From: Parvibaculaceae bacterium
GTDB lineage: Bacteria; Pseudomonadota; Alphaproteobacteria; Parvibaculales; Parvibaculaceae
Direction of reading: 5' to 3'
DNA length: 55,926 nucleotides
Assembly: GCA_029209985.1 (NCBI GenBank)
Contig: JARGNZ010000021.1
Location: 1 to 55,926 of the forward strand
The translations under genes and the position numbers were made by a program. Position 1 is the stretch's first letter. Each line of letters opens with the position of its first letter. The notes below the pieces were generated by a model. That model was not told where the DNA came from, ran no database searches, and worked only from the letters and a program-made list of their open reading frames with translations. This document shows, in pieces, positions 1 to 55,926 of the stretch.

Positions 1-1
1 T

Positions 2-706
2 GACGTTGGGGGCATTGATGCGGCCCACAAATTGGCCATTTTGGCGTCTCTTTCTTATGGGGTGACGTTGGACTTTGATGGTCTCTATGTGGAAGGCATT
101 GAGGCAATTAGCGCCATGGATATTGAATTTGCTAAAGAGTTGGGCTTCAAAATTCGGCTTCTTGGCATTGCGGCACGACATGGCAACAGCATTGAACAGC
201 GTGTGCACCCGGTTTTGGTGCCTGTTGCTTCGCCCCTTGCGGCTGTCACCAGCGTGGTGAATGCGGTCGCTATTGAGGGGTCAGCGGTTGGCTCTGTTGT
301 GCTTGAAGGGCCGGGGGCCGGTGAAGGTCCAACGGCATCGGCTGTTGTGGGTGATATTATTGATATTGCCCGAGGTTTGGTGGTGGCGCCGTTTGGCATT
401 CCCTCCAAAGACCTGCAACCTTCTGCAATCACACCTATCTCAGAGCGTGTGGGCAGTTACTATTTGCGGATAAATGCCACAGATCGAGCCGGATCTATGG
501 CGGAAATCACAAAAGCGCTTGCAGAGGCTTCCGTCTCGATCGAACGTATTATACAAAGCAGCAAGCCAGTAGATGCGGGCCGTCTTCCTGTTGTCATCAT
601 TACCCATGATACACAAGAAGATGCGATTGAAAACGCACTCAAGTTGCTGAATGAACATGATGATGTCTTGGATCAACCAATGATGATCCGGGTTGAACGC
701 GATTAA
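2..706 (+). CDS. hom: Homoserine dehydrogenase, C-terminal part (5' end outside window)
   Basis: The enzyme reduces aspartate semialdehyde to homoserine with NAD(P)H, the branch step to threonine and methionine. The reading frame is already open at base 2 and begins DVGGIDAAHKLAILASL, the substrate-site segment of the family with its conserved Asp and Lys. The last ~80 residues form an ACT domain (YYLRINATDRAGSMAEITKA), the usual regulatory domain of bacterial homoserine dehydrogenases. The TTG at 32 is internal and not the true start. The gene is followed by glpX on the same strand, the order common in Hyphomicrobiales. About 235 residues are seen, roughly half of the usual ~430. Confidence 0.93.
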   Translation, partial: DVGGIDAAHKLAILASLSYGVTLDFDGLYVEGIEAISAMDIEFAKELGFKIRLLGIAARHGNSIEQRVHPVLVPVASPLAAVTSVVNAVAIEGSAVGSVVLEGPGAGEGPTASAVVGDIIDIARGLVVAPFGIPSKDLQPSAITPISERVGSYYLRINATDRAGSMAEITKALAEASVSIERIIQSSKPVDAGRLPVVIITHDTQEDAIENALKLLNEHDDVLDQPMMIRVERD

Positions 707-753
707 TTTTAGGCCCAGCCGGTAGCGGCGGGTAACATTTAAGGATACGACGC

Positions 754-1734
754 ATGGCAGAAGTAGAATCGACAGTATTGAGCCGCATGTTGGCGCTTGA
801 GCTTGCTCGGGTGACAGAACGGGCGGCGGTTGCTGCTTCTTTTCAGGTTGGTCGCGGAGATGAGAAAGCTGCTGACCAAGCTGCTGTTGATGCTACGCGT
901 ACAGAATTGAACGCGCTTGATATTGATGCAACCATCGTGATTGGCGAAGGCGAGCGCGATGAAGCGCCGATGCTTTATATCGGTGAAAAAGTGGGTACCG
1001 GGAACGGACCATTGGTTGACATTGCACTTGACCCACTTGAGGGCACCACGTTGGCTGCGAAAGCCATGCCAAATTCATTGGCTGTTGTGGCCATGGCGGA
1101 AGGCGGCACTTTGTTGCACGCGCCGGATGTTTACATGGATAAAATTGCGATTGGTGGCGGGTATCCAGCAGGAACCGTCGACTTGGACGCCAGCGTGACA
1201 GACAATTTGAAAGCTGTTGCAAAAGCTAAAGGCGTTAAAGTCTCTGACATCAACGTATGTGTGTTGGACCGTCCTCGCCACGCGGCAATCATCGCTGAAA
1301 TCCGTAAAAATGGTGCCAAAGTTAGCTTGATTACAGATGGCGACATTGCGGGTGTGATTGCGACAACGGACAAAGCAACTGGCATCGATATGTATATCGG
1401 TATCGGGGGGGCGCCTGAGGGTGTGCTTGCTGCGGCTGCATTGCGGTGCATCGGTGGTCAAATGCAGGGCCGTTTGATTACAGATAGCGACAGCCAAAAA
1501 GAACGCGCAGCTAAAATGGGCGTGAAAGATTTCAACCGTAAATATGAAATGGATGAAATGGCCAGTGGCGATGTGATCTTTGCTGCAACCGGCGTGACGG
1601 ACGGCGACATGCTGGACGGCATCAAATTGATTGATGGCAAATTGCACACACACACCATCGTGATGCGTTCGTATTCCGGTACTGTTCGTTACATTCGAGC
1701 AGAACACGGTAATACAGAACGGTTTACTGGATAG
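754..1734 (+). CDS. glpX: Class II fructose-1,6-bisphosphatase GlpX
   Basis: It hydrolyses fructose-1,6-bisphosphate to fructose-6-phosphate in gluconeogenesis. The 326-residue length is normal for the GlpX family. Family motifs include the acidic metal-site segment VIGEGERDEAPMLYIGEKVG and DPLEGTT. The ATG has a good ribosome site (AAGGA about 9 bases upstream). It lies 47 bases after hom and 27 bases before recJ on the same strand, so the three are probably co-transcribed. The protein is cytoplasmic and nothing about it is unusual. Confidence 0.95.
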   Translation: MAEVESTVLSRMLALELARVTERAAVAASFQVGRGDEKAADQAAVDATRTELNALDIDATIVIGEGERDEAPMLYIGEKVGTGNGPLVDIALDPLEGTTLAAKAMPNSLAVVAMAEGGTLLHAPDVYMDKIAIGGGYPAGTVDLDASVTDNLKAVAKAKGVKVSDINVCVLDRPRHAAIIAEIRKNGAKVSLITDGDIAGVIATTDKATGIDMYIGIGGAPEGVLAAAALRCIGGQMQGRLITDSDSQKERAAKMGVKDFNRKYEMDEMASGDVIFAATGVTDGDMLDGIKLIDGKLHTHTIVMRSYSGTVRYIRAEHGNTERFTG

Positions 1735-1761
1735 TGAGCCGTTAGGCTTTAGAGGGGGCGC

Positions 1762-3591
1762 ATGGCGCAGGGTCACGAGAACGAACCGTTTGAACCATTA
1801 GGTTCGGTTGAGAAAACTTTTCTCGGAGTGGATCGTTCATTGACCGGGCGCAAGTGGCTTCCTCGGCTGAAAGATGATCGGTTGGCATTGGGCATGGCCC
1901 AACGCCACGATATGCCTGAGCTATTGGCCCGCGTTCTCGCGGGCCGTGGCGTTTCAAGCGACGTTGTTGAACGCTACCTCAATCCCTCCTTAAAAACGGA
2001 TTTGCCGGACCCCCATATTGTGACCGATATGGCTGTGGCCGCAGAGCGCATTGCCAGGGCAATTGCGCAGGGGCAAAAAGTGGCTGTGTTTGGCGATTAT
2101 GATGTGGATGGGGCGACGTCCTCTGCTTTGCTCAAACGCTATTTCCGGGCGGTTGGTTCTGATTTAATCATTTATATCCCGGACCGGATTGACGAGGGCT
2201 ATGGCCCCAATGCGCCTGCTTTGCTGCGGTTGAAAGAGCAGGGTGTTGAGGTGGTAATTACGGTTGATTGCGGCACCATGGCTCACAAGGCTCTTGGCAT
2301 TGCCCAAGAGCACGGGCTTGAGGTGATTGTCGCTGACCACCACCAAGCAGAGCCGTTGTTGCCGCCTGCACACTCTGTGGTAAACCCCAACCGGCTGGAT
2401 GATGATAGTGGCCTTGGGCAGCTGGCTGCTGCTGGGGTGGTATTTTTACTGATTGTGGCGATTAACCGGTCTTTGCGGGAGCAAGGCTGGTTTGAGGGGC
2501 GCACAGAACCCAATTTGATGCAGCTTTTGGATTTGGTGGCCCTTGGGACTGTGTGTGATGTGGTGCCGTTGCAGGGGCTTAACCGGGTGTTCGTGCGTCA
2601 AGGACTGAAAGTGTTGGCGCAGCGGGGCAATGTGGGCTTGCGCGCGCTTGCGGACGTGGCGGGTTTGGATGAAACACCGGCCGCGTATCACCTTGGGTTT
2701 CTGTTAGGCCCGCGCGTGAACGCTGGAGGCCGGGTGGGCCGTGCTGATTTGGGGGCGCGGCTTTTGACAACGGAAGATGAGCAGGAGGCCCGTCATCTGG
2801 CTCAGGAGTTGGATGCGTTTAATACAGATCGCCGCGCCATTGAAGCACAGGTGCAAGAAGAGGCGTTGGCGCAGGTTGAAACCCGTCTTTTGGACCGGCG
2901 TGCCAATCAACTGCCGCCGTTGATTATTGCGTCGGGTGAGGGCTGGCATCCCGGTGTGATTGGTATTGTCGCAAGCCGCTTAAAAGAGCGCTATGAGCGG
3001 CCTTCCTTCGTGATTGCGATTGATAGCAAGGGGGAAGGTAAAGGGTCTGGGCGCTCCATCAATGGGGTTGATTTGGGCCGGGCAGTGACGGCCGCATTGG
3101 AAAGTGGATTGCTGTTGAATGGCGGCGGGCACTCTATGGCTGCGGGCTTGAGCCTTAAAGCAGACAAGGTGGCGGCCTTTGAAGAATTTGTTTCTAAACG
3201 CATTGCTGATGATGTGGAGGCTGCGGGCGAAGACCGGGTTTATAAGGTGGACGGCGTTGTATCTCCAGGTGGGGCTACACGGGACTTGCTGGCGCTGGTT
3301 GAACAAGCCGGGCCTTTTGGGGCGGGTAATCCCGAACCGCGTTTTGCGGTGCCGCAGGTGCGTGTTGTCAATGCGTCGCGGGTGGGAGCAGACCATGTGC
3401 GATGTGTTTTGATGGGGGAAGACGGGAAACGGCTTAAAGGAATCGCATGGCGAGTCGCAGATACGCCGCTCGGGCAGTCATTATTGGAAGCCGGGGGGCG
3501 GGTGTTCCACATTGCAGGACGTCTAAAGGCTGATAATTGGCAGGGACGGCGTAATGTTCAGCTGACAATTGAAGATGCTGTTGCGCTCTAA
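1762..3591 (+). CDS. recJ: Single-stranded-DNA-specific exonuclease RecJ
   Basis: RecJ degrades single-stranded DNA 5' to 3' in recombination and mismatch/base-excision repair. The protein has 609 residues. The DHH phosphoesterase motifs are visible: DYDVDGATSSALL (motif I), VDCGT, and ADHHQAE (motif III). The C-terminal DHHA1 part contains GRSINGVDLG and GGGHSMAAG. The ATG follows a purine-rich AGAGGGGG site. It is the last gene of the hom-glpX-recJ run, and an AT-rich hairpin lies just after its stop. Length and motifs are complete. Confidence 0.95.
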   Translation: MAQGHENEPFEPLGSVEKTFLGVDRSLTGRKWLPRLKDDRLALGMAQRHDMPELLARVLAGRGVSSDVVERYLNPSLKTDLPDPHIVTDMAVAAERIARAIAQGQKVAVFGDYDVDGATSSALLKRYFRAVGSDLIIYIPDRIDEGYGPNAPALLRLKEQGVEVVITVDCGTMAHKALGIAQEHGLEVIVADHHQAEPLLPPAHSVVNPNRLDDDSGLGQLAAAGVVFLLIVAINRSLREQGWFEGRTEPNLMQLLDLVALGTVCDVVPLQGLNRVFVRQGLKVLAQRGNVGLRALADVAGLDETPAAYHLGFLLGPRVNAGGRVGRADLGARLLTTEDEQEARHLAQELDAFNTDRRAIEAQVQEEALAQVETRLLDRRANQLPPLIIASGEGWHPGVIGIVASRLKERYERPSFVIAIDSKGEGKGSGRSINGVDLGRAVTAALESGLLLNGGGHSMAAGLSLKADKVAAFEEFVSKRIADDVEAAGEDRVYKVDGVVSPGGATRDLLALVEQAGPFGAGNPEPRFAVPQVRVVNASRVGADHVRCVLMGEDGKRLKGIAWRVADTPLGQSLLEAGGRVFHIAGRLKADNWQGRRNVQLTIEDAVAL

Positions 3592-3615
3592 ACCTCTGTT
3601 TTGACCTACTTTTTT

Positions 3616-3650
3616 AAGTTTTTGAAAGAAAAGCACATTTCTAAAAACTT
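3616..3650. terminator. AT-rich hairpin after recJ, possible weak terminator
   Basis: AAGTTTTTGAAA (3616-3627) can pair with TTTCTAAAAACTT (3638-3650), leaving one bulged base. It lies 25 bases after the recJ stop. There is no GC-rich stem and no clean T-run, so a terminator role is only suggested by position. Confidence 0.3.
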
Positions 3651-3675
3651 TCTGCTTAAAAGCTCATTCTGACGC

Positions 3676-3704
3676 TTGCCAAACGCCTCAGATGAATCTA
3701 TAAG
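3676..3704 (+). promoter_or_regulatory. Sigma-70-type promoter for tRNA-Glu
   Basis: TTGCCA (3676-3681) and TATAAG (3699-3704) each match the -35 and -10 consensus at five of six positions. They are 17 bases apart. The tRNA begins 32 bases after the -10 box. Confidence 0.7.
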
Positions 3705-3736
3705 CTGCCCACCGCGAGGCATTCTCGCAAGCGTGT

Positions 3737-3811
3737 GCGCCCTTCGTCTATCGGTTAGGACGCCAGGTTTTCAACCTGGAAAGAGGGGTTCGACTCCCCT
3801 AGGGCGTACCA
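3737..3811 (+). tRNA. tRNA-Glu (anticodon TTC)
   Basis: The gene is 75 bases long with an encoded CCA end (3809-3811). The acceptor GCGCCCT pairs with AGGGCGT, including one G-T pair. The anticodon stem CCAGG/CCTGG encloses the loop TTTTCAA, giving anticodon TTC. The T arm contains GGTTCGACT. A promoter lies upstream and a Rho-independent terminator downstream. Confidence 0.95.
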
Positions 3812-3849
3812 CCATTCTACCTTATAAAAACATGACTGATCGATGATAT

Positions 3850-3873
3850 GGGTTCCTACTGGGACCCTTTTTT
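3850..3873 (+). terminator. Rho-independent terminator of tRNA-Glu
   Basis: GGGTTCC (3850-3856), a four-base loop and GGGACCC (3861-3867) form a seven-pair stem with one G-T pair. Six T follow directly (3868-3873). It lies 39 bases after the tRNA. Confidence 0.75.
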
Positions 3874-3937
3874 GTGGATTGCGCAAGCGGTTGCGGCTTT
3901 GAGTTGCGCTGGGCTTGGTGGGGCTTATAGTGGCGCC

Positions 3938-4129
3938 ATGGGTCAAGTCACTTGCAAATGTGGTGCTGTTTTTATCGAAAAGAGAGTCGTGCTTTCGGTT
4001 CGGAAAAATGGTGTGTCGAAGTGTTCGTGCGGCGAGGAGCTGCAACGGTGGAACGGTAAAATCATGTACTCCCACATGCGCCTTCCTGCGCCTAAGAAGA
4101 GCAAGCTTGATGCTTCCTCTGGGCAGTAA
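3938..4129 (+). CDS. Small CxC/CxC zinc-ribbon protein, unknown role
   Basis: The predicted protein has 63 residues with two cysteine pairs, CKCG near the N-terminus and CSCGEEL about 28 residues later. These are followed by QRWNGKIMYSHMRL. The C-C-G-x-E-L-x-x-W-N-G ending is typical of small proteobacterial zinc-ribbon proteins found in chromosomes and phages; their role is unknown. The frame is open further upstream to 3848, but that start would lie inside the tRNA terminator, so the ATG at 3938 is preferred. Its ribosome site is weak. The gene is convergent with the yceI-like gene, with 12 bases between the stops. Confidence 0.65.
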   Translation: MGQVTCKCGAVFIEKRVVLSVRKNGVSKCSCGEELQRWNGKIMYSHMRLPAPKKSKLDASSGQ

Positions 4130-4141
4130 AACAGTAAAACT

Positions 4142-4735
4142 CTATTTCGTGGCGTTGATTTCGTAAACGATGGCAACCGAGAAGCCGGCAACGGATTCTG
4201 TGTCCCATTGGCCTGTTCCTATGGCGAAGGTTTGCCGGTTGATCGTGACGGTGCCTGTGGCAGCGGCGTTGTCGCCGTCAATTTTTAAGCTGAATGGTAA
4301 GGTGAGGGGGACTGTTGTGCCTTTGATGGTGAGCTGACCCTCTGCTTCGTACTGCTCTGGCCCGGTTGATTTGATGTTTTGAGAGACAAATGTGGCGGTT
4401 GGGAAATTTTCTACATCAAACCAATCTGCGCCGGGCAGTGTGCCGTCGCGCTCGCTGGAATCTGTAAAAATGGAACCGGTCTTGATTTGCGCTGTGATGC
4501 TTGCTGAGGCGAGGTCTGCGGGGTCTAGTGTGATGTCTGCGCTGAAGTCGCGAAACTTTCCAGTGAACGGGGTTCCGGCTTGTGTGGCCTTGAGGGAGAG
4601 GTGGCTGGTTTGCGTGTCGAGGTGCCAGTCGGTGGCATGTGCGCTATGGAGCGGTGCACTCGCGAGGCCTGCAAGGAGCGCAAGAGCGACGAGCTTTTTT
4701 GGGGTGTTCCATTTGGCAGGGCGTTGAAAATTCAT
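4142..4735 (-). CDS. YceI-family periplasmic lipid-binding-fold protein
   Basis: The 197-residue protein starts with a basic segment, then a hydrophobic stretch (LVALALLAGLASAPLHSAHA). This looks like a Sec signal peptide cleaved after HSAHA. The mature part has the YceI pattern: WHLDTQTSHLSLKATQAGTPFTGKF near its start and the NFPTATFVSQNI segment. YceI proteins form a lipocalin-like barrel that binds polyisoprenoid-type ligands. Its start overlaps the stop of the cytochrome b561 gene by 4 bases, so the two are translationally coupled; this pairing is common in proteobacteria. Substrate unknown. Confidence 0.9.
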   Translation of the reverse strand: MNFQRPAKWNTPKKLVALALLAGLASAPLHSAHATDWHLDTQTSHLSLKATQAGTPFTGKFRDFSADITLDPADLASASITAQIKTGSIFTDSSERDGTLPGADWFDVENFPTATFVSQNIKSTGPEQYEAEGQLTIKGTTVPLTLPFSLKIDGDNAAATGTVTINRQTFAIGTGQWDTESVAGFSVAIVYEINATK

Positions 4736-5349
4736 TGAGTGGTTCCTTTTCCAAATTGGGGAAGCATCCGTCGCAGGACAGTGTCTTTAAGGGCAAAGTG
4801 ATGTCGTAGGGCAGCGCCTGCATGAAGGGCTATGAGGCCGCAGGCTGAGAAGGCCAGAAGCTCATGGAAGAGACTGGCAGCACCTTCGATTTGTTGTTTT
4901 GAAAACCCGAAGTCGACCCCACTTAGATGGGGAATTTCGAAGAGGCCAAAATAAAGCGTGGGGAAGTTGAAGGCGGAATGGGAGACAATGATCCATCCGC
5001 TCAACGGCATAGCAAATAGGATGGCGTAGAGGACCCAGTGGGTGGCCTCGGCGGCCCATCTTTCCCATGTGGGCATCTCGGTGGGCAATGCGGGGGGTGT
5101 GTGGGTGAGGCGCCACAGGAGGCGCAGGCACACACCGCCTAAAATTGTGAAGCCCAGGGATTTATGAAATTGAAAGAGCGGGAACTTCCAGGCGTCTGCA
5201 GGGGGCAAAGAGTTCATGACAAACCCGATGGCGAGCATGGACAAAAAGGCGAGGGCTATGATCCAGTGCAGAGCAATGGCGACGCTGTCATATCGCGCGG
5301 GAAGGGAGGTCGCGTGTCGTGTGTCGGTGCTTGGCATGTTTATACTCAC
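4732..5349 (-). CDS. Cytochrome b561-type di-heme membrane protein
   Basis: The 205-residue protein has four predicted membrane helices. Histidines sit at the expected heme positions: HWIIALAFLS (helix 1), FHKSLGFTIL (helix 2), HWVLYAILFAMPLSGW (helix 3) and FHELLAFSACGLIALHAGAA (helix 4). Family members move electrons between the quinone pool and periplasmic partners. It is the first gene of a two-gene operon with the YceI-like protein, which in this pairing may bind a quinone-like lipid (inference). The ATG is the first in frame. No truncation is seen. Confidence 0.92.
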   Translation of the reverse strand: MSINMPSTDTRHATSLPARYDSVAIALHWIIALAFLSMLAIGFVMNSLPPADAWKFPLFQFHKSLGFTILGGVCLRLLWRLTHTPPALPTEMPTWERWAAEATHWVLYAILFAMPLSGWIIVSHSAFNFPTLYFGLFEIPHLSGVDFGFSKQQIEGAASLFHELLAFSACGLIALHAGAALRHHFALKDTVLRRMLPQFGKGTTQ

Positions 5350-5441
5350 AGTGTTTCATCAGCGTGAGTGATTAAGGTAGGAGCTTGGTTGGCAGACTGC
5401 AAGAGGACACGCCGGCAACGGCCTGTTGAGGGGATGGTGGC

Positions 5442-5465
5442 GGCCTGCCGGGGGGCTGGCAGACC
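5442..5465. terminator. GC hairpin downstream of the exported His-rich gene
   Basis: GGCCTGCC (5442-5449) can pair with GGCAGACC (5458-5465), with one G-T pair. It lies 20 bases past the stop of the minus-strand gene at 5486. No T-run follows on either strand, so termination is only possible, not shown. The rest of 5350-5485 shows nothing recognisable. Confidence 0.25.
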
Positions 5466-5485
5466 GCAAACACCAAATGGTCTTA

Positions 5486-5920
5486 TCAAAAATAGTCAAT
5501 CAGGTAGCGACTGCCTTTGACGACATAGCCCCGGCCATTGCGATTGTAGCACATGGTGCCGCCGACAAGGGCTCTATCCCCACGCCATCGACCTTTGCGG
5601 TGAATGGGGTGGCAATCGCGACCATTGCGGGCGCGGTAGTAATGGCCGGAGTTGTGGCCGCCCGCATAATAATATTGCTGTATTCTGCGTTGATGGCGGC
5701 GTTGTGCCCGGTTTGCATGGTGGCGCGCTGCGCGGTAGGGGGCATGATAGCGATGGTAATTTTTGTAGCGGCGGGGGGCAAAACCATAGCCGTGTGACCA
5801 CCCAACAGACACACCATGATGACCGACGCCGACATAAACGCCGGCTTGTGCTGGGGCTGCAATGCCTATGCCTGCGAGGGCCAATCCTGCGCCAATGACT
5901 GCTAATTTCCAATTTAACAT
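5486..5920 (-). CDS. Exported His/Arg/Tyr-rich small protein, unknown function
   Basis: From the ATG at 5920 the protein has 144 residues. The start is set by GGAGG six bases upstream; the longer frame from 5938 would include that site. A signal peptide (LNWKLAVIGAGLALAGIGIA, then APAQA) is followed by a mature part of about 115 residues. That part is very rich in His, Arg, Tyr and Gly (GVYVGVGHHGVSVGW, YKNYHRYHAPYRAARHHA) and contains two Cys near the C-terminus. Such composition suggests metal or surface binding, but no family was recognised. The inverted repeat CCACGAT (5929-5935)/ATCGTGG (5956-5962) lies just upstream and could be a regulatory site. Confidence 0.8.
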   Translation of the reverse strand: MLNWKLAVIGAGLALAGIGIAAPAQAGVYVGVGHHGVSVGWSHGYGFAPRRYKNYHRYHAPYRAARHHANRAQRRHQRRIQQYYYAGGHNSGHYYRARNGRDCHPIHRKGRWRGDRALVGGTMCYNRNGRGYVVKGSRYLIDYF

Positions 5921-6024
5921 TTGATCCTCCACGATCATTAAGTTGCTGACCTATCATCGTGGAGGAGGGTTGAATGTTAGATGAATGGGATGTTCAGATA
6001 GCGGATGAACGCGGGGCGAAAGCT

Positions 6025-6447
6025 TTACCAGTGCCCAATGTTTTCCGCCGACGCCCATGGCTCGAGGGCCTCAAGGGGCGCTCCTTTTTGTAAAAGTTCA
6101 ATCGACACATTATCAGGAGAACGGACAAAGGCCATTTTACCATCACGAGGAGGTCGGTTGATGACGACACCGGCGTCTGACAGTTTTTGGCAAGTCTCAT
6201 AAATATTATCGACTTCATAGGCCAGGTGCCCAAAGTTGCGGCCTTCACCCAGCACTTCATCGCCATCCCAGTTGTGGGTGAGTTCAATTTGGGCGTCGGG
6301 TTGTCCGGGAGGTGCTAGGAAGACAAGGGTAAAGCGCCCTTCTTCGATGTCGAAGCGGCCCACATTTTCAAGTCCCAACTTGTTGCAGAAAAAATCTAGT
6401 GTTGCGTCAAGGTCAGAGACGCGGATCATTGTGTGGAGATATTTCAT
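6025..6447 (-). CDS. gloA: Lactoylglutathione lyase (glyoxalase I)
   Basis: It isomerises the hemithioacetal of methylglyoxal and glutathione to S-lactoylglutathione. The 140-residue length and the VOC fold fit GloA. The four metal ligands are recognisable: His5 (YLHTMIRV), Glu55 (AQIELTHNW), His74 (NFGHLAYEV) and Glu117 (SIELLQ). The hydrophobic pattern [14 protein letters not shown] is typical. It is transcribed away from the sir2 gene. The promoter for the divergent pair must lie in 6448-6552. No anomaly. Confidence 0.93.
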
Positions 6448-6552
6448 AAAGCACCTATGATTGGTTCGGTTGGTTTATATATGGCATATCAGCGGGAAAT
6501 TTGCAGCCTTCCTGCCACAACCTTCTTGAAACTTTGACTGAGGGGAATTGAC

Positions 6553-7305
6553 GTGAGCGCGGATGCATTGATTAGATTACAAGAGATGATGAGCAAAGCG
6601 CACCGTGTTGTGGTGTTTACGGGGGCTGGGATTAGCACGGAATCTGGCATTCCTGATTTTCGCAGTCCGGGCGGGCTTTGGACAAAATATGCCCCGATCG
6701 ATTTTCAAGAATTTGTCGCCTCAGAGGACATGCGCATGGAAGCATGGCGACGTAAGTTTGCGATGGACTCCACTTTGGGGACAGCAGAACCAAACAAAGG
6801 ACATGTTGCGATTGCCAAAATGGTAGACGAGGGGCTTGTCACACATGTGATTACGCAGAATATCGATGGCCTGCATCAAGCCTCAGGGGTGCCTGCATCG
6901 AAAGTGATTGAGCTGCATGGGAATGCTACGTATGCAACGTGCCTTACTTGTGGGCAGCGCCATGAGTTGGCGGATGTGAAGGTGGAATTTGAGTCCTCTG
7001 GCAAATCGCCTCGGTGTGTGTCGTGCGATGGGATTGTTAAGTCGGCGACCATCTCGTTTGGGCAATCCATGCCGGAAGAGCAAATGATGTTGGCTCAGCA
7101 CGCGACACAAGAATGCGACTTGATGTTGGCCATTGGCTCTTCGTTGCAGGTCTATCCAGCGGCAGGGTTCCCCATCATGGCAAAACAAAATGGCTCAGGT
7201 CTGATTATTCTCAACCGCGAGGAGACTGAACTTGACCATATTGCCGACCTTGTTTTGCATTTAGAAATTGGCGAGACATTGGCCCCATTGGTGCGTCTCA
7301 ATTGA
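6553..7305 (+). CDS. cobB: NAD-dependent protein deacylase, Sir2 family
   Basis: It removes acyl groups from protein lysines using NAD+. The 250-residue protein has all sirtuin motifs: GAGISTESGIPDFR (NAD binding), TQNIDGLH, and ELHGN with the catalytic His. The zinc-binding pairs are CLTCGQRH and CVSCDG. GSSLQVYPAAGFP closes the NAD site. A GTG start at 6553 with AGGGG eight bases upstream gives the usual N-terminus; the next ATG is four codons later. The stop lies 2 bases from the stop of the convergent gene at 7308. Confidence 0.93.
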   Translation: MSADALIRLQEMMSKAHRVVVFTGAGISTESGIPDFRSPGGLWTKYAPIDFQEFVASEDMRMEAWRRKFAMDSTLGTAEPNKGHVAIAKMVDEGLVTHVITQNIDGLHQASGVPASKVIELHGNATYATCLTCGQRHELADVKVEFESSGKSPRCVSCDGIVKSATISFGQSMPEEQMMLAQHATQECDLMLAIGSSLQVYPAAGFPIMAKQNGSGLIILNREETELDHIADLVLHLEIGETLAPLVRLN

Positions 7306-7307
7306 GC

Positions 7308-8042
7308 TTAGCGCGCGGTTGCCCATCCGCCTGAGAGGGGGATGACCTGACCGGTGATGAATTGCGACAGAGGGTTGGCCAAGTAAGTGATGATAGAGGC
7401 CGCTTCTTCTGGGGAGCCGAGGCGGCCTAATGGTATTTGTTTGAGAATTTTTGCGGCACGGTCTGGGTCGGCCATTAGGCTTTTTGGATAATAATCTGGA
7501 TTATCGACAAAATTAGGAGCTACTGCGTTTACTTGAATGTTTGCGCGGGCAAGTTCCTTTGACAAGGCTAGTGCAAGAGAGTTTCCAGCCCCGCGCGCGG
7601 CCAGATAAATGCTGAAATTGGGCATGCCATTGAGAGGGGCGGCTGAGGTGATGAAAATGATTTTTCCTTCCCCTTGCTTTTTGAACTGAGGCACGGCAGC
7701 GCGACATAGGCGCATGGGGCGGTATACCAAGGCTTCAAAGGCTGCTTTCATATTTTCTTCTGGTACATCTTCGATCGCAAATTTCTCGGCGGGATATGCA
7801 TCATTATTGATGAGGACATCTAAGGACCCGGCTTTTTCTACGACGGCTTTGATTAAGTCTTTCGGGGAACGGGGGGCAAGCGCAATGAGGCCGGGGGTGG
7901 CGGCTTCTGCTGCAAGGCGGTGTTCTTCATGGGCAAACGTCTCGTCTGTACCAAACACTTGATACCCTTCGGCGCGTAACGCTTGGGCGGAGGGTTGTCC
8001 AATGAAGTGGGTGAGATCGGTGATGAGTGCGCTGCGGGACAT
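7308..8042 (-). CDS. Probable halohydrin dehalogenase (SDR fold, non-NAD(P) type)
   Basis: By fold the 244-residue protein is a short-chain dehydrogenase/reductase relative, but it lacks the glycine-rich NAD(P) motif. Residues 8-15 read TDLTHFIG, which fits the T-x4-F-x-G halide-site motif of halohydrin dehalogenases. The catalytic triad of that family is also present: Ser133, Tyr146 and Arg150 in S-x12-Y-x3-R spacing, with Arg replacing the Lys of true dehydrogenases. HheC has Ser132, Tyr145 and Arg149. Such enzymes turn vicinal haloalcohols into epoxides plus halide, and open epoxides with nucleophiles. It sits tail-to-tail with sir2 and just downstream of the Cox cluster. Substrate unknown; automatic annotation would probably say SDR oxidoreductase. 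Confidence 0.82.
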   Translation of the reverse strand: MSRSALITDLTHFIGQPSAQALRAEGYQVFGTDETFAHEEHRLAAEAATPGLIALAPRSPKDLIKAVVEKAGSLDVLINNDAYPAEKFAIEDVPEENMKAAFEALVYRPMRLCRAAVPQFKKQGEGKIIFITSAAPLNGMPNFSIYLAARGAGNSLALALSKELARANIQVNAVAPNFVDNPDYYPKSLMADPDRAAKILKQIPLGRLGSPEEAASIITYLANPLSQFITGQVIPLSGGWATAR

Positions 8043-8057
8043 GGGGGTTCCGTTCTT

Positions 8058-9704
8058 CTAATGTGATTGATTGCGTCGGTTTGTTAAGGCGGACAATGTG
8101 TCGATGTCTGAGAGGGGGCCTGCGTGTTGAATGTCGACTTCGCAGAGAACATCTTCGTTATCCCGCATCAAGGACTTTGCGCCTTGATCGCCTGTGAGAT
8201 GGAGCATGTCGTTTGCAAAGGCGTGGTCCCACAACACTGGGTTGCCACGTTTGCCGTTTACGACAGGTAGGCAAATGAGGCGCCCTTCATCGCGGTCGTA
8301 GGCGCTGATGAGTTTTTGAATGTCGGCTGTTTGAATGTCTGGCATATCCCCCAAGCATACAATGAAGGCGTCGCAAGGCGGTAAGGCGGCAAGCCCGGCT
8401 TTGAGGGAGCTTGCAAGCCCATCTGCAAAGTTTGGATTGTGGACATAGCTGATGGGGCGTGTGCCCATGGTGGCTTGAACAATTTCTGCTTCGTGGCCGG
8501 TGACAAGGGTGAGGCTATCCACATTGGCTGCGAGTACCGTATCAACGCATTGGGCGAGAAGGGGTTTGCCGTCTATTTCTTCAATAAGTTTATTGCGGGT
8601 GCCCATGCGTCTGGAAAGACCTGCGGCCAGAACCAAAGCTGCAATGGTGGGGACGTGTGGCATGGGGCTTTCTGCGTGCGTTTTGGATTGTGAGACGTCA
8701 CCGATACGTGGTTGAGGGCGGCTGGCGATTTCTTTGAGCAAACCGCCGACACCCATAGAGGTGATGTCGTCTGGTGTGATGGGTAGGTTTGCCATGAGGC
8801 GTTCTAGGACCCAATCAAAGCCATTGAGTTTTGGAGAGCGGGCGCAGCCGGGCATGCCGATGATGGGGGTCTCATTGTGGCGTGCGAGTAAAAGCAAGTT
8901 CCCGGGATCAACGGGCATGCCAAAGTGCTCAACTGTGCCATTGGCTGCAACAACCCCGGCGGGGACGGCATCGGCGCGATCTACGGTTGCGGAGGCCCCC
9001 AAAATGAAAATTGGGCTGGCGTTGTTTGCTTGAAGCGTGGTGATCGCCTCTGCAATGGCGGTTGGGGAGTGGTCGCAGGTGAGTGTTTGGTGGAGAGTGC
9101 CGCCATAGGTTTCTAGGCGTGTCTGTAAGGTGCGCTTTGCCTTCTCCAATAGTTTGGGTGGGGTTGAAGGGAGTGTGGTTAGGATGAGACCCGACTGACC
9201 CGGTGCGAAGGACGCCACGGAAAAGGCTTGGGTGTGGCTTAGCAAAGCTTCGGCTTCTTTGAGCACGGAGAGGGGGCAGGCGAAGGGAATGATTTTGACC
9301 GTTGCAATCATTTGCTTTGGCGCCACATGTGCGAGGTCTGGCAGGGTTGCGACTGTGAGGGCTTCGTGTAACCGATTGAGTTTGTGAATGAGATCCGCGT
9401 TGACCCGAAGCAAGCCGTGGCTTTGGCTGAACAGGTTTGCGCGACCTGTAAAGGCTGTCATTTTTGATAGACCTGCCTCTTGTGTGCACAGGGCTTTGGC
9501 TATTCTGTTGGCTGCGTCATCTTCACCGACGTCACCGGCTTCTAAAAAAATGGCAAAGACTTCTGTGTGACCGTGGGCTTGAAGGTCTGCAAGATCTTGT
9601 GAAGATAAGCGACGTCCTTTTTTGAAGCGTCTGTCAGCTAACGCGAGAGAATGGCCAAGAAGCGCCCCCTCTGCCTTTTGGGTGGGAATGAACGATGCCT
9701 TCAT
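8058..9704 (-). CDS. Molybdenum cofactor cytidylyltransferase fused to a molybdopterin-binding domain
   Basis: This 548-residue protein has two parts. Residues ~1-335 resemble the MoeA/MogA-type molybdopterin-binding domain (PIFILGASATVDRADAVPAG, then PGNLLLLARHNETPIIGMPG). Residues ~355-548 form a MobA-like nucleotidyltransferase starting with ALVLAAGLSRRMG (359-368 in the core motif) and continuing with DGKPLL. Such fusions attach CMP to molybdopterin for enzymes of the xanthine dehydrogenase/CO dehydrogenase family. Its start overlaps the stop of xdhC by 4 bases. It ends the Cox operon, which supports a role in maturing the enzyme encoded upstream. Confidence 0.88.
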   Translation of the reverse strand: MKASFIPTQKAEGALLGHSLALADRRFKKGRRLSSQDLADLQAHGHTEVFAIFLEAGDVGEDDAANRIAKALCTQEAGLSKMTAFTGRANLFSQSHGLLRVNADLIHKLNRLHEALTVATLPDLAHVAPKQMIATVKIIPFACPLSVLKEAEALLSHTQAFSVASFAPGQSGLILTTLPSTPPKLLEKAKRTLQTRLETYGGTLHQTLTCDHSPTAIAEAITTLQANNASPIFILGASATVDRADAVPAGVVAANGTVEHFGMPVDPGNLLLLARHNETPIIGMPGCARSPKLNGFDWVLERLMANLPITPDDITSMGVGGLLKEIASRPQPRIGDVSQSKTHAESPMPHVPTIAALVLAAGLSRRMGTRNKLIEEIDGKPLLAQCVDTVLAANVDSLTLVTGHEAEIVQATMGTRPISYVHNPNFADGLASSLKAGLAALPPCDAFIVCLGDMPDIQTADIQKLISAYDRDEGRLICLPVVNGKRGNPVLWDHAFANDMLHLTGDQGAKSLMRDNEDVLCEVDIQHAGPLSDIDTLSALTNRRNQSH

Positions 9705-10729
9705 GAGCGTAGCACCTGAGTTATTTGCGCCAAAATGGCGATGGCGATTTCTTCTGGGCTTCGCCCCCCGAGTGGGAGGCCGATTGGACCGTGGAGGCGC
9801 TGGTAGTTTTCTTGGCTGACCCCTTGCTCTGTCATGCGCTGTTCCCGGCTGGCTTGTGTTTTTTTGCTACCCAATGCGCCGATGTAAAAACATGGGCTTT
9901 CAAAAGCGGCCAGCAAGGCGGGATCGTCGAGTTTGGGATCGTGGGTGAGGGCGACGATGGCGGTGCGGTTATCGGGGTGGAGTGCGCGGATGGCGACATC
10001 AGGCCACTCTCGTTTGATGTGCACATTTGGAAAACGCTCTGGAGTGGCAAAGGCTTCGCGCGGGTCTATCAGGGTGACGTCATAGCCAGCGATCGCGGCC
10101 ATTTGGCTTAGGGGCTGGGCAATGTGCACGGCGCCATTGATGAGCAAGCGTAGGGGGGGATTGAAAATGTGTAGGAACTGAGTTTCGTTTTCGTACTCTA
10201 CAATTTGGGAACGATCGGACCGGTGCACGCGCTCAATTGTTTGTGCAAGAGGGGTGTTTTTCTGGACGTTCTCAATGAGTGATAGGGTGCTGGTGAATCT
10301 GTTTAGGTTTATCTGCCGCAAAGCAGATTGCTTTTTTGCGCGGGCCGTGCAGAGAGCTTTGAGATCGTCAATGGATAGACCATTGACGGCAACCGGTTCA
10401 ATAAGCACGCGAATTTTTCCGCCGCACGCAAGACCGACTTCCCATGCCATTGTGTCGGAGACGCCGTATTCGGCGATCTCTGGTTGTTCTGTTTCTATGG
10501 CCTCAAGGGCGCGGGTGATGACATCGCCTTCGATGCAGCCCCCAGAGACTGACCCGATAAAGGCACCGTCATCACGAATGGCAAGTTGTGAGCCGACGGC
10601 GCGAGGGGCTGACCCCCATGTTTCCAAAACGGTTGCGATGGCGGCGGCATGGCCTGCCTCAACCCATTGCAAGAGGTGTTCGGGCAATTTGTTTTCGGGT
10701 AGGGGGCGGTCTTGATGTGAGGCTGTCAT
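9701..10729 (-). CDS. xdhC: XdhC/CoxF-family molybdenum cofactor insertion protein
   Basis: XdhC-type chaperones bind mature or sulfurated molybdenum cofactor and deliver it to hydroxylases. The 342-residue protein has the N-terminal XdhC/CoxI segment (ATVLETWGSAPRAVGSQLAI, then SVSGGCIEGDV). The C-terminal Rossmann-type domain reads LRLLINGAVHIAQPL and later YIGALGSKKT. It overlaps the gene upstream (VWA) and the gene downstream (MobA-like) by 4 bases each. Tight coupling marks this as one assembly operon. It appears full length. Confidence 0.92.
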   Translation of the reverse strand: MTASHQDRPLPENKLPEHLLQWVEAGHAAAIATVLETWGSAPRAVGSQLAIRDDGAFIGSVSGGCIEGDVITRALEAIETEQPEIAEYGVSDTMAWEVGLACGGKIRVLIEPVAVNGLSIDDLKALCTARAKKQSALRQINLNRFTSTLSLIENVQKNTPLAQTIERVHRSDRSQIVEYENETQFLHIFNPPLRLLINGAVHIAQPLSQMAAIAGYDVTLIDPREAFATPERFPNVHIKREWPDVAIRALHPDNRTAIVALTHDPKLDDPALLAAFESPCFYIGALGSKKTQASREQRMTEQGVSQENYQRLHGPIGLPLGGRSPEEIAIAILAQITQVLRS

Positions 10730-11934
10730 GCGGTGCTCCTCATGGCCTTTGACGATTGGCGGAGCGCATCGCTGGTATTGAGCGCGAGGAGAAGGTCTTC
10801 CATGCTTTTCACATTATGAATGCTTTGGAACACATCAACATGGGGCAACATGGCGCGAATGCCACTCGCCTTTGGTTCAAAGCGGTCGTAGCGCAGCAAT
10901 GGATTGAGCCAGATCAGACGTTTGCTTGTGCGATGGAGGCGGGCCATTTCTTGGGACAGTTCGCCAGGGCCATCTCTGTCTAAACCATCGGTGATGAGGA
11001 GAACGGTGGCCCCTTGACCGAGCACACGGCGCGCCCAATCGATGTTGAAGCGGCGCAAAGCTGTGCTGATTTTTGTGCCCCCGTCCCAATCATCCACTTC
11101 AGTTTGAATGGCGGCTAAGGCGGCGTCTATATCGCGGTGTTTGAGTTGGCGGGTAATGCGGTGTAGGCGCGTGCCAAACAGAAAACCTTCGAGGCGGATA
11201 TTCTTTTGAGTGCCTAGTAAGTGCATGAGATGCAGCATCATGCGGGCATAGGTACTCATGGAACCAGAAATGTCACAGAGCACCACCAGCGGCGTGGGCC
11301 GGGGGCGCGGACTTTGCCATTTGAGCGTAATGATATCGGGGGTGCGATGTGCATGGCGCAGTGTGGCCCGCAGATCAATTTTATGCTGTTGGGTGCTGGG
11401 GTGGGTGCGCCGTGAGGGGCGCTGGGGCAAGCTGAGGGGCAGTCGGGCAATGGCGCGGCGGGCATGATTTAACTCAGTCACGCTCATTTGATCAAAATCG
11501 CGCTGGCGAATGATTTCTGCTGATGACCATGTGTCGGTGGCGTCGATGTCTTCTTCATGGCGCGGCGTGGTTGGTGGTGTTTGCGGCACGAGGGCGTCTA
11601 GCAAGCGTTGTGATGTGGGGGGCGTCTTTTCAACCGTTACGGAGGGGGCGTCTGTCTCAAGGTCCACTTGGCTTAGCTGGGCTTGTACGGCGAGGTGGTG
11701 CCAGAACAAGGTAAAAGCTTGGTCGAACAAGTTGTGATCTATGTGGGACTTGGTGAGTGTTGCGTGAAGCGCCCAGTAAAAGTCTTGCTGATGATCAAGC
11801 TTGATATGGGTGAGGGCTTCTTGGGCATTGAGAAGATCTTGAGGGCCAACTGCCATGCCCGTTCGGCGCAGCAGGTCCACAAAGTGGGCAAGGTTGCTTG
11901 CGATGATGGGGAGGGCAGATGATGGTTGGCTCAT
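10726..11934 (-). CDS. coxE: CoxE-like von Willebrand factor A protein
   Basis: The 402-residue protein ends in a VWA domain with an intact MIDAS motif, LCDISGSMSTYARMM, followed by WDGGTKISTALRRF and LLITDGLDRDG. In the cox operon of CO-oxidising bacteria, CoxE works with the AAA+ protein CoxD in maturing the metal site of the molybdenum hydroxylase. Here it lies directly after a CoxD-type gene with a 4-base ATGA overlap. The protein is presumably cytoplasmic; no signal peptide or membrane segment is seen. Confidence 0.9.
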   Translation of the reverse strand: MSQPSSALPIIASNLAHFVDLLRRTGMAVGPQDLLNAQEALTHIKLDHQQDFYWALHATLTKSHIDHNLFDQAFTLFWHHLAVQAQLSQVDLETDAPSVTVEKTPPTSQRLLDALVPQTPPTTPRHEEDIDATDTWSSAEIIRQRDFDQMSVTELNHARRAIARLPLSLPQRPSRRTHPSTQQHKIDLRATLRHAHRTPDIITLKWQSPRPRPTPLVVLCDISGSMSTYARMMLHLMHLLGTQKNIRLEGFLFGTRLHRITRQLKHRDIDAALAAIQTEVDDWDGGTKISTALRRFNIDWARRVLGQGATVLLITDGLDRDGPGELSQEMARLHRTSKRLIWLNPLLRYDRFEPKASGIRAMLPHVDVFQSIHNVKSMEDLLLALNTSDALRQSSKAMRSTA

Positions 11935-12878
11935 TCAGCGGCCTGTTCTCCAAGCTGCGCGAGAATGCTTGCAGCTTCGCCTTCTTTGAACGTCGTGATG
12001 TCTTCTCTAAATTTGAGCAGAGTGCCGAGCGTGTCTGTGATGGAGCTTAGGGTAAGCTCTTGGGTGCCAAGGGTTGAAAGAGCTTGTGCCCAGTCTAAGG
12101 TTTCGGCAATGCCGGGTTGTTTGTAAAGGTCGCGTTGGCGCATTGCTTGGACAAAGGCTACGATTTGATCGCCCAATTTAGTCGCTGTTTCAGGTGCCTT
12201 TTGGGCGATGATTTGGCGTTCGCGTTCGGCGTCAGGATAATCAACCCAGTGGAATAGGCAGCGGCGTTTGAGGGCGTCGTGGATTTCGCGGGTTCTGTTG
12301 GATGTGATGATGACGATGGGCGGCTCGGCGGCTTTGATGGTGCCGAGCTCTGGGATGGTCACTTGATAGTCTGATAGCAGTTCTAAGAGATAGGCTTCAA
12401 AGGGTTCGTCGGTTCTATCTAGCTCGTCAATCAAGAGAACAGGCGGGCCAGCAGGGTCAGGGCTTAAGGCTTCAAGCAGGGGGCGTTTGATGAGAAAGCG
12501 CTCGTCGAATACTGTTTGGGTTAGGGCTGATTGATCGCTCGCTGTTGAAGTGTTCTCAGCGATGCGCAGAGCAATCATTTGCGCCTGATAGTTCCATTCA
12601 TACACAGAAGCCGCGCTGTCGAGACCTTCGTAGCATTGCAGGCGAATGAGACGCCGCCCCAATGCTGCGGCGATGACTTTAGCTATTTCGGTTTTGCCGA
12701 CACCGGCTTCGCCTTCCAGCAAAAGCGGGCGCTGCATGGTGAGGGACAAAAAGAGGGCCGTTGCAAGGGGGCGTTCAGCGACATAGGCCCCCTGTGCCAA
12801 TAAGGACAAGGTTTCTTCTACCGAGGTCGGCAGAGCGATGCGTGCCGGGGCGCTTGAACGGACGTCGTCGTTTTGCAT
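11931..12878 (-). CDS. coxD: CoxD-like MoxR-family AAA+ ATPase
   Basis: The 315-residue MoxR-type AAA+ protein has Walker A LLLEGEAGVGKTEIAK and Walker B VLLIDELDRTDEPFEAYLLE. Sensor 1 is ITSNRTREIHDALKRRC. MoxR proteins act as chaperone-like ATPases together with VWA partners, here the CoxE-like protein encoded next with a 4-base overlap. In cox clusters CoxD is needed to build the active site of the molybdenum enzyme. The start lies 12 bases after the CoxM stop. Confidence 0.93.
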   Translation of the reverse strand: MQNDDVRSSAPARIALPTSVEETLSLLAQGAYVAERPLATALFLSLTMQRPLLLEGEAGVGKTEIAKVIAAALGRRLIRLQCYEGLDSAASVYEWNYQAQMIALRIAENTSTASDQSALTQTVFDERFLIKRPLLEALSPDPAGPPVLLIDELDRTDEPFEAYLLELLSDYQVTIPELGTIKAAEPPIVIITSNRTREIHDALKRRCLFHWVDYPDAERERQIIAQKAPETATKLGDQIVAFVQAMRQRDLYKQPGIAETLDWAQALSTLGTQELTLSSITDTLGTLLKFREDITTFKEGEAASILAQLGEQAAE

Positions 12879-12890
12879 GTGTGGTTATCC

Positions 12891-13688
12891 TCACCCCATG
12901 GCTTCAAGGGTGCGTTTGGCCATGACCGTGACTAGATGCGCGCGGTAGTCGCCATCCCCGTGCAGGTCGGCAATCATAGTGTCGCCTGCGAGGGAGAGAC
13001 CCTTGAGTGCATCTGTTGACCAATTTTGGGCCAATGCGTCTTCTAGCTCGCGCCAGCGGAATACGCCTTCTTGGCCGGCTCCCGTTACGCCAACCTTGGG
13101 ACCGGCGCTGGTTTGAGCAATGAAAACGCCGACCATCGCATAGCGTGAGGCGGGGTTTGGAAATTTTGAGTAGGCGGCGCGCACTGGCAGTGGAAAGCGT
13201 ACTTCTTTTAGAATTTCGCCCGGCTCTAACGCGGTTTCAAAAAGGCCGGTGAAAAAATCATCGGCTGGGATTTCGCGCTGGGTGGTGACGATGGTTGCCC
13301 CTAGGGCTAACGCTGCGGCGGGGTAATCAGCAGAGGGGTCATTATTGGCGATGGAGCCGCCAAGGGTGCCTCTGTGGCGCACGGCTGGATCGCCAATGTG
13401 ATTGGCTAAGCTTGCAAGGGCTGGGAGGGCGTCGCGGCAGGTTTGGGACGTTGCGACTGTGGCATGGCAGGTTGCTGCCCCAATGACCAGAACATCCCCC
13501 TCAAGGCGGATGAAATTCAAAGCGTCTATGCGGCTGATGTCCACCAAGGTGGTGGGCATGGCGAGGCGCTGCTTGAGTGTTGGGATCAATGTTTGACCGC
13601 CTGCAAGAAGGCTTGCTTCGTCGTCTGCGGCAAGTTTTTGTGCTGCGTCGTCAAGCGAAGTGGCTTGGTGATAATCGAATGAATACAT
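12891..13688 (-). CDS. coxM: FAD-binding medium subunit of a molybdenum hydroxylase (CoxM type)
   Basis: The 265-residue protein carries the FAD motifs of the CO dehydrogenase/xanthine dehydrogenase medium subunit: LLAGGQTLIPTLKQRLAMP and RHRGTLGGSIANNDPSADYP. The C-terminal CO_deh_flav domain starts around residue 160. It would carry electrons from the iron-sulfur subunit to an acceptor. It sits between the 2Fe-2S subunit gene (9 bases upstream) and coxD. The catalytic large subunit gene is not in the cluster, so the substrate cannot be inferred. Confidence 0.93.
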   Translation of the reverse strand: MYSFDYHQATSLDDAAQKLAADDEASLLAGGQTLIPTLKQRLAMPTTLVDISRIDALNFIRLEGDVLVIGAATCHATVATSQTCRDALPALASLANHIGDPAVRHRGTLGGSIANNDPSADYPAAALALGATIVTTQREIPADDFFTGLFETALEPGEILKEVRFPLPVRAAYSKFPNPASRYAMVGVFIAQTSAGPKVGVTGAGQEGVFRWRELEDALAQNWSTDALKGLSLAGDTMIADLHGDGDYRAHLVTVMAKRTLEAMG

Positions 13689-13697
13689 AAGGGCCTC

Positions 13698-14180
<483 letters not shown>

Positions 14181-14297
14181 GTGATCCTCCTGTCGGGGGG
14201 AGAAATGAAATCCCCGAATTGGGGATGTGGATAGGGAGTGCGCATGCCGGGTGGCAATCCCTCTCCGTGTTGGAAAACAATGGGACAGTGTTGCGGC

Positions 14298-14335
14298 TAG
14301 AGGGGCCTCTCGTCAAGTCACGCTCGGCCCCTCTA
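14298..14335. terminator. Perfect 10-bp hairpin between coxG and coxS
   Basis: TAGAGGGGCC (14298-14307) and GGCCCCTCTA (14326-14335) are perfect inverted copies with an 18-base loop. It lies 45 bases past the coxG stop and 118 bases before the coxS start. No T-run follows on either strand, so it may be a weak terminator, a processing site or an operator. The rest of 14181-14379 shows only the coxS ribosome site. Confidence 0.4.
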
Positions 14336-14379
14336 TCGACGCTTATTGGATGGTGTCAGTAAACCTTGGCTTGACAGGC

Positions 14380-14982
14380 TTAGCTTGTGAAAAACCAAGC
14401 GAGCGTGAGGCCGATAATGATGACCGCTGGCCCCCAAGTCCAAGGAGATAGCCCTTCTGCGAAGTCTTCGTCGGGGAGAAGGGGGGCATCGGTTGGAGCA
14501 ATGGCATCGCTTTCTGGGTGCAGTCCGCTTGTCTCATCCATAGGGCCGCCGACAATCGAGGAGAATTTGTCGAAGAACTGATCCGCCATTTTCTTGGCGC
14601 TGCTGTCAACAAGGCGTTGACCAACTTGGGCCAATTTGCCCCCAACGGTTGCGTGCACTTCGTAGGACAGACGTGTGGCGCCTTCTTCATCAACAAGAGC
14701 GACTTTGGCGGACCCTTTGGCAAAACCGGCCGCGCCGCCTGAACCCTGTCCAGAGATTGTATAGCCATTTGGGGCATCAATATCTGATAAGGTGACGTTG
14801 CCTTTGAATTTGGCGGTGACGGGACCAATTTTATTTTTTGCGACGGCCGCAAATTCTGTGTCGCTGATTTTGTCGACACTTTCGGCCCCCGGAATGGCTT
14901 GCACGAGAACATCGGCATCGTTTAGGGCGTTCCAAACAGATTGTTTGTCCGCATTGATGAGGATATCGCCTGACATGTCCAT
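14380..14982 (-). CDS. coxG: CoxG-like SRPBCC protein with C-terminal membrane anchor
   Basis: The 200-residue protein has the CoxG fold (carbon monoxide dehydrogenase subunit G family): MSGDILINADKQSVWNALND at the start, then IPGAESVDKISDTEFAA and VHATVGGKLAQVGQRLV. The last ~20 residues are hydrophobic (WGPAVIIIGLTLAWFF), a likely membrane anchor. CoxG is thought to tether the molybdenum hydroxylase to the membrane. It is the first Cox gene. It starts 54 bases after the last antiporter gene on the same strand, so read-through from the mrp operon is possible. Confidence 0.92.
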   Translation of the reverse strand: MDMSGDILINADKQSVWNALNDADVLVQAIPGAESVDKISDTEFAAVAKNKIGPVTAKFKGNVTLSDIDAPNGYTISGQGSGGAAGFAKGSAKVALVDEEGATRLSYEVHATVGGKLAQVGQRLVDSSAKKMADQFFDKFSSIVGGPMDETSGLHPESDAIAPTDAPLLPDEDFAEGLSPWTWGPAVIIIGLTLAWFFTS

Positions 14983-15035
14983 GATATGACTCCGTTACTC
15001 AAAGTGGGCCGGTGACGTTCTGAAAAGAGCGCCTT

Positions 15036-16730
15036 CTATATGTAAGTCAGCAGTAGCGTGATGCCAAGTAGGGCTGCAACCCATAATACCATGGACCCTG
15101 TGGGCCACGTGCGCGCCACAGGACCTTGCGGGCCGTGCGTGCGGTAGCTGGCATTAATGGCGTTGGAGACAATCAGGTTTGCGTCATGTTTCCAGCGTAT
15201 CCAAATATGCTCCACGAAACGGGCAATATGGCCCAGTAGATAGGGAATGACTTTACGGTAAAGCCAATCTGTATCGAGCGAAACGGTGGCACGGGGTGCA
15301 GGGAAAAGAGGTGTGTTCTTGAGCAATAAAAAGGCGAGCACAACAAATACAACGAGCTGAAGCTGGGTCACAACGTGGGATACGGAATAGGCGTGATAGC
15401 CCACATCGTAGGGCAACAAGCCATAGAATTGGTCTGGCAAAACCCCAACTGCAATGCAAATGACGGCGGTGATCCCCATGGCCAATTTCATGTTGAAAGG
15501 CGCTTGTTTGGGGGTGAGGCCGCGATCTTCGCCAAAAAAGGTGAAATAGATGATTTTGATGCCAGAGTGATAAACGGCGCAGGCTGATGCAAAGAGCAAG
15601 GCCATCCATACCCACAACATCTGGGCATTACCGGCTGCTGAGAGAATGAGCGACTTGGTGGTGAAGCCTGAGAACAGTGGCAAGGCTGAGATGGAGGCCG
15701 CACCTACAAGTGTGAAGGCCATGGTCCAGGGCATGGATTTAGCTAGCCCGCCAAGTTCTGTCACTTTGGATGTGCCAGTGCGATAGAGAACCGCGCCCAC
15801 CCCCATGAAGAGGAGGCCTTTATAAAAGATACTGGCGAAGGCATGTGCCGCGGCCCCGTTGACCGCCAGCTCTGTGCCAATGCCGATGCCAACCACCATG
15901 AAGCCAAGCTGTGCATTAAGAGCATAGGCCAATGTGCGGCGCAGGTCGTTTTCAAAAACAGCGTATAAGCTTGGCACCACGGCCATGGCCGCCCCGATGA
16001 GAAGAAGTTCTTCTGTGCCTGCAAAGCCACGGGCCAAAGCGTAGATGGCGAGTTTTGTTGTGAAAGCTGACAAGATGACTGTGCCGGTGATGGTGGCAGC
16101 AGGGTAGCTGTCTTCAAGCCAATTGTGCACAAAGGGAAAGGCGGCTTTGATGCCAAAAGCAAGCAATATGGTCCAGCTGGCTGCACTTTCTAGGGTCATG
16201 CTGTCGAAGGCGATGGAGCCGGTTGTGTTGACGTGAAGCACAATGCCCGCCAGCAAAATGACGCCGGACCCAATTTGAACGACGAGATAGCGCAGACCCG
16301 TGAAGTAGGCCCCCTGTGTGCGCCGCGCCCAAATGAGGAACACTGAGGCGATAGCGGTGCCTTCCCAGTAGACAAAGAGGGTGATGAGGTCACCCGCAAA
16401 GACGGCACCCACCGCAGAGCCTGCATAAAGGAGTGTGCTGACTTGCTGCACGGTATCGCGGATGTGCCATGCATAGATGAGGCACACAAAGGCTGCTAAC
16501 GAGAAGGCCAAGCCAAAGAAGGTGGAAAGGCCATCCACGCGCATGAGGGTGAGCGTATAGCCCATGAAATCTGTCTGGGCACTTGCGCCTTGGGTAGCGG
16601 TCCAGATGCTCCATCCAGCTAATACGGGCACGGTGAGGGAAAAGAGGCCCCGTAGGATGCCTTGGGGAATGAAGGGGAGTAGCAATGCTGCGCTGAGGAA
16701 GCAAAATGCGGGTGGGAAAAACTCAAACAT
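15036..16730 (-). CDS. Third MrpD/NuoL-type proton-conducting antiporter-like subunit
   Basis: The 564-residue polytopic protein belongs to the complex I antiporter-like family (NuoL/M/N, MrpA/D). The conserved glutamate of helix 5 is visible in LFVYWEGTAIASVFLIWARR. The amphipathic region with Lys/His sites includes AAFPFVHNWLEDSYPAATIT. A C-terminal extension of ~100 residues ends in one more hydrophobic helix (VLWVAALLGITLLLTYI). It is the last gene of the Mrp-type operon and overlaps the small membrane protein gene upstream by 8 bases. It is presumably a proton or sodium channel subunit. Confidence 0.88.
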   Translation of the reverse strand: MFEFFPPAFCFLSAALLLPFIPQGILRGLFSLTVPVLAGWSIWTATQGASAQTDFMGYTLTLMRVDGLSTFFGLAFSLAAFVCLIYAWHIRDTVQQVSTLLYAGSAVGAVFAGDLITLFVYWEGTAIASVFLIWARRTQGAYFTGLRYLVVQIGSGVILLAGIVLHVNTTGSIAFDSMTLESAASWTILLAFGIKAAFPFVHNWLEDSYPAATITGTVILSAFTTKLAIYALARGFAGTEELLLIGAAMAVVPSLYAVFENDLRRTLAYALNAQLGFMVVGIGIGTELAVNGAAAHAFASIFYKGLLFMGVGAVLYRTGTSKVTELGGLAKSMPWTMAFTLVGAASISALPLFSGFTTKSLILSAAGNAQMLWVWMALLFASACAVYHSGIKIIYFTFFGEDRGLTPKQAPFNMKLAMGITAVICIAVGVLPDQFYGLLPYDVGYHAYSVSHVVTQLQLVVFVVLAFLLLKNTPLFPAPRATVSLDTDWLYRKVIPYLLGHIARFVEHIWIRWKHDANLIVSNAINASYRTHGPQGPVARTWPTGSMVLWVAALLGITLLLTYI

Positions 16731-17034
16731 CTTTATTCTCCCGGCCTAGCTGGTTTTCTGGAAACTCTTCGCTCAGGGTGTCTTTGGGCGCGTAGTAATC
16801 TTCATGCCGAGTGAGGAGAGGGCTTGCGACTTTTGCGGCAATGAAAAGAACGCAAAGGGCGACAAAACCAAAGAGGGCATAGAAGCCTTTAATATGCTCA
16901 ACCTCGAAGTAGCCGTGGGGCTCGTAGAGAAAGCTAGACATTCCCAATAGAACGGCGAGCCCAAGGGTGATCCAGAGACTGCGGTTTGAGCCGCTCTGTG
17001 ACCGACCTTTTTGGGAGGGGGATTGATGTGTCAT
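16723..17034 (-). CDS. Small two-helix membrane protein of the antiporter operon
   Basis: The protein has 103 residues. Two hydrophobic stretches (LWITLGLAVLLGMSSFLY and GFYALFGFVALCVLFIAAKV) frame the segment EPHGYFEVEHIKGFYALFGF. An acidic tail containing HEDYYAPKD follows. I do not know an assigned function. Its place between two MrpD-like genes, overlapping the upstream one by 4 bases and the downstream one by 8, marks it as a probable accessory subunit of the same complex. Nothing suggests an enzyme. Confidence 0.75.
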   Translation of the reverse strand: MTHQSPSQKGRSQSGSNRSLWITLGLAVLLGMSSFLYEPHGYFEVEHIKGFYALFGFVALCVLFIAAKVASPLLTRHEDYYAPKDTLSEEFPENQLGRENKDV

Positions 17035-18563
17035 GAAGGGGACCCTCCCAGCACGGCTGTTGCGGTTTCAGGACCGAAGGCAACAGGGGCCAGCAAATTG
17101 TAAATTTCTTGGGCATAGAAGAACAGCAGGAAACAGCCAATAGCTGTGAGACATGGGGGAAGCACCACCAGAAGAGGGGCTTCTTTGATGCGTGTGCTTA
17201 TGCTGCCTTTTGCGGCCGGTTCTGATAGATCGTCGGGGTTTGGCAAGAAGAAACCTTGTGCGACGACCGGTAAAAGATAGGCGACATTGAGAAGGGACGA
17301 AACCATCAAGACCCCAATCATGATGAGTTGTCCCGTGTCTGCGGCGGCCAGCAGAATATACCATTTACTCCACGCCCCGCCGAATGGCGGCAAGCCAATG
17401 ATTGACAATGAGCCAATGAGGAAGGCGGCATAGGTGAACGGCATGGTGCGCCCTAAACCACGCATCTGAGAGATGTTGGTTTTGTGGGTAGCAACATAAA
17501 TGGCCCCGGCGCACATGAAGAGTGTGATTTTGCCCATGGCGTGCATGGGAATGTGCATTGCGCCGCCCATCACGCCGAGCGAGCTGGCTAAGGCCATGGC
17601 AAGGGTGATGTAGGAAAGTTGTGAGACGGTGGAATAGGCCAGTCGGGCTTTCAAATTGTCTTTTGTCATGGCGACAATGGAGGCAATGAGAATGGATGCT
17701 GCAGCAAGCCACATGAGCCAATCTGAAGCCCCTGTCAGAGACAGATAATCAATCCCGAAAATATAGACCCCCACTTTAAGCATGGTGAAAACACCTGCTT
17801 TCACCACAGCAACCGCGTGAAGTAATGCCGAAACTGGCGTTGGGGCGACCATGGCAGCGGGGAGCCAACGGTGGAACGGCATGAGGGCGGCTTTGCCGAT
17901 GCCGAAGGCATATAGGGCCAGCAGTACAGGGGCAAAACTGTCGTCCAAATGTCCAGACAGGATGCCGCCATGCACGAAGTCGAGTGTGCCGGTGGCAACC
18001 CACGTCCAGATGATGGCCAGCAGTTGGAAGCCAATGGAGGTGCCAATCAAAATGCTTAAATACGTGCGCGCGCCTTTTTTGGCATCTGCGTTTTGTTTGT
18101 GGGCAACCAGCGGATAGGTGGAGAGTGTAAGCACTTCGTAGAAAATGAAGAGCGTGAACATGTTGGAAGCAAAGGCAATGCCCATGGAGGCGGAAATGGC
18201 CAAGGCAAAACACATGTAAAAGCGTGTCTGGTGAGCTTCTTTATTGCCGCGCATATAGCCAATGGCATAGAGGGCAGTGACAATCCACAAACCAGACGCG
18301 ACCACGCCAAATAACATGCCCAGCGGTTCGATTTTGAACGCCATGGACAGTCCGGGCATCACGTCGAAGAGGATGAGTTCGGGCACGGCACCTGCTTCAA
18401 CTTCGCGCAACAACCAGAAGGTGACGGAGAAGAGAAGAAGGGAGGTGAGGACGGAAATGATGTCGCGGACGATTGAGTTGCGATCAGACAGGCCAATCAA
18501 GATCATCCCGGCGAACGGAATGATGAGGGCCAAGGCGATGGCTGTTTCATGGGTGAGAGGCAT
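17031..18563 (-). CDS. Second MrpD-type antiporter-like subunit
   Basis: The 510-residue protein with ~14 membrane helices is of the NuoM/MrpD type. The helix-5 glutamate is in LFIFYEVLTLSTYPLVAHKQ. The following region has AALMPFHRWLPAAMVAPTPV, the conserved quinone-oxidoreductase family signature. It starts 5 bases after the stop of the upstream mrpD and overlaps the next gene by 4 bases. With its two neighbours it gives this operon three D-type subunits, where standard Mrp operons have one MrpD plus a long MrpA. Confidence 0.9.
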   Translation of the reverse strand: MPLTHETAIALALIIPFAGMILIGLSDRNSIVRDIISVLTSLLLFSVTFWLLREVEAGAVPELILFDVMPGLSMAFKIEPLGMLFGVVASGLWIVTALYAIGYMRGNKEAHQTRFYMCFALAISASMGIAFASNMFTLFIFYEVLTLSTYPLVAHKQNADAKKGARTYLSILIGTSIGFQLLAIIWTWVATGTLDFVHGGILSGHLDDSFAPVLLALYAFGIGKAALMPFHRWLPAAMVAPTPVSALLHAVAVVKAGVFTMLKVGVYIFGIDYLSLTGASDWLMWLAAASILIASIVAMTKDNLKARLAYSTVSQLSYITLAMALASSLGVMGGAMHIPMHAMGKITLFMCAGAIYVATHKTNISQMRGLGRTMPFTYAAFLIGSLSIIGLPPFGGAWSKWYILLAAADTGQLIMIGVLMVSSLLNVAYLLPVVAQGFFLPNPDDLSEPAAKGSISTRIKEAPLLVVLPPCLTAIGCFLLFFYAQEIYNLLAPVAFGPETATAVLGGSPS

Positions 18564-18568
18564 ATTGA

Positions 18569-20134
18569 TTACTCCTGCCCATGAGGGGTGACATGAGGGA
18601 TGAGTGAGTGAGATGGCTCAAGGATAATGTGTGCGCTATTATCCACGCTCCCCAGCAACATGTCCGCACCGGCTGATGCGGCGTGGGTTGTGAAGCTTGC
18701 GTCAATGCCGAAGTAAAAGCTGGCCCCAATGAGAACCCATGTCGAAATGAGCATCATGGGGGGGGCTTCTTTGATTTGCCGGGTCGGATTGGCAGGCTCT
18801 TGCAAGTATGCAGCTTCCACGACGCGCCAGACATAAATGACAGCGAGCAGAGAGGAGGCCACAATGAGAATGGCGGGCACCCAATGATTGGCCTCGAAAG
18901 CGGCGCTGATGAGATACCACTTTGAAATAAACCCTGCGGTGAGCGGGACGCCAATGAGACTTAGGCCACCGGCAACAAAAGCAGCCATGGTCCACGGCAT
19001 TTGTCTGCCTGCGCCGCGCAGATCTTCAATATTGGGAGAGCCATATCGCAAGACCAATGCGCCAACAGCCATGAAGAGGCCGCCTTTGGTTACTGCGTGA
19101 TTGAACAAGTGAATGATGGTGGCGGTCACGCCTGTTTTTGACAGGAAGGTGACACCAAGCAACATGTAGCCAACTTGTGCAATGGATGAGTAGGCGAGCA
19201 AGCGTTTCAAATTGGTTTGGAAAATGGCCACGATTGAAGCGGCAAACATGGCCATAATGGCGAGCGGCAACACCACCCATTCTAAGGTTTGCACTTCAAA
19301 TGGATAGTCGAAGCTGAAGACGGTGAAGAGGAACCGCAAAAGAGTGTAGATGGCAACCTTTGTGGCGGTTGCAGCTAGGAAGGCGGTTACCGCTGACGGG
19401 GCATAGGCGTAGGCATTGGGCAACCAAAGGTGCATTGGGAACATTGCGATTTTGAGGCCAAGCCCGACGAGAATGAACGCGAAGGCGACATTGAGGGTGC
19501 GGTTGTCTTCCAGCAAAAGGATTTTGTCGGCCAGATCAACCATGTTGAGCGTGCCCGTAAGGATGTAGAGTAGGCCCAAGCCAAGTACGAAGAAGGTTGC
19601 GCCGATTGTGCCCATGACGAGGTAGTTAAAGGCAGATGTGAGCGCGCGCGGGTCCTTTTTTGCGCCCATAGCCACCAACGCATAGGTGGATAGGGAGGAG
19701 ACTTCTAAAAACACAAAGACGTTAAAGGCGTCGCCGGTCACTGTTACGCCGAGCAAGCCGGTTAGGCACAAAAGGTAGGCTGTATAAAAATAGCTGTGCA
19801 GACTTTTGGGAATTTCACTTTTGATGCTGGCGGGTGCGTAGAACGGGATCAACGCGCCGATGCCTGAGACGATCAAGAGGACAAAAGCATTGAACGCATC
19901 AATGCGGTATTCAATGCCAAGTGGGGGTTCCCAGCCGCCTAAGTGGTAGGAAATTACAGAACCATCAATGACTTGTGCCAGCAGCACGCAAGAAATGACA
20001 AAAGTTGCGAGAGAGGCGATGAGGGTAATGGTCCACGCGATATGGCGTGACCCAAATAGCATGCATAGAGGTGCAGCGATAAGGGGAATGACGGTTTGCA
20101 GGGCAGGGAGGTGATGGGTCAGTTGCTCAAGCAT
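18569..20134 (-). CDS. mrpD: Cation/proton antiporter subunit MrpD (MnhD)
   Basis: The 521-residue membrane protein matches MrpD/MnhD in length and in position directly after mrpC. The conserved glutamate is in VFVFLEVSSLSTYALVAMG, and the family signature is IAMFPMHLWLPNAYAYAPSA. MrpD is one of the proton-translocating subunits of the hetero-oligomeric Mrp sodium/proton antiporter. The stop of mrpC overlaps the start by one base. No truncation is visible. Confidence 0.92.
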   Translation of the reverse strand: MLEQLTHHLPALQTVIPLIAAPLCMLFGSRHIAWTITLIASLATFVISCVLLAQVIDGSVISYHLGGWEPPLGIEYRIDAFNAFVLLIVSGIGALIPFYAPASIKSEIPKSLHSYFYTAYLLCLTGLLGVTVTGDAFNVFVFLEVSSLSTYALVAMGAKKDPRALTSAFNYLVMGTIGATFFVLGLGLLYILTGTLNMVDLADKILLLEDNRTLNVAFAFILVGLGLKIAMFPMHLWLPNAYAYAPSAVTAFLAATATKVAIYTLLRFLFTVFSFDYPFEVQTLEWVVLPLAIMAMFAASIVAIFQTNLKRLLAYSSIAQVGYMLLGVTFLSKTGVTATIIHLFNHAVTKGGLFMAVGALVLRYGSPNIEDLRGAGRQMPWTMAAFVAGGLSLIGVPLTAGFISKWYLISAAFEANHWVPAILIVASSLLAVIYVWRVVEAAYLQEPANPTRQIKEAPPMMLISTWVLIGASFYFGIDASFTTHAASAGADMLLGSVDNSAHIILEPSHSLIPHVTPHGQE

Positions 20135-20547
20135 TACGGACGCCCCTCCGCTGTAGGCATTTTACCGGTCGTGTCATAATCATGTTCAATTTTGAGAAGC
20201 TCATCTTCTTCAATGGAGCCGAATGTTTCTTTGATGCGGATGATGAGGGCCAGTCCGAGTGCAGTGGTGGCCACGCCCACCACAATGGCGGTGAGGATCA
20301 ACACATGCGGGAGCGGGTTTGAATAAACCTCATCCGGGTTGTCGGTGAAGATGGGCGCTGTCCCCCCGATGATTTTACCTGCTGAAATGTAGAGCATGAA
20401 AACCGAGGTTTGGAACAGATTGAGGCCGACGATCTTTTTGATCAAGTTACCTCGGCTCACAACAACGTAGAACCCAGTCATCATGAGGGTGATGACCAGC
20501 CAATAGTTGTAGCGGGCGATGATGAAGTCGAAGGTTAAGTCTTCCAT
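20134..20547 (-). CDS. mrpC: Antiporter subunit MrpC (NuoK-like)
   Basis: From the ATG at 20547 the protein has 137 residues. The frame extends to 20589, but that would overlap mrpB. Three helices are predicted (YNYWLVITLMMTGFYVVVSR, NLFQTSVFMLYISAGKIIGG, HVLILTAIVVGVATTALGLA), the NuoK/MrpC pattern. The C-terminal tail is cytosolic and acidic. It starts one base after the mrpB stop and ends in a one-base overlap with mrpD. Confidence 0.9.
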   Translation of the reverse strand: MEDLTFDFIIARYNYWLVITLMMTGFYVVVSRGNLIKKIVGLNLFQTSVFMLYISAGKIIGGTAPIFTDNPDEVYSNPLPHVLILTAIVVGVATTALGLALIIRIKETFGSIEEDELLKIEHDYDTTGKMPTAEGRP

Positions 20548-20548
20548 C

Positions 20549-20995
20549 TTACCAGTCCGTGTCCTTGATCTCGGGTGCGCGGGAGGCAAACGCCATGAAA
20601 ATTGCCGTCATGACCGCGAACACGGTTAGGCCGACACCAAATTCAATCACGATGATGCCGTAGTGCTGGCCGTGTGAGGCATGGGCCGGGTCTGAGGCAA
20701 AGGCGGCATAGTCGAGGTAATTAAACCCTAAAAACATGCTGACAACGCCTGTGCCGGCGTAAATGAGAACGCCAAGTGCCGCGAGTGCGCGCACGAGTGC
20801 GGGGGGCAGCACACGACGCAGGTGGCTGACGCCGTAGACAATGCCGTACAAAATAAAGCCAGCGGCAAAGATGACCCCTGCTTGGAAACCGCCGCCGGGA
20901 CCAAAGTCGCCGTGGAATTGTACGTATAGGGCGTAGAGCAAAATTGGGGGAATGAGGAACTTGGAAACAATCCGCAAAATGAGGTGGTGATGCAT
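20549..20995 (-). CDS. mrpB: Antiporter subunit MrpB (MnhB)
   Basis: This 148-residue protein has the MnhB signature FHGDFGPGGGFQAGVIFAAG after a first helix. Two or three more helices follow. MrpB packs between the MrpA and MrpF-type subunits in Mrp structures. The ATG overlaps the stop of the gene before it by one base (TAATG). Length and motifs are complete. Confidence 0.92.
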   Translation of the reverse strand: MHHHLILRIVSKFLIPPILLYALYVQFHGDFGPGGGFQAGVIFAAGFILYGIVYGVSHLRRVLPPALVRALAALGVLIYAGTGVVSMFLGFNYLDYAAFASDPAHASHGQHYGIIVIEFGVGLTVFAVMTAIFMAFASRAPEIKDTDW

Positions 20996-21558
20996 TAGAG
21001 ATCCTCCTCTTCATCTTCGCGTCTGCGTCTGCCCAATGTGGAGCGATGCAACAAGAGGATGACGGCAATACCGGCTGTAAAGACGACAGCTGTTTCGCCC
21101 AAAGTGTCGAACCCTCGGTAGGAACCTAGAATGCCGGTGACGATGTTGGGCATGTCGATGTCATGGGGGTAGCGCTCTATGTAGTCTGGCCCCACGTGTT
21201 GATGGATGGGGGCATCGGCTGAGCCAAATGCGGGCATGTCCATTGTGCCGTAAATCAACGCAGCCCCTGTGATGAAGACAACGAGCATTGGCAAAAGAGG
21301 TGAGCGCGTCGCTGGTTTTTCATCGTGCGGCGTGAGGCTGAGAGTGCCCAACAAAAGCACGGTGGAAATGCCAGCCCCGACGGCGGCTTCTGTAAAGGCA
21401 ACGTCTACCGCATCTAGGGTGACGAAGAGGCCAGCGGACAATAGGGAAAAAACGCTGGTCAACATGGTGACGGCGAAGAGGTTGCGTAAACGCACAATGG
21501 CAAAGGCTGTGAGTAACAGGAAAGAGAAGAGGGCAACGTCTATGAGGATGACACTCAT
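20995..21558 (-). CDS. Subunit equivalent to the MrpA C-terminus (DUF4040/MbhD-MbhE type)
   Basis: The 187-residue protein with five to six helices corresponds to the C-terminal part of long MrpA proteins. It begins with a DUF4040-like unit (AFIVRLRNLFAVTMLTSVFS is approximate; the text reads FAIVRLRNLFAVTMLTS), then FTEAAVGAGISTVLLLGTLS, where the Glu is typical. The second half resembles the MrpB N-terminal (MbhE-like) unit. In this operon the long MrpA is thus split: this piece stands alone while D-type subunits are separate genes. It overlaps mrpG by 4 bases and mrpB by one. Confidence 0.82.
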   Translation of the reverse strand: MSVILIDVALFSFLLLTAFAIVRLRNLFAVTMLTSVFSLLSAGLFVTLDAVDVAFTEAAVGAGISTVLLLGTLSLTPHDEKPATRSPLLPMLVVFITGAALIYGTMDMPAFGSADAPIHQHVGPDYIERYPHDIDMPNIVTGILGSYRGFDTLGETAVVFTAGIAVILLLHRSTLGRRRREDEEEDL

Positions 21559-21923
21559 GAGCTTTTCTCCTGATTTCCAGTGAGAGGGGCTTGCTGTTTC
21601 ATGTTTTTAGGACGAATGCCTGCGAGCCAAGCCGCATTGGCGACTGCATGGGTGCTGGTTGGGCTGGTGAAGAACAAAAACACGCCGATCAAAACCAGTT
21701 TGATGGTGACGATGGACCAGCCGGACTGCAAGATCATGCCAAGGATGAAAAGCTCGGTGGCGAGGGTGTCGACAACGCCCGCCCCGTGCAGGCGTGCCCA
21801 GAAGTCGGGCAAGCGGATCATGCCGATGGAGCCCACAATCAAATAAAAGCCGCCAATGATGAAGCAAATCCAACTGGCGACATCGAGTGCTGGGTCTATG
21901 TAGGGGGTGAGCCAGTCAATCAT
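21555..21923 (-). CDS. mrpG: Antiporter subunit MrpG (MnhG/PhaG)
   Basis: The start at 21923 is chosen because GGAGAT lies just upstream and gives a normal 122-residue MrpG; the longer frame runs through mrpF. Three helices are predicted, with the signature GSIGMIRLPDFWARLHGAG in the middle, typical of MnhG. The C-terminal part is polar. Overlaps with the neighbours (8 bases with mrpF, 4 with the MrpA-like gene) indicate tight coupling. Confidence 0.9.
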   Translation of the reverse strand: MIDWLTPYIDPALDVASWICFIIGGFYLIVGSIGMIRLPDFWARLHGAGVVDTLATELFILGMILQSGWSIVTIKLVLIGVFLFFTSPTSTHAVANAAWLAGIRPKNMKQQAPLTGNQEKSS

Positions 21924-22260
21924 GAGGGATCTCCTGACTGCGTGTTGGTTGCGAGGCATCATCGGGGGTGCTGGCGTCGATGGATTCATCTGTGTATGCG
22001 CTATCCAATCCAAGGGCGCGGTAGCGGAAGAACTTGAGGATGGCGATGGTGGAGATGAAATTGATCAACGCATAAAGAATGGCGATGTCGAGGAAATCTG
22101 GACGGCCAGTGAGAAAGCCCAGCACGCCGATCAGCAGCACGGTGACGGTGCCGAAGGAATTTACCGCGAGGACCCGGTCGTACAAGGTGGGGCCTAAAAA
22201 CAAACGCACCAGAATAAGCACAATGGAAATGAAAATAGAGAGGGTGGCGATTTCATACAT
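21916..22260 (-). CDS. mrpF: Antiporter subunit MrpF (MnhF/PhaF)
   Basis: The 114-residue protein has three helices. The family core RLFLGPTLYDRVLAVNSFGT is followed by RPDFLDIAILYALINFISTI, where the Asp residues are conserved in MrpF. A polar C-terminal tail of ~25 residues is longer than in most MrpF proteins. The TAATG arrangement couples it to mrpE. Confidence 0.92.
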   Translation of the reverse strand: MYEIATLSIFISIVLILVRLFLGPTLYDRVLAVNSFGTVTVLLIGVLGFLTGRPDFLDIAILYALINFISTIAILKFFRYRALGLDSAYTDESIDASTPDDASQPTRSQEIPHD

Positions 22261-22736
22261 TAGGCATTGCCCTCAATGGCTGTTACGCGTGCGCCCATGT
22301 CTGCGAGGGCTTCCATGTCGGCAGCGTCGTCTGTGAGTGCATGAACCAGAAAACTCCCCGGTTCAATTTCAACGGTGATGGTGCCGGGTGTCAGGGTGAT
22401 GGAATTGGCATAGATGACGCGGCCTAAATCATCACTTTGGTCGGTGGGAACGGTGATGAAGCTCTGATTGAGCACCATTTTTGGGCTTAAAATAACTTTG
22501 GTGACCGCCCAGTTCGCTTTGGCGACTTCTACTGTAAGCCACACAAAATAGGAGATAATGCCGTAGCCGATGTGGAGGGGGATGGTCTCGTGGTCGACAA
22601 CATCCATGCGGTGAGCAAGGTAGACGCACAACACAACCGATACCAAACCTAAGCTTAAAAGAAGCGGCTCGAAAAAACCTGACAAAAGCAGCCAGAGGGC
22701 AGACAGACCTAGCCCTAGGCCGATGGCATGCAGCAT
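22260..22736 (-). CDS. mrpE: Antiporter subunit MrpE (MnhE)
   Basis: The ATG at 22736 follows AGGAGGAG and gives a 158-residue protein, the usual MrpE size. The frame continues to 22847, but that N-terminus is polar and unlike the family. Two N-terminal helices are followed by a soluble domain with VYANSITLTPGT-like text (here VIYANSITLTPGTITVEIEP), the MrpE signature. It is the first gene of the ten-gene antiporter operon, so the operon promoter should lie in 22737-23000. Confidence 0.9.
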   Translation of the reverse strand: MLHAIGLGLGLSALWLLLSGFFEPLLLSLGLVSVVLCVYLAHRMDVVDHETIPLHIGYGIISYFVWLTVEVAKANWAVTKVILSPKMVLNQSFITVPTDQSDDLGRVIYANSITLTPGTITVEIEPGSFLVHALTDDAADMEALADMGARVTAIEGNA

Positions 22737-23132
22737 TGAGTGTGCTCCTCCTATGCAGATTGCGGCAGATACTCGATCGTCCTTATTTGGATACATCGGA
22801 GCGTTTTTGAAGTGCCGGGACTGCGTTTTATTAAGAGAGAGAATCAAAAACAGATTCTCAATAGTTTCTTTTAATGATTAGTCTGTAGGGGACGAATGGG
22901 CAAGCAAGAGGCCCCAAGGAATTGGTTTTTACAAATTTAATCGTGCTCTAAGAGGTGGAATCGCGGTTTTACGTGAATTTGATGGCGCTAAAGTTGTGTA
23001 AATTCAGGAATCGTGATGTTATGGTTAACTTTCTTTTGGAGGGGCTACCAGCTTTAAGCCGTGGAGCGGCGAGGCCAGATGAGATAGAGCGGCCTACAAT
23101 ATAGAGCGGCCTACAATATTGTCGGGGTGGGG
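22737..23132. other. Gene-free divergent control region between mrpE and the cold-shock gene
   Basis: This 396-base stretch must hold the promoters of both divergent units. It is AT-rich in 22840-23030 and contains a 17-base tandem duplication at its right end. A short frame of 27 codons from an ATG near 23019 exists but is not supported by anything else. I could not assign -35/-10 boxes with confidence, and no RNA structure was recognised. Confidence 0.5.
23084..23117. repeat. Perfect tandem duplication, 2 x 17 bp
   Basis: ATAGAGCGGCCTACAAT occurs at 23084-23100 and again immediately at 23101-23117. It ends 15 bases before the chosen start of the cold-shock gene, within its 5' leader. Confidence 0.95.
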
Positions 23133-23675
23133 ATGGAAGAAATTGTCGAGAGTTCTGCTGAATCCATCGACACTACGTTTGAGATAACTGGTGTTGTGAA
23201 GTGGTTTGACCCTGTTAAAGGGTTCGGATTTATTGTCCCAGATGATGGACGTGCAGACGTCATGGTTCATCTGTCCTGTTTGCGCCAAGCTGGCCGCGAA
23301 GCTCTTTTTGAGGGCGCAACGGTGACATGCGAAGCGGTGGAACGGGAAAAAGGTTTCCAAGCTATCAAGATAATTGACGTTGACGAGACAACGGCTGTGA
23401 AGCCGATCCCTCGGGAGGAGCATCGTCAACCTGCTACGGGTGTCGTGCCTGTGGGGGGATATGAGATGGCACTGGTGAAGTGGTTCAACCGGGCGCGGGG
23501 CTATGGCTTTGTGACGCGCGGGGACGGCACGCCAGATATTTTTGTACATATGGAGACATTGCGCCGGTTTGGCGTGCGCGAGCTTATTCCGGGCCAGCAC
23601 GTGAAGGTGCGTTTTGGCGAAGGGCCCAAGGGGCTTGCGGTTGCCGAAATTTTTGGGGAGCCAGAAGAGTCCTAA
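23133..23675 (+). CDS. Dual cold-shock-domain protein
   Basis: The 180-residue protein contains two cold-shock (CspA-like) domains. The first is at residues ~18-75 with [20 protein letters not shown] and VMVHLS. The second is at ~112-175 with [20 protein letters not shown] and IFVHMETL. Each bears the aromatic RNP1-type residues for single-stranded nucleic acid binding. Such double-domain proteins are common in Alphaproteobacteria. The ATG at 23133 sits 5 bases after GGGG; a GTG at 23127 is a less likely start. Its leader contains a 17-base tandem duplication. Confidence 0.9.
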
Positions 23676-23786
23676 TGTGAGGCTTTTGGCTTTCTTCCGT
23701 ATTCTACACATCAAATGAATGCAGATACGCGCGGTGGTGAGCTGTGAATGCTTGTGGCTGGGCGTTTGAGTGGTTGGGGGAGAGTT

Positions 23787-24254
23787 ATGGCACGGGTAAT
23801 TGAAAGCCCTGAGGAAGAGCACGCGGATAAGCTTGCAGATGAGCACGCGGATGACCAGCCGCCTGTAGGGTATAAACGCTCCACTACACGCGGGCCTTAT
23901 ACCACGCACAATGGGCCTTTTTATCACCGTATCGATGAGACGTCGTTTTGGCATGGGGTGCGCTTGCAGCAGCGCCACTGTAATTCGCGCGGCATTGCCC
24001 ATGGGGGCATGTTGATGGCGTTTTGTGATGGCTTGCTTGCGACGGCCGTGCACCGGGAAACCCGCCAAGGGGCTGTTACGGTGCGAGTCACCAGCGATTT
24101 TCTCTCAGCAGCGAAGGCGGGGGAGTGGTTAGAGGGCACGGCCCGGGTCACAAAGGTGCTTGAAGACATGGTTTTCTGCTCTGGAGAGGCGAAAGTTGGG
24201 GATAGTTTGGTCATAAAGGTCAGTGGCGTGTTTAAAGTTCTAAAAAAACGGTAA
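23787..24254 (+). CDS. PaaI-like acyl-CoA thioesterase (hotdog fold)
   Basis: From the ATG at 23787 (GGGGGAGAG just upstream) the protein has 155 residues. An in-frame ATG at 23748 has no good ribosome site. After a charged ~40-residue N-terminus comes the 4HBT hotdog domain with CNSRGIAHGGMLMAFCDGLL, whose HGG and following acidic residue fit the PaaI active site. TSDFLSAAKAGEWLEG follows. It probably cleaves a medium-chain or aromatic acyl-CoA; substrate unknown. It lies ~100 bases before tRNA-Pro. Confidence 0.88.
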   Translation: MARVIESPEEEHADKLADEHADDQPPVGYKRSTTRGPYTTHNGPFYHRIDETSFWHGVRLQQRHCNSRGIAHGGMLMAFCDGLLATAVHRETRQGAVTVRVTSDFLSAAKAGEWLEGTARVTKVLEDMVFCSGEAKVGDSLVIKVSGVFKVLKKR

Positions 24255-24358
24255 TCGCGCTTGCATGTCGTGAAAAACCTGTGTAAATCCTGCTCCACAA
24301 ATTGATCAGGGTTTGCAGCAGCGAACTTGGTGGTCAGACCCTCTGCGGAGGGCAGTGT

Positions 24359-24435
24359 CGGGGCATAGCGCAGCCTGGTAGCGCACCTGGTTTGGGACCA
24401 GGGGGTCGTAAGTTCGAATCTTACTGCCCCGACCA
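24359..24435 (+). tRNA. tRNA-Pro (anticodon TGG), prophage integration target
   Basis: The gene is 77 bases long with encoded CCA (24433-24435). Acceptor CGGGGCA pairs with TGCCCCG. The anticodon stem CCTGG/CCAGG encloses TTTGGGA, giving anticodon TGG. The T arm holds AGTTCGAAT. The phage integrase gene begins 170 bases further on, pointing back to the tRNA, so the 3' half of this gene is the likely attachment site and was restored on integration. Confidence 0.95.
24405..24435 (+). mobile_element. Probable attL core (3' part of tRNA-Pro)
   Basis: Tyrosine integrases usually recombine at the anticodon or T-arm half of a tRNA. The integrase gene lies directly downstream, so the crossover should fall in this stretch. 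The matching attR copy must lie beyond the right end of the window. The exact core length cannot be set without it. Confidence 0.5.
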
Positions 24436-24495
24436 CTAACTTCTTGAAAACATTGAATAAATTGAACGTCGGCCTTAGGGGCCTAAAGTCGTTTT

Positions 24496-24520
24496 TCAAA
24501 AGTTGGTCAAAAGTTGGTCA
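24496..24520. repeat. Tandem 11-bp repeat next to attL
   Basis: TCAAAAGTTGG occurs at 24496-24506 and 24507-24517, followed by TCA of a third unit. It lies between the tRNA and the integrase gene, where arm-type integrase or excisionase sites are usually found. That role is inference. Confidence 0.6.
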
Positions 24521-24604
24521 ATTTTTCCCTCGAACAATTCACGTGCACAGCTATTTCACACCCAAAGAATGAGTCTGTGCGGGCATTGATGCTGGAGTTG
24601 AAAA

Positions 24605-25891
24605 TCAGGCTTTGTTGGCGGGTTTTTCAGCCGGCGCGAAGGCGGCCGCTGAGCGGTTCATGGCGGAGCGGATGTCGTCGCCAGTTACGCCTACATAATC
24701 CATGGTCGTGGTTATCTCGCTATGGCCGAGCACGCGCTGCGCCTCCACCAAACTACCACCCGCGTTGATGAGACGGGTCGCACTGGTTTTGCGTGTTGCT
24801 TCATGGAAGGTGATCTCGCCCAAGCCGCAGGCTTCCTTTACCGTGGCCCAAGACTTCTTGAAGCTATCGAAGGGCTCCCATTGGCCAAGCTTGCGTCCAT
24901 TGGGGCCAGTTTCGCCACCCCGTGGATTCCAACGCAGGAAAACCCGCCCGCTCTCCTGTGGCCCTCTGTTGGCCAACCATAGCCAAAACACGTCAACGAT
25001 CGGAAGAGTGAGGCGACGGCCGCCCGGTTTTTTGGACTTAACAAAGGCCGTAATGGTCCGCGCAGACATATCCACTTGGCTCCAATCCAGCTCCGTCAGG
25101 TTTTGGCGGCGTAAGGGACACCAGATCCCCGCCTGCAATAAATCAGCAACGTGCACATAAGCCAGGTTCTCCGGCTCATAACACCAAGCCATCACCGCAG
25201 CCTGCATTTCTGGCGTAATCGTCCGCTTAGGGGAATCTGGCGTCTCAAACCTGTGCTTGTTCCAAATCACCGGGGCCAAGCGATAGCCACCACCGGGCTC
25301 TGGTACTTTGGGATCAACGGCCAACCCCCAATGGGTGCGCGCGCGATTGACCACAGCCCGCAAGAAGTCCAACTCATTGTTAACCGACTTCGGCCCGATG
25401 AGAGGCAACGGCTCATCGCCCTTGGCTTTGCGGTTGCGCACCGGCTCAGACCGGCGCAAGGCGCAGTATTGGGCCACGACATTGTTGGTCACCTCATCCA
25501 AATGAATGCCATGCTGCCCATGAATAACCGACATAAGTCGCAAAATCGTGAGCCCAGAGGTGCGAATGTCATCAGCTGAGCTAATTTGGGGCGTAGAAGT
25601 GCCCTTGCACACATGTTCCAACCAATAGCGGGCAAAGGCATCGTCCAGTGTCATGCGCGTTGCATTGACCTGGTCTTTCCCCGTTTCAATGTCATGGATC
25701 TTCTGGGCGGTGCGTGCCAGGGCTATTCTTTTGTTGGCCGTGCCACAACTTGCCCGAAGGCGAACACTTGCGCCGTTTGGTCTTTTGGCTGTCGCGTTTT
25801 CGGTCCAGAAAGGCTTGATTTTCCCGGCTTTTCTGTGGTTGGGGGGATATTTTGTCCGGATGACGATGTCGTTAGAAGAGTTTGCAGACAT
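24605..25891 (-). CDS. int: Phage tyrosine integrase
   Basis: The 428-residue site-specific recombinase has a C-terminal catalytic domain. Arg I is in CPLRRQNLTELDW, the HxxR box in TFHEATRKTSATRL, the second His in LGHSEITTTMDYVG, and the nucleophilic Tyr in the same segment. The N-terminal ~100 residues contain an arm-binding-like region and a core-binding domain. It should insert the phage into tRNA-Pro. Its first ~56 codons overlap the end of the excisionase-like gene in another frame. A later start is possible, but the N-terminal sequence still looks like integrase. Confidence 0.92.
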   Translation of the reverse strand: MSANSSNDIVIRTKYPPNHRKAGKIKPFWTENATAKRPNGASVRLRASCGTANKRIALARTAQKIHDIETGKDQVNATRMTLDDAFARYWLEHVCKGTSTPQISSADDIRTSGLTILRLMSVIHGQHGIHLDEVTNNVVAQYCALRRSEPVRNRKAKGDEPLPLIGPKSVNNELDFLRAVVNRARTHWGLAVDPKVPEPGGGYRLAPVIWNKHRFETPDSPKRTITPEMQAAVMAWCYEPENLAYVHVADLLQAGIWCPLRRQNLTELDWSQVDMSARTITAFVKSKKPGGRRLTLPIVDVFWLWLANRGPQESGRVFLRWNPRGGETGPNGRKLGQWEPFDSFKKSWATVKEACGLGEITFHEATRKTSATRLINAGGSLVEAQRVLGHSEITTTMDYVGVTGDDIRSAMNRSAAAFAPAEKPANKA

Positions 25892-26100
25892 TTGGCTTTT
25901 CGGAGCTCCAGCGCGAATTTTTCCAAATCTTTGATCAAATAATAGCGCCGTGGCCGGGTTTTGCCACCTTTGGTGAAATAGGCGATCAGTTCCTGGTCCC
26001 CGGCAGCTTTCATTTCATCTGGCTCCAGCGCAAGCATGGCGGCAGCTTGGGGATGGTCCACCACCAAAGGCTGGGGCTGTTGTACCCGGTCTGAGCGCAT
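25723..26100 (-). CDS. Excisionase-like small DNA-binding protein
   Basis: The start at 26100 has GGGAGGTG eight bases upstream and gives 125 residues; the frame also opens at 26118. Residues ~15-65 look like a winged-helix excisionase/AlpA-type domain (AAAMLALEPDEMKAAG, then PRRYYLIKDLEKFALELR). The C-terminal half is polar and rich in Ser, Thr, Gln and Lys, and may be disordered. It lies directly upstream of int and overlaps it by 169 bases. The position fits Xis/Cox. The family assignment is tentative. Confidence 0.6.
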   Translation of the reverse strand: MRSDRVQQPQPLVVDHPQAAAMLALEPDEMKAAGDQELIAYFTKGGKTRPRRYYLIKDLEKFALELRKAKCLQTLLTTSSSGQNIPPTTEKPGKSSLSGPKTRQPKDQTAQVFAFGQVVARPTKE

Positions 26101-26151
26101 GGGAGTTACACCTCCCACACGGCAAACTCAAAAGAAGCAGGCAAGGGGAGC

Positions 26152-28854
26152 TTACCCATCAAACATCTCCTGAGTTTGAAACTTGCGCGGATCGCATTCA
26201 AATATCCAGCACTTCAGCGTTGCACCACTCACATAGCCACCTTCATCAATGGCTTGGCTGCGCACTGTTTTGATGCCCTTAAACTTGCGGGTCTTCGATG
26301 CCTTCAATAGCCGCTTTAGATCTGAGATCGCAGGTACTTGCTGGTTTTCCCGCTGGGCCAACCGCCCGAAGTGGTTGAAGTTGATCGCAATCGTGCTTGC
26401 ATCGTGGGAGTGGTTGAGCCGTGCACCACTTTTGCCTGCATTGAGAAAATCATACATCTCCCAAAACTCAGCCACCATCGGGTGGTCTGCCACGATGGCT
26501 TCTTGGCGCTCCACAGCAATGTCGCAGACCGTGTTGTAAATCGCGTCCCGCTGCTCCCGGCTTAAAGTGACCAAATCGGCCAACGCATCCACAAGCCCCA
26601 AAATTTGTGCATGGTTTTTAGCTATGCGAACAGACGTAATGCCTTCACGCACCATCAGCTCTTTTTCATAAAACGGCGTTTGCCGCTTCACAGTCTCCAT
26701 CACTTTTGTCTCTGCCATGCACGCCATCTGCAAAAACTGGCTCACGTGTCCCAGCGGCATGCTCTCCAATCGCTCAGCTGCATTTTTAGAGGCTTCATTG
26801 TGCCCAGCCCGGTCAAAGCCCAAATGCACAATCCGCTGCAAAATAGCTTCCGAGGCACTCACGTCCGCATTTTGAGAAATCACGATGGATCCGCGAAAGG
26901 GGGGCTCATAGGTTTCATTGCCGCCCGTCTTCACACCACGTGCACGGCTGGCCCGTCCGTTATAGGCGGTCTTCAATTCATCCCAATCAAACTTGCGTCC
27001 CTTGGCCGTGTCTTCGTCCCGGTCGGCCTCAATCAACACCACAGGCAAATTGCTGACCTGCGCAAAGTTGCGAGACCGCGCAGCCAGCGTAGACTTCGAC
27101 GGATCAAACCCCTCATAGTCCTGGCGCCCCACAAGCTTCCACAAAAACTCAACCAAGGTGGACTTGCCTGCACCTGGCTCCCCCACAATTTCCAAAAATG
27201 GATAGCTCTTGTGCATGCTCCGAATTTGTTCGGCAAATAAAGAGCCAAACCAGAACGCCGCTGCAATCATTCCCTTAGGGCCAAAGCACTGCCACACAAG
27301 CTGCACCCAGTCGTCGCGATAATCCCCTTGCTCCCCAATGGCCAAATGAATGCTCTGGTTGAGGGATTTCAGCGACAGCCGATCCAGCTCAAAATAGTCC
27401 TCATCATTCATCTCAACCGCTTTGCCTTTGGCAATGGCCCGGTCGTTGAACACATAAGCGCCGTGCTCTTTGGAGTAGCCAATGTAGTCTACTGTCTCAA
27501 CGGTCTTAATGCCTTCCAACTTGCGCTTGAGGAAATAGTCGAGCTGTCCTTTGCCGCCTGTATAAATGGACCCAGCCGCAATGGAGAGCAGGCGCTTTTT
27601 AAACTCAGTAGGGGCCGAAAGCTGCGCCCCCGTAAACGTGCTCTTTACAGCCCGGGCCCCGTGGGGAAACCGCACCCGCGAATAATACCAACTTTCGTCA
27701 GTCAACGCGTTCACCTGAAAATACAAAAACTCTGGATAGCAATTGGCAATCTCAACCAACCCACCAGATTGGGTGGCCGCTTTTTCGTTCAGCTCTTCCT
27801 TGCTCATCTCGTGGCCTGCGTCAGAACTTTGAATGCTCTCAACTGCCTTGCCATATTTGTCTGGGTCAATTTCAAACCAAAACAGCCGATTGTTAAATTC
27901 AAAGTCAAACCCATTGCGCTGGCGCTTGGCCCAAATCATCAATGCTTTGTCCAAGGCTGTTTTCGCCAACATCAACTTGCCCTGAAACTTATATTCGGTC
28001 AGGTGCTTGTCGCTCAGTTCGTCCGCCTTGTGGGCGTCGTTAAAGTCTTTCTTCTCTTTGCCCCTCTGGGGAATGAGGGCCGCACTAAAGCGGTGCCCAT
28101 CCTTTTCCATCCGCCGTGCGTGTTTGCGCATGGAAGAGCGCCCAGCGTTGTCATTGTCCAGCGCCCAAATCCATTTGATGTTGCGGCCTTTAAATTTCTC
28201 CAACTTCCGGTCTGGGTAGTTGTGGCAGGTCAATGTCGCCACAGCCTTCACCCCGTTTAGCCACAGAGAGGCGGCATCAATGCACGCTTCCACCAGCCAC
28301 ACTTCGTCCCCGTCCTCAATTTTCATGCTGGGCGGGTGCCACCACAGTCCGCTATATTTGCCCCCAAAGCTTTGCTTGCGCGCAATAGGCGGCCCATCTT
28401 CTTGTTGAATGTGGATCGTCTCCACAAACCGCTCCATATAGACCCCGTGGGCGGCATCAATCTCAAAACGCACCGTCGCCGTGCCCGTTTTGCCAACGCC
28501 TTTAGGGTTCCAATATTTCTCCTGTCGGTACCAGCCCTTCATGCGGCTGCTGTCCAGCCCGCGCGCATAATCCATATAGGCATTGGCCGTGGCGTTCGGG
28601 TCAATCACCGTGGGCTTAAAGCGGTCGTTGAAGTTCTCAAACAGGTCCGCGTAATGCTCTTTAACTTTGAACTCGTTTTGGCACTTGTCACTGCGGTTGC
28701 AGCGCACCACCCATGGGCTTTCTTTGAGCACCCAAAGCTCTTTGCGTTTGCACTGGTCGCATCGGCCTTTACGCAAATGTGTGCCCGTGTCCGTAAAGCC
28801 AAACTCACTGGTGAGACGGGAGAGAATTGCCTCGTGAAGCTGTCGGTTTTTCAT
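26152..28854 (-). CDS. Phage primase-helicase (zinc ribbon, TOPRIM, P-loop helicase)
   Basis: This 900-residue replication protein has three recognisable parts. Residues ~25-60 form a zinc ribbon (RCDQCKRKELWVL and a second Cys pair RCNRSDKC). Residues ~185-260 form a TOPRIM domain with the Glu in VEACIDAASL and the DxD in WALDNDNAGRSS. From ~550 there is a P-loop ATPase with EIVGEPGAGKSTLVEFLWK and a Walker B-like VVLIEADRD. It probably primes and unwinds phage DNA, replacing P2 gpA. It is transcribed toward xis/int. Confidence 0.85.
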   Translation of the reverse strand: MKNRQLHEAILSRLTSEFGFTDTGTHLRKGRCDQCKRKELWVLKESPWVVRCNRSDKCQNEFKVKEHYADLFENFNDRFKPTVIDPNATANAYMDYARGLDSSRMKGWYRQEKYWNPKGVGKTGTATVRFEIDAAHGVYMERFVETIHIQQEDGPPIARKQSFGGKYSGLWWHPPSMKIEDGDEVWLVEACIDAASLWLNGVKAVATLTCHNYPDRKLEKFKGRNIKWIWALDNDNAGRSSMRKHARRMEKDGHRFSAALIPQRGKEKKDFNDAHKADELSDKHLTEYKFQGKLMLAKTALDKALMIWAKRQRNGFDFEFNNRLFWFEIDPDKYGKAVESIQSSDAGHEMSKEELNEKAATQSGGLVEIANCYPEFLYFQVNALTDESWYYSRVRFPHGARAVKSTFTGAQLSAPTEFKKRLLSIAAGSIYTGGKGQLDYFLKRKLEGIKTVETVDYIGYSKEHGAYVFNDRAIAKGKAVEMNDEDYFELDRLSLKSLNQSIHLAIGEQGDYRDDWVQLVWQCFGPKGMIAAAFWFGSLFAEQIRSMHKSYPFLEIVGEPGAGKSTLVEFLWKLVGRQDYEGFDPSKSTLAARSRNFAQVSNLPVVLIEADRDEDTAKGRKFDWDELKTAYNGRASRARGVKTGGNETYEPPFRGSIVISQNADVSASEAILQRIVHLGFDRAGHNEASKNAAERLESMPLGHVSQFLQMACMAETKVMETVKRQTPFYEKELMVREGITSVRIAKNHAQILGLVDALADLVTLSREQRDAIYNTVCDIAVERQEAIVADHPMVAEFWEMYDFLNAGKSGARLNHSHDASTIAINFNHFGRLAQRENQQVPAISDLKRLLKASKTRKFKGIKTVRSQAIDEGGYVSGATLKCWIFECDPRKFQTQEMFDG

Positions 28855-28947
28855 GCTGCCCCCAGTTGTTTCATTGACGGGACAGTTCTGCCGCTAACCG
28901 CTTTAGTTTCCCCCACGCTGGCGAGTGAATAAGTATGTGTATATTTA

Positions 28948-28976
28948 TTGACCGCCACCTTTAATGTGTGTATAAA
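28948..28976 (+). promoter_or_regulatory. Sigma-70-type promoter of brnTA
   Basis: TTGACC (28948-28953) and TATAAA (28971-28976) are 17 bases apart and match the consensus at five of six positions each. The expected start of transcription is at or next to the brnT ATG (28983), so the mRNA would be leaderless. The repeated TATGTGTATA/ATGTGTGTATA sequences overlap the promoter and could be the BrnA operator. Confidence 0.65.
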
Positions 28977-28982
28977 AAACAT

Positions 28983-29249
28983 ATGAAGCTTGAATGGGAC
29001 GAAGAAAAACGCAGCCGGACTGTGCAGGAGCGGGGCCTTGATTTTGCCGATGTGGCGTTGATCGATTGGGACCAAGCCTTGACCCAAGAAGATGCGCGCC
29101 AAGCCTATCCAGAAACCCGCTTTGTCACCTTCGCGCCCATTCGCAATCGTTTGTGTGTGGTTGCCTGGTGCTACCGGGGCGAGGCGATGCGTGTGATCAG
29201 CCTGCGCAAGGCGAACGCGCGAGAAAGGAAACGATATGACGAAAGCTAA
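28983..29249 (+). CDS. brnT: BrnT-family toxin (RelE-like ribonuclease)
   Basis: From the ATG at 28983 the protein has 88 residues, the normal BrnT size. The N-terminus LEWDEEKRSRTVQERGLDF fits the family pattern (x-E-W-D-x-x-K-x-x-x-N-x-x-x-H-G-x-x-F), with Arg or Glu at positions where Asn/His are commoner. The C-terminus VISLRKANARERKRYDE is characteristic. BrnT toxins cut RNA and are held inactive by BrnA. A GTG at 28968 is upstream of the predicted transcription start and is not used. The stop overlaps brnA by 14 bases. Confidence 0.9.
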   Translation: MKLEWDEEKRSRTVQERGLDFADVALIDWDQALTQEDARQAYPETRFVTFAPIRNRLCVVAWCYRGEAMRVISLRKANARERKRYDES

Positions 29250-29460
29250 ACCATATATTGGCAAAGACGGCGAGGTGCGCGAGCTGGACAAAGAGTTCTT
29301 CGCCACAGCCCGGCGGGGACGCCCGCCGTTGCCGGAAGACGAACGCAAGCGGCGCGTGAACATCATGCTCGATCCCGATGTTGTGGACCGTCTCAAAAAG
29401 GACGGCAAGGGATGGCAGACACGGGCCAACGCGTTGCTGCGAGAGGCGCTCGGACTGTAA
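29236..29460 (+). CDS. brnA: BrnA-family antitoxin (ribbon-helix-helix)
   Basis: This 74-residue protein has the C-terminal ribbon-helix-helix seen in BrnA: RVNIMLDPDVVDRLKKDGKG, followed by WQTRANALLREALG. The N-terminal part should wrap BrnT. It also represses the shared promoter in known systems. The ATG lies inside the 3' end of brnT, with AGGAAACG as the ribosome site. It is oriented against the phage replication gene, as expected for a stability or defence cargo. Confidence 0.9.
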   Translation: MTKAKPYIGKDGEVRELDKEFFATARRGRPPLPEDERKRRVNIMLDPDVVDRLKKDGKGWQTRANALLREALGL

Positions 29461-29509
29461 CCGACGTGCGCAGAAATAAGTTTACCGTTAAAGCTTAAAG
29501 TTACTGCGC

Positions 29510-29815
29510 TCATGCCACCAACTCCTCTAGCTTGCCTTCGGTTAGGCAGTGGTCGAGGGTGATGTAGAGGCGGGCGGAGTTTTCGGTGTCGTCTTCTGGG
29601 GCGCGGAAGGTGACCTCTGTCACCATGGCGGCGCGCATGGCGCGGATTTGGTCGAGCAGGGGCAGGAAGTCCCGCTCATCTATCCCACACAACATCAGTT
29701 CAAGGGTGCCAAGCTGTCTGTATTGGTTTGCAAGGGTGGCGATGTCGCGGTCGGGCAGGGTTGCCTTAATCGCGTCAAATGGGTTTTCTGGCGTGTCGAG
29801 AATCATCTTAGGCAT
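29510..29815 (-). CDS. Small phage protein of unknown function under the structured leader
   Basis: The start at 29815 is set by GGAGG six bases upstream, giving 101 residues (MPKMILDTPENPFDAIKATL at the N-terminus). The frame is open to 30085, but that part translates the structured leader. The protein is acidic and mostly helical (DRDIATLANQYRQLGTLELM, then LPLLDQIRAMRAAMVTEVT). No family recognised. Its ribosome site lies inside a copy of the AACCTATGG element of the upstream RNA, so its translation or transcription is probably controlled by that RNA. Confidence 0.7.
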   Translation of the reverse strand: MPKMILDTPENPFDAIKATLPDRDIATLANQYRQLGTLELMLCGIDERDFLPLLDQIRAMRAAMVTEVTFRAPEDDTENSARLYITLDHCLTEGKLEELVA

Positions 29816-29824
29816 CAGAGGCCT

Positions 29825-30045
29825 CCATAGGTTCAAATGAACTCGGCGACCCCCTGCTAAAAGGGTGACCGAGCAACAACGGGTTAGCAGACCGGCCCTA
29901 TGGTACCGGCGCACCCGAAGGTGCCCCATTGCGCTCGGCCATAAAAGCAAAACCGCATCACCCTGAATGCAGGTGTGGCGCGGTTTCGAGCGCCATAGGT
30001 TGGACGAGCTGCTAAACCCGGCATGCCCATTTCTGACATGCCCCA
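29825..30045 (-). ncRNA. C4 / P4-CI type antisense RNA leader (candidate)
   Basis: Reading the minus strand, two sense elements share the same order of blocks, TTTAGCAG ... AACCTATGG. The first is at 30020-29993; the second is at 29862-29825 and overlaps the ribosome site of the gene at 29815. Between them (29906-29880) lies the antisense block GGTACCATAGGGCCGG followed by TCTGCTAACCCG, which can pair with either copy. Additional stems (CGCTCG with CGAGCG; GCACC/GGTGC) surround it. This seqA-seqB-seqC layout is that of the P4 CI RNA and phage P1/P7 C4 RNA. The translated leader (GDAVLLLWPSAMGHLRVRR) also resembles the 'Ash family' false proteins often called over such RNAs. The exact ends are not known. 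Confidence 0.7.
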
Positions 30046-30150
30046 TCAAATTGCGCTGATTTGCGGAATACGTCAACACCCTCATGCCGCCACCTTGAGA
30101 CTTAATGCTGAAACGTGCATGCTACCCGCAGAAACAGTGGGGGTGTGGGT

Positions 30151-31536
30151 ATGAGCGAGCGGAAAGATACGGAGAGCCGGGGAGAGCCCAAAGGGTTCTT
30201 CTATTTTGAGAGGGTTGATGTCGCGCTGATTGTGGGAATAGTTTTTGGGTTCGGGACCATCATAGTTTCGGTCGGCTACATTGTTCTCCACGCTGGTTTT
30301 TCGCTCAGTAACATCAAAACCTATGTCGATATGGTGTACACTTTCGCACTCGTTCTCGGTGGTTTCCTTACATTGATTTTTGCAGGCATACGTCTTAATC
30401 AAGGTGCCAAACAAACCTTCCACATTCAAAAAGAGTCTGAGAGAAAAGATAGGGTACATATTGCCGATAGTCTTCAGGGCGCAGTCAAACTGTTGCAGGA
30501 ACCGGCAGATAGCATGAAGTATTTGGCGATCAGTCAAATGAAGCAGCTTGGCACGGATTATCCTAATCAAACTATGGAGCAAGTGGTACGAAGTTTGTGT
30601 GCTCAGGCAAGGGAATATCGTCCTCATTTCTCTGAAAATGATCTGGAATGTATTCGTCAGTCCATTATGCATCGAATTATCGAGCCGGGGTTGAGCGAGC
30701 ATATTAAAAGGCTGACCAGTGTTCTTACCTATCAAAACAAAATGGATGCGAGCGGGTTTTCTCAATCCACTATTGATGATCTGACTTTGGAACTCAAAGA
30801 ATTGGAAACTACTGCTCGTTACGAAAAGGTTGTTGGTAGACTGATTGAAGTTGTTGTTGATCTTGCTGTTGATGCAAAAGCGGCGGGCGCGAGCTCTTGG
30901 CACTCCATCAAATCTATTATTGATTTGAGAGGAGTTAGATTTTCTAATGCGAACATTCGAGCTCTTGATATTGAGTATAGCAAGTTCGACGGCTGTCATT
31001 TTTTCAATGTAAATTTTTCGGATTGCACTTTTAGCGGTGATTTTTTCAATGGCAGCGAATTTAAGCATTGTACCTTTAGCAACTGCACGTTCGTTGACGC
31101 GATCTTTTATAGTGTCAAGTTTCCAAAAGCTGTTTTCTCCGAATGTGATTTTATCAACGTTAAGTGGCTTGGTGTTGACTTTTGTGAAGCCAAATTTATT
31201 GGAATACGAATTGGTGTTCACGATACGGAGGTGTTTTCTAAATGTAGAATGACAGCTGCTGAGTTTTCCTTTATGGAAAACTTTAGAGATACGAAGGAAA
31301 TGCAGCGGACCAATACTGAAATTCGGAGGAATTTTTTCCCCCATGATTTTGTAGAATGTTATGTAGTTGAAACGAGACAATCTGACGGAGAGGGCCAGAT
31401 TGTATTTCCTCAAGGACTTGAAGGTAATTCCCCGTCCCTCCATGCTGAGTCTGGTGGGACACAAGAGCACTCCAGTGATGAATGTAGGGTCTATTTTGAG
31501 GTGCAAATGCGAAGCTATTGGATTCATCGCCTTTAA
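30151..31536 (+). CDS. Two-TM pentapeptide-repeat protein, prophage cargo
   Basis: The ATG at 30151 follows GGGGGTGTGGG and gives 461 residues. Two membrane helices lie at ~23-46 (VALIVGIVFGFGTIIVSVGY) and ~60-80 (FALVLGGFLTLIFAGI). A helical cytosolic region at ~85-260 follows (KDRVHIADSLQGAVKLLQ). Residues ~278-352 are about 15 consecutive pentapeptides with Phe or Trp at each centre (KFDGC, HFFNV, NFSDC, TFSGD and so on). The gene is AT-rich and runs against the phage genes. The stop interlocks with that of the tetR-like gene. The design fits a membrane-bound sensor or exclusion protein; the function is unknown and no known defence family was recognised. Confidence 0.85.
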   Translation: MSERKDTESRGEPKGFFYFERVDVALIVGIVFGFGTIIVSVGYIVLHAGFSLSNIKTYVDMVYTFALVLGGFLTLIFAGIRLNQGAKQTFHIQKESERKDRVHIADSLQGAVKLLQEPADSMKYLAISQMKQLGTDYPNQTMEQVVRSLCAQAREYRPHFSENDLECIRQSIMHRIIEPGLSEHIKRLTSVLTYQNKMDASGFSQSTIDDLTLELKELETTARYEKVVGRLIEVVVDLAVDAKAAGASSWHSIKSIIDLRGVRFSNANIRALDIEYSKFDGCHFFNVNFSDCTFSGDFFNGSEFKHCTFSNCTFVDAIFYSVKFPKAVFSECDFINVKWLGVDFCEAKFIGIRIGVHDTEVFSKCRMTAAEFSFMENFRDTKEMQRTNTEIRRNFFPHDFVECYVVETRQSDGEGQIVFPQGLEGNSPSLHAESGGTQEHSSDECRVYFEVQMRSYWIHRL

Positions 31537-31928
31537 CCCAATTCCAACTTGTTCCGCACACGCGCTAACACACGCGTCGCCATGTGGGCGGCGTCGGTTT
31601 TTGCGTCTAGGATGCGTGGGGCGAAAGAGGGGTTGGCGAGGAGGGTGGTGAGCAGGAAAGTGTCTGCTACGTGCGCGCCTTCAAACTCGCATTCCATGAT
31701 GACGGTTTGCATCAAGTCTTCTTTGCTTGGAAACTTTTTATACATGGTGGCCGATGACACATTGGCGAGGCGGGCGATTTCGGCCATGCCTGTGTTGGGG
31801 AACCCTTGCTGGGCAAAGAGCGTGCGGGCGGCTTTGAGAACATCGGCACGCTTTTCGGCTGATATGCGCTCCCGATATTTTTTCAGTCCTGATTGCCGGG
31901 CGTTGGGTGTTTTCTTTTTAGCGGGCAT
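31533..31928 (-). CDS. Short TetR-type regulator in the prophage
   Basis: The 131-residue protein begins with a basic tail (MPAKKKTPNARQSG). A complete TetR DNA-binding domain follows (RADVLKAARTLFAQQGFPNT, MAEIARLANVSSATMYKKFP). Only ~55 residues remain after the DNA-binding domain, against ~130 in usual TetR proteins, so there is no full ligand pocket. Whether it is a truncated regulator or a compact phage form cannot be told. Its stop interlocks with that of the cargo gene at 31536. It is in line with the early phage genes upstream. Confidence 0.8.
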   Translation of the reverse strand: MPAKKKTPNARQSGLKKYRERISAEKRADVLKAARTLFAQQGFPNTGMAEIARLANVSSATMYKKFPSKEDLMQTVIMECEFEGAHVADTFLLTTLLANPSFAPRILDAKTDAAHMATRVLARVRNKLELG

Positions 31929-32000
31929 TGGTTTTCCCTCACATGGTTTTTAGCGGACAGGTGGTGCGCGTGAGTTAGGTGATGCGCGGCCTTTGCCGGA

Positions 32001-32651
32001 TTATTCTGGTTGAGCGATGAAAAATAGATCTGGTTGTTTGGTGACACCGAGCGCACCTTCCAGCACATCGTCCAAATTCTCGGCAGCCCGTTGGCGCAGC
32101 ACAGTGTCTGCGATGCGGTCCACTTTGCAGATCATGTTGATGACCTTTTCGCTTTCCGCCAATTGGGTGAGCTTGGTTTTGGCTGGGTTGGTAAGGTCCA
32201 CAGCGCCAGCGGCGATGCGAGCAGCGCGTTCCATTTTCAACAGGTAGCCGTGAACGGCACGAGCCTTTGGGGTGCTGGACTCGATGGCGGCGAGCAAAAA
32301 GGCTTCCCAACCGATGAAGGTGGTTTTGTTGTCTTTAGGGGAAAGTTTTAGGTCGTCGGCGATTTCGATCCGCACAGCCTGTGCGAATCGACTGAGGGGA
32401 ATGGCTTCAATATTGTACCGATCACACAACATACGTAGGCCGGATTCATTGGCATATCCAAAGATCGTGGCGATTGCGTTGCGCATGGCATAGCGACGGC
32501 CTTGGTGCTCGATGGTTTTGAAACCAAAGTGTTCGGCGGCCTTTTGGAAAATCTCGGCTTCGGTGCTTCGGTCTAGATGGGTGATGACACTTTGGGCTTC
32601 AGTAAGGTTGTCGTTAAGGACGGCTATTTGTAAGTCTGTGATGGTGGTCAT
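32001..32651 (-). CDS. Probable phage antirepressor/BRO-N-like protein
   Basis: The protein has 216 residues. Residues ~50-100 (YAMRNAIATIFGYANESGLR, then LCDRYNIEAIPLSRFAQAVR) resemble the BRO-N/ORF6N-type DNA-binding segment of phage antirepressors. The C-terminal half is helical. The ribosome site AGAGAG precedes the ATG. It is one of the minus-strand early genes after the Cro-like and Ogr-like genes. The assignment is tentative; it could be another kind of phage regulator. Confidence 0.55.
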   Translation of the reverse strand: MTTITDLQIAVLNDNLTEAQSVITHLDRSTEAEIFQKAAEHFGFKTIEHQGRRYAMRNAIATIFGYANESGLRMLCDRYNIEAIPLSRFAQAVRIEIADDLKLSPKDNKTTFIGWEAFLLAAIESSTPKARAVHGYLLKMERAARIAAGAVDLTNPAKTKLTQLAESEKVINMICKVDRIADTVLRQRAAENLDDVLEGALGVTKQPDLFFIAQPE

Positions 32652-32705
32652 GGTTTCTCTCTTTCTTTCAGCAGGTGACTTTTTTGCACGGGTTGTGCAG
32701 GGCTG

Positions 32706-33056
32706 TTAGGCCGTGATCTCTCCGAGGGCGCAGATGGCTTCGTTGATGGAGAGGGCGCGGAGTTCTCCTTCGTGGTGGATGAAAATGCAGGTGCTGGTGC
32801 TTTTGGAAATGTCGATGCGGGAGGCTGTGGCACGGGCGTTGAGATTGCAGATGGCTTTGGCCGCTTCTTCTTTGGCGTGAGACAGGGTGGAGCCAAATGT
32901 GTGCACGAGGTGGCGCACGGTGGCCGTGTGGATTTGGTTGAGGGGCACGGGGGCACCGTCCATCATTTTGCTGGCAAAAAGCTCTGCGGCTTCTTCTGTC
33001 GTCAGCCCTGTGGGGTTAGGCGATGTTGGCGTGTGTTGCGTGGCGGACGTGTGCAT
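32706..33056 (-). CDS. Phage hypothetical protein (early operon)
   Basis: The protein has 116 residues with a good start (AAGGAG six bases before the ATG). A Thr/Pro-rich N-terminus (~18 residues) is followed by helical segments such as LTTEEAAELFASKMMDGAPV and TFGSTLSHAKEEAAKAICNL. A short C-terminal alpha/beta-looking part contains STCIFIHHEGELRALSINEA. No family was recognised. It overlaps the Ogr-like gene by 41 bases and is followed by the antirepressor-like gene. Confidence 0.65.
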   Translation of the reverse strand: MHTSATQHTPTSPNPTGLTTEEAAELFASKMMDGAPVPLNQIHTATVRHLVHTFGSTLSHAKEEAAKAICNLNARATASRIDISKSTSTCIFIHHEGELRALSINEAICALGEITA

Positions 33057-33312
33057 GGGCTTCTCCTTTGATTGGCATATCGAGTTGAAGAGAGAGTTGC
33101 GTGCGATCTATGTGATCGCTGAGCGGTATCGTGATGGACTTTCTGGGCGTGGCGCTTAGGGAGAGCGTGCGTACCGGAGTGATGTGGCACACAAAGACAT
33201 GACCGCAGAGGCTGTTGTGGCAATGACAGGTAATTTCCCGGCATTGCTCCGATAGCTGAATACTCTTGCGGATGGTTGTCAAATCATCGCAATGCGGGCA
33301 TCTCACGCGCAT
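33016..33312 (-). CDS. ogr: Ogr/Delta-type zinc-finger late activator
   Basis: The 98-residue protein starts MRVRCPHCDD. Its cysteines (5, 8, 31, 36) show the spacing C-x2-C-x22-C-x4-C, the same as in P2 Ogr. Ogr/Delta proteins contact the RNA polymerase alpha subunit and switch on the P2 late promoters, so this protein should activate the D-to-N block. The C-terminal extension is ~25 residues longer than in P2. It overlaps the preceding gene by 10 bases. In P2 the gene follows D directly; here it is 7 kb away, in the early operon. Confidence 0.8.
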   Translation of the reverse strand: MRVRCPHCDDLTTIRKSIQLSEQCREITCHCHNSLCGHVFVCHITPVRTLSLSATPRKSITIPLSDHIDRTQLSLQLDMPIKGEAHAHVRHATHANIA

Positions 33313-33587
33313 TTACAACCTCGTGCTTTGAGTTTCTGTTCAGGGGCCAAGGGATGCGGGGTTGGGCGGTCGATGTTTTTTGGCCACGGCAGGTCGTCGG
33401 GCCAGTTATCTGAGAAATATTGGAATATCCGCTCTAGGCGTTGATAGGTGATGCCGTGGCCGTTTTGTATGCGGTCAAATATATCTCCGCTGCCCGTGGC
33501 GAAGCGGGATAGGGTGCTGGGTGAATAGCCTGACCACTGGGCGAGAGCCTCGCTTAGGGCGGCAATATGATGCGGTGTGTTTTTCAT
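33303..33587 (-). CDS. Cro-like small helix-turn-helix protein
   Basis: The 94-residue protein has a helix-turn-helix-like core (IAALSEALAQWSGYSPSTLS, RFATGSGDIFDRIQNG) and a C-terminal part ending KARGCKCA. It is the first gene of the leftward early operon and is divergent from a CI-like repressor gene, the arrangement of a Cro/CI switch. The sequence resemblance alone is weak; position carries most of the weight. No other function suggested itself. Confidence 0.6.
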   Translation of the reverse strand: MKNTPHHIAALSEALAQWSGYSPSTLSRFATGSGDIFDRIQNGHGITYQRLERIFQYFSDNWPDDLPWPKNIDRPTPHPLAPEQKLKARGCKCA

Positions 33588-33651
33588 GACAATTCACATA
33601 TGCTCCAAAAAGCACATGCGGTCAATATAAAAATCATCTAGCGTGCTAAGT
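33588..33651. promoter_or_regulatory. Switch region between Cro-like and CI-like genes
   Basis: These 64 bases hold the divergent promoters and operators of the lysis/lysogeny switch. An imperfect inverted repeat, ATGCTCC-AAAA-AGCACAT, lies at about 33600-33616. TATAAA at 33628-33633 could be a -10 box for the repressor gene. Neither is proven. Confidence 0.4.
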
Positions 33652-34218
33652 ATGGCACAAAAGATTGAAGCGCTCTCAATGGCGCAAAAAGCATTGGGTT
33701 CATTACGTGATGCGGTTCGTGAAAGCGTGGAGCAAGAGGGGATGCGTCCCTTTGCCAATCGGCTGGGTGTGCCTCTTGGGCAGCTTCGTGGGTTGCTTGA
33801 TGACCGGGATGTGCAAGCATCTACTGTGGCGTTTCTGGCAGACAGTATGGGCATGGAACTTTATGTCGGACCGGCGAAAATGACCGATAAGGACGCGGCG
33901 AAAGCGCTTGCGACGTGGAAGGCGCAGCGAGCGGAGATGGAGGCGTATCGAGAGCGCCTTGAAGAACGGTTGTCGGAGGTGGTGAAGTTAACGCTTGAGA
34001 CATCGGACTTTTTTGCACCTACCGGAACGGCAGTGCCAAAGGGCAAGAAGGCTGCAAGCGCACGTGAGAACAAACGGGCAGAGCTGCTTGCGTTGTTCGA
34101 TGGCATTGAAGGGGCAAAGGCGCAGGATGTGTTTTTGGAATCTTGTAAAGTGCTGGCCGAGAAATCGACAAAGAAAGCCGGGACCAGAAAGCAGAAAGGC
34201 AGCATGGAGATTTTCTAA
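33652..34218 (+). CDS. CI-like phage repressor without a protease domain
   Basis: From the ATG at 33652 the protein has 188 residues. A helix-turn-helix part (GMRPFANRLGVPLGQLRGLL, VQASTVAFLADSMGMELYVG) matches the start of many alphaproteobacterial CI/S24 repressors. The S24 Ser-Lys peptidase domain that usually follows is missing; instead there is a charged coiled-coil region (RAEMEAYRERLEERLSEVVK) and a basic C-terminus. It is the only rightward gene of the early region and opposes the Cro-like gene. Induction by RecA-driven self-cleavage is therefore not expected. Confidence 0.65.
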   Translation: MAQKIEALSMAQKALGSLRDAVRESVEQEGMRPFANRLGVPLGQLRGLLDDRDVQASTVAFLADSMGMELYVGPAKMTDKDAAKALATWKAQRAEMEAYRERLEERLSEVVKLTLETSDFFAPTGTAVPKGKKAASARENKRAELLALFDGIEGAKAQDVFLESCKVLAEKSTKKAGTRKQKGSMEIF

Positions 34219-34270
34219 AGCTGCCTGACTGCTGATGTCGTTGTGTTGGTGCGCTAGGTGGCGCAGCGCG

Positions 34271-34453
34271 TTAGTTCCCCACGAGACTTTCGTATTCGGC
34301 CATCAATGAAATCAACTTGAATGCCTTTTGGCGTTGATCTGTGTCGAGAGAAGCAATGAGTGCTTCAAGTGATGGCTGTTGTTGACGGCTGTCGTTTGAG
34401 GCCTTTTCTTTGCGTCGTTTGTTGGCTGTATCCAGCCTTATGATATTTGTCAT
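34271..34453 (-). CDS. Small hypothetical protein
   Basis: The frame encodes 60 residues, MTNIIRLDTANKRRKEKASN at the start, then a helical C-terminal half (LEALIASLDTDQRQKAFKLI). It has a start preceded by AGAAAGAATG-type purines and normal codon use. No family recognised. It lies convergent to the repressor gene. Confidence 0.45.
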   Translation of the reverse strand: MTNIIRLDTANKRRKEKASNDSRQQQPSLEALIASLDTDQRQKAFKLISLMAEYESLVGN

Positions 34454-34815
34454 TCTTTCTCACCCATTTACCTCCCGGACCACCAAGTAAGACAGTAATT
34501 TCACCTTAAAGAATGAATATTCCTTATTGATTTGTGTCGCTGGTGGGTGTGGGTGAGAAAAGGGGGATAAAGTGATTTCATCCTCTTTTGTGCCTATTTA
34601 GGGCATGTTTTACACGTTTTAGGGTGTTTTCCATGCATTTCTACCTCTTGCACTTTTAGGTTGGGCCGATGAGGTTTGCTTGGATCCTGCGCCACTGTGT
34701 TTTCTCCCATACCTATATTTGCCTTTATTAGTGAAAGTAGGGCTTGTTTCTTTATGGTAAAACGTCAATTCTTTTATGGAAGAGCTGATTAGTTGTAAGA
34801 GCAAATGAGGGAACA
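34454..34815. other. AT-rich gene-free stretch
   Basis: These 362 bases show no convincing gene. Two similar direct elements, TTTAGGGCATGTTTT and TTTTAGGGTGTTTT, lie around 34598-34632. They might be operators. A short minus-strand frame at 34619-34816 has no ribosome site worth noting and was not accepted. Confidence 0.4.
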
Positions 34816-35025
34816 ATGAAGAAAACAGATGAGGATGTAGAGCAGTTTCTTGTGGAATTGAACGTGTTTATGAGACGTCATGGGAATAGTCACTCGCGCC
34901 GTATCGGACGTGCGTTGACGTATTTGGCACCGTTGCATCAGGTACTTCAACAAGAGGTGCAGCCACCTTTGCAGGTGTTGCCGTTTCTTCCGAGAGAGTC
35001 TGGAACGCTATCTGACGATAGATAG
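34816..35025 (+). CDS. Small hypothetical protein upstream of the methyltransferase block
   Basis: The 69-residue frame starts with an ATG after GAGGGAAC and ends 44 bases before a strong terminator. The sequence is mostly helical and basic in the middle (FLVELNVFMRRHGNSHSRRI). No family was recognised. It may be a monocistronic cargo gene. Confidence 0.5.
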   Translation: MKKTDEDVEQFLVELNVFMRRHGNSHSRRIGRALTYLAPLHQVLQQEVQPPLQVLPFLPRESGTLSDDR

Positions 35026-35068
35026 GATGCCCTAGTTGTGTCTTTTGAGTGTTTTCTAAATATATGCG

Positions 35069-35107
35069 GCCCGCACTCGATGCGATGTCATTGAGTGCGG
35101 GCTTTTT
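35069..35107 (+). terminator. Strong Rho-independent terminator
   Basis: GCCCGCACTCGATG (35069-35082) pairs with CATTGAGTGCGGGC (35089-35102), with one G-T pair, and is followed by TTTTT (35103-35107). It closes the transcript of the small gene at 34816. Confidence 0.85.
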
Positions 35108-35397
35108 GTTGGGGGTGTATGGCTAATAGGGTTGTTTTTCCATACTCATTCTCTTTGTCTAGCCACTAGATAAACCAGAGACTTTATAGTAAAGGTTTGA
35201 TTGTCTTTCATGGTTGGGGTGTTTTGGTGAATTGGTTTTGATGGTCCTGGGCCTTTGTATTGTTTCCTGGTATGTAGGTAGCAGTGCAGATGCGCCGACT
35301 GGTGTGTTTGGGACCGTATCAATAGAACTGGAATGATGGGAAGCAGCTATGGCACAACAATTCATCCAAGGTCATTCTTCGGCCGCTTGGTATTTTC
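35108..35397. other. Upstream region of the methyltransferase gene
   Basis: The stretch is AT-rich and has no accepted gene. It should contain the promoter of the methyltransferase/GHKL/receiver block. I could not pick out clear -35/-10 boxes, nor a controller (C-protein) gene as found in some restriction-modification systems. Confidence 0.4.
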
Positions 35398-36681
35398 ATG
35401 GGTAACCGCCTAGGAAAAGCTAAAGCAAGCGATATTAATTTTGTCGACCTTTTCGCTGGGGCCGGGGGGCTTTCCGAGGGCTTTGTTTCGGCTGGTTTCA
35501 ACCCAATTGCGCATGTGGAATCTGACGCAGCGGCATGTTTTTCATTGAGAACGCGGGCTGCCTTTCATGCATTGGCTAGCGAGGATCAGTCTGACCTCTA
35601 TATTGACTACCTTAATGGTTTGCGGACACGTGATGAGCTTTATGCAGAAGCTGAACTTATTTCTTCCAATCAAGTGATCAACAAAGAAATTAATTCGAAG
35701 AATATGAAGGGAATTTATTCTCGGATTGATAGGCTACTTGATGGGCGTGAATTGGATTTGATTGTTGGAGGTCCACCTTGCCAAGCGTATTCAGTTGTTG
35801 GTCGGGCACGTTCTGATAATGGAATGGAAGGCGATAAACGTAATTTCTTATTTGAGGATTACGCCAAATTCCTGAAGCGGTATCAGCCGCGTTATTTCGT
35901 ATTTGAAAATGTGGTGGGCCTAGTCTCTGCCAAGGACAAGCAGGGCGTGAGCTATCTTGATAAGATGATCAAGAAATTTAAGAGCGCTGGGTATGAGACA
36001 GAGTACCAAATTGTTTCGGCAGATGAGTATGGCGTCCTTCAAAAACGCCGACGGATTATCCTTGTGGGACGGCGTTCGGGAGAGAGGAATTTCTTTCCTG
36101 AGTTGAAGAAAAAAGAGCAAACAGCAATTGTTGATGATGCATTGAGTGATTTACCTGCTTTGAGAGCGGGTGAGGGGTGTCCGGGTCCTATTAAGATGGG
36201 GAAGATAAGTTCGCAATGGCTTCATGATGCTAAGGTGCGTGATAATCTTTATCCCGTCACATGGCACCAAGCGAGACCTCACACCAAGCAAGACTTAGAT
36301 ATCTATCGTAGGGCTGTGAGGAAGTGGGACGAGAAAGGCGAGCGTTTGGATTACAATACGTTGCCTGAGAAGTTGAAGACCCACTCCAACCGAAAGGCCT
36401 TTCTGGACCGGTTTAAAGTGGTGGCTGCAAATTTGCCAGCGTCTCATACGGTTGTGGCTCACATTTCCAAAGATGGTCACTATTACATTCATCCAGACCT
36501 TGAGCAGAACCGATCTTTGAGCCCGCGTGAGGCTGCTAGGCTTCAGTCCTTTCCAGATAATTTCTATTTCGAAAGTGCGAGTGGGAAGCCAAGTCGGACG
36601 GCTGCCTTCAAGCAGATTGGCAATGCAGTACCTGTAGTGTTGGCAAGAAGTATCGCTGAAGCGTTAAGGGAGCAGATGTAA
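35398..36681 (+). CDS. DNA 5-methylcytosine methyltransferase (prophage cargo)
   Basis: The 427-residue enzyme transfers a methyl group from S-adenosylmethionine to C5 of cytosine in DNA. The ordered motifs are: I (VDLFAGAGGLSEGF, residues ~16-29), IV with catalytic Cys128 (IVGGPPCQAYS), VI (FVFENVVGL), VIII (LQKRRRIILVGRR), IX (REAARLQSFPDNF) and X (KQIGNAVPVVLARSI). About 95 residues between motifs I and IV are longer than in small bacterial enzymes. The gene is rightward, AT-rich, and lies 120-130 bases before the GHKL gene. No restriction endonuclease domain was recognised nearby. Target sequence unknown. Confidence 0.92.
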   Translation: MGNRLGKAKASDINFVDLFAGAGGLSEGFVSAGFNPIAHVESDAAACFSLRTRAAFHALASEDQSDLYIDYLNGLRTRDELYAEAELISSNQVINKEINSKNMKGIYSRIDRLLDGRELDLIVGGPPCQAYSVVGRARSDNGMEGDKRNFLFEDYAKFLKRYQPRYFVFENVVGLVSAKDKQGVSYLDKMIKKFKSAGYETEYQIVSADEYGVLQKRRRIILVGRRSGERNFFPELKKKEQTAIVDDALSDLPALRAGEGCPGPIKMGKISSQWLHDAKVRDNLYPVTWHQARPHTKQDLDIYRRAVRKWDEKGERLDYNTLPEKLKTHSNRKAFLDRFKVVAANLPASHTVVAHISKDGHYYIHPDLEQNRSLSPREAARLQSFPDNFYFESASGKPSRTAAFKQIGNAVPVVLARSIAEALREQM

Positions 36682-36813
36682 GTGATTTTGTTTTAGTGTT
36701 TTATATCTTTACGCGTGGGACTTATTCCCCCTCTGAATATCCGATATATCTTATCATGAAATCTTTGTGTCGCCTTTAGGGGCTTTCTCTATTGTACGAA
36801 GTTGGAAAATAGA

Positions 36814-38961
36814 ATGCAGGCATCATTTAGACCAAGAGCTAGGCTGTTGAAACTTCTTGGCGATCAACTTATTGGAACGTCACAGCTCGCAATATTTGAG
36901 TTAGTAAAAAACTCTTATGATGCAGATGCAGAGAAGGTGGCAATAACCATCTCGAATCCGAATGTTCCCGACAAAGCTCAGATTGAAGTAATCGATTTTG
37001 GTGGAGAGGGAATGGATCTGGATACCGTTACTAATGTTTGGTTGGAGCCGGGTGCAGACCACCGACAAAAAATGCGCCTCAAAGGAAAGAGGTCTAAAAA
37101 GCATAAACGGCTGCCTTTGGGTGAAAAGGGTGTTGGTCGTTTTGCTGTTCACAAGCTTGGACAGGTAATTGAATTGACTACGAGAGCGAAAGGGGAGAAG
37201 GAGCTTTACCTCCGTATCGATTGGAAGCAACTCGATAATTGTGAGTATATGGAAGATGCCAACGTTGAAATAATTGAAAAAGAAACCCCAGAAGTTTTTT
37301 TTGGCAAGGAGACCGGTACAAAAATTGTTGTTTCGGAGCTTAATTACAACCTAGGGCGGGGCGAAGTGCGTCGTCTCTACCGGAATATCCAATCTATTAA
37401 GTCACCTTTTGAATTTGACAAATTTAAATTGGAAAATTCTGCTTCTTCGTTTGATGTGACCCTCGAGGTTGAGGGGCACCCTGATTGGACCGAAGACCTA
37501 CTCGAACTTGAAGCAATTATAAAGCAATCTTTGTTTTCATTTTCGTTTCTATTTGATGCCGGGAAATGGTCTTGGAATTATGAGTTTACCCCTAATGAGG
37601 CAATGAAAAAAGGCCTTCGAATTGAGGGTCGTGAGCTGTCTGTCAGCGATGAGTTTTGCGAGATTTCAAACCCTAGCGATCGAAAAAAGTACCTAGAAGG
37701 CCCAAAAGAGTTTTTCAATGACCTCGGGCCTATATTTGGGGAGATTTATGTATTTGATTTTGACTCGAACTTAAGTGGCTTTGTTAGCGAGCAGGGCGCT
37801 GTGCAGACGTTTCTGAAAGAGAACCAGGGCATTCGAGTTTATAGGGATGGCATTCGAGTTTATAATTATGGCGAACCAGATAATGACTGGCTTGAGATGG
37901 ACCTTCGACGTGTTAATCGACTTGCTAAGGGTTTGAATCGAAGAATTGTTGTCGGCGCTATCGCTCTCGATTTAGAACAAACGCCAAGGCTGGTGGAGAA
38001 AACAAATCGTGAAGGCTTTGTCGAAAGCGAAAGCTTTCTCAAGTTGAAAAGTGTGATTGGTTCTGCTCTCGGTAAGTTGGAAAATCTGAGACTCGATGAT
38101 AAAAACCGCCTTCGAGCTGTGTCTAAGGGGACGCCAACGGCCAGTAGGGCTGTCTTTAATAACCCTATTGTAGATTTGAAGGAAATTGTTGCTAAGCACC
38201 ATATGGAAACCGAACTTGGACCTGCGATCGAGTTGGTGGAAAAGAAGTATGGTGAGATGGAGGAGATCATGCTGACTGCAGGTTTGGCTGGCCTCAATAT
38301 GTCGATCGCATTTCATGAAATTCACCATGGAATTTCTACCGCGAGAAAAAGCATCGAAGCAGGTAAGGATTTGAGGACGATCCTTGAGCAATTTGACCGT
38401 TTTGAACTACTGCTTGATACCTATGCGGGACTTTTGAAACAGGAAAAGTTTAGGGAAGTAACGCTTGCTGAATTGTTGAAGTCCAATGTTACGCTGTCGG
38501 ATACAAGGTTTTTGCTTCATAAAATTTTGGTGAGTTGTCCGGTATTGGTTGGGGATGAACCTAACTACTCTTTGAAAATCCCTAAAAATTTATTGGTTGG
38601 CATTGTCAATAACCTTATTGACAATGCCATTTATTGGCTCGACCAAAGATGGGGCGATAATGATAAGAAAAAGTACCTTTACGTAGGTGTTAGTGAAAAC
38701 TTTGACAAAGGTCCCGCAATTATTATTGCTGATAATGGACCTGGGTGGAGAGAGATCGATCGATTGGATATGGTGAAGCCATTTAGGACCACTAAACCTG
38801 GTGGTATGGGGATCGGTTTATATTTTGCAGATACAGTGATGCAAATGATTGGGGGTGAATTGGTTTTACTAGAACAAGGCGATATTGATGGTATCCCTAG
38901 TAATGCAAACGGCGCGATTGCTGCGCTGGTTTTTAGCGAGGCGAAACCATGCAGCAGCTGA
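36814..38961 (+). CDS. Dual GHKL-ATPase signalling protein (Hsp90/MORC-like plus histidine-kinase-like)
   Basis: The ATG at 36814 has GGA seven bases upstream; a TTG at 36802 is the other option. The 715-residue protein has two GHKL ATPase modules. The first (residues ~25-115) has E29, KNSYDADA (32-39), DFGGEGM (61-67) and GEKGVGRF (103-110), as in Hsp90/MutL/MORC proteins. Then comes a middle domain. A dimerisation/H-box-like segment SIAFHEIHHGI follows (FHEIHH at 500-505). The second, histidine-kinase-type ATPase has VNNLIDNAIYW (598-608), DNGPGW (640-645) and GGMGIGL (663-669). It overlaps the receiver-domain gene by 13 bases. Combined with the methyltransferase it looks like a DNA-linked signalling or defence module; this is inference. 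Confidence 0.85.
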   Translation: MQASFRPRARLLKLLGDQLIGTSQLAIFELVKNSYDADAEKVAITISNPNVPDKAQIEVIDFGGEGMDLDTVTNVWLEPGADHRQKMRLKGKRSKKHKRLPLGEKGVGRFAVHKLGQVIELTTRAKGEKELYLRIDWKQLDNCEYMEDANVEIIEKETPEVFFGKETGTKIVVSELNYNLGRGEVRRLYRNIQSIKSPFEFDKFKLENSASSFDVTLEVEGHPDWTEDLLELEAIIKQSLFSFSFLFDAGKWSWNYEFTPNEAMKKGLRIEGRELSVSDEFCEISNPSDRKKYLEGPKEFFNDLGPIFGEIYVFDFDSNLSGFVSEQGAVQTFLKENQGIRVYRDGIRVYNYGEPDNDWLEMDLRRVNRLAKGLNRRIVVGAIALDLEQTPRLVEKTNREGFVESESFLKLKSVIGSALGKLENLRLDDKNRLRAVSKGTPTASRAVFNNPIVDLKEIVAKHHMETELGPAIELVEKKYGEMEEIMLTAGLAGLNMSIAFHEIHHGISTARKSIEAGKDLRTILEQFDRFELLLDTYAGLLKQEKFREVTLAELLKSNVTLSDTRFLLHKILVSCPVLVGDEPNYSLKIPKNLLVGIVNNLIDNAIYWLDQRWGDNDKKKYLYVGVSENFDKGPAIIIADNGPGWREIDRLDMVKPFRTTKPGGMGIGLYFADTVMQMIGGELVLLEQGDIDGIPSNANGAIAALVFSEAKPCSS

Positions 38962-40337
38962 TAAATGCAATTGTGATAGATGATAAGTCTGAAGATGTTC
39001 TTGCTGTGACTGGTGCTTTGGCATCGAAGGGTATTTCAACGCTACCGATACACTTCACTGACGTTGAGGCTGCGCGCAAGTTGTGTACTGTTGCATCGGA
39101 AACAGTGCCAAGGGTTATCATTACTGATATTCAAATGACAGGGGGTGACGCGACACCGTCGAAAACAGATATGAGTAATGTGGCTGGCTGTATTTCGGAT
39201 ATTGTGGCAAAAAATATTGGACCTTACATAATTTTGGCTTGGACTTCAAAATCTGCCTCTTTCGATACTTTGAAAGAGAGGGTGGAGGAAGTTCTTAATA
39301 CAAGAGAGCAAATACATCCTTTCTATTTTGGAAGCATTGATAAGAATGAATGTCGAGATGAAGTCGGAAATTACGATGCGAATACTATTTTTTTTAAAGT
39401 CCGGGAACATCTAGAAAATCAACAACAGATTCGGGCGCTAATGTTTTGGGAGGGAGCTGTCCTTCAGGCGGCTAAAGAGACTGTGAATGTGTTCGGGAAT
39501 TTGCCTCAAGAGGAACTGAGAAGTAATTTATTCTCTTTAGCACAGAGTGTTGCGGGGAAAAATTTGAGTGGTTTTGAAGCTACGGCCATAAATGAAGCGT
39601 TTTCATATATCCTTAAAGATAAACTTGGGCAGTTGGCAATTTCTTCTTCCCTTCAGAAACATTGGGCAGGAGCTTTAGTCGGAGGCGATAAGTCTCCCAT
39701 TGATGAGGTCGCGCGCCATAGACTAAACACTCTTTTGCATATTGAGGACCTACCAACGTCAGACATAATTTGCCCAGGAGATGTTTGGTGTACAGAAGAT
39801 CCAAGTACAATTTTCAAAATGATATCAATTGAAAAAGAAGAAAAAAAACAGACAAACATATTTATGGAAAGCTTGGTTTCTTATTCTGATGACCAGAAGA
39901 ACCTTGATTCTAAACGCAAAACAGCAAGCGGCGAGAGGAGAAAAACATTAAGGAACCAGCTTAAACAGGAATTTGAAACTCCTAGATCACAGCTAAAAAA
40001 TAAAATGAAAGTCGTTGCAATTGAAATAAGTCCTACCTGCGATTTTTCTAATCAGAAGAAACCTCTTAAAACTTTTCTCGCCGGAGCGTTGGTACCTGTT
40101 TCTGAACTTCTCCCTATCAACGGTTCAGATGCTTTGGTGAAGTGTAGGATACGTTGGGAAGAGAATGAGTGGTTTCTGGTTTTTTCAGCAAAGTATATGT
40201 TCTCGATGACAGAGGCTCACATTGCAAGAGAAGATTCAGGCTTTCAAAAGATCTTCAGAGTGCGTGAGAGTCTTCTTCAGTCTTGGGTGCATTCTATTTC
40301 CGCGTATAACTCGCGGATTGGTACAGCTTCGTTTTAG
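38949..40337 (+). CDS. Receiver-domain protein with a long unknown C-terminal part
   Basis: The 462-residue protein starts with a response-receiver-like domain (~1-125). The acidic pair Asp11-Asp12 is in NAIVIDDKSED, the probable phospho-acceptor Asp60 in RVIITDIQM, and the Thr/Lys side in IILAWTSK. The remaining ~330 residues are not a known output domain. They are helical up to ~330, with a basic coiled stretch, followed by a beta-rich end containing VVAIEISPTCDFSNQKK. No DNA-binding helix-turn-helix was seen. The start overlaps the GHKL gene by 13 bases. The stop interlocks with that of gpD. Confidence 0.8.
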   Translation: MQQLINAIVIDDKSEDVLAVTGALASKGISTLPIHFTDVEAARKLCTVASETVPRVIITDIQMTGGDATPSKTDMSNVAGCISDIVAKNIGPYIILAWTSKSASFDTLKERVEEVLNTREQIHPFYFGSIDKNECRDEVGNYDANTIFFKVREHLENQQQIRALMFWEGAVLQAAKETVNVFGNLPQEELRSNLFSLAQSVAGKNLSGFEATAINEAFSYILKDKLGQLAISSSLQKHWAGALVGGDKSPIDEVARHRLNTLLHIEDLPTSDIICPGDVWCTEDPSTIFKMISIEKEEKKQTNIFMESLVSYSDDQKNLDSKRKTASGERRKTLRNQLKQEFETPRSQLKNKMKVVAIEISPTCDFSNQKKPLKTFLAGALVPVSELLPINGSDALVKCRIRWEENEWFLVFSAKYMFSMTEAHIAREDSGFQKIFRVRESLLQSWVHSISAYNSRIGTASF

Positions 40338-41332
40338 TTATGTAATTTTCCTAGTTGTAGGTTGAGCTGTGTTAAGTAGCCGCTTCTATTTAAACCATGC
40401 TTCACATCTCCAACAACCCATTTAAAACCTGTAATGTCTGATTTCCAGCCGCTCAATACGACCGGTGTTTCTGGTATCAGCTCCGGTCTGCCTTCTGAGA
40501 AGTTGAGCGTGAAGGTGTGGCGTCCGCGCTGGATGCGCTGCCATTCAGCACTGGCGGCCTCTGTGGCCTCTGCTTCTGTTGGGTAGGTCTGGCGCAGGGT
40601 TTTCAGCTTCGGCGTTTTGCTGTCGCCCTGGACCGTTACCGTGCGTTCTGTGGCAGCGTCTAAATCATGCCAGTTGGCTTTCACGCCTGTGAAATCATTT
40701 TGTCCTTTTGCCGATCTGAATGAATGGCTGTCTCCCATTTGGCGCGTGAGGGTGAGGGCAGGCAGGGTTTTGCCGCTGGCACTTTGGCCAAGGCCCATGG
40801 GCATGAAAAGCAGGCGGCCTGATTTCAAGGTTGCGATGGCGTCAAAGCGTTTACCCAGACGCGTGAGCAGGTGGCCGTCGCTTTCGTCTGTTTGGTCGAG
40901 CTGCTCGATGAGCTTTACGGCGAGGTCGGCGTTGAGGGCGCTTTTAACCGAGTGATCGCTTGCAATGGTGTTGAGAATGTCGCCCAAGGTTTTGGCAGTC
41001 CAGGAGCGGGACTTTTGCTCATTTATGGATTTGTGAAAATCGGCGCTGTTGGCGCTGAGGGTCAGCTTGTCAGGTGGACCTGAATGGGTGATGTCGTCAA
41101 CGATATAGGTTCCCTTATCGATAAGCGGACTATCTGCCCAACCTATTTTGACGGAGACCTTTGCGCCTTCGGGAGGGATGGCCAGCAGGCCGTCCGTATC
41201 GTCTAAGGTGAGGGAGAGCGTGTCGGCTTCAAAGCCGCGTTTGTCGGTGAGTTGAAGGTCCAGCAATCGCTTGCTCACTTGGGCGGTGATGTCGATGCCG
41301 TCAACGATGATTTCAAAAGCGGGGGTTCTCAT
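40334..41332 (-). CDS. D: Late control protein gpD (tail baseplate hub)
   Basis: The 332-residue protein matches the phage late control gene D family: FEIIVDGIDITAQVSKRLLD at the start, then DTLSLTLDDTDGLLAIPPEG and VKIGWADSPLIDKGTYIVDD. gpD is a tail hub protein in P2. It is the last gene of the leftward tail operon and overlaps gpU by 4 bases. Its stop codon overlaps that of the receiver-domain cargo gene on the other strand. Confidence 0.92.
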   Translation of the reverse strand: MRTPAFEIIVDGIDITAQVSKRLLDLQLTDKRGFEADTLSLTLDDTDGLLAIPPEGAKVSVKIGWADSPLIDKGTYIVDDITHSGPPDKLTLSANSADFHKSINEQKSRSWTAKTLGDILNTIASDHSVKSALNADLAVKLIEQLDQTDESDGHLLTRLGKRFDAIATLKSGRLLFMPMGLGQSASGKTLPALTLTRQMGDSHSFRSAKGQNDFTGVKANWHDLDAATERTVTVQGDSKTPKLKTLRQTYPTEAEATEAASAEWQRIQRGRHTFTLNFSEGRPELIPETPVVLSGWKSDITGFKWVVGDVKHGLNRSGYLTQLNLQLGKLHN

Positions 41333-41754
41333 GAGCGTTTGGCATCCTCAACTTTGAGGTCGCCCAACACGCTGGCCTCGTCGGGCTCCCTGATGATGGA
41401 AAGTTCAAAGGTGATTTTGCGGGCTGTGCCGTCTTGCAGAAAATTACTCTTTGTTTCTGAGACCGTCTCAATCGACCAATTGCCCATGACATTCCCCAAA
41501 CCATCTAGCAGCACATAGGCTTTGCCGGTGAGCATCATCTCACGCAAGGTTTTAAGGGTGCTGGGTCCGCCTGTGAGTTCTGGATAAAGCGTGCCAGAGA
41601 GGGTGATTTTGTCATCACCGGGCCCGACAAATTGGCTGCGGGGGCGTTGTCCTATGGGGGCATTGCGGGGGGCACGGGCAGCACTTACCCGCCGTAATTG
41701 CTGGTAGGGGGCTGTTTTGAGTTCGAAGGCAAAAAAGCCCAAGGCAAGCATCAT
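41329..41754 (-). CDS. U: Tail protein gpU
   Basis: The 141-residue protein belongs to the P2 gpU family (MLALGFFAFELKTAPYQQLR, then GPGDDKITLSGTLYPELTGG). gpU is needed to complete the tail and probably caps the tail or tape-measure end. It lies between the tape-measure gene (11 bases upstream) and D (4-base overlap). Length and order are as in P2. Confidence 0.9.
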   Translation of the reverse strand: MMLALGFFAFELKTAPYQQLRRVSAARAPRNAPIGQRPRSQFVGPGDDKITLSGTLYPELTGGPSTLKTLREMMLTGKAYVLLDGLGNVMGNWSIETVSETKSNFLQDGTARKITFELSIIREPDEASVLGDLKVEDAKRS

Positions 41755-41765
41755 GACGAGGGTTC

Positions 41766-44269
41766 CTATTCTGGATCATAGAGTTGCGAGCGCTGGGCCT
41801 GCGCGCGGGTTTGGTCGCGGGCCTCTAGTTCGCGGCGAACGGCCGCTGCGATTTCTTCAGCCGTAGAGGGGCCGCCTGCATGAATGTGAATTTCGATGTG
41901 TTCGGTTGGCGCGGCTGATTGGTTGGCCGTTGGGTGGCCAGCATAGGCGGGCACAACGGCGGCACTCATGGCAATGGGGGTGACCATGGAGCGGGCCATT
42001 GTGTTGAGCGCTTTGAGAGGTTGGCCTTGCCCCTCTTGAAGACCGACAGTGAGACCTTGGGTAATGTTGCCGCCGAAGTCTGCAAACACGCGGCTGGGGG
42101 AGTGGATGCCCAGCACGTTCTTGAATTTATTTTTAACACTATCGCCGATGTTTCCAACAGCATCGCTCAATCGGCTAGCAGCGGATGTGATGCCGGAGAC
42201 CAGCCCGTCGATAATCATTCCACCAAAGCCTGTGAAGGTGTCGGGCAGCTCGACGCCGAACCAATGCATCACGCCTGCAAATGCTTTGTAGAACAAACCG
42301 AGCGGTGACCAGTTTATTAGAAACGCTGTGATCTCGCTCAAGGTGCCCCAGAAGTCTGTTTTGAACCCGTTGAAGATGCGTTTGAAAAGGGCTGTGAGCG
42401 GTTCCCAATATTTCCAAATCAGATAGCCACCCAGGGCAATGGCTGTGATGGTGAGGCCAATTGGGTTCATGAGCAGGGCGCGGCCGAGCCACACGATTGC
42501 CTTGCCAACCCACATGATGAGGGGCCCAAGCTTGGTGAATGCAGCCCCAAAGGACATCGCTTTGAGGCCAAGGGTGGTGAGGGCAAAGCTGACCATGGCA
42601 AAGGGGCCAAGAATGCCCGCCACAGCTAATGCGAGACCACCTGCCACAGCCCAGAGAGTGGCTACGGCGGTTATGACGGTGAACAGAGTGCCCGCTAATT
42701 TTGGGTTCTCGTTTACCCATTTTGTGCCTGTGCGCACAATCGCGGTCATGCTTTGAATGAGCGTGCGGAAGGGGGTGGTTTGTGTGTCGCCCACGGCAAT
42801 GTTGAACCCCTCCCACGCTGAGGTTAGACCCTTGATGTCACCGGCTGCATTGTCGGCCATTGCTTTTGCAACTCGTTGGCTTTCACCTAATGAGTTTCCC
42901 ACAACATCGGCAAATTTGGTGATCTCGCCCGCACCTCCTTTTTTGACCAAATTGGCAAAGCCGGTGCCTGCGCGTTGGCCTGCAATGGCGACAAAGAGAC
43001 CCAACCGTTTGGCGTTGCCCATCTTTTCTGTTTTGCGTGCGATCTCGGCCAGAATGTCAGGTACGGCACGCAGGTTGCCTGCGGCGTCGGCAGTTTGAAC
43101 GCCCAAAGATTTGAGAGCTTTAGCGGCTTCGCTTGGGGGGGAGGCAAGGCGGGCATAGATTGAGCGCAAGTTAGTGCCTGCCATGCTGGCCTGAATGCCG
43201 ATGTTGCCAAGCAGACCTGCCATGGCGGCGGCTTCCGGCACACTGGCCCCCACAAGGGCAGCGGCGGGGGCGGTGAATTTCATGGTCTCGCCCAGTTGCT
43301 CAAGGCTTACATTTGACCGGGTGAATGTGGCGGTGAGCACATCGCCCAACATGCTCATTTTGGAAGGGTCTAGGTCGAAGGCGGATAAAATATTGGAGGC
43401 GATGTTGGCGGTTTCTGCCAAGTCAGTCCGTCCAGCTTTTGCTAGGTCCAACATGCCTGACATGGCGGCAATGGTTTGAGTGGCGTCAAAACCTGCCATC
43501 ACCAAAAATTCCATGCCCGCTGCGGCCTCTGTCGCAGAAAATTGCGTGGTGGATCCCAACTCAAGGGCTTGGGCTCGCAGGGCGGCAAATGCTTTGGAGG
43601 TTTTGGACACACGCCCAATGGCTCCCACGGCGCTCATTTGCTCATCAAAGGAGATCCCCGGTGTCATGGTGGTGGCAACACCGCGCAAGGCTGCACCGCC
43701 TGTGGCGAGCCCTGCGGCCCCGACAAAGCTTACATTGGCTTGGCGTTGCATAGTGCGTTGATACTTCTGGGACGCTCTCCTGTGGCGATCCTGAAGGCGT
43801 GTTGCGCGCTTTAAGGCCCCTTGCTGCTGATTAAGCCGGTTGGTGACGGATTTGATTTTGGCGGCTGTTTGGGTTTGCGCTTTGCCAAGCGAGCGCGTGC
43901 TGATGCCTGCTTTGGTTAAGTCGCGGCGCATGTTGCCGAGGGAGCGGATTTCTTCAGTTTGTTTCAGCTTGAGGCGGTTCACGTCTTTGGCCGCACGGGC
44001 GGCTTGCTTGCCTAATTGTTTGCTGCTTTTACCCGTACTCACAAACTCCCGTTGCAGCTTTTGGGCTGTGGCCTGTGCCTGTGAGAGCTTGGTCTTCGTG
44101 GATGTCAGACCTTTGCGCAGGTCCTTAAAGCCGTTGAGTTTGGCCTCTGTGGCCTTGAGGCTTTGCCAAGGCCTTTTTGCAGCTTGGTGGAAGACTGAAG
44201 AAGCTGCTTGAATGGCTTGCTGGCTTTGTCGAGACCTTCAAGGGTGATGGAAAGTTTCAGGTCTTTCAT
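41766..44269 (-). CDS. T: Tape-measure protein gpT with a frame break near the 5' end
   Basis: The main frame (down from 44239, 758 residues from a GTG at 44042) is a P2-type tape-measure protein: TP901-like core with helix-rich coil, hydrophobic stretches at ~430-500 (ALAVAGILGPFAMVSFALTT) and a Gly/Ala-rich C-terminus. The natural N-terminus lies in another frame: the ATG at 44269 gives MKDLKLSITLEGLDKASKPF, a typical tape-measure start, and runs to a stop at 44107-44105. The two frames overlap between 44239 and 44108. One missing base, for instance in the run of five A at 44178-44174, would join them. No canonical slippery site was seen, so mutation or sequencing error is more likely than programmed shifting. 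Confidence 0.8.
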
Positions 44270-44284
44270 AATTTCGCCAACTTC

Positions 44285-44296
44285 TATGCTATAATG
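44285..44296 (+). promoter_or_regulatory. Extended -10 promoter inside the tail operon
   Basis: TGCTATAAT (44287-44295) is a perfect extended -10 box on the plus strand. No matching -35 box is seen. Transcription should start about seven bases on, at or next to the ATG at 44302, giving a leaderless mRNA. Confidence 0.6.
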
Positions 44297-44301
44297 GTTT
44301 C

Positions 44302-44466
44302 ATGATACAGATTGTTTTTGCCATTTTAGGAGTTGTTGCCGTGCTGGTGCTTATCAGCGTGGCGCTTTTCTATGGCGTCCGGGGGATGCTGTTCCTTGCG
44401 GCCGCACTTTGGTTTGTGCTGTCTGCTCCCGTCTATGTTTGGCAGGCATGGCAAGAGGCTGATTAA
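44302..44466 (+). CDS. Small two-helix membrane protein, prophage moron
   Basis: The 54-residue frame runs rightward within the leftward tail operon, between E' and T. It has two hydrophobic helices (IVFAILGVVAVLVLISVALF and GMLFLAAALWFVLSAPVYVW) joined by YGVRG and ends QAWQEAD. Hydrophobicity and arrangement are those of a real inner-membrane peptide. It has its own extended -10 promoter that would give a leaderless transcript. Its stop interlocks with the stop of E'. Expression in the lysogen, for superinfection exclusion or envelope modification, is likely but unproven. Confidence 0.6.
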   Translation: MIQIVFAILGVVAVLVLISVALFYGVRGMLFLAAALWFVLSAPVYVWQAWQEAD

Positions 44467-44632
44467 CCTTGGGCCTTCGCCATGCGCTCATTTTGTTGCT
44501 GAGCGACTTGAAGCCATTGAACAAATTCATCCAACTCCATGTCGTTGAGCTGGCTTGGGGGCCAACCACCCCCCAAAACCAAATTGATAAATGCCCAGCC
44601 TTCCACAATGTTGTCGCGGGTTAGGACTTTCC
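44463..44632 (-). CDS. Tail assembly chaperone extension gpE' (by -1 frameshift from gpE)
   Basis: The -1 frame entered at the slippery site at 44633-44627 reads EGKVLTRDNIVEGWAFINLV, then GGWPPSQLNDMELDEFVQWL, and ends at the TAA at 44465-44463. The WPPSxLxxMxLxEFxxW pattern is the P2 GpE family signature. It has no start codon of its own worth using, so it is made as a gpE-E' fusion, as in P2. It is followed by the small cargo gene on the other strand and by the tape-measure gene. Confidence 0.85.
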
Positions 44633-44929
44633 CTCAAAGAACTCAGACACCGCTTTCATGCAGGCCACAAGGTCGGCAATGTCCATATGTTCCTGAATGA
44701 CTTCGCTTGGCAGGATTGGACTAGAGATGCGGGGCAGAAGCTCGAAAAAGCTATCGACGTCCATTTGAGCAATCGAGACCATATTGAGCCCACGCATCTC
44801 GCCCGCTTTAGGGCGTCGAATGGTGAGGGACGTGATTTGATCAACACCCATGAAGATGGGCTCGTTGAGTGTCACCGTCTTAATTTGGGCCGTATCGGTT
44901 TTAGGAGATTGGGGTGCGGGTTTGGTCAT
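44621..44929 (-). CDS. E: Tail assembly chaperone gpE
   Basis: The 102-residue protein matches P2 gpE-type tail assembly proteins (VTLNEPIFMGVDQITSLTIR, RPKAGEMRGLNMVSIAQMDV). It binds the tape-measure protein during tail assembly. Its last codons carry the GGGAAAG slippery site, four codons before the stop, so a part of the product is extended by gpE'. It lies 48 bases after FII. Confidence 0.9.
   Translation of the reverse strand: MTKPAPQSPKTDTAQIKTVTLNEPIFMGVDQITSLTIRRPKAGEMRGLNMVSIAQMDVDSFFELLPRISSPILPSEVIQEHMDIADLVACMKAVSEFFEGKS
44627..44633 (-). promoter_or_regulatory. Programmed -1 frameshift site GGGAAAG
   Basis: On the minus strand the zero frame reads GAG GGA AAG TCC TAA, so G GGA AAG fits X XXY YYZ. 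After slippage GGG AAA continues into the E' frame. It is the same heptamer as in lambda G/GT. Confidence 0.88.
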
Positions 44930-44977
44930 TGCGTGACCCTTTCATTGATTGGCGCTTAGGCGCTTTAGGGGAGGGAG

Positions 44978-45487
44978 TTAGATTTCAAGCGCCGTGCGGA
45001 TGTCTTTGAAAAGATCCACACCACCGATGCTTTCCACCATGTTGATGAAATCCAATTCGACAATGACCTCGCCATCCCGAACGAACTTGAAGTAAGCCAG
45101 GGAAAATTCAGGCTTGAGCTCGGTGAGGTTTTTCTGATTGGCGGTGCCAAGGTCCAATGTGGCAAGGCGACCACGGGCGATGATTTCTTGCTTCACCACT
45201 GGGGAGTTGGGGCCATCTGCCCGGTACGCGCCAACAAAGCGCAAGCCAGTGCCTGCCATGTCCACTTGTCCCAATAGTTTGAACAGAGCGGCCGTGTTTT
45301 CACGGCAGGTGAAGCCCATGGTCATTTTGGAATAGCCCATGTCAATGTCTACGTCGCCAAGCATGCCGCCGCCTTGGTACTCTTCCATTTTCTTTTCAAG
45401 CTTTGGAAGGGTCACTTCGTCGATGCGGCCCAGATAGGATCCGCCTTCTACAAACATGTCGAATTTCTTCAATGTTTCGGGAAGCAT
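44978..45487 (-). CDS. FII: Major tail tube protein gpFII
   Basis: The 169-residue protein is typical of P2 FII: MLPETLKKFDMFVEGGSYLG at the start, VTLPKLEKKMEEYQGGGMLG, and VGAYRADGPNSPVVKQEIIA. It polymerises into the inner tube of the contractile tail. It is located between the sheath gene (FI) and gpE. Length as in P2 (172). Confidence 0.95.
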   Translation of the reverse strand: MLPETLKKFDMFVEGGSYLGRIDEVTLPKLEKKMEEYQGGGMLGDVDIDMGYSKMTMGFTCRENTAALFKLLGQVDMAGTGLRFVGAYRADGPNSPVVKQEIIARGRLATLDLGTANQKNLTELKPEFSLAYFKFVRDGEVIVELDFINMVESIGGVDLFKDIRTALEI

Positions 45488-45535
45488 GTGCTTCTCCTTT
45501 CTGTCTTAGGCTGTTGAGCCTGTGATGGGGACGGG

Positions 45536-46714
45536 CTATCCGGCGTCGGCCACGCGGGCGGCGAAGTCGAGCAAATAGCGATCCGTGATGCGTTGTTGGA
45601 AATTGAGATTTTCCATCGGCGGCACGGGGGTGTAGTCATAATCAATGTATATTTTGCCAGCCTTCAACTCGTCTTTGGAGTTGGCGGCTTCGTCAAACCA
45701 TGCGCTGCCCCCAAGCAAATAACCTTGGGTGACCATGGCGCGCAGCTTGGCATTCACCCCTTCAATGATGTCGCGTACATTTCGGGGGCTCATGACGCCG
45801 TCCACAGCCCACATGTGGGCTTCGGCAATTGTGTCGGCCAAAACTTGCGCTGTGCGGGTGTAGTTTTCAAAGGCGAAAAGCGGGTCAGCACTGCACGTGC
45901 GCGATCCCCAAAACCGAAAACCATTTTCCCGGATCAATGTGGTGACTTCATTTTCATTGAGATAGCCAGCATCGGTTGCAGGGTTTTGCAAATCCCAATC
46001 AACGTCTTTATTGATGCCGGTCACACCGTTCACCGTGGCGTTGGAAAGCGTTTTATGCCAACCAATATCATTGTCGAGTTTGGCCCGTAGGCCGATGGCC
46101 CGCGCCGTGGCAAAAGCCGTGTCAGACAGGTTGGTGGTGGTGTTCCATTTCACAAAGTCTGGCCAAATGACCATGGCTTCGCGGGCCCCAAAATTGCCGC
46201 GATAGGTAACAGCTTCTTCTTTGGTGGCGCAGTCATAAGCTGAGAGGTAGCAGAAAGCGCGTAGCTTTTGTGAAATGGCAATGATCTCGGTTGCCACTGC
46301 TTGGGTGTCTAGGCCGGGGGCTCCCAAAATGCGTGGTGTCACGCCTGTAATTGTTTTTGCCACGGTGAGGGCTTGCAGGCCCGTGCGGGTGCCATCTTCT
46401 TCAACGGTACCAATGACGTTGGACGTGGTGCCAGCTTCGTCAGCCCCTTCTTCCACACGCACCACAATGCCCATCGGGTTTGCCTGGTCCACAATTGCGT
46501 CGAGAACAAAAGGGAGCGTGCCGGTGTCGCCAGCTTTGGCGATGGCGGTATAAATATTGGTCACCAATACGGGCCGGTTGAGGGGGAACATGTCTTCATC
46601 AGCGTCGGGTGCTGTGCAGACAATGCCAAACACGGCGGTGCTGATGGTGCGAATGGGGCGGGTGCCTTCATTGATTTCAACGACGCGTGCGCCGTGATGA
46701 TAATCTTGTGGCAT
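45536..46714 (-). CDS. FI: Tail sheath protein gpFI
   Basis: The 392-residue contractile-tail sheath protein starts MPQDYHHGARVVEINEGTRP, the usual FI N-terminus. It later has FRFWGSRTCSADPLFAFENY and ends near FQQRITDRYLLDFAARVADA. P2 FI has 396 residues, so it is complete. The ATG has AAGGAGAC upstream. FI and FII follow the fibre genes, as in P2. Confidence 0.95.
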   Translation of the reverse strand: MPQDYHHGARVVEINEGTRPIRTISTAVFGIVCTAPDADEDMFPLNRPVLVTNIYTAIAKAGDTGTLPFVLDAIVDQANPMGIVVRVEEGADEAGTTSNVIGTVEEDGTRTGLQALTVAKTITGVTPRILGAPGLDTQAVATEIIAISQKLRAFCYLSAYDCATKEEAVTYRGNFGAREAMVIWPDFVKWNTTTNLSDTAFATARAIGLRAKLDNDIGWHKTLSNATVNGVTGINKDVDWDLQNPATDAGYLNENEVTTLIRENGFRFWGSRTCSADPLFAFENYTRTAQVLADTIAEAHMWAVDGVMSPRNVRDIIEGVNAKLRAMVTQGYLLGGSAWFDEAANSKDELKAGKIYIDYDYTPVPPMENLNFQQRITDRYLLDFAARVADAG

Positions 46715-46749
46715 GGAAGTCTCCTTTAAGAGTGATGAACGCGTTGAAA

Positions 46750-47148
46750 TTAGGGAAGGATTTCTTTTAGGGCTGCTAAGTCAGTGACGCCGTCAACACG
46801 CGTCGGGTAATCGCGTAGGATTTGTTTCTGCTCCTCAACATCTAGGCCACGCAGTTGATCAGCATCGAGTGCGGCAAGAAGGGGTACCCGCGCTGCTCTG
46901 ATTTTTTGACGCTGGATTTCTTGTGCCTTTTCGATGTCGACAACTAATGCATTGCCACCTGTTTCTTGCCAGGCATTGCGAAAAGTGCGATCCGAAGGTA
47001 AAGCGGCCTCGTCAATGATGGAAAATGGGAGCCCATCGGGAACAACGGAATCTGCCAGTAAGGTCAGGCCTTCTTTTGAGAGACCTTCATTGGCTGGGAT
47101 AACTACTTTCACGGTGCCGTTTTCTGTATAAATAATTCTATTGGCCAC
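46750..47148 (-). CDS. Tail-fibre-associated protein (assembly or fibre tip)
   Basis: The GTG at 47148 has GGAGG eight bases upstream and lies one base after the fibre stop; it gives 132 residues. The frame extends to 47175 inside the fibre gene. N-terminal residues (IIYTENGTVKVVIPANEGLS) are beta-like. The C-terminal part (KAQEIQRQKIRAARVPLLAA, then DLAALKEILP) is the type found in proteins encoded after tail fibres in alphaproteobacterial phages. It is probably a fibre chaperone or tip; not a Tfa homologue that I can recognise. Confidence 0.65.
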   Translation of the reverse strand: MANRIIYTENGTVKVVIPANEGLSKEGLTLLADSVVPDGLPFSIIDEAALPSDRTFRNAWQETGGNALVVDIEKAQEIQRQKIRAARVPLLAALDADQLRGLDVEEQKQILRDYPTRVDGVTDLAALKEILP

Positions 47149-47149
47149 C

Positions 47150-48586
47150 TTAGTTTCCTCCGAATATTTGGACATTTATGTCTGCGCTGTCTATGTCGCC
47201 CGTGGTGTTGGCAAACGATCTCACAGTGACGATCTGAAGGGCGTTTACTGTTTTTGTGAAGCTAGGCCGTCGCACCACCATGATGCCTTGGTGTGCGCTA
47301 TCAGCACTTGTCTGTGCTGTCCCTACCCATGCGTAGTTTGTGTTTACAAAGGTCCCGGCAGCAAAGTTTAATGTGTAGTTGCCCGCACCATTATCCGTGA
47401 TAGATGAGACGTTATAGCTGTCTCGGATTGAGACGACGCCAGTTCCATCAAAGCTGACCCACGCCTTAACAAGCGCGGCCGATTTGGAGTTATTTACAAA
47501 TTCTTGAACGGCCCGTTCAGCATAGGCAGTGGTTGCAAGTCGGGTTGAATTATTACCCGCCGGTTGGGTAGGGGCCGTTGGGTCGCCTGTAAGCGCGGGG
47601 GATGCTTTGCGTGCATAGGAGCTTCCTTGGACGCCATCCAATTTATCTGCATCTAATCCAGAACCTACTCCGTCAACCGATAGCAGAAGGGAGAGAATGG
47701 CCGCCCCAGTGAATGCGCTGGCATTTAGCTTTGTGCCAATGAGGGTGGTCATCGTGGTTGCAAAGTTTGGATCATCTCCCAAGGCCGCTGCTAATTCGTT
47801 CAACGTATCCAACGTGCCAGGGCTGCTCGCCACCAAGGCGGCAATCGCTGCTTGGGTAAAAGCTGTTGTGGCAAGTGTTGTGTTGTTTGTGCCAGGGGTT
47901 TGGGTTGGAGCAGTTGGATTGCCGGTTAGAGCGGGCGACACCTTAGGTGCATAGAGAGATAGATCAATATCACCCAGGCCATTGCTGATTTCGGTTTGGA
48001 CAAATTCCGTATTTGCGATTTGTGTCGTGGCGTTGCCTGCACCTGCTGTGGGGGCAGTGGGTGTGCCGGTGAGGGCGGGAGATGCTGTTGGGGCGTAATA
48101 GCTTCCCGCGTGCCCATTCAATTTGTCGGCGTCTAAACCGGACCCAGTGCCATGAACGGTCACTAATTTAGCCAGAATGTCATTGGCGTTATAAACTGAG
48201 GCATCTAATTTTGTCGCGATGAGGGCTGTGACCGTGGCCGCAAAGTTTGGATCATCGCCCAAGGCCGCTGCTAACTCATTCAACGTGTCCAATGTACCAG
48301 GACTACTGGCGACCAATGCAGAAATGGCGGCTTGGATGAAAGCCGTTGTGGCGAGCGTTGTGTTGTTGGTACCAAGCGCTTGAGTGAGTGCGGTTGGATT
48401 GCCGGTAAATGCAGGGCTTTCAATCGGAGCGCGAAGGTCGGTCTGGGCTTTGAGGTATTGTGTGCGGTTCGCAAGTTCCTTGGCCTGTCGGTTATCAATG
48501 CCATCAGGCCCACCTAAAACGGGGTCTGTGGTTTCGAGTTGATAAATACCTTCTTCCCAAACGGTTTCCTCAGACAGATTGGCCAT
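47150..48586 (-). CDS. H: Tail fibre protein with duplicated repeat blocks (gpH-like)
   Basis: The ATG at 48586 (AGAGGAG upstream) gives 478 residues. The N-terminus (MANLSEETVWEEGIYQLETT, then GIDNRQAKELANRTQYLK) is the conserved phage tail-collar/fibre adaptor. The middle has alternating P-A-L/F-T-G-x-P-T-A motifs. Two nearly identical blocks include SSPGTLDTLNELAAALGDDP. The C-terminal ~110 residues form the receptor-binding knob. It is located directly after gpI, as gene H is in P2. It determines host range. Confidence 0.88.
   Translation of the reverse strand: MANLSEETVWEEGIYQLETTDPVLGGPDGIDNRQAKELANRTQYLKAQTDLRAPIESPAFTGNPTALTQALGTNNTTLATTAFIQAAISALVASSPGTLDTLNELAAALGDDPNFAATVTALIATKLDASVYNANDILAKLVTVHGTGSGLDADKLNGHAGSYYAPTASPALTGTPTAPTAGAGNATTQIANTEFVQTEISNGLGDIDLSLYAPKVSPALTGNPTAPTQTPGTNNTTLATTAFTQAAIAALVASSPGTLDTLNELAAALGDDPNFATTMTTLIGTKLNASAFTGAAILSLLLSVDGVGSGLDADKLDGVQGSSYARKASPALTGDPTAPTQPAGNNSTRLATTAYAERAVQEFVNNSKSAALVKAWVSFDGTGVVSIRDSYNVSSITDNGAGNYTLNFAAGTFVNTNYAWVGTAQTSADSAHQGIMVVRRPSFTKTVNALQIVTVRSFANTTGDIDSADINVQIFGGN
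47750..47935. repeat. Fibre repeat block, copy 2
   Basis: About 185 bases that closely match 48231-48415, in the same orientation. Both encode the LATTAF..AAI.ALVASSPGTLD segment and the LNELAAALGDDPNFA segment. Differences are mostly third-codon changes, so the duplication is old but kept at protein level. Confidence 0.75.
48231..48415. repeat. Fibre repeat block, copy 1
   Basis: Partner of 47750-47935. It encodes the first SSPGTLDTLNELAAALGDDP block of the tail fibre. The two are about 480 bases apart. Confidence 0.75.
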
Positions 48587-49145
48587 CGACCACTCCTCTT
48601 GTGAATGTGCCATCTCGCAAAATGACGTTGTTGTGCAGGTTCAGGGCGCGGTCGTAGATAAAGGCATGCAATTCGCAGACTTCTCGTTTGACGCGGTTCA
48701 CCAGAGTTTTGATTTGATTGGCTTGCTCGATTGAGACAGGGCTGAGCAATCTCAAATTGAACAATGCCCAATGTTCAAATTCTGAATGAAAGTAAATACC
48801 GTCGCGGTTGACGTGGCCATCACGGCGGCGGGCGTCTAGCCCTTCCACCAGCTCGACTTCGCCATATCCTGCGGCGCGCAACATATCTTTGAGCGCGCCG
48901 GGTGTTCCTTTATGGCGATGGACTTTGATGGCTTGGGCAACGACTTCTCGCTTGGCTTCCTCTGACCAATTTTCGTCCCAATAATCAACAGAAAATGCAA
49001 AGGCTAAATAGGGAAGGAAATCAATCGGGCACGTATAAGGATTCCACAGCTCGCTGATGCGAATGTTTAAGTCAAAACGAGAGGCGTTGACTGTGTCTAA
49101 TCGTTTTTCAAGTGCAGATGCATTCTGGGGGAGGAGGCTAGTCAT
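48570..49145 (-). CDS. I: Tail protein gpI
   Basis: The ATG at 49145 gives 191 residues (MTSLLPQNASALEKRLDTVN), which is the family N-terminus; the longer frame from 49244 lies inside J. Other family signs are ISELWNPYTCPIDFLPYLAF and VHRHKGTPGALKDMLRAAGY. P2 gpI is a baseplate wedge protein joining the fibres. It overlaps J by 8 bases and the fibre gene by 17. Confidence 0.92.
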   Translation of the reverse strand: MTSLLPQNASALEKRLDTVNASRFDLNIRISELWNPYTCPIDFLPYLAFAFSVDYWDENWSEEAKREVVAQAIKVHRHKGTPGALKDMLRAAGYGEVELVEGLDARRRDGHVNRDGIYFHSEFEHWALFNLRLLSPVSIEQANQIKTLVNRVKREVCELHAFIYDRALNLHNNVILRDGTFTRGVVDGQSV

Positions 49146-50115
49146 CGAGTACCTCCACATCAATGGTGATGCCCGTGCAATAGGCCGTTTGATGACGGGT
49201 AGGCGCAATGTCAACAAACCCATTAAGGCGCACTTTTTCAACACCTGAGACGGTTGCGGCTGCGTCTAGCGAGCTTGCCGTAATGCGGCGCCCGATTTTG
49301 TGTTGTGCAAGGGTGTAGGCTTCAACAGCGGCTTGGGCAGCACTCAGAATAATAGGGGCTTCGGGACCGTCCTGGACTTCCAGGGTAATGTCTAAGCTGT
49401 AGGTGATGGGCTCAACCGGACGAATGGTTGGGCCGTCACACATGGGGCGCACGTAGTCGCCGTTGAGGTAGTTCTCAACGGTTGACAGTGTTTCAGGCGT
49501 AGGGATGCCAGACCCGTCCCATCCCATGATGATAACATCCAGGGATCCCGCTTCAGTTTTGTAAGCATCGGCATCTTTGATGAGGGCGGAAAACCCATCT
49601 TCGCGAAACTCGTAGGTGACCAAAAGCTTGCCAGCTTCAATACTCTCAACATCCATGGAGAGGGGTGTTTCACCAGCGGAAAGCGCGTTGAAAATATAAC
49701 CGCCCCGTGATCCAGCAACTGACAACGCTTCTGGGGAAAGTTGAATGCGGCGGAGGAAGGTGGGATCGTCTTCGTAGGTTGCCGGAATGGGCGGGATGGC
49801 GTCTGCGTCTCCTGGGTCTACTTGGCGACGCGCGACAGAGAAGTTTGCGCCGAGGTGGTCAAGGTTGTTGCCTTGGGCAAAGGCAAGAAGAACAGCGCGG
49901 GCCTCATCATTTACTTGGGCGCGAATGTTCATTTCCCGAACCGCATTTGCTTCCATCAATTTAACCAGCGGTTCGCTCTCAAGGTCTGCGGTGAACTCTG
50001 GGTATAGATCAGCGTATTGGGCTTTGATCTCTGTGATGATGGCTTCAACATCCAAAGTCTTGATGACTTCAGGGGGCGGCAGTTGGCTTAAATCGATCAC
50101 GCTGAAACGGGTCAT
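49138..50115 (-). CDS. J: Baseplate protein gpJ
   Basis: The 325-residue baseplate J-like protein starts MTRFSVIDLSQLPPPEVIKT and has the family core FAQGNNLDHLGANFSVARRQ, then DDPTFLRRIQLSPEALSVAG. It forms the outer baseplate wedge. It overlaps gpW by 4 bases and gpI by 8. P2 gpJ has 302 residues. Confidence 0.94.
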   Translation of the reverse strand: MTRFSVIDLSQLPPPEVIKTLDVEAIITEIKAQYADLYPEFTADLESEPLVKLMEANAVREMNIRAQVNDEARAVLLAFAQGNNLDHLGANFSVARRQVDPGDADAIPPIPATYEDDPTFLRRIQLSPEALSVAGSRGGYIFNALSAGETPLSMDVESIEAGKLLVTYEFREDGFSALIKDADAYKTEAGSLDVIIMGWDGSGIPTPETLSTVENYLNGDYVRPMCDGPTIRPVEPITYSLDITLEVQDGPEAPIILSAAQAAVEAYTLAQHKIGRRITASSLDAAATVSGVEKVRLNGFVDIAPTRHQTAYCTGITIDVEVLDD

Positions 50116-50450
50116 AGGGTGATGCCCTCCAACGTGATGGCTTCGCCAGTTTCGATGTAATCACCTTCAAGGGTGAGGGTGATTTTTCCCTCGCTGGTGA
50201 TTTCATCAAAGAGTATTTTGGTGAGCGTGAGGCGGGGTTCCCATTTTGCCAAAGCATCTGCGATGGCGGCTTTGAGCAAGAGCAAACCAAGTTCGTTGGC
50301 GGCGTAATCGATGAGTTCAAAGACATAGGAGCCATAGGTGCGCCGGATGATACGTGCGCCAATGGGCGTCTGGAGAATGTCAGCAACCGATTGCCACAGG
50401 TGATCAACACCAGAAAGAGGGGTGCCGGTGAGGGCATTCATGCCGTTCAT
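50112..50450 (-). CDS. W: Baseplate wedge protein gpW (gp25-like)
   Basis: The ATG at 50450 has GGGAGGG eight bases upstream and gives 112 residues; the frame from 50528 would run through the PAAR gene. The gp25 family core is visible: GVDHLWQSVADILQTPIGAR, then IIRRTYGSYVFELIDYAANE. It overlaps the PAAR gene and gpJ by 4 bases each. Confidence 0.92.
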   Translation of the reverse strand: MNGMNALTGTPLSGVDHLWQSVADILQTPIGARIIRRTYGSYVFELIDYAANELGLLLLKAAIADALAKWEPRLTLTKILFDEITSEGKITLTLEGDYIETGEAITLEGITL

Positions 50451-50722
50451 GCTGTTCCCTCCGGGAGATTGAACCATGGGCGGCCAGTGGACGCATGGCC
50501 ACAGGAGGCCCGGTGACCAGTGCCGCACACAGGTATGCCGTTAAGGGTCATCCAGCTTGAGCCTTGCGCCATGATGGGAGCGCTATGAGGGGATTTGCCG
50601 TGGCCTTGAACGCTGTCCCCCAGCACGACAATTTTCTGCCCCTCAACTTGGGCAAAGTTTTGGCCGCCTCCTAAGTGGGTGCCGCCTGCGCTGTCTAATC
50701 CCACAACTGCGATGCCGCTCAT
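50447..50722 (-). CDS. PAAR-domain spike tip protein
   Basis: The 91-residue protein begins MSGIAVVGLDSAGGTHLGGG and has VLGDSVQGHG, MTLNGIPVCGTGHRASCGHA, the PAAR pattern with metal-binding His and Cys residues. PAAR proteins form a sharpened metal-bound tip on the gpV spike trimer. It is located between V and W with 4-base overlaps on both sides. P2 itself lacks a separate PAAR gene, but many relatives have one. Confidence 0.88.
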   Translation of the reverse strand: MSGIAVVGLDSAGGTHLGGGQNFAQVEGQKIVVLGDSVQGHGKSPHSAPIMAQGSSWMTLNGIPVCGTGHRASCGHASTGRPWFNLPEGTA

Positions 50723-51186
50723 GTTTGCACCCCATTGAATTGTGGGGTGGCCAACGTGATGGACCCGTTTTTGATGGAGAGGCTTGAAGCCCCAACCGTT
50801 AGGAGAATTTCGCCGTTTGATGGCACGTCCACAATATGACGGTGGGCTTGGCGGTCGTAGGTTGCGGTTGCGCCATCACCAAAGTGGGTGCCGGATTTCT
50901 TGGGGTCTGAGAATGGGGCGGGGTGGGCTGCTTGATAAAGACCGGTGAGCACCACGCCATTGGCAAAATCACCACCTTCAGAGAAGACGACAACTTGCTC
51001 ACCAAGGGACGGGCACCACCAGTCTCTATCATCGCCTGCGCGCTGGGCAAAGAACGGAAGGGGGGCCGTTTCAATGTTGCCGAGCTTCACAGTCACCCGT
51101 GCCTTGGCCGCATCAACCGAGGCAATGGTGCCGCGTCGAATGACGTTTTCAAGTCGCCTAGCGATTTCTGAAGTGCTGTAACTCAT
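50719..51186 (-). CDS. V: Baseplate spike protein gpV
   Basis: From the ATG at 51186 the protein has 155 residues; a GTG at 51207 would add seven. The OB-fold domain is seen in RRGTIASVDAAKARVTVKLG and DDRDWWCPSLGEQVVVFSEG. A beta-helix-like end follows (NGEILLTVGASSLSIKNGSI). gpV trimers form the membrane-piercing spike. It starts the baseplate cluster V-PAAR-W-J-I. Confidence 0.92.
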   Translation of the reverse strand: MSYSTSEIARRLENVIRRGTIASVDAAKARVTVKLGNIETAPLPFFAQRAGDDRDWWCPSLGEQVVVFSEGGDFANGVVLTGLYQAAHPAPFSDPKKSGTHFGDGATATYDRQAHRHIVDVPSNGEILLTVGASSLSIKNGSITLATPQFNGVQT

Positions 51187-51247
51187 GGGCCCAAGCTGCC
51201 CGGTCACACGTTTTAAGTCATCTTTCTAAGAGATGATTTGTTCCATA

Positions 51248-51706
51248 TCATCTGGAAAGTTTTGGCAGTCCAAGCGAGGTGGTTTTGCCGATGGTGAGCA
51301 CTTGGTTGCGCCGCCCGGTTGGCGTCCAAGACGCATGGACCCAGCCGGATGTTGGGTCACCTTCTTGATAAAACTCTAAGATCAATTGATCAAAGTCGAG
51401 GTTGTCTTTGATCCAATGGGCAAGAACAATATTTGAAATACCGGGTATTTCAAAATCGACTGCTTGGCCTTTTCTGTGCTGGCTTTCATCGCTTGAATTG
51501 ATGGCTCGGTTTAGAAGCATACAGCGGTAAAAACTAGACGGCGAAAAGGGAACGCCAAAGTGGTCGCGGGCTGGTTCCAAAATGTTCTGGGCGGTTGCTT
51601 TGAGAGAGGGAAGAAGGAGCGCCGGAGGGTAATTGTCAATCCCGAGCCGAACAGCGGTCGCGCTTTTACACGCTTCCTGCATCGTAAAATGGGGAGAGAT
51701 ATACAT
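51248..51706 (-). CDS. Endolysin of the peptidase M15 type
   Basis: The 152-residue zinc peptidase (M15_3 family, D-Ala-D-Ala or L-Ala-D-Glu type) starts MYISPHFTMQEACKSATAVR. The zinc-site residues are in SQHRKGQAVDFEIPG (His, Asp) and GWVHASW (His). It should cut peptidoglycan at lysis. It lacks a signal sequence, so it depends on the holins at 52599-53232. It is placed between S and V, apart from the holins. Confidence 0.9.
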   Translation of the reverse strand: MYISPHFTMQEACKSATAVRLGIDNYPPALLLPSLKATAQNILEPARDHFGVPFSPSSFYRCMLLNRAINSSDESQHRKGQAVDFEIPGISNIVLAHWIKDNLDFDQLILEFYQEGDPTSGWVHASWTPTGRRNQVLTIGKTTSLGLPKLSR

Positions 51707-51707
51707 G

Positions 51708-52187
51708 CTATTTTTCTCCTGCTTTGATCATGTGATCCATCACGTGAGCGTCAATGTCGGCAAGATCTTGAGTGGATAGGCCAATCAAGCGCCTTGTGGG
51801 GTTTTTGATGGAAATGGTTTTGCCGCCGGTCACCTGCATACGTTCGCGCAGGCCGTAATGGTGGGCGCGGGCGATCTTCCCGGTGTTGCCGGAAAAACCA
51901 AGGCTGATGGAGCTGTCATCGGTTTTGAGTTTCATATGTTTGGCCGTGCGCAAGCGTCGAAACATCTTGGTGCGCACACGCCCGGATCCCTTTTGGACCC
52001 GACGCTTGGGCCACGGACGCCCGTCAGGATCCGTTTGGGCGCTGATGCGGGCTTTTTGGGACCGTTGCAGCTTTTTGCCGATCTCGCGCAGGAGGGCGGT
52101 TCTCTGGGGGCTGGCGAGGGTTTGTAGATAACCTTGCGCCAATGTGGTGAGCTGCTTGAGCTGTTTGCTTGGATTAGGTTGGCTCAT
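51708..52187 (-). CDS. S: Tail completion/virion morphogenesis protein gpS
   Basis: The ATG at 52187 gives 159 residues; a GTG at 52199 is another option. The family signs are LLREIGKKLQRSQKARISAQ, TDPDGRPWPKRR and HHYGLRERMQVTGG. P2 gpS is 150 residues. It joins head and tail or completes the tail together with gpR, whose gene overlaps it. Confidence 0.9.
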   Translation of the reverse strand: MSQPNPSKQLKQLTTLAQGYLQTLASPQRTALLREIGKKLQRSQKARISAQTDPDGRPWPKRRVQKGSGRVRTKMFRRLRTAKHMKLKTDDSSISLGFSGNTGKIARAHHYGLRERMQVTGGKTISIKNPTRRLIGLSTQDLADIDAHVMDHMIKAGEK

Positions 52188-52602
52188 TGGCGTTTTCACT
52201 CATGCCGGAATAGTCATCTGCGGATGTGTCAATTTCGGGGGCAATATCGATATGGATCCCGGTTTCATCTTCGAGCACAAGCACGTCTTCGGTGAGGGTG
52301 AGCGTGATGAGAATGTCAACTTTTGAGGTATCGAGGATTTCTGCTTCAAATGTGAAGGCTTCAAACTCATGGGCGGTTTGATGCTGTTTCATCCATGTCA
52401 CCAAAGCGTGCTGGAGGATGAGGGGGTTTTGGGAAAAGTCCATGACACCCACTTTGGCTTGATAGATGAGGGCAAAGTTGTCATTGGTTTCACCATCATA
52501 GAACTGCACGGATCCACTTTCCACAAAGGTGGCCAGTTGATCCGGCTTGAGCCCATAAGGCCCCTCTAGCAAGTGAGTGCGTAGGAGAGTGAGCTTATTC
52601 AT
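52174..52602 (-). CDS. R: Tail completion protein gpR
   Basis: The ATG at 52602 overlaps the stop of the upstream holin-type gene by 4 bases and gives 142 residues (MNKLTLLRTHLLEGPYGLKP). The family core includes HALVTWMKQHQTAHEFEAFT. It is the P2 gpR type; the acidic C-terminus (HIDIAPEIDTSADDYSGMSE) is common in alphaproteobacterial forms. It overlaps gpS by 14 bases. Confidence 0.9.
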   Translation of the reverse strand: MNKLTLLRTHLLEGPYGLKPDQLATFVESGSVQFYDGETNDNFALIYQAKVGVMDFSQNPLILQHALVTWMKQHQTAHEFEAFTFEAEILDTSKVDILITLTLTEDVLVLEDETGIHIDIAPEIDTSADDYSGMSENANEPT

Positions 52603-53018
52603 TTTGTGGCACGCCACGTTTCAAGAACTTGGGGGGCCACTTTTTCAATTGTGCGTCCGGCAACATAGCCGCCTAGTCCAAGTTTCATGAGATCATAGAC
52701 AGAAAGGTATTCTGCTTGGCTCATGCCTGGGGCTGTAAACCCCATCCACCGGGCCACGATGAGGCCCACAAAGGTGAGCATGGTTAGGGGCCGCCAGTTA
52801 CGCTGGATCCAGCTTTTTCCGGTGGCTTCGGCTGTGACGATTTTGGACTGGGCGTCAACCAACTTGGCTTCATGTTCCAGAAGGTTTTGAGTGAGGTTTG
52901 ATTTTGCCTCAAACAGTGCATTCTTCAGCTTGCCACGCTCTTCGTCATTGGTGAACACGTCATCTATGACTTTAGAGACAGGCTCGAATAGGCCGGCAAC
53001 GGTGCTAAACACGTCCAT
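52599..53018 (-). CDS. 3TM-type holin family protein
   Basis: The 139-residue protein has an amphipathic N-terminus, a charged coil (LKNALFEAKSNLTQNLLEHE), then IQRNWRPLTMLTFVGLIVAR and MKLGLGGYVAGRTIEKVAP, the pattern of the holin family with three membrane segments (3TMs_Holin). It is next to a second small holin gene (14-base overlap). The pair probably controls release of the M15 endolysin. Confidence 0.85.
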   Translation of the reverse strand: MDVFSTVAGLFEPVSKVIDDVFTNDEERGKLKNALFEAKSNLTQNLLEHEAKLVDAQSKIVTAEATGKSWIQRNWRPLTMLTFVGLIVARWMGFTAPGMSQAEYLSVYDLMKLGLGGYVAGRTIEKVAPQVLETWRATK

Positions 53019-53232
53019 TTTTGTGTGCTCCCTTGTTTGCTTGGCGCTCTGCTAATTTGTAGTGCAACCATTTGAAGTAGACGTTGGTTGCGAAGGTCAA
53101 TCCACCAAGGGCCAAGCCACCAACAGCGATCCATTCATTCATTGTGAGCGCTCCAAAAAAACTAACGCCAAGGCTGGCGGCGTAGGTGGTGGGTTCAGCC
53201 CCTTTGGCAAAGGCGGTGTCGATCATGTCCAT
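53005..53232 (-). CDS. Small holin (HP1-like)
   Basis: The 75-residue protein contains one or two membrane helices (AASLGVSFFGALTMNEWIAV and GGLALGGLTFATNVYFKWLH) followed by a basic tail (YKLAERQANKGAHKNGRV). The EWIAVGGLALGGLTFATNVYF type pattern resembles HP1-family class II holins. It lies between X (10-base overlap) and the 3TM holin. Confidence 0.8.
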   Translation of the reverse strand: MDMIDTAFAKGAEPTTYAASLGVSFFGALTMNEWIAVGGLALGGLTFATNVYFKWLHYKLAERQANKGAHKNGRV

Positions 53233-53480
53233 AAGCTCACTGTTTCTGGTTCGCGGGTGGGTTTGAGATCGTCGGGGGCAGGCAGGGCAACTCGCGTACC
53301 GTGCGGTAGGATGATGCCAAGGGAGGCAAGGCCGCGATTATCATCTAATATCTGCTCGGTGATCATGGCGGTGCGCCCAAAATACCGCATGGCGATCATG
53401 TCCACTGTGTCGCCTTGCAAGGCATAGGCAATGCCGTCGGATGGGTAGGGTTGGCGTATGGTCGCGTTGAAAAAGGTCAT
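53223..53480 (-). CDS. X: Tail protein gpX (LysM-like)
   Basis: The 85-residue protein is of the P2 gpX type: YALQGDTVDMIAMRYFGRTA (LysM-like motif) followed by QILDDNRGLASLGIILPHGT. It is an essential small tail or baseplate protein. It starts where gpL stops (one-base overlap). Confidence 0.92.
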   Translation of the reverse strand: MTFFNATIRQPYPSDGIAYALQGDTVDMIAMRYFGRTAMITEQILDDNRGLASLGIILPHGTRVALPAPDDLKPTREPETVSLWT

Positions 53481-53968
53481 TAGATGAGTTCCACAACTGC
53501 GCCGCTTTGGCTTTGGGTGTCGGTGCCATAGCTTAGAAGGGCGGCAATCTCTTCGCGCACGGTGCGGAAGTGATCTTCTACATTGGGTTCCATATCTTTT
53601 CCCTGGGCGCTGCCTTCAGCGGCGCTGTCAAAGTCTGTTGACTTCTCAATCAGGAATGCCTTGGCGCGATGGAAAACGGCCTGTCGATAGTGAATGGTCA
53701 GCTCATTCAAATCGCCATAACTCTCTGCGGGAACGTCACTTAATGTGGGATGCCCGGCGTCTTGCAAGGCAATGCGCCAATGATGAAGCTCACGGTTTGT
53801 GGCGAGAACGGCCCGTTGTAACTCTTCAAAAACCCGCTGGGTGGGAATGGCATCAATGACCCGCATGGACGTGCGTAGATCAGCGGTGCTGAACGTGGGG
53901 AAAAAGGAAATATTAGGCACGTCTTGGGAGACAGTTTCGGGGCCGGTTGAGGGAATGAAGACAGACAT
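53480..53968 (-). CDS. L: Head completion/stabilisation protein gpL
   Basis: The 162-residue protein fits P2 gpL: FFPTFSTADLRTSMRVIDAI, then LQRAVLATNRELHHWRIALQ and LNELTIHYRQAVFHRAKAFL. It closes the filled head. It is downstream of terminase subunit gpM, with an 86-base gap that contains a nested hairpin. Confidence 0.92.
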   Translation of the reverse strand: MSVFIPSTGPETVSQDVPNISFFPTFSTADLRTSMRVIDAIPTQRVFEELQRAVLATNRELHHWRIALQDAGHPTLSDVPAESYGDLNELTIHYRQAVFHRAKAFLIEKSTDFDSAAEGSAQGKDMEPNVEDHFRTVREEIAALLSYGTDTQSQSGAVVELI

Positions 53969-53988
53969 GGGGGCCTCCGTGAAATGGT

Positions 53989-54032
53989 GGCCAGCTCTTC
54001 AAAGTCCGTCAGACGGGTTTTTAGAGCTGGCC
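53989..54032. repeat. Nested inverted repeat between M and L
   Basis: GGCCAGCTCT (53989-53998) and AGAGCTGGCC (54023-54032) are perfect inverted copies. The loop itself can form a small hairpin (CCGT/ACGG). In the late mRNA this makes a stable structure just after the M stop and ~20 bases before the L start. Its role is unknown; no T-run follows. Confidence 0.8.
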
Positions 54033-54054
54033 GTCGCCTGCTGGGCGAGAGAGG

Positions 54055-54771
54055 TTATTTGGTTATGGTCTTTGTTTTGCGAACCAATTGTTCTAAGCGT
54101 TTTTTGACACCAGATTTTTGGTCCAACTGAAGCGCGCGCTCGTAGTGCGGTTGCGCCTCAGCTAGATCGTCAGGTGTTCCGGCAGTTTCATAGGAAAAAG
54201 CAATTGCCTTGTGGAGTTTGGCGCGAACCTCGTCGGGCATGTCTTGCTCTTTCAATTGAGCAAGTAGGTCAGTGAGCAAGCCCAAACTTGGAAGGGGTTT
54301 CGGCGCAATAGGTACGTCCTCGGAAGCCTCTTCTGTTTTGGGGGTATTTTCTGCATGGATGACAGGATCTGAAAACTCTTCTGCCAAGAGAGTTGGCAAG
54401 GTGCGTTTAAACCGATACGGCATCACCAAGGCGTGCTTGAGAGCATGCAGGGCAATATCATATGCCCCCTCGTAGGCACCTATATCGATGCGCCATACCA
54501 GTTGTGTCATGAGAACATCATCTTGCACGTTTTCGTCTGCGGCCAAGATTCCAGCCACATAGGCATCATATTTTGGGACCAACTCACCTTTCATCTCAAT
54601 ACGTTTTTCGATGCTTTGCATGGACCGCAGTGCTGTTGAATCTGTTTGTAATTGAGCAAGCATCAACTCATAGGCATTGCGCCCTTCAAGGGTGGCGTCG
54701 CCAGCGTCCGCACTTGCGTGCGCTGTCTTTTGGGCCAAAACTTTTTCTCGGTGGTGTCGAATGACATTCAT
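54055..54771 (-). CDS. M: Terminase endonuclease subunit gpM
   Basis: The 238-residue protein is of the P2 gpM type (MNVIRHHREKVLAQKTAHAS, ELMLAQLQTDSTALRSMQSI, then ELVPKYDAYVAGILAADENV). It is the DNA-cutting small terminase subunit that makes the cohesive ends with gpP. It has the P2 length (247) and position after N. The C-terminal ~50 residues contain TPR-like helices (AQPHYERALQLDQKSG). Confidence 0.92.
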   Translation of the reverse strand: MNVIRHHREKVLAQKTAHASADAGDATLEGRNAYELMLAQLQTDSTALRSMQSIEKRIEMKGELVPKYDAYVAGILAADENVQDDVLMTQLVWRIDIGAYEGAYDIALHALKHALVMPYRFKRTLPTLLAEEFSDPVIHAENTPKTEEASEDVPIAPKPLPSLGLLTDLLAQLKEQDMPDEVRAKLHKAIAFSYETAGTPDDLAEAQPHYERALQLDQKSGVKKRLEQLVRKTKTITK

Positions 54772-54810
54772 GGGAACGCTCTCATCTTATCGGGGAGGTG
54801 GACGGGGGGA

Positions 54811-55824
54811 TTACTCCCAACCGTCATCGCCATCTGGCACGAGAATGTTTTCGGCGAATGCTGTGAGACCATAATCCTCAACCACATAGCTTTGATTGAC
54901 GGATTGATAATCTTCGATCCGATCCCGTTCTGGTTTGTCCTTGATGTGGCGGCGGCGTGTGCCTGCTTGGGTGTAAATCCCTAAATTGTCCAACCGAGTG
55001 ACCAATACCGCACGGGGAGGGAAGAAAGGCACGCGGGCTGATTTAAGCCCACCTACCGTTTTGTTGGTGATAATTGTTTCTAGGGCATTGCGCTCTGTGG
55101 GGGCGTCATTGCTGTCCACAAGGCCGATGAATTTATCGGACAGGAGTTGGCGGCCCATGATGGCCACAAGATCGGTATCGTCTCGGTACCATTCGTCTAG
55201 CAGTTCATCGGCAAGAGCCATAACGGCGGCATCGATGTTTTTGAAGTCGGCATCTGCGTGATCTCCCACCTTTAGACCCGTCATATGGTGTTCGGGGGCA
55301 TCTGTGCGGATGTGTTGTAGCCAGCCTATGTTGACGTCTTGCAACAGAGGATTGGTTACAAGGTCGGACGTGTCTGCTCGGCTGGTGCCGTTGAAACCAA
55401 TCATAATCCGGTCGCGGGCTTGTTGCTTGGTAATCAGGTTGGTGATGCGGGTTTGAAAGTCAGGGAACTTGGCCCATTGATCCAACTTTTTATACCCGAT
55501 GTGGGTATCGAAGTTGGTTTGGGTGCACTCATATTGACGGGTGTCGAGGGTGGAGGGATCTTTGGTGGCGCGGTCTGCGTCATTGGTGTTTTGGGTGCTT
55601 GAAACCGGGGAGCCAATGTCGAGACCTAGCTTTGCGCCTTTGGCTTCGGTAACGGTTACTGAGTTGATGTCTGACAAGAACCCGGCGGATTCTCGAATTT
55701 TGTCTTCAAGCTTTTGTTCAATGGTGGGCTCGACGGTGAACTTCTTGGTGCCATCGGGGATGCCATTGAGTGTGGCGATTTGGCTTGTGAAGGCATCAAA
55801 ATGGCGGCGGGTTGAATTATCCAT
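54811..55824 (-). CDS. N: Major capsid protein gpN
   Basis: The 337-residue protein is a P2 gpN-type capsid protein: MDNSTRRHFDAFTSQIATLN at the start, then EDKIRESAGFLSDINSVTVT, NLITKQQARDRIMIGFNGTS, and IEDYQSVNQSYVVEDYGLTA near the end. It builds the icosahedral head after gpO-dependent cleavage of its N-terminus. It is complete. Confidence 0.95.
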   Translation of the reverse strand: MDNSTRRHFDAFTSQIATLNGIPDGTKKFTVEPTIEQKLEDKIRESAGFLSDINSVTVTEAKGAKLGLDIGSPVSSTQNTNDADRATKDPSTLDTRQYECTQTNFDTHIGYKKLDQWAKFPDFQTRITNLITKQQARDRIMIGFNGTSRADTSDLVTNPLLQDVNIGWLQHIRTDAPEHHMTGLKVGDHADADFKNIDAAVMALADELLDEWYRDDTDLVAIMGRQLLSDKFIGLVDSNDAPTERNALETIITNKTVGGLKSARVPFFPPRAVLVTRLDNLGIYTQAGTRRRHIKDKPERDRIEDYQSVNQSYVVEDYGLTAFAENILVPDGDDGWE

Positions 55825-55866
55825 GATGGCTTGTTCCGGTGCTGGTGTGTCTGTGATCTTGGGGGC

Positions 55867-55926
55867 TTAGGGCGTTGGAGGTTTTGATTTAGCAATCAGT
55901 GAGGGCAGCTCCAGTGCCCCCGGTGG
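55867..55926 (-). CDS. O: Capsid scaffold gpO, last residues (5' part outside window)
   Basis: The frame open at the right edge reads PPGALELPSLIAKSKPPTP and stops with TAA at 55869-55867, 43 bases before the capsid gene. In P2 the scaffold/protease gpO is encoded directly before N. The fragment is too short to identify by sequence; the call rests on position. Confidence 0.45.
   Translation of the reverse strand, partial: PPGALELPSLIAKSKPPTP

Follow-up and report, generated by a model that had tools for sequence, protein, structure and literature searches.

The window analysed here is a stretch of 55,926 nucleotides from a Parvibaculaceae bacterium (assembly GCA_029209985.1, contig JARGNZ010000021.1), and its minus strand carries a C4 antisense RNA with short target sites on both sides, followed by a small gene, an inverted toxin-antitoxin pair and a primase gene (Table 1). 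The closing stem, the tetraloop hairpin, the b' loop and the a' segment are all present in the Rfam C4 alignment. The predicted mature RNA starts with GG, as in P1, and its 77 nt have a minimum-energy fold of −45.4 kcal/mol. With the same model (RF01695) and the same tool, the C4 RNA of P1 scores 68.8 bits and the CI RNA of P4 scores 74.9 bits, so the "P1/P4 type" is one family. The first-pass annotation had called the locus a C4/P4-CI type antisense RNA and had suggested a search with the Rfam C4 covariance model; that search gave 72.2 bits against a cut-off of 45, and the annotation of P1 and the covariation of loops and targets (below) bear the call out. The model has no second match in the 3.09 Mb assembly.

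Table 1. Coordinates of the C4 locus and the adjacent genes, as positions in the window
Feature	Position	Strand	Evidence
Leader resembling IsrK/P4 seqA RNA, holding a1 and b1	30041-29946	minus	RF01394, 31.3 bits, E 7.2e-5; cut-off of 50 not reached
a1 target, TTAGCAG	30015-30009	minus	Exact complement of a'; order as for the putative a1 annotated in P1
b1 target, CCTATGG	29999-29993	minus	Exact complement of b'
C4 antisense RNA	29946-29861	minus	Rfam RF01695, 72.2 bits, E 3.4e-12, cut-off 45; full model, 1-87
Mature C4 RNA, predicted, 77 nt	29940-29864	minus	Ends inferred from those of P1 C4, as placed against its Rfam match
b' loop at the top of stem P3, CCATAGG	29903-29897	minus	Exact complement of b1 and b2
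a' segment 3' of stem P3, CTGCTAA	29890-29884	minus	Exact complement of a1 and a2
a2 target, TTAGCAG	29860-29854	minus	Exact complement of a'; 3 nt past the predicted 3' end of C4
b2 target, CCTATGG	29831-29825	minus	Exact complement of b'; overlaps the GGAGG Shine-Dalgarno at 29826-29822
C4 target gene, 101 aa, predicted helical protein	29815-29510	minus	Open reading frame
BrnT/BrnA toxin-antitoxin pair	28968-29460	plus	PF04365, 73.7 bits; PF14384, 63.5 bits; between target gene and primase
Toprim primase, presumed downstream early-operon gene	28854-26152	minus	phrog_1139, 1046 bits

Target sites and leader of the C4 RNA

The target sites, which we named after the P1 record, form one pair on either side of the RNA. 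The last GG of b2 is the start of GGAGG, and the ATG of the next gene follows at 29815. That the sense blocks occur twice with their complement between them, and that the second target covers a ribosome site, had been noticed in the first-pass annotation; we confirmed both the positions and the overlap, and the claim of two sense targets is supported by the exact a1/b1 and a2/b2 pairs as well as by the covariation. In 20,000 dinucleotide-preserving shuffles of both flanks, an ordered pair of blocks (5-40 nt apart) never appeared upstream, appeared once downstream, and never appeared on both sides together. When we searched blindly for helices that the RNA could form with its flanks (at least 7 bp, G-U allowed), these pairs did not stand out: the longest upstream helix (10 bp) lies elsewhere, and of the target pairs the a2 pair alone (8 bp) was among the helices listed. 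Duplex energies from RNAduplex were below those of shuffled sequences by 2.6 sd for site 1 and by 0.9 sd for site 2. We give the helix scan and the duplex energies little weight because both ignore loop structure.

The leader that holds a1 and b1 is nearer to isrK than to c4-a1b1, unlike the leader of P1. It falls short of the cut-off of the isrK/P4 seqA leader model (RF01394; 31.3 bits against 50, with P4 at 60.8 bits), and the c4-a1b1 model (RF03163, cut-off 46.7), with which P1 scores 51.0 bits, finds nothing in the window at its gathering threshold and nothing at E ≤ 10 in 29600-30300. At the 3' end of the leader, a hairpin with a T-rich tail (29972-29953) looks like a terminator, although shuffles of the region would be expected to yield 1.2 such sites. 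A promoter scan of 29400-30400 found no sigma-70-like promoter. Divergent from the C4 transcript, a pentapeptide-repeat protein is encoded on the plus strand at 30115-31536.

The arrangement is close to that of the P1/P7 C4 RNA (RF01695; AF234172), which belongs to the same family, has the same order (a1, b1, C4, a2, b2, gene) and, in P1, also has b2 adjoining the ribosome site of the first gene. Several spacings are equal in the window and in P1 (a mature RNA of 77 nt, which for the window is by alignment; 3 nt from C4 to a2; 22 nt from a2 to b2), and others differ slightly: b2 to ATG is 9 nt in the window and 10 nt in P1, a1 to b1 is 9 and 7 nt, and b1 to C4 is 52 and 66 nt. Unlike P1/P7, the window represents another host class and a P2-like prophage, and its target gene encodes the 101-aa protein instead of Icd/Ant. 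(An excerpt of PMC8198154 covers P1, and one of PMC2864571 lists both C4 and c4-a1b1.) The CI RNA of P4 (X51522) also matches RF01695, is preceded by an isrK-like leader and stands before the replication (primase) gene; for P4, PMC4825925 describes that CI terminates transcription. The C4-like Group 1 sRNAs of Acinetobacter baumannii, a gammaproteobacterium, share the C4 structure and show RNA-seq signs of processing, according to extracts from PMC5320573; these report many C4-like copies in A. baumannii, in contrast to the single match in the genome of the window.

The prophage and the genes behind the C4 RNA

The element encodes P2-type structural proteins: capsid (PF05125, 428.5 bits), and sheath, baseplate J, GPD and tape measure (PF04984, PF04865, PF05954 and PF10145). 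It also encodes an Ogr/Delta zinc finger. We considered a P4-like satellite and rejected it because these structural genes of a P2-like phage, capsid and tail genes among them, are present; P4 is a satellite without annotated capsid or tail genes. No exact repeat of at least 14 nt of the tRNA end and the stretch that follows it (24340-24620), as expected for an attachment site, was found within the window. The contig ends at 57543, inside the prophage, so the far attachment end may be missing. The part of the prophage that separates its early region from tail gene D includes, at 35398-40337, a DrmMII-like cytosine methyltransferase (531 bits, PADLOC), a HATPase protein and a further gene, possibly defence cargo.

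The 101-aa product of the target gene matches no family above cut-off in Pfam, PHROGs or NCBIfam. A structure model of it is helical (pLDDT 85, pTM 0.75) and has no fold match at E ≤ 0.001 among viral or PDB structures. Among 40 genomes of the order, homologues were found, besides the genome of the window, in G003 (E 9.4e-8) and G006 (E 0.0024), and both of these (32 and 27% identity) sit directly after a C4 RNA. At other C4 loci the target position is occupied by other proteins, several of which, judged by eye, may be antirepressors or Icd-like or Ner-like proteins.

Two relatives from the same family (loci L002 and L061) show the same order of C4 RNA, target gene, inverted cargo and primase, with different loop and target letters. 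Inverted open reading frames follow the C4 target at 5183-5989 in L002, at 9514-10542 in L061 and at 13599-14264 in a third locus, L062. The primase follows the inverted slot in the window, L002 and L061, and the contig of L062 ends there. None of the inverted frames of these three loci has a PADLOC match or a Pfam match above cut-off. With an inverted frame or gene pair in the window and in at least three relatives, the position that follows the C4 target gene resembles a hotspot for cargo. In two further loci (L006 and L011), C4 is located after the primase, not before it. For this reason, and because BrnT/BrnA is on the opposite strand, it is uncertain whether C4 would control the primase.

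C4 RNAs were found in 5 of the 40 genomes of the order (four of them above cut-off) and in at least 62 of 398 genomes of the phylum (60 above cut-off), with the genome of the window counted each time. Our samples of the class, of the phylum and of PF10554 genomes rest on stricter or capped first looks, by which weak matches can be missed. Among 11 chosen C4 genomes (that of the window, the alphaproteobacterial ones found and four primase relatives), eight have a P2-type capsid gene; in seven of them it shares a contig with the RNA, at a distance of about 22.6-28.7 kb. Of 21 primase loci in genome contigs, five have C4 in the flank examined, and some flanks are short (L003, L019). None of seven stretches of published phages with a related primase (six Peduoviridae and one unclassified, taken from 21 records) has C4 at cut-off. 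The part of PMC5320573 available to us names orders predicted in 2010 to hold C4, and none of those named there is alphaproteobacterial; in the open-licence literature we found nothing joining "C4 antisense RNA" with "P2-like."

Covariation and the proposed switch

We compared the loops and targets of 43 distinct C4 loci, leaving out L023 as a duplicate of L002 and keeping L026 although it is below the family cut-off. For each locus we searched the 130 nt before the RNA, and a downstream flank of 90 nt that starts 6 nt before the end of the C4 model, for the longest exact complement of the b' loop and of the a' segment. In their own flanks, the means were 7.19 nt for b1, 6.72 for a1, 7.79 for b2 and 6.63 for a2; with swapped flanks (300 derangements), they fell to 4.75, 5.02, 4.75 and 4.70 (sd 0.13-0.14). 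The cut of the a' segment is misplaced in L032, L044, L049 and L050, and keeping these loci lowers the own-flank means. By the same measure, sites are missing in L026 (the downstream pair) and L028 (the upstream pair), and b2 of L011 is 4 nt. The loop letters differ between loci and the targets change along with them: in L002 the loop CCTTGAG goes with CTCAAGG, and in L024 the loop CCTACGGA goes with TCCGTAGG. Of all the evidence, this covariation of the b' loop and the a' segment with their targets speaks most strongly for a pairing that is in use. As each C4 allele has its own letters and matching targets, immunity groups might be readable from sequence.

Well formed and situated in a P2-like prophage, the locus is very probably a C4/CI-type antisense RNA switch, of a kind already known. 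We propose that a promoter upstream of about 30041 would yield the leader with a1 and b1, then the C4 RNA and then the mRNA of the 101-aa gene, and that the C4 segment would be excised from this longer transcript, a step that in C4 RNAs is carried out by RNase P. The excised RNA, about 77 nt long, would pair through b' and a' with b2 and a2 and thereby hide the Shine-Dalgarno ahead of the 29815 gene. Such a block of translation would probably make transcription stop early in the early operon, which would keep the prophage silent and provide immunity. By analogy with seqA of P4, pairing of C4 with a1 and b1 in the nascent leader may promote termination before C4, so that the RNA would limit its own level. 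The switch would add an alphaproteobacterial P2-like prophage to the cases of RNA immunity; in the Alphaproteobacteria we found C4 in at least 5 of 385 genomes (that of the window included).

We weighed two other explanations. The RNA and its targets could be a relic, kept by recent descent and no longer regulating, in an operon that has taken up toxin-antitoxin cargo. The inverted BrnT/BrnA pair between the target gene and the primase would fit this, as would the poor conservation of the target gene (27-32%), and the prophage may be incomplete, as the contig ends inside it. However, the four 7-nt pairings are exact even though their letters are unlike those of the nearest relatives. Also, an inverted frame (a different gene) is at the same place in L002, L061 and, up to the end of its contig, L062, so the slot looks like a tolerated site. 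We consider a relic quite unlikely.

The other explanation is that the region is coding and that its real product is a 191-aa protein, whose frame starts at 30085, crosses the C4 segment and continues into the 29815 gene. The frame is indeed open from 30085 into the 101-aa gene. More generally, among the 36 of the 43 C4 loci in which a target start was called, the target frame is open for at least 200 nt upstream in 20, as compared to 10 and 7 for the other frames, and in the C4 part of 19 PF10554 loci (see below), codon position 3 is slightly more variable than the other two (0.99 versus 0.80 and 0.78 bits). The score with the C4 covariance model and the paired changes of loops and targets speak against a coding region. 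Furthermore, the 191-aa frame has no NCBIfam match, a 51-aa frame in the region has no Pfam match, and 6 of the 20 PF10554 matches contain in-frame stops. A protein product as the main function of the region is very unlikely, but the variability at codon position 3 and the more often open target frame leave room for a leader that may be translated in some phages.

The Ash family and the C4 RNA

One claim of the first-pass annotation failed, namely that the open frame across the RNA resembles proteins annotated as Ash family (PF10554). At thresholds of E ≤ 1 for Pfam and E ≤ 0.1 for PHROGs, the 51-aa frame (29884-30039) matches nothing, and a search of the whole genome of the window with PF10554 gave no hit at E ≤ 0.001. 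The frame in the phase of Ash reads AFMAERNGAPSGAPVP and then TAG, with the stop inside the b' loop. We therefore rejected an Ash identity for this frame.

The idea behind that claim, Ash as translated C4 RNA, nevertheless finds support at other loci, and these checks suggest that the Ash family is largely C4 RNA misread as protein. In 16 genomes chosen for C4, all 12 matches to PF10554 overlap a C4 RNA. In the 398 genomes of the phylum, which were not selected for C4 but contain the 16 chosen ones, we found at least 20 PF10554 matches in 14 genomes. Of the matches found, 19 of 20 (18 of 18 above cut-off) overlap a C4 RNA that has the same orientation, and all 19 do so in the same phase. The lone match without an overlap is below cut-off and has three stops; the other five matches with in-frame stops are among the 19. 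All but one of the 14 genomes with PF10554 are among the 62 with C4. PF10554 finds nothing in most of the genomes with C4, so of the two the RNA is the more widespread.

P4 itself (X51522) points the same way. PF10554 matches P4 at 8704-8330 on the minus strand (82.6 bits), a stretch that takes in the CI RNA (8507-8420) and the leader resembling IsrK (8692-8615). The gene annotated as epsilon in P4, by contrast, matches PF25738 (170 bits) and does not match PF10554. (P1 has no PF10554 match.) We consider it likely that PF10554 results from reading the locus of the C4/CI antisense RNA in a single frame and does not represent proteins with their own function, and that "fusions" to antirepressors or Rha are annotations that run through the RNA into the target gene. 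In the open-licence literature, we found no title or abstract opening that equates Ash with C4 RNA and nothing that joins "Ash family protein" with "antisense RNA." Instead, Ash is equated with epsilon in the part of PMC8628076 available to us, which gives PF10554.10 as the epsilon profile; PMC8951638 mentions that some Rha proteins have an Ash domain, to which no function is assigned, and PMC11773190 mentions a PICI that carries a conserved protein of the Ash family.

If our reading is correct, then the P4 epsilon gene belongs to PF25738, and a survey that used PF10554 as the marker for P4 epsilon (as the consulted portion of PMC8628076 indicates) counted the immunity RNA, not epsilon. Annotations of P4-like satellites, of phage-inducible islands and of some Rha proteins would also need correcting. 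This re-reading of Ash seems to us the part worth following, and more useful than the switch itself, as it touches a family that serves to define parts of satellites and to label conserved genes as "Ash family protein." Separately, a target frame that is open through C4 more often than the other frames (in 20 of 36 loci, as given above) may explain annotations of "Ash-Rha" fusions.
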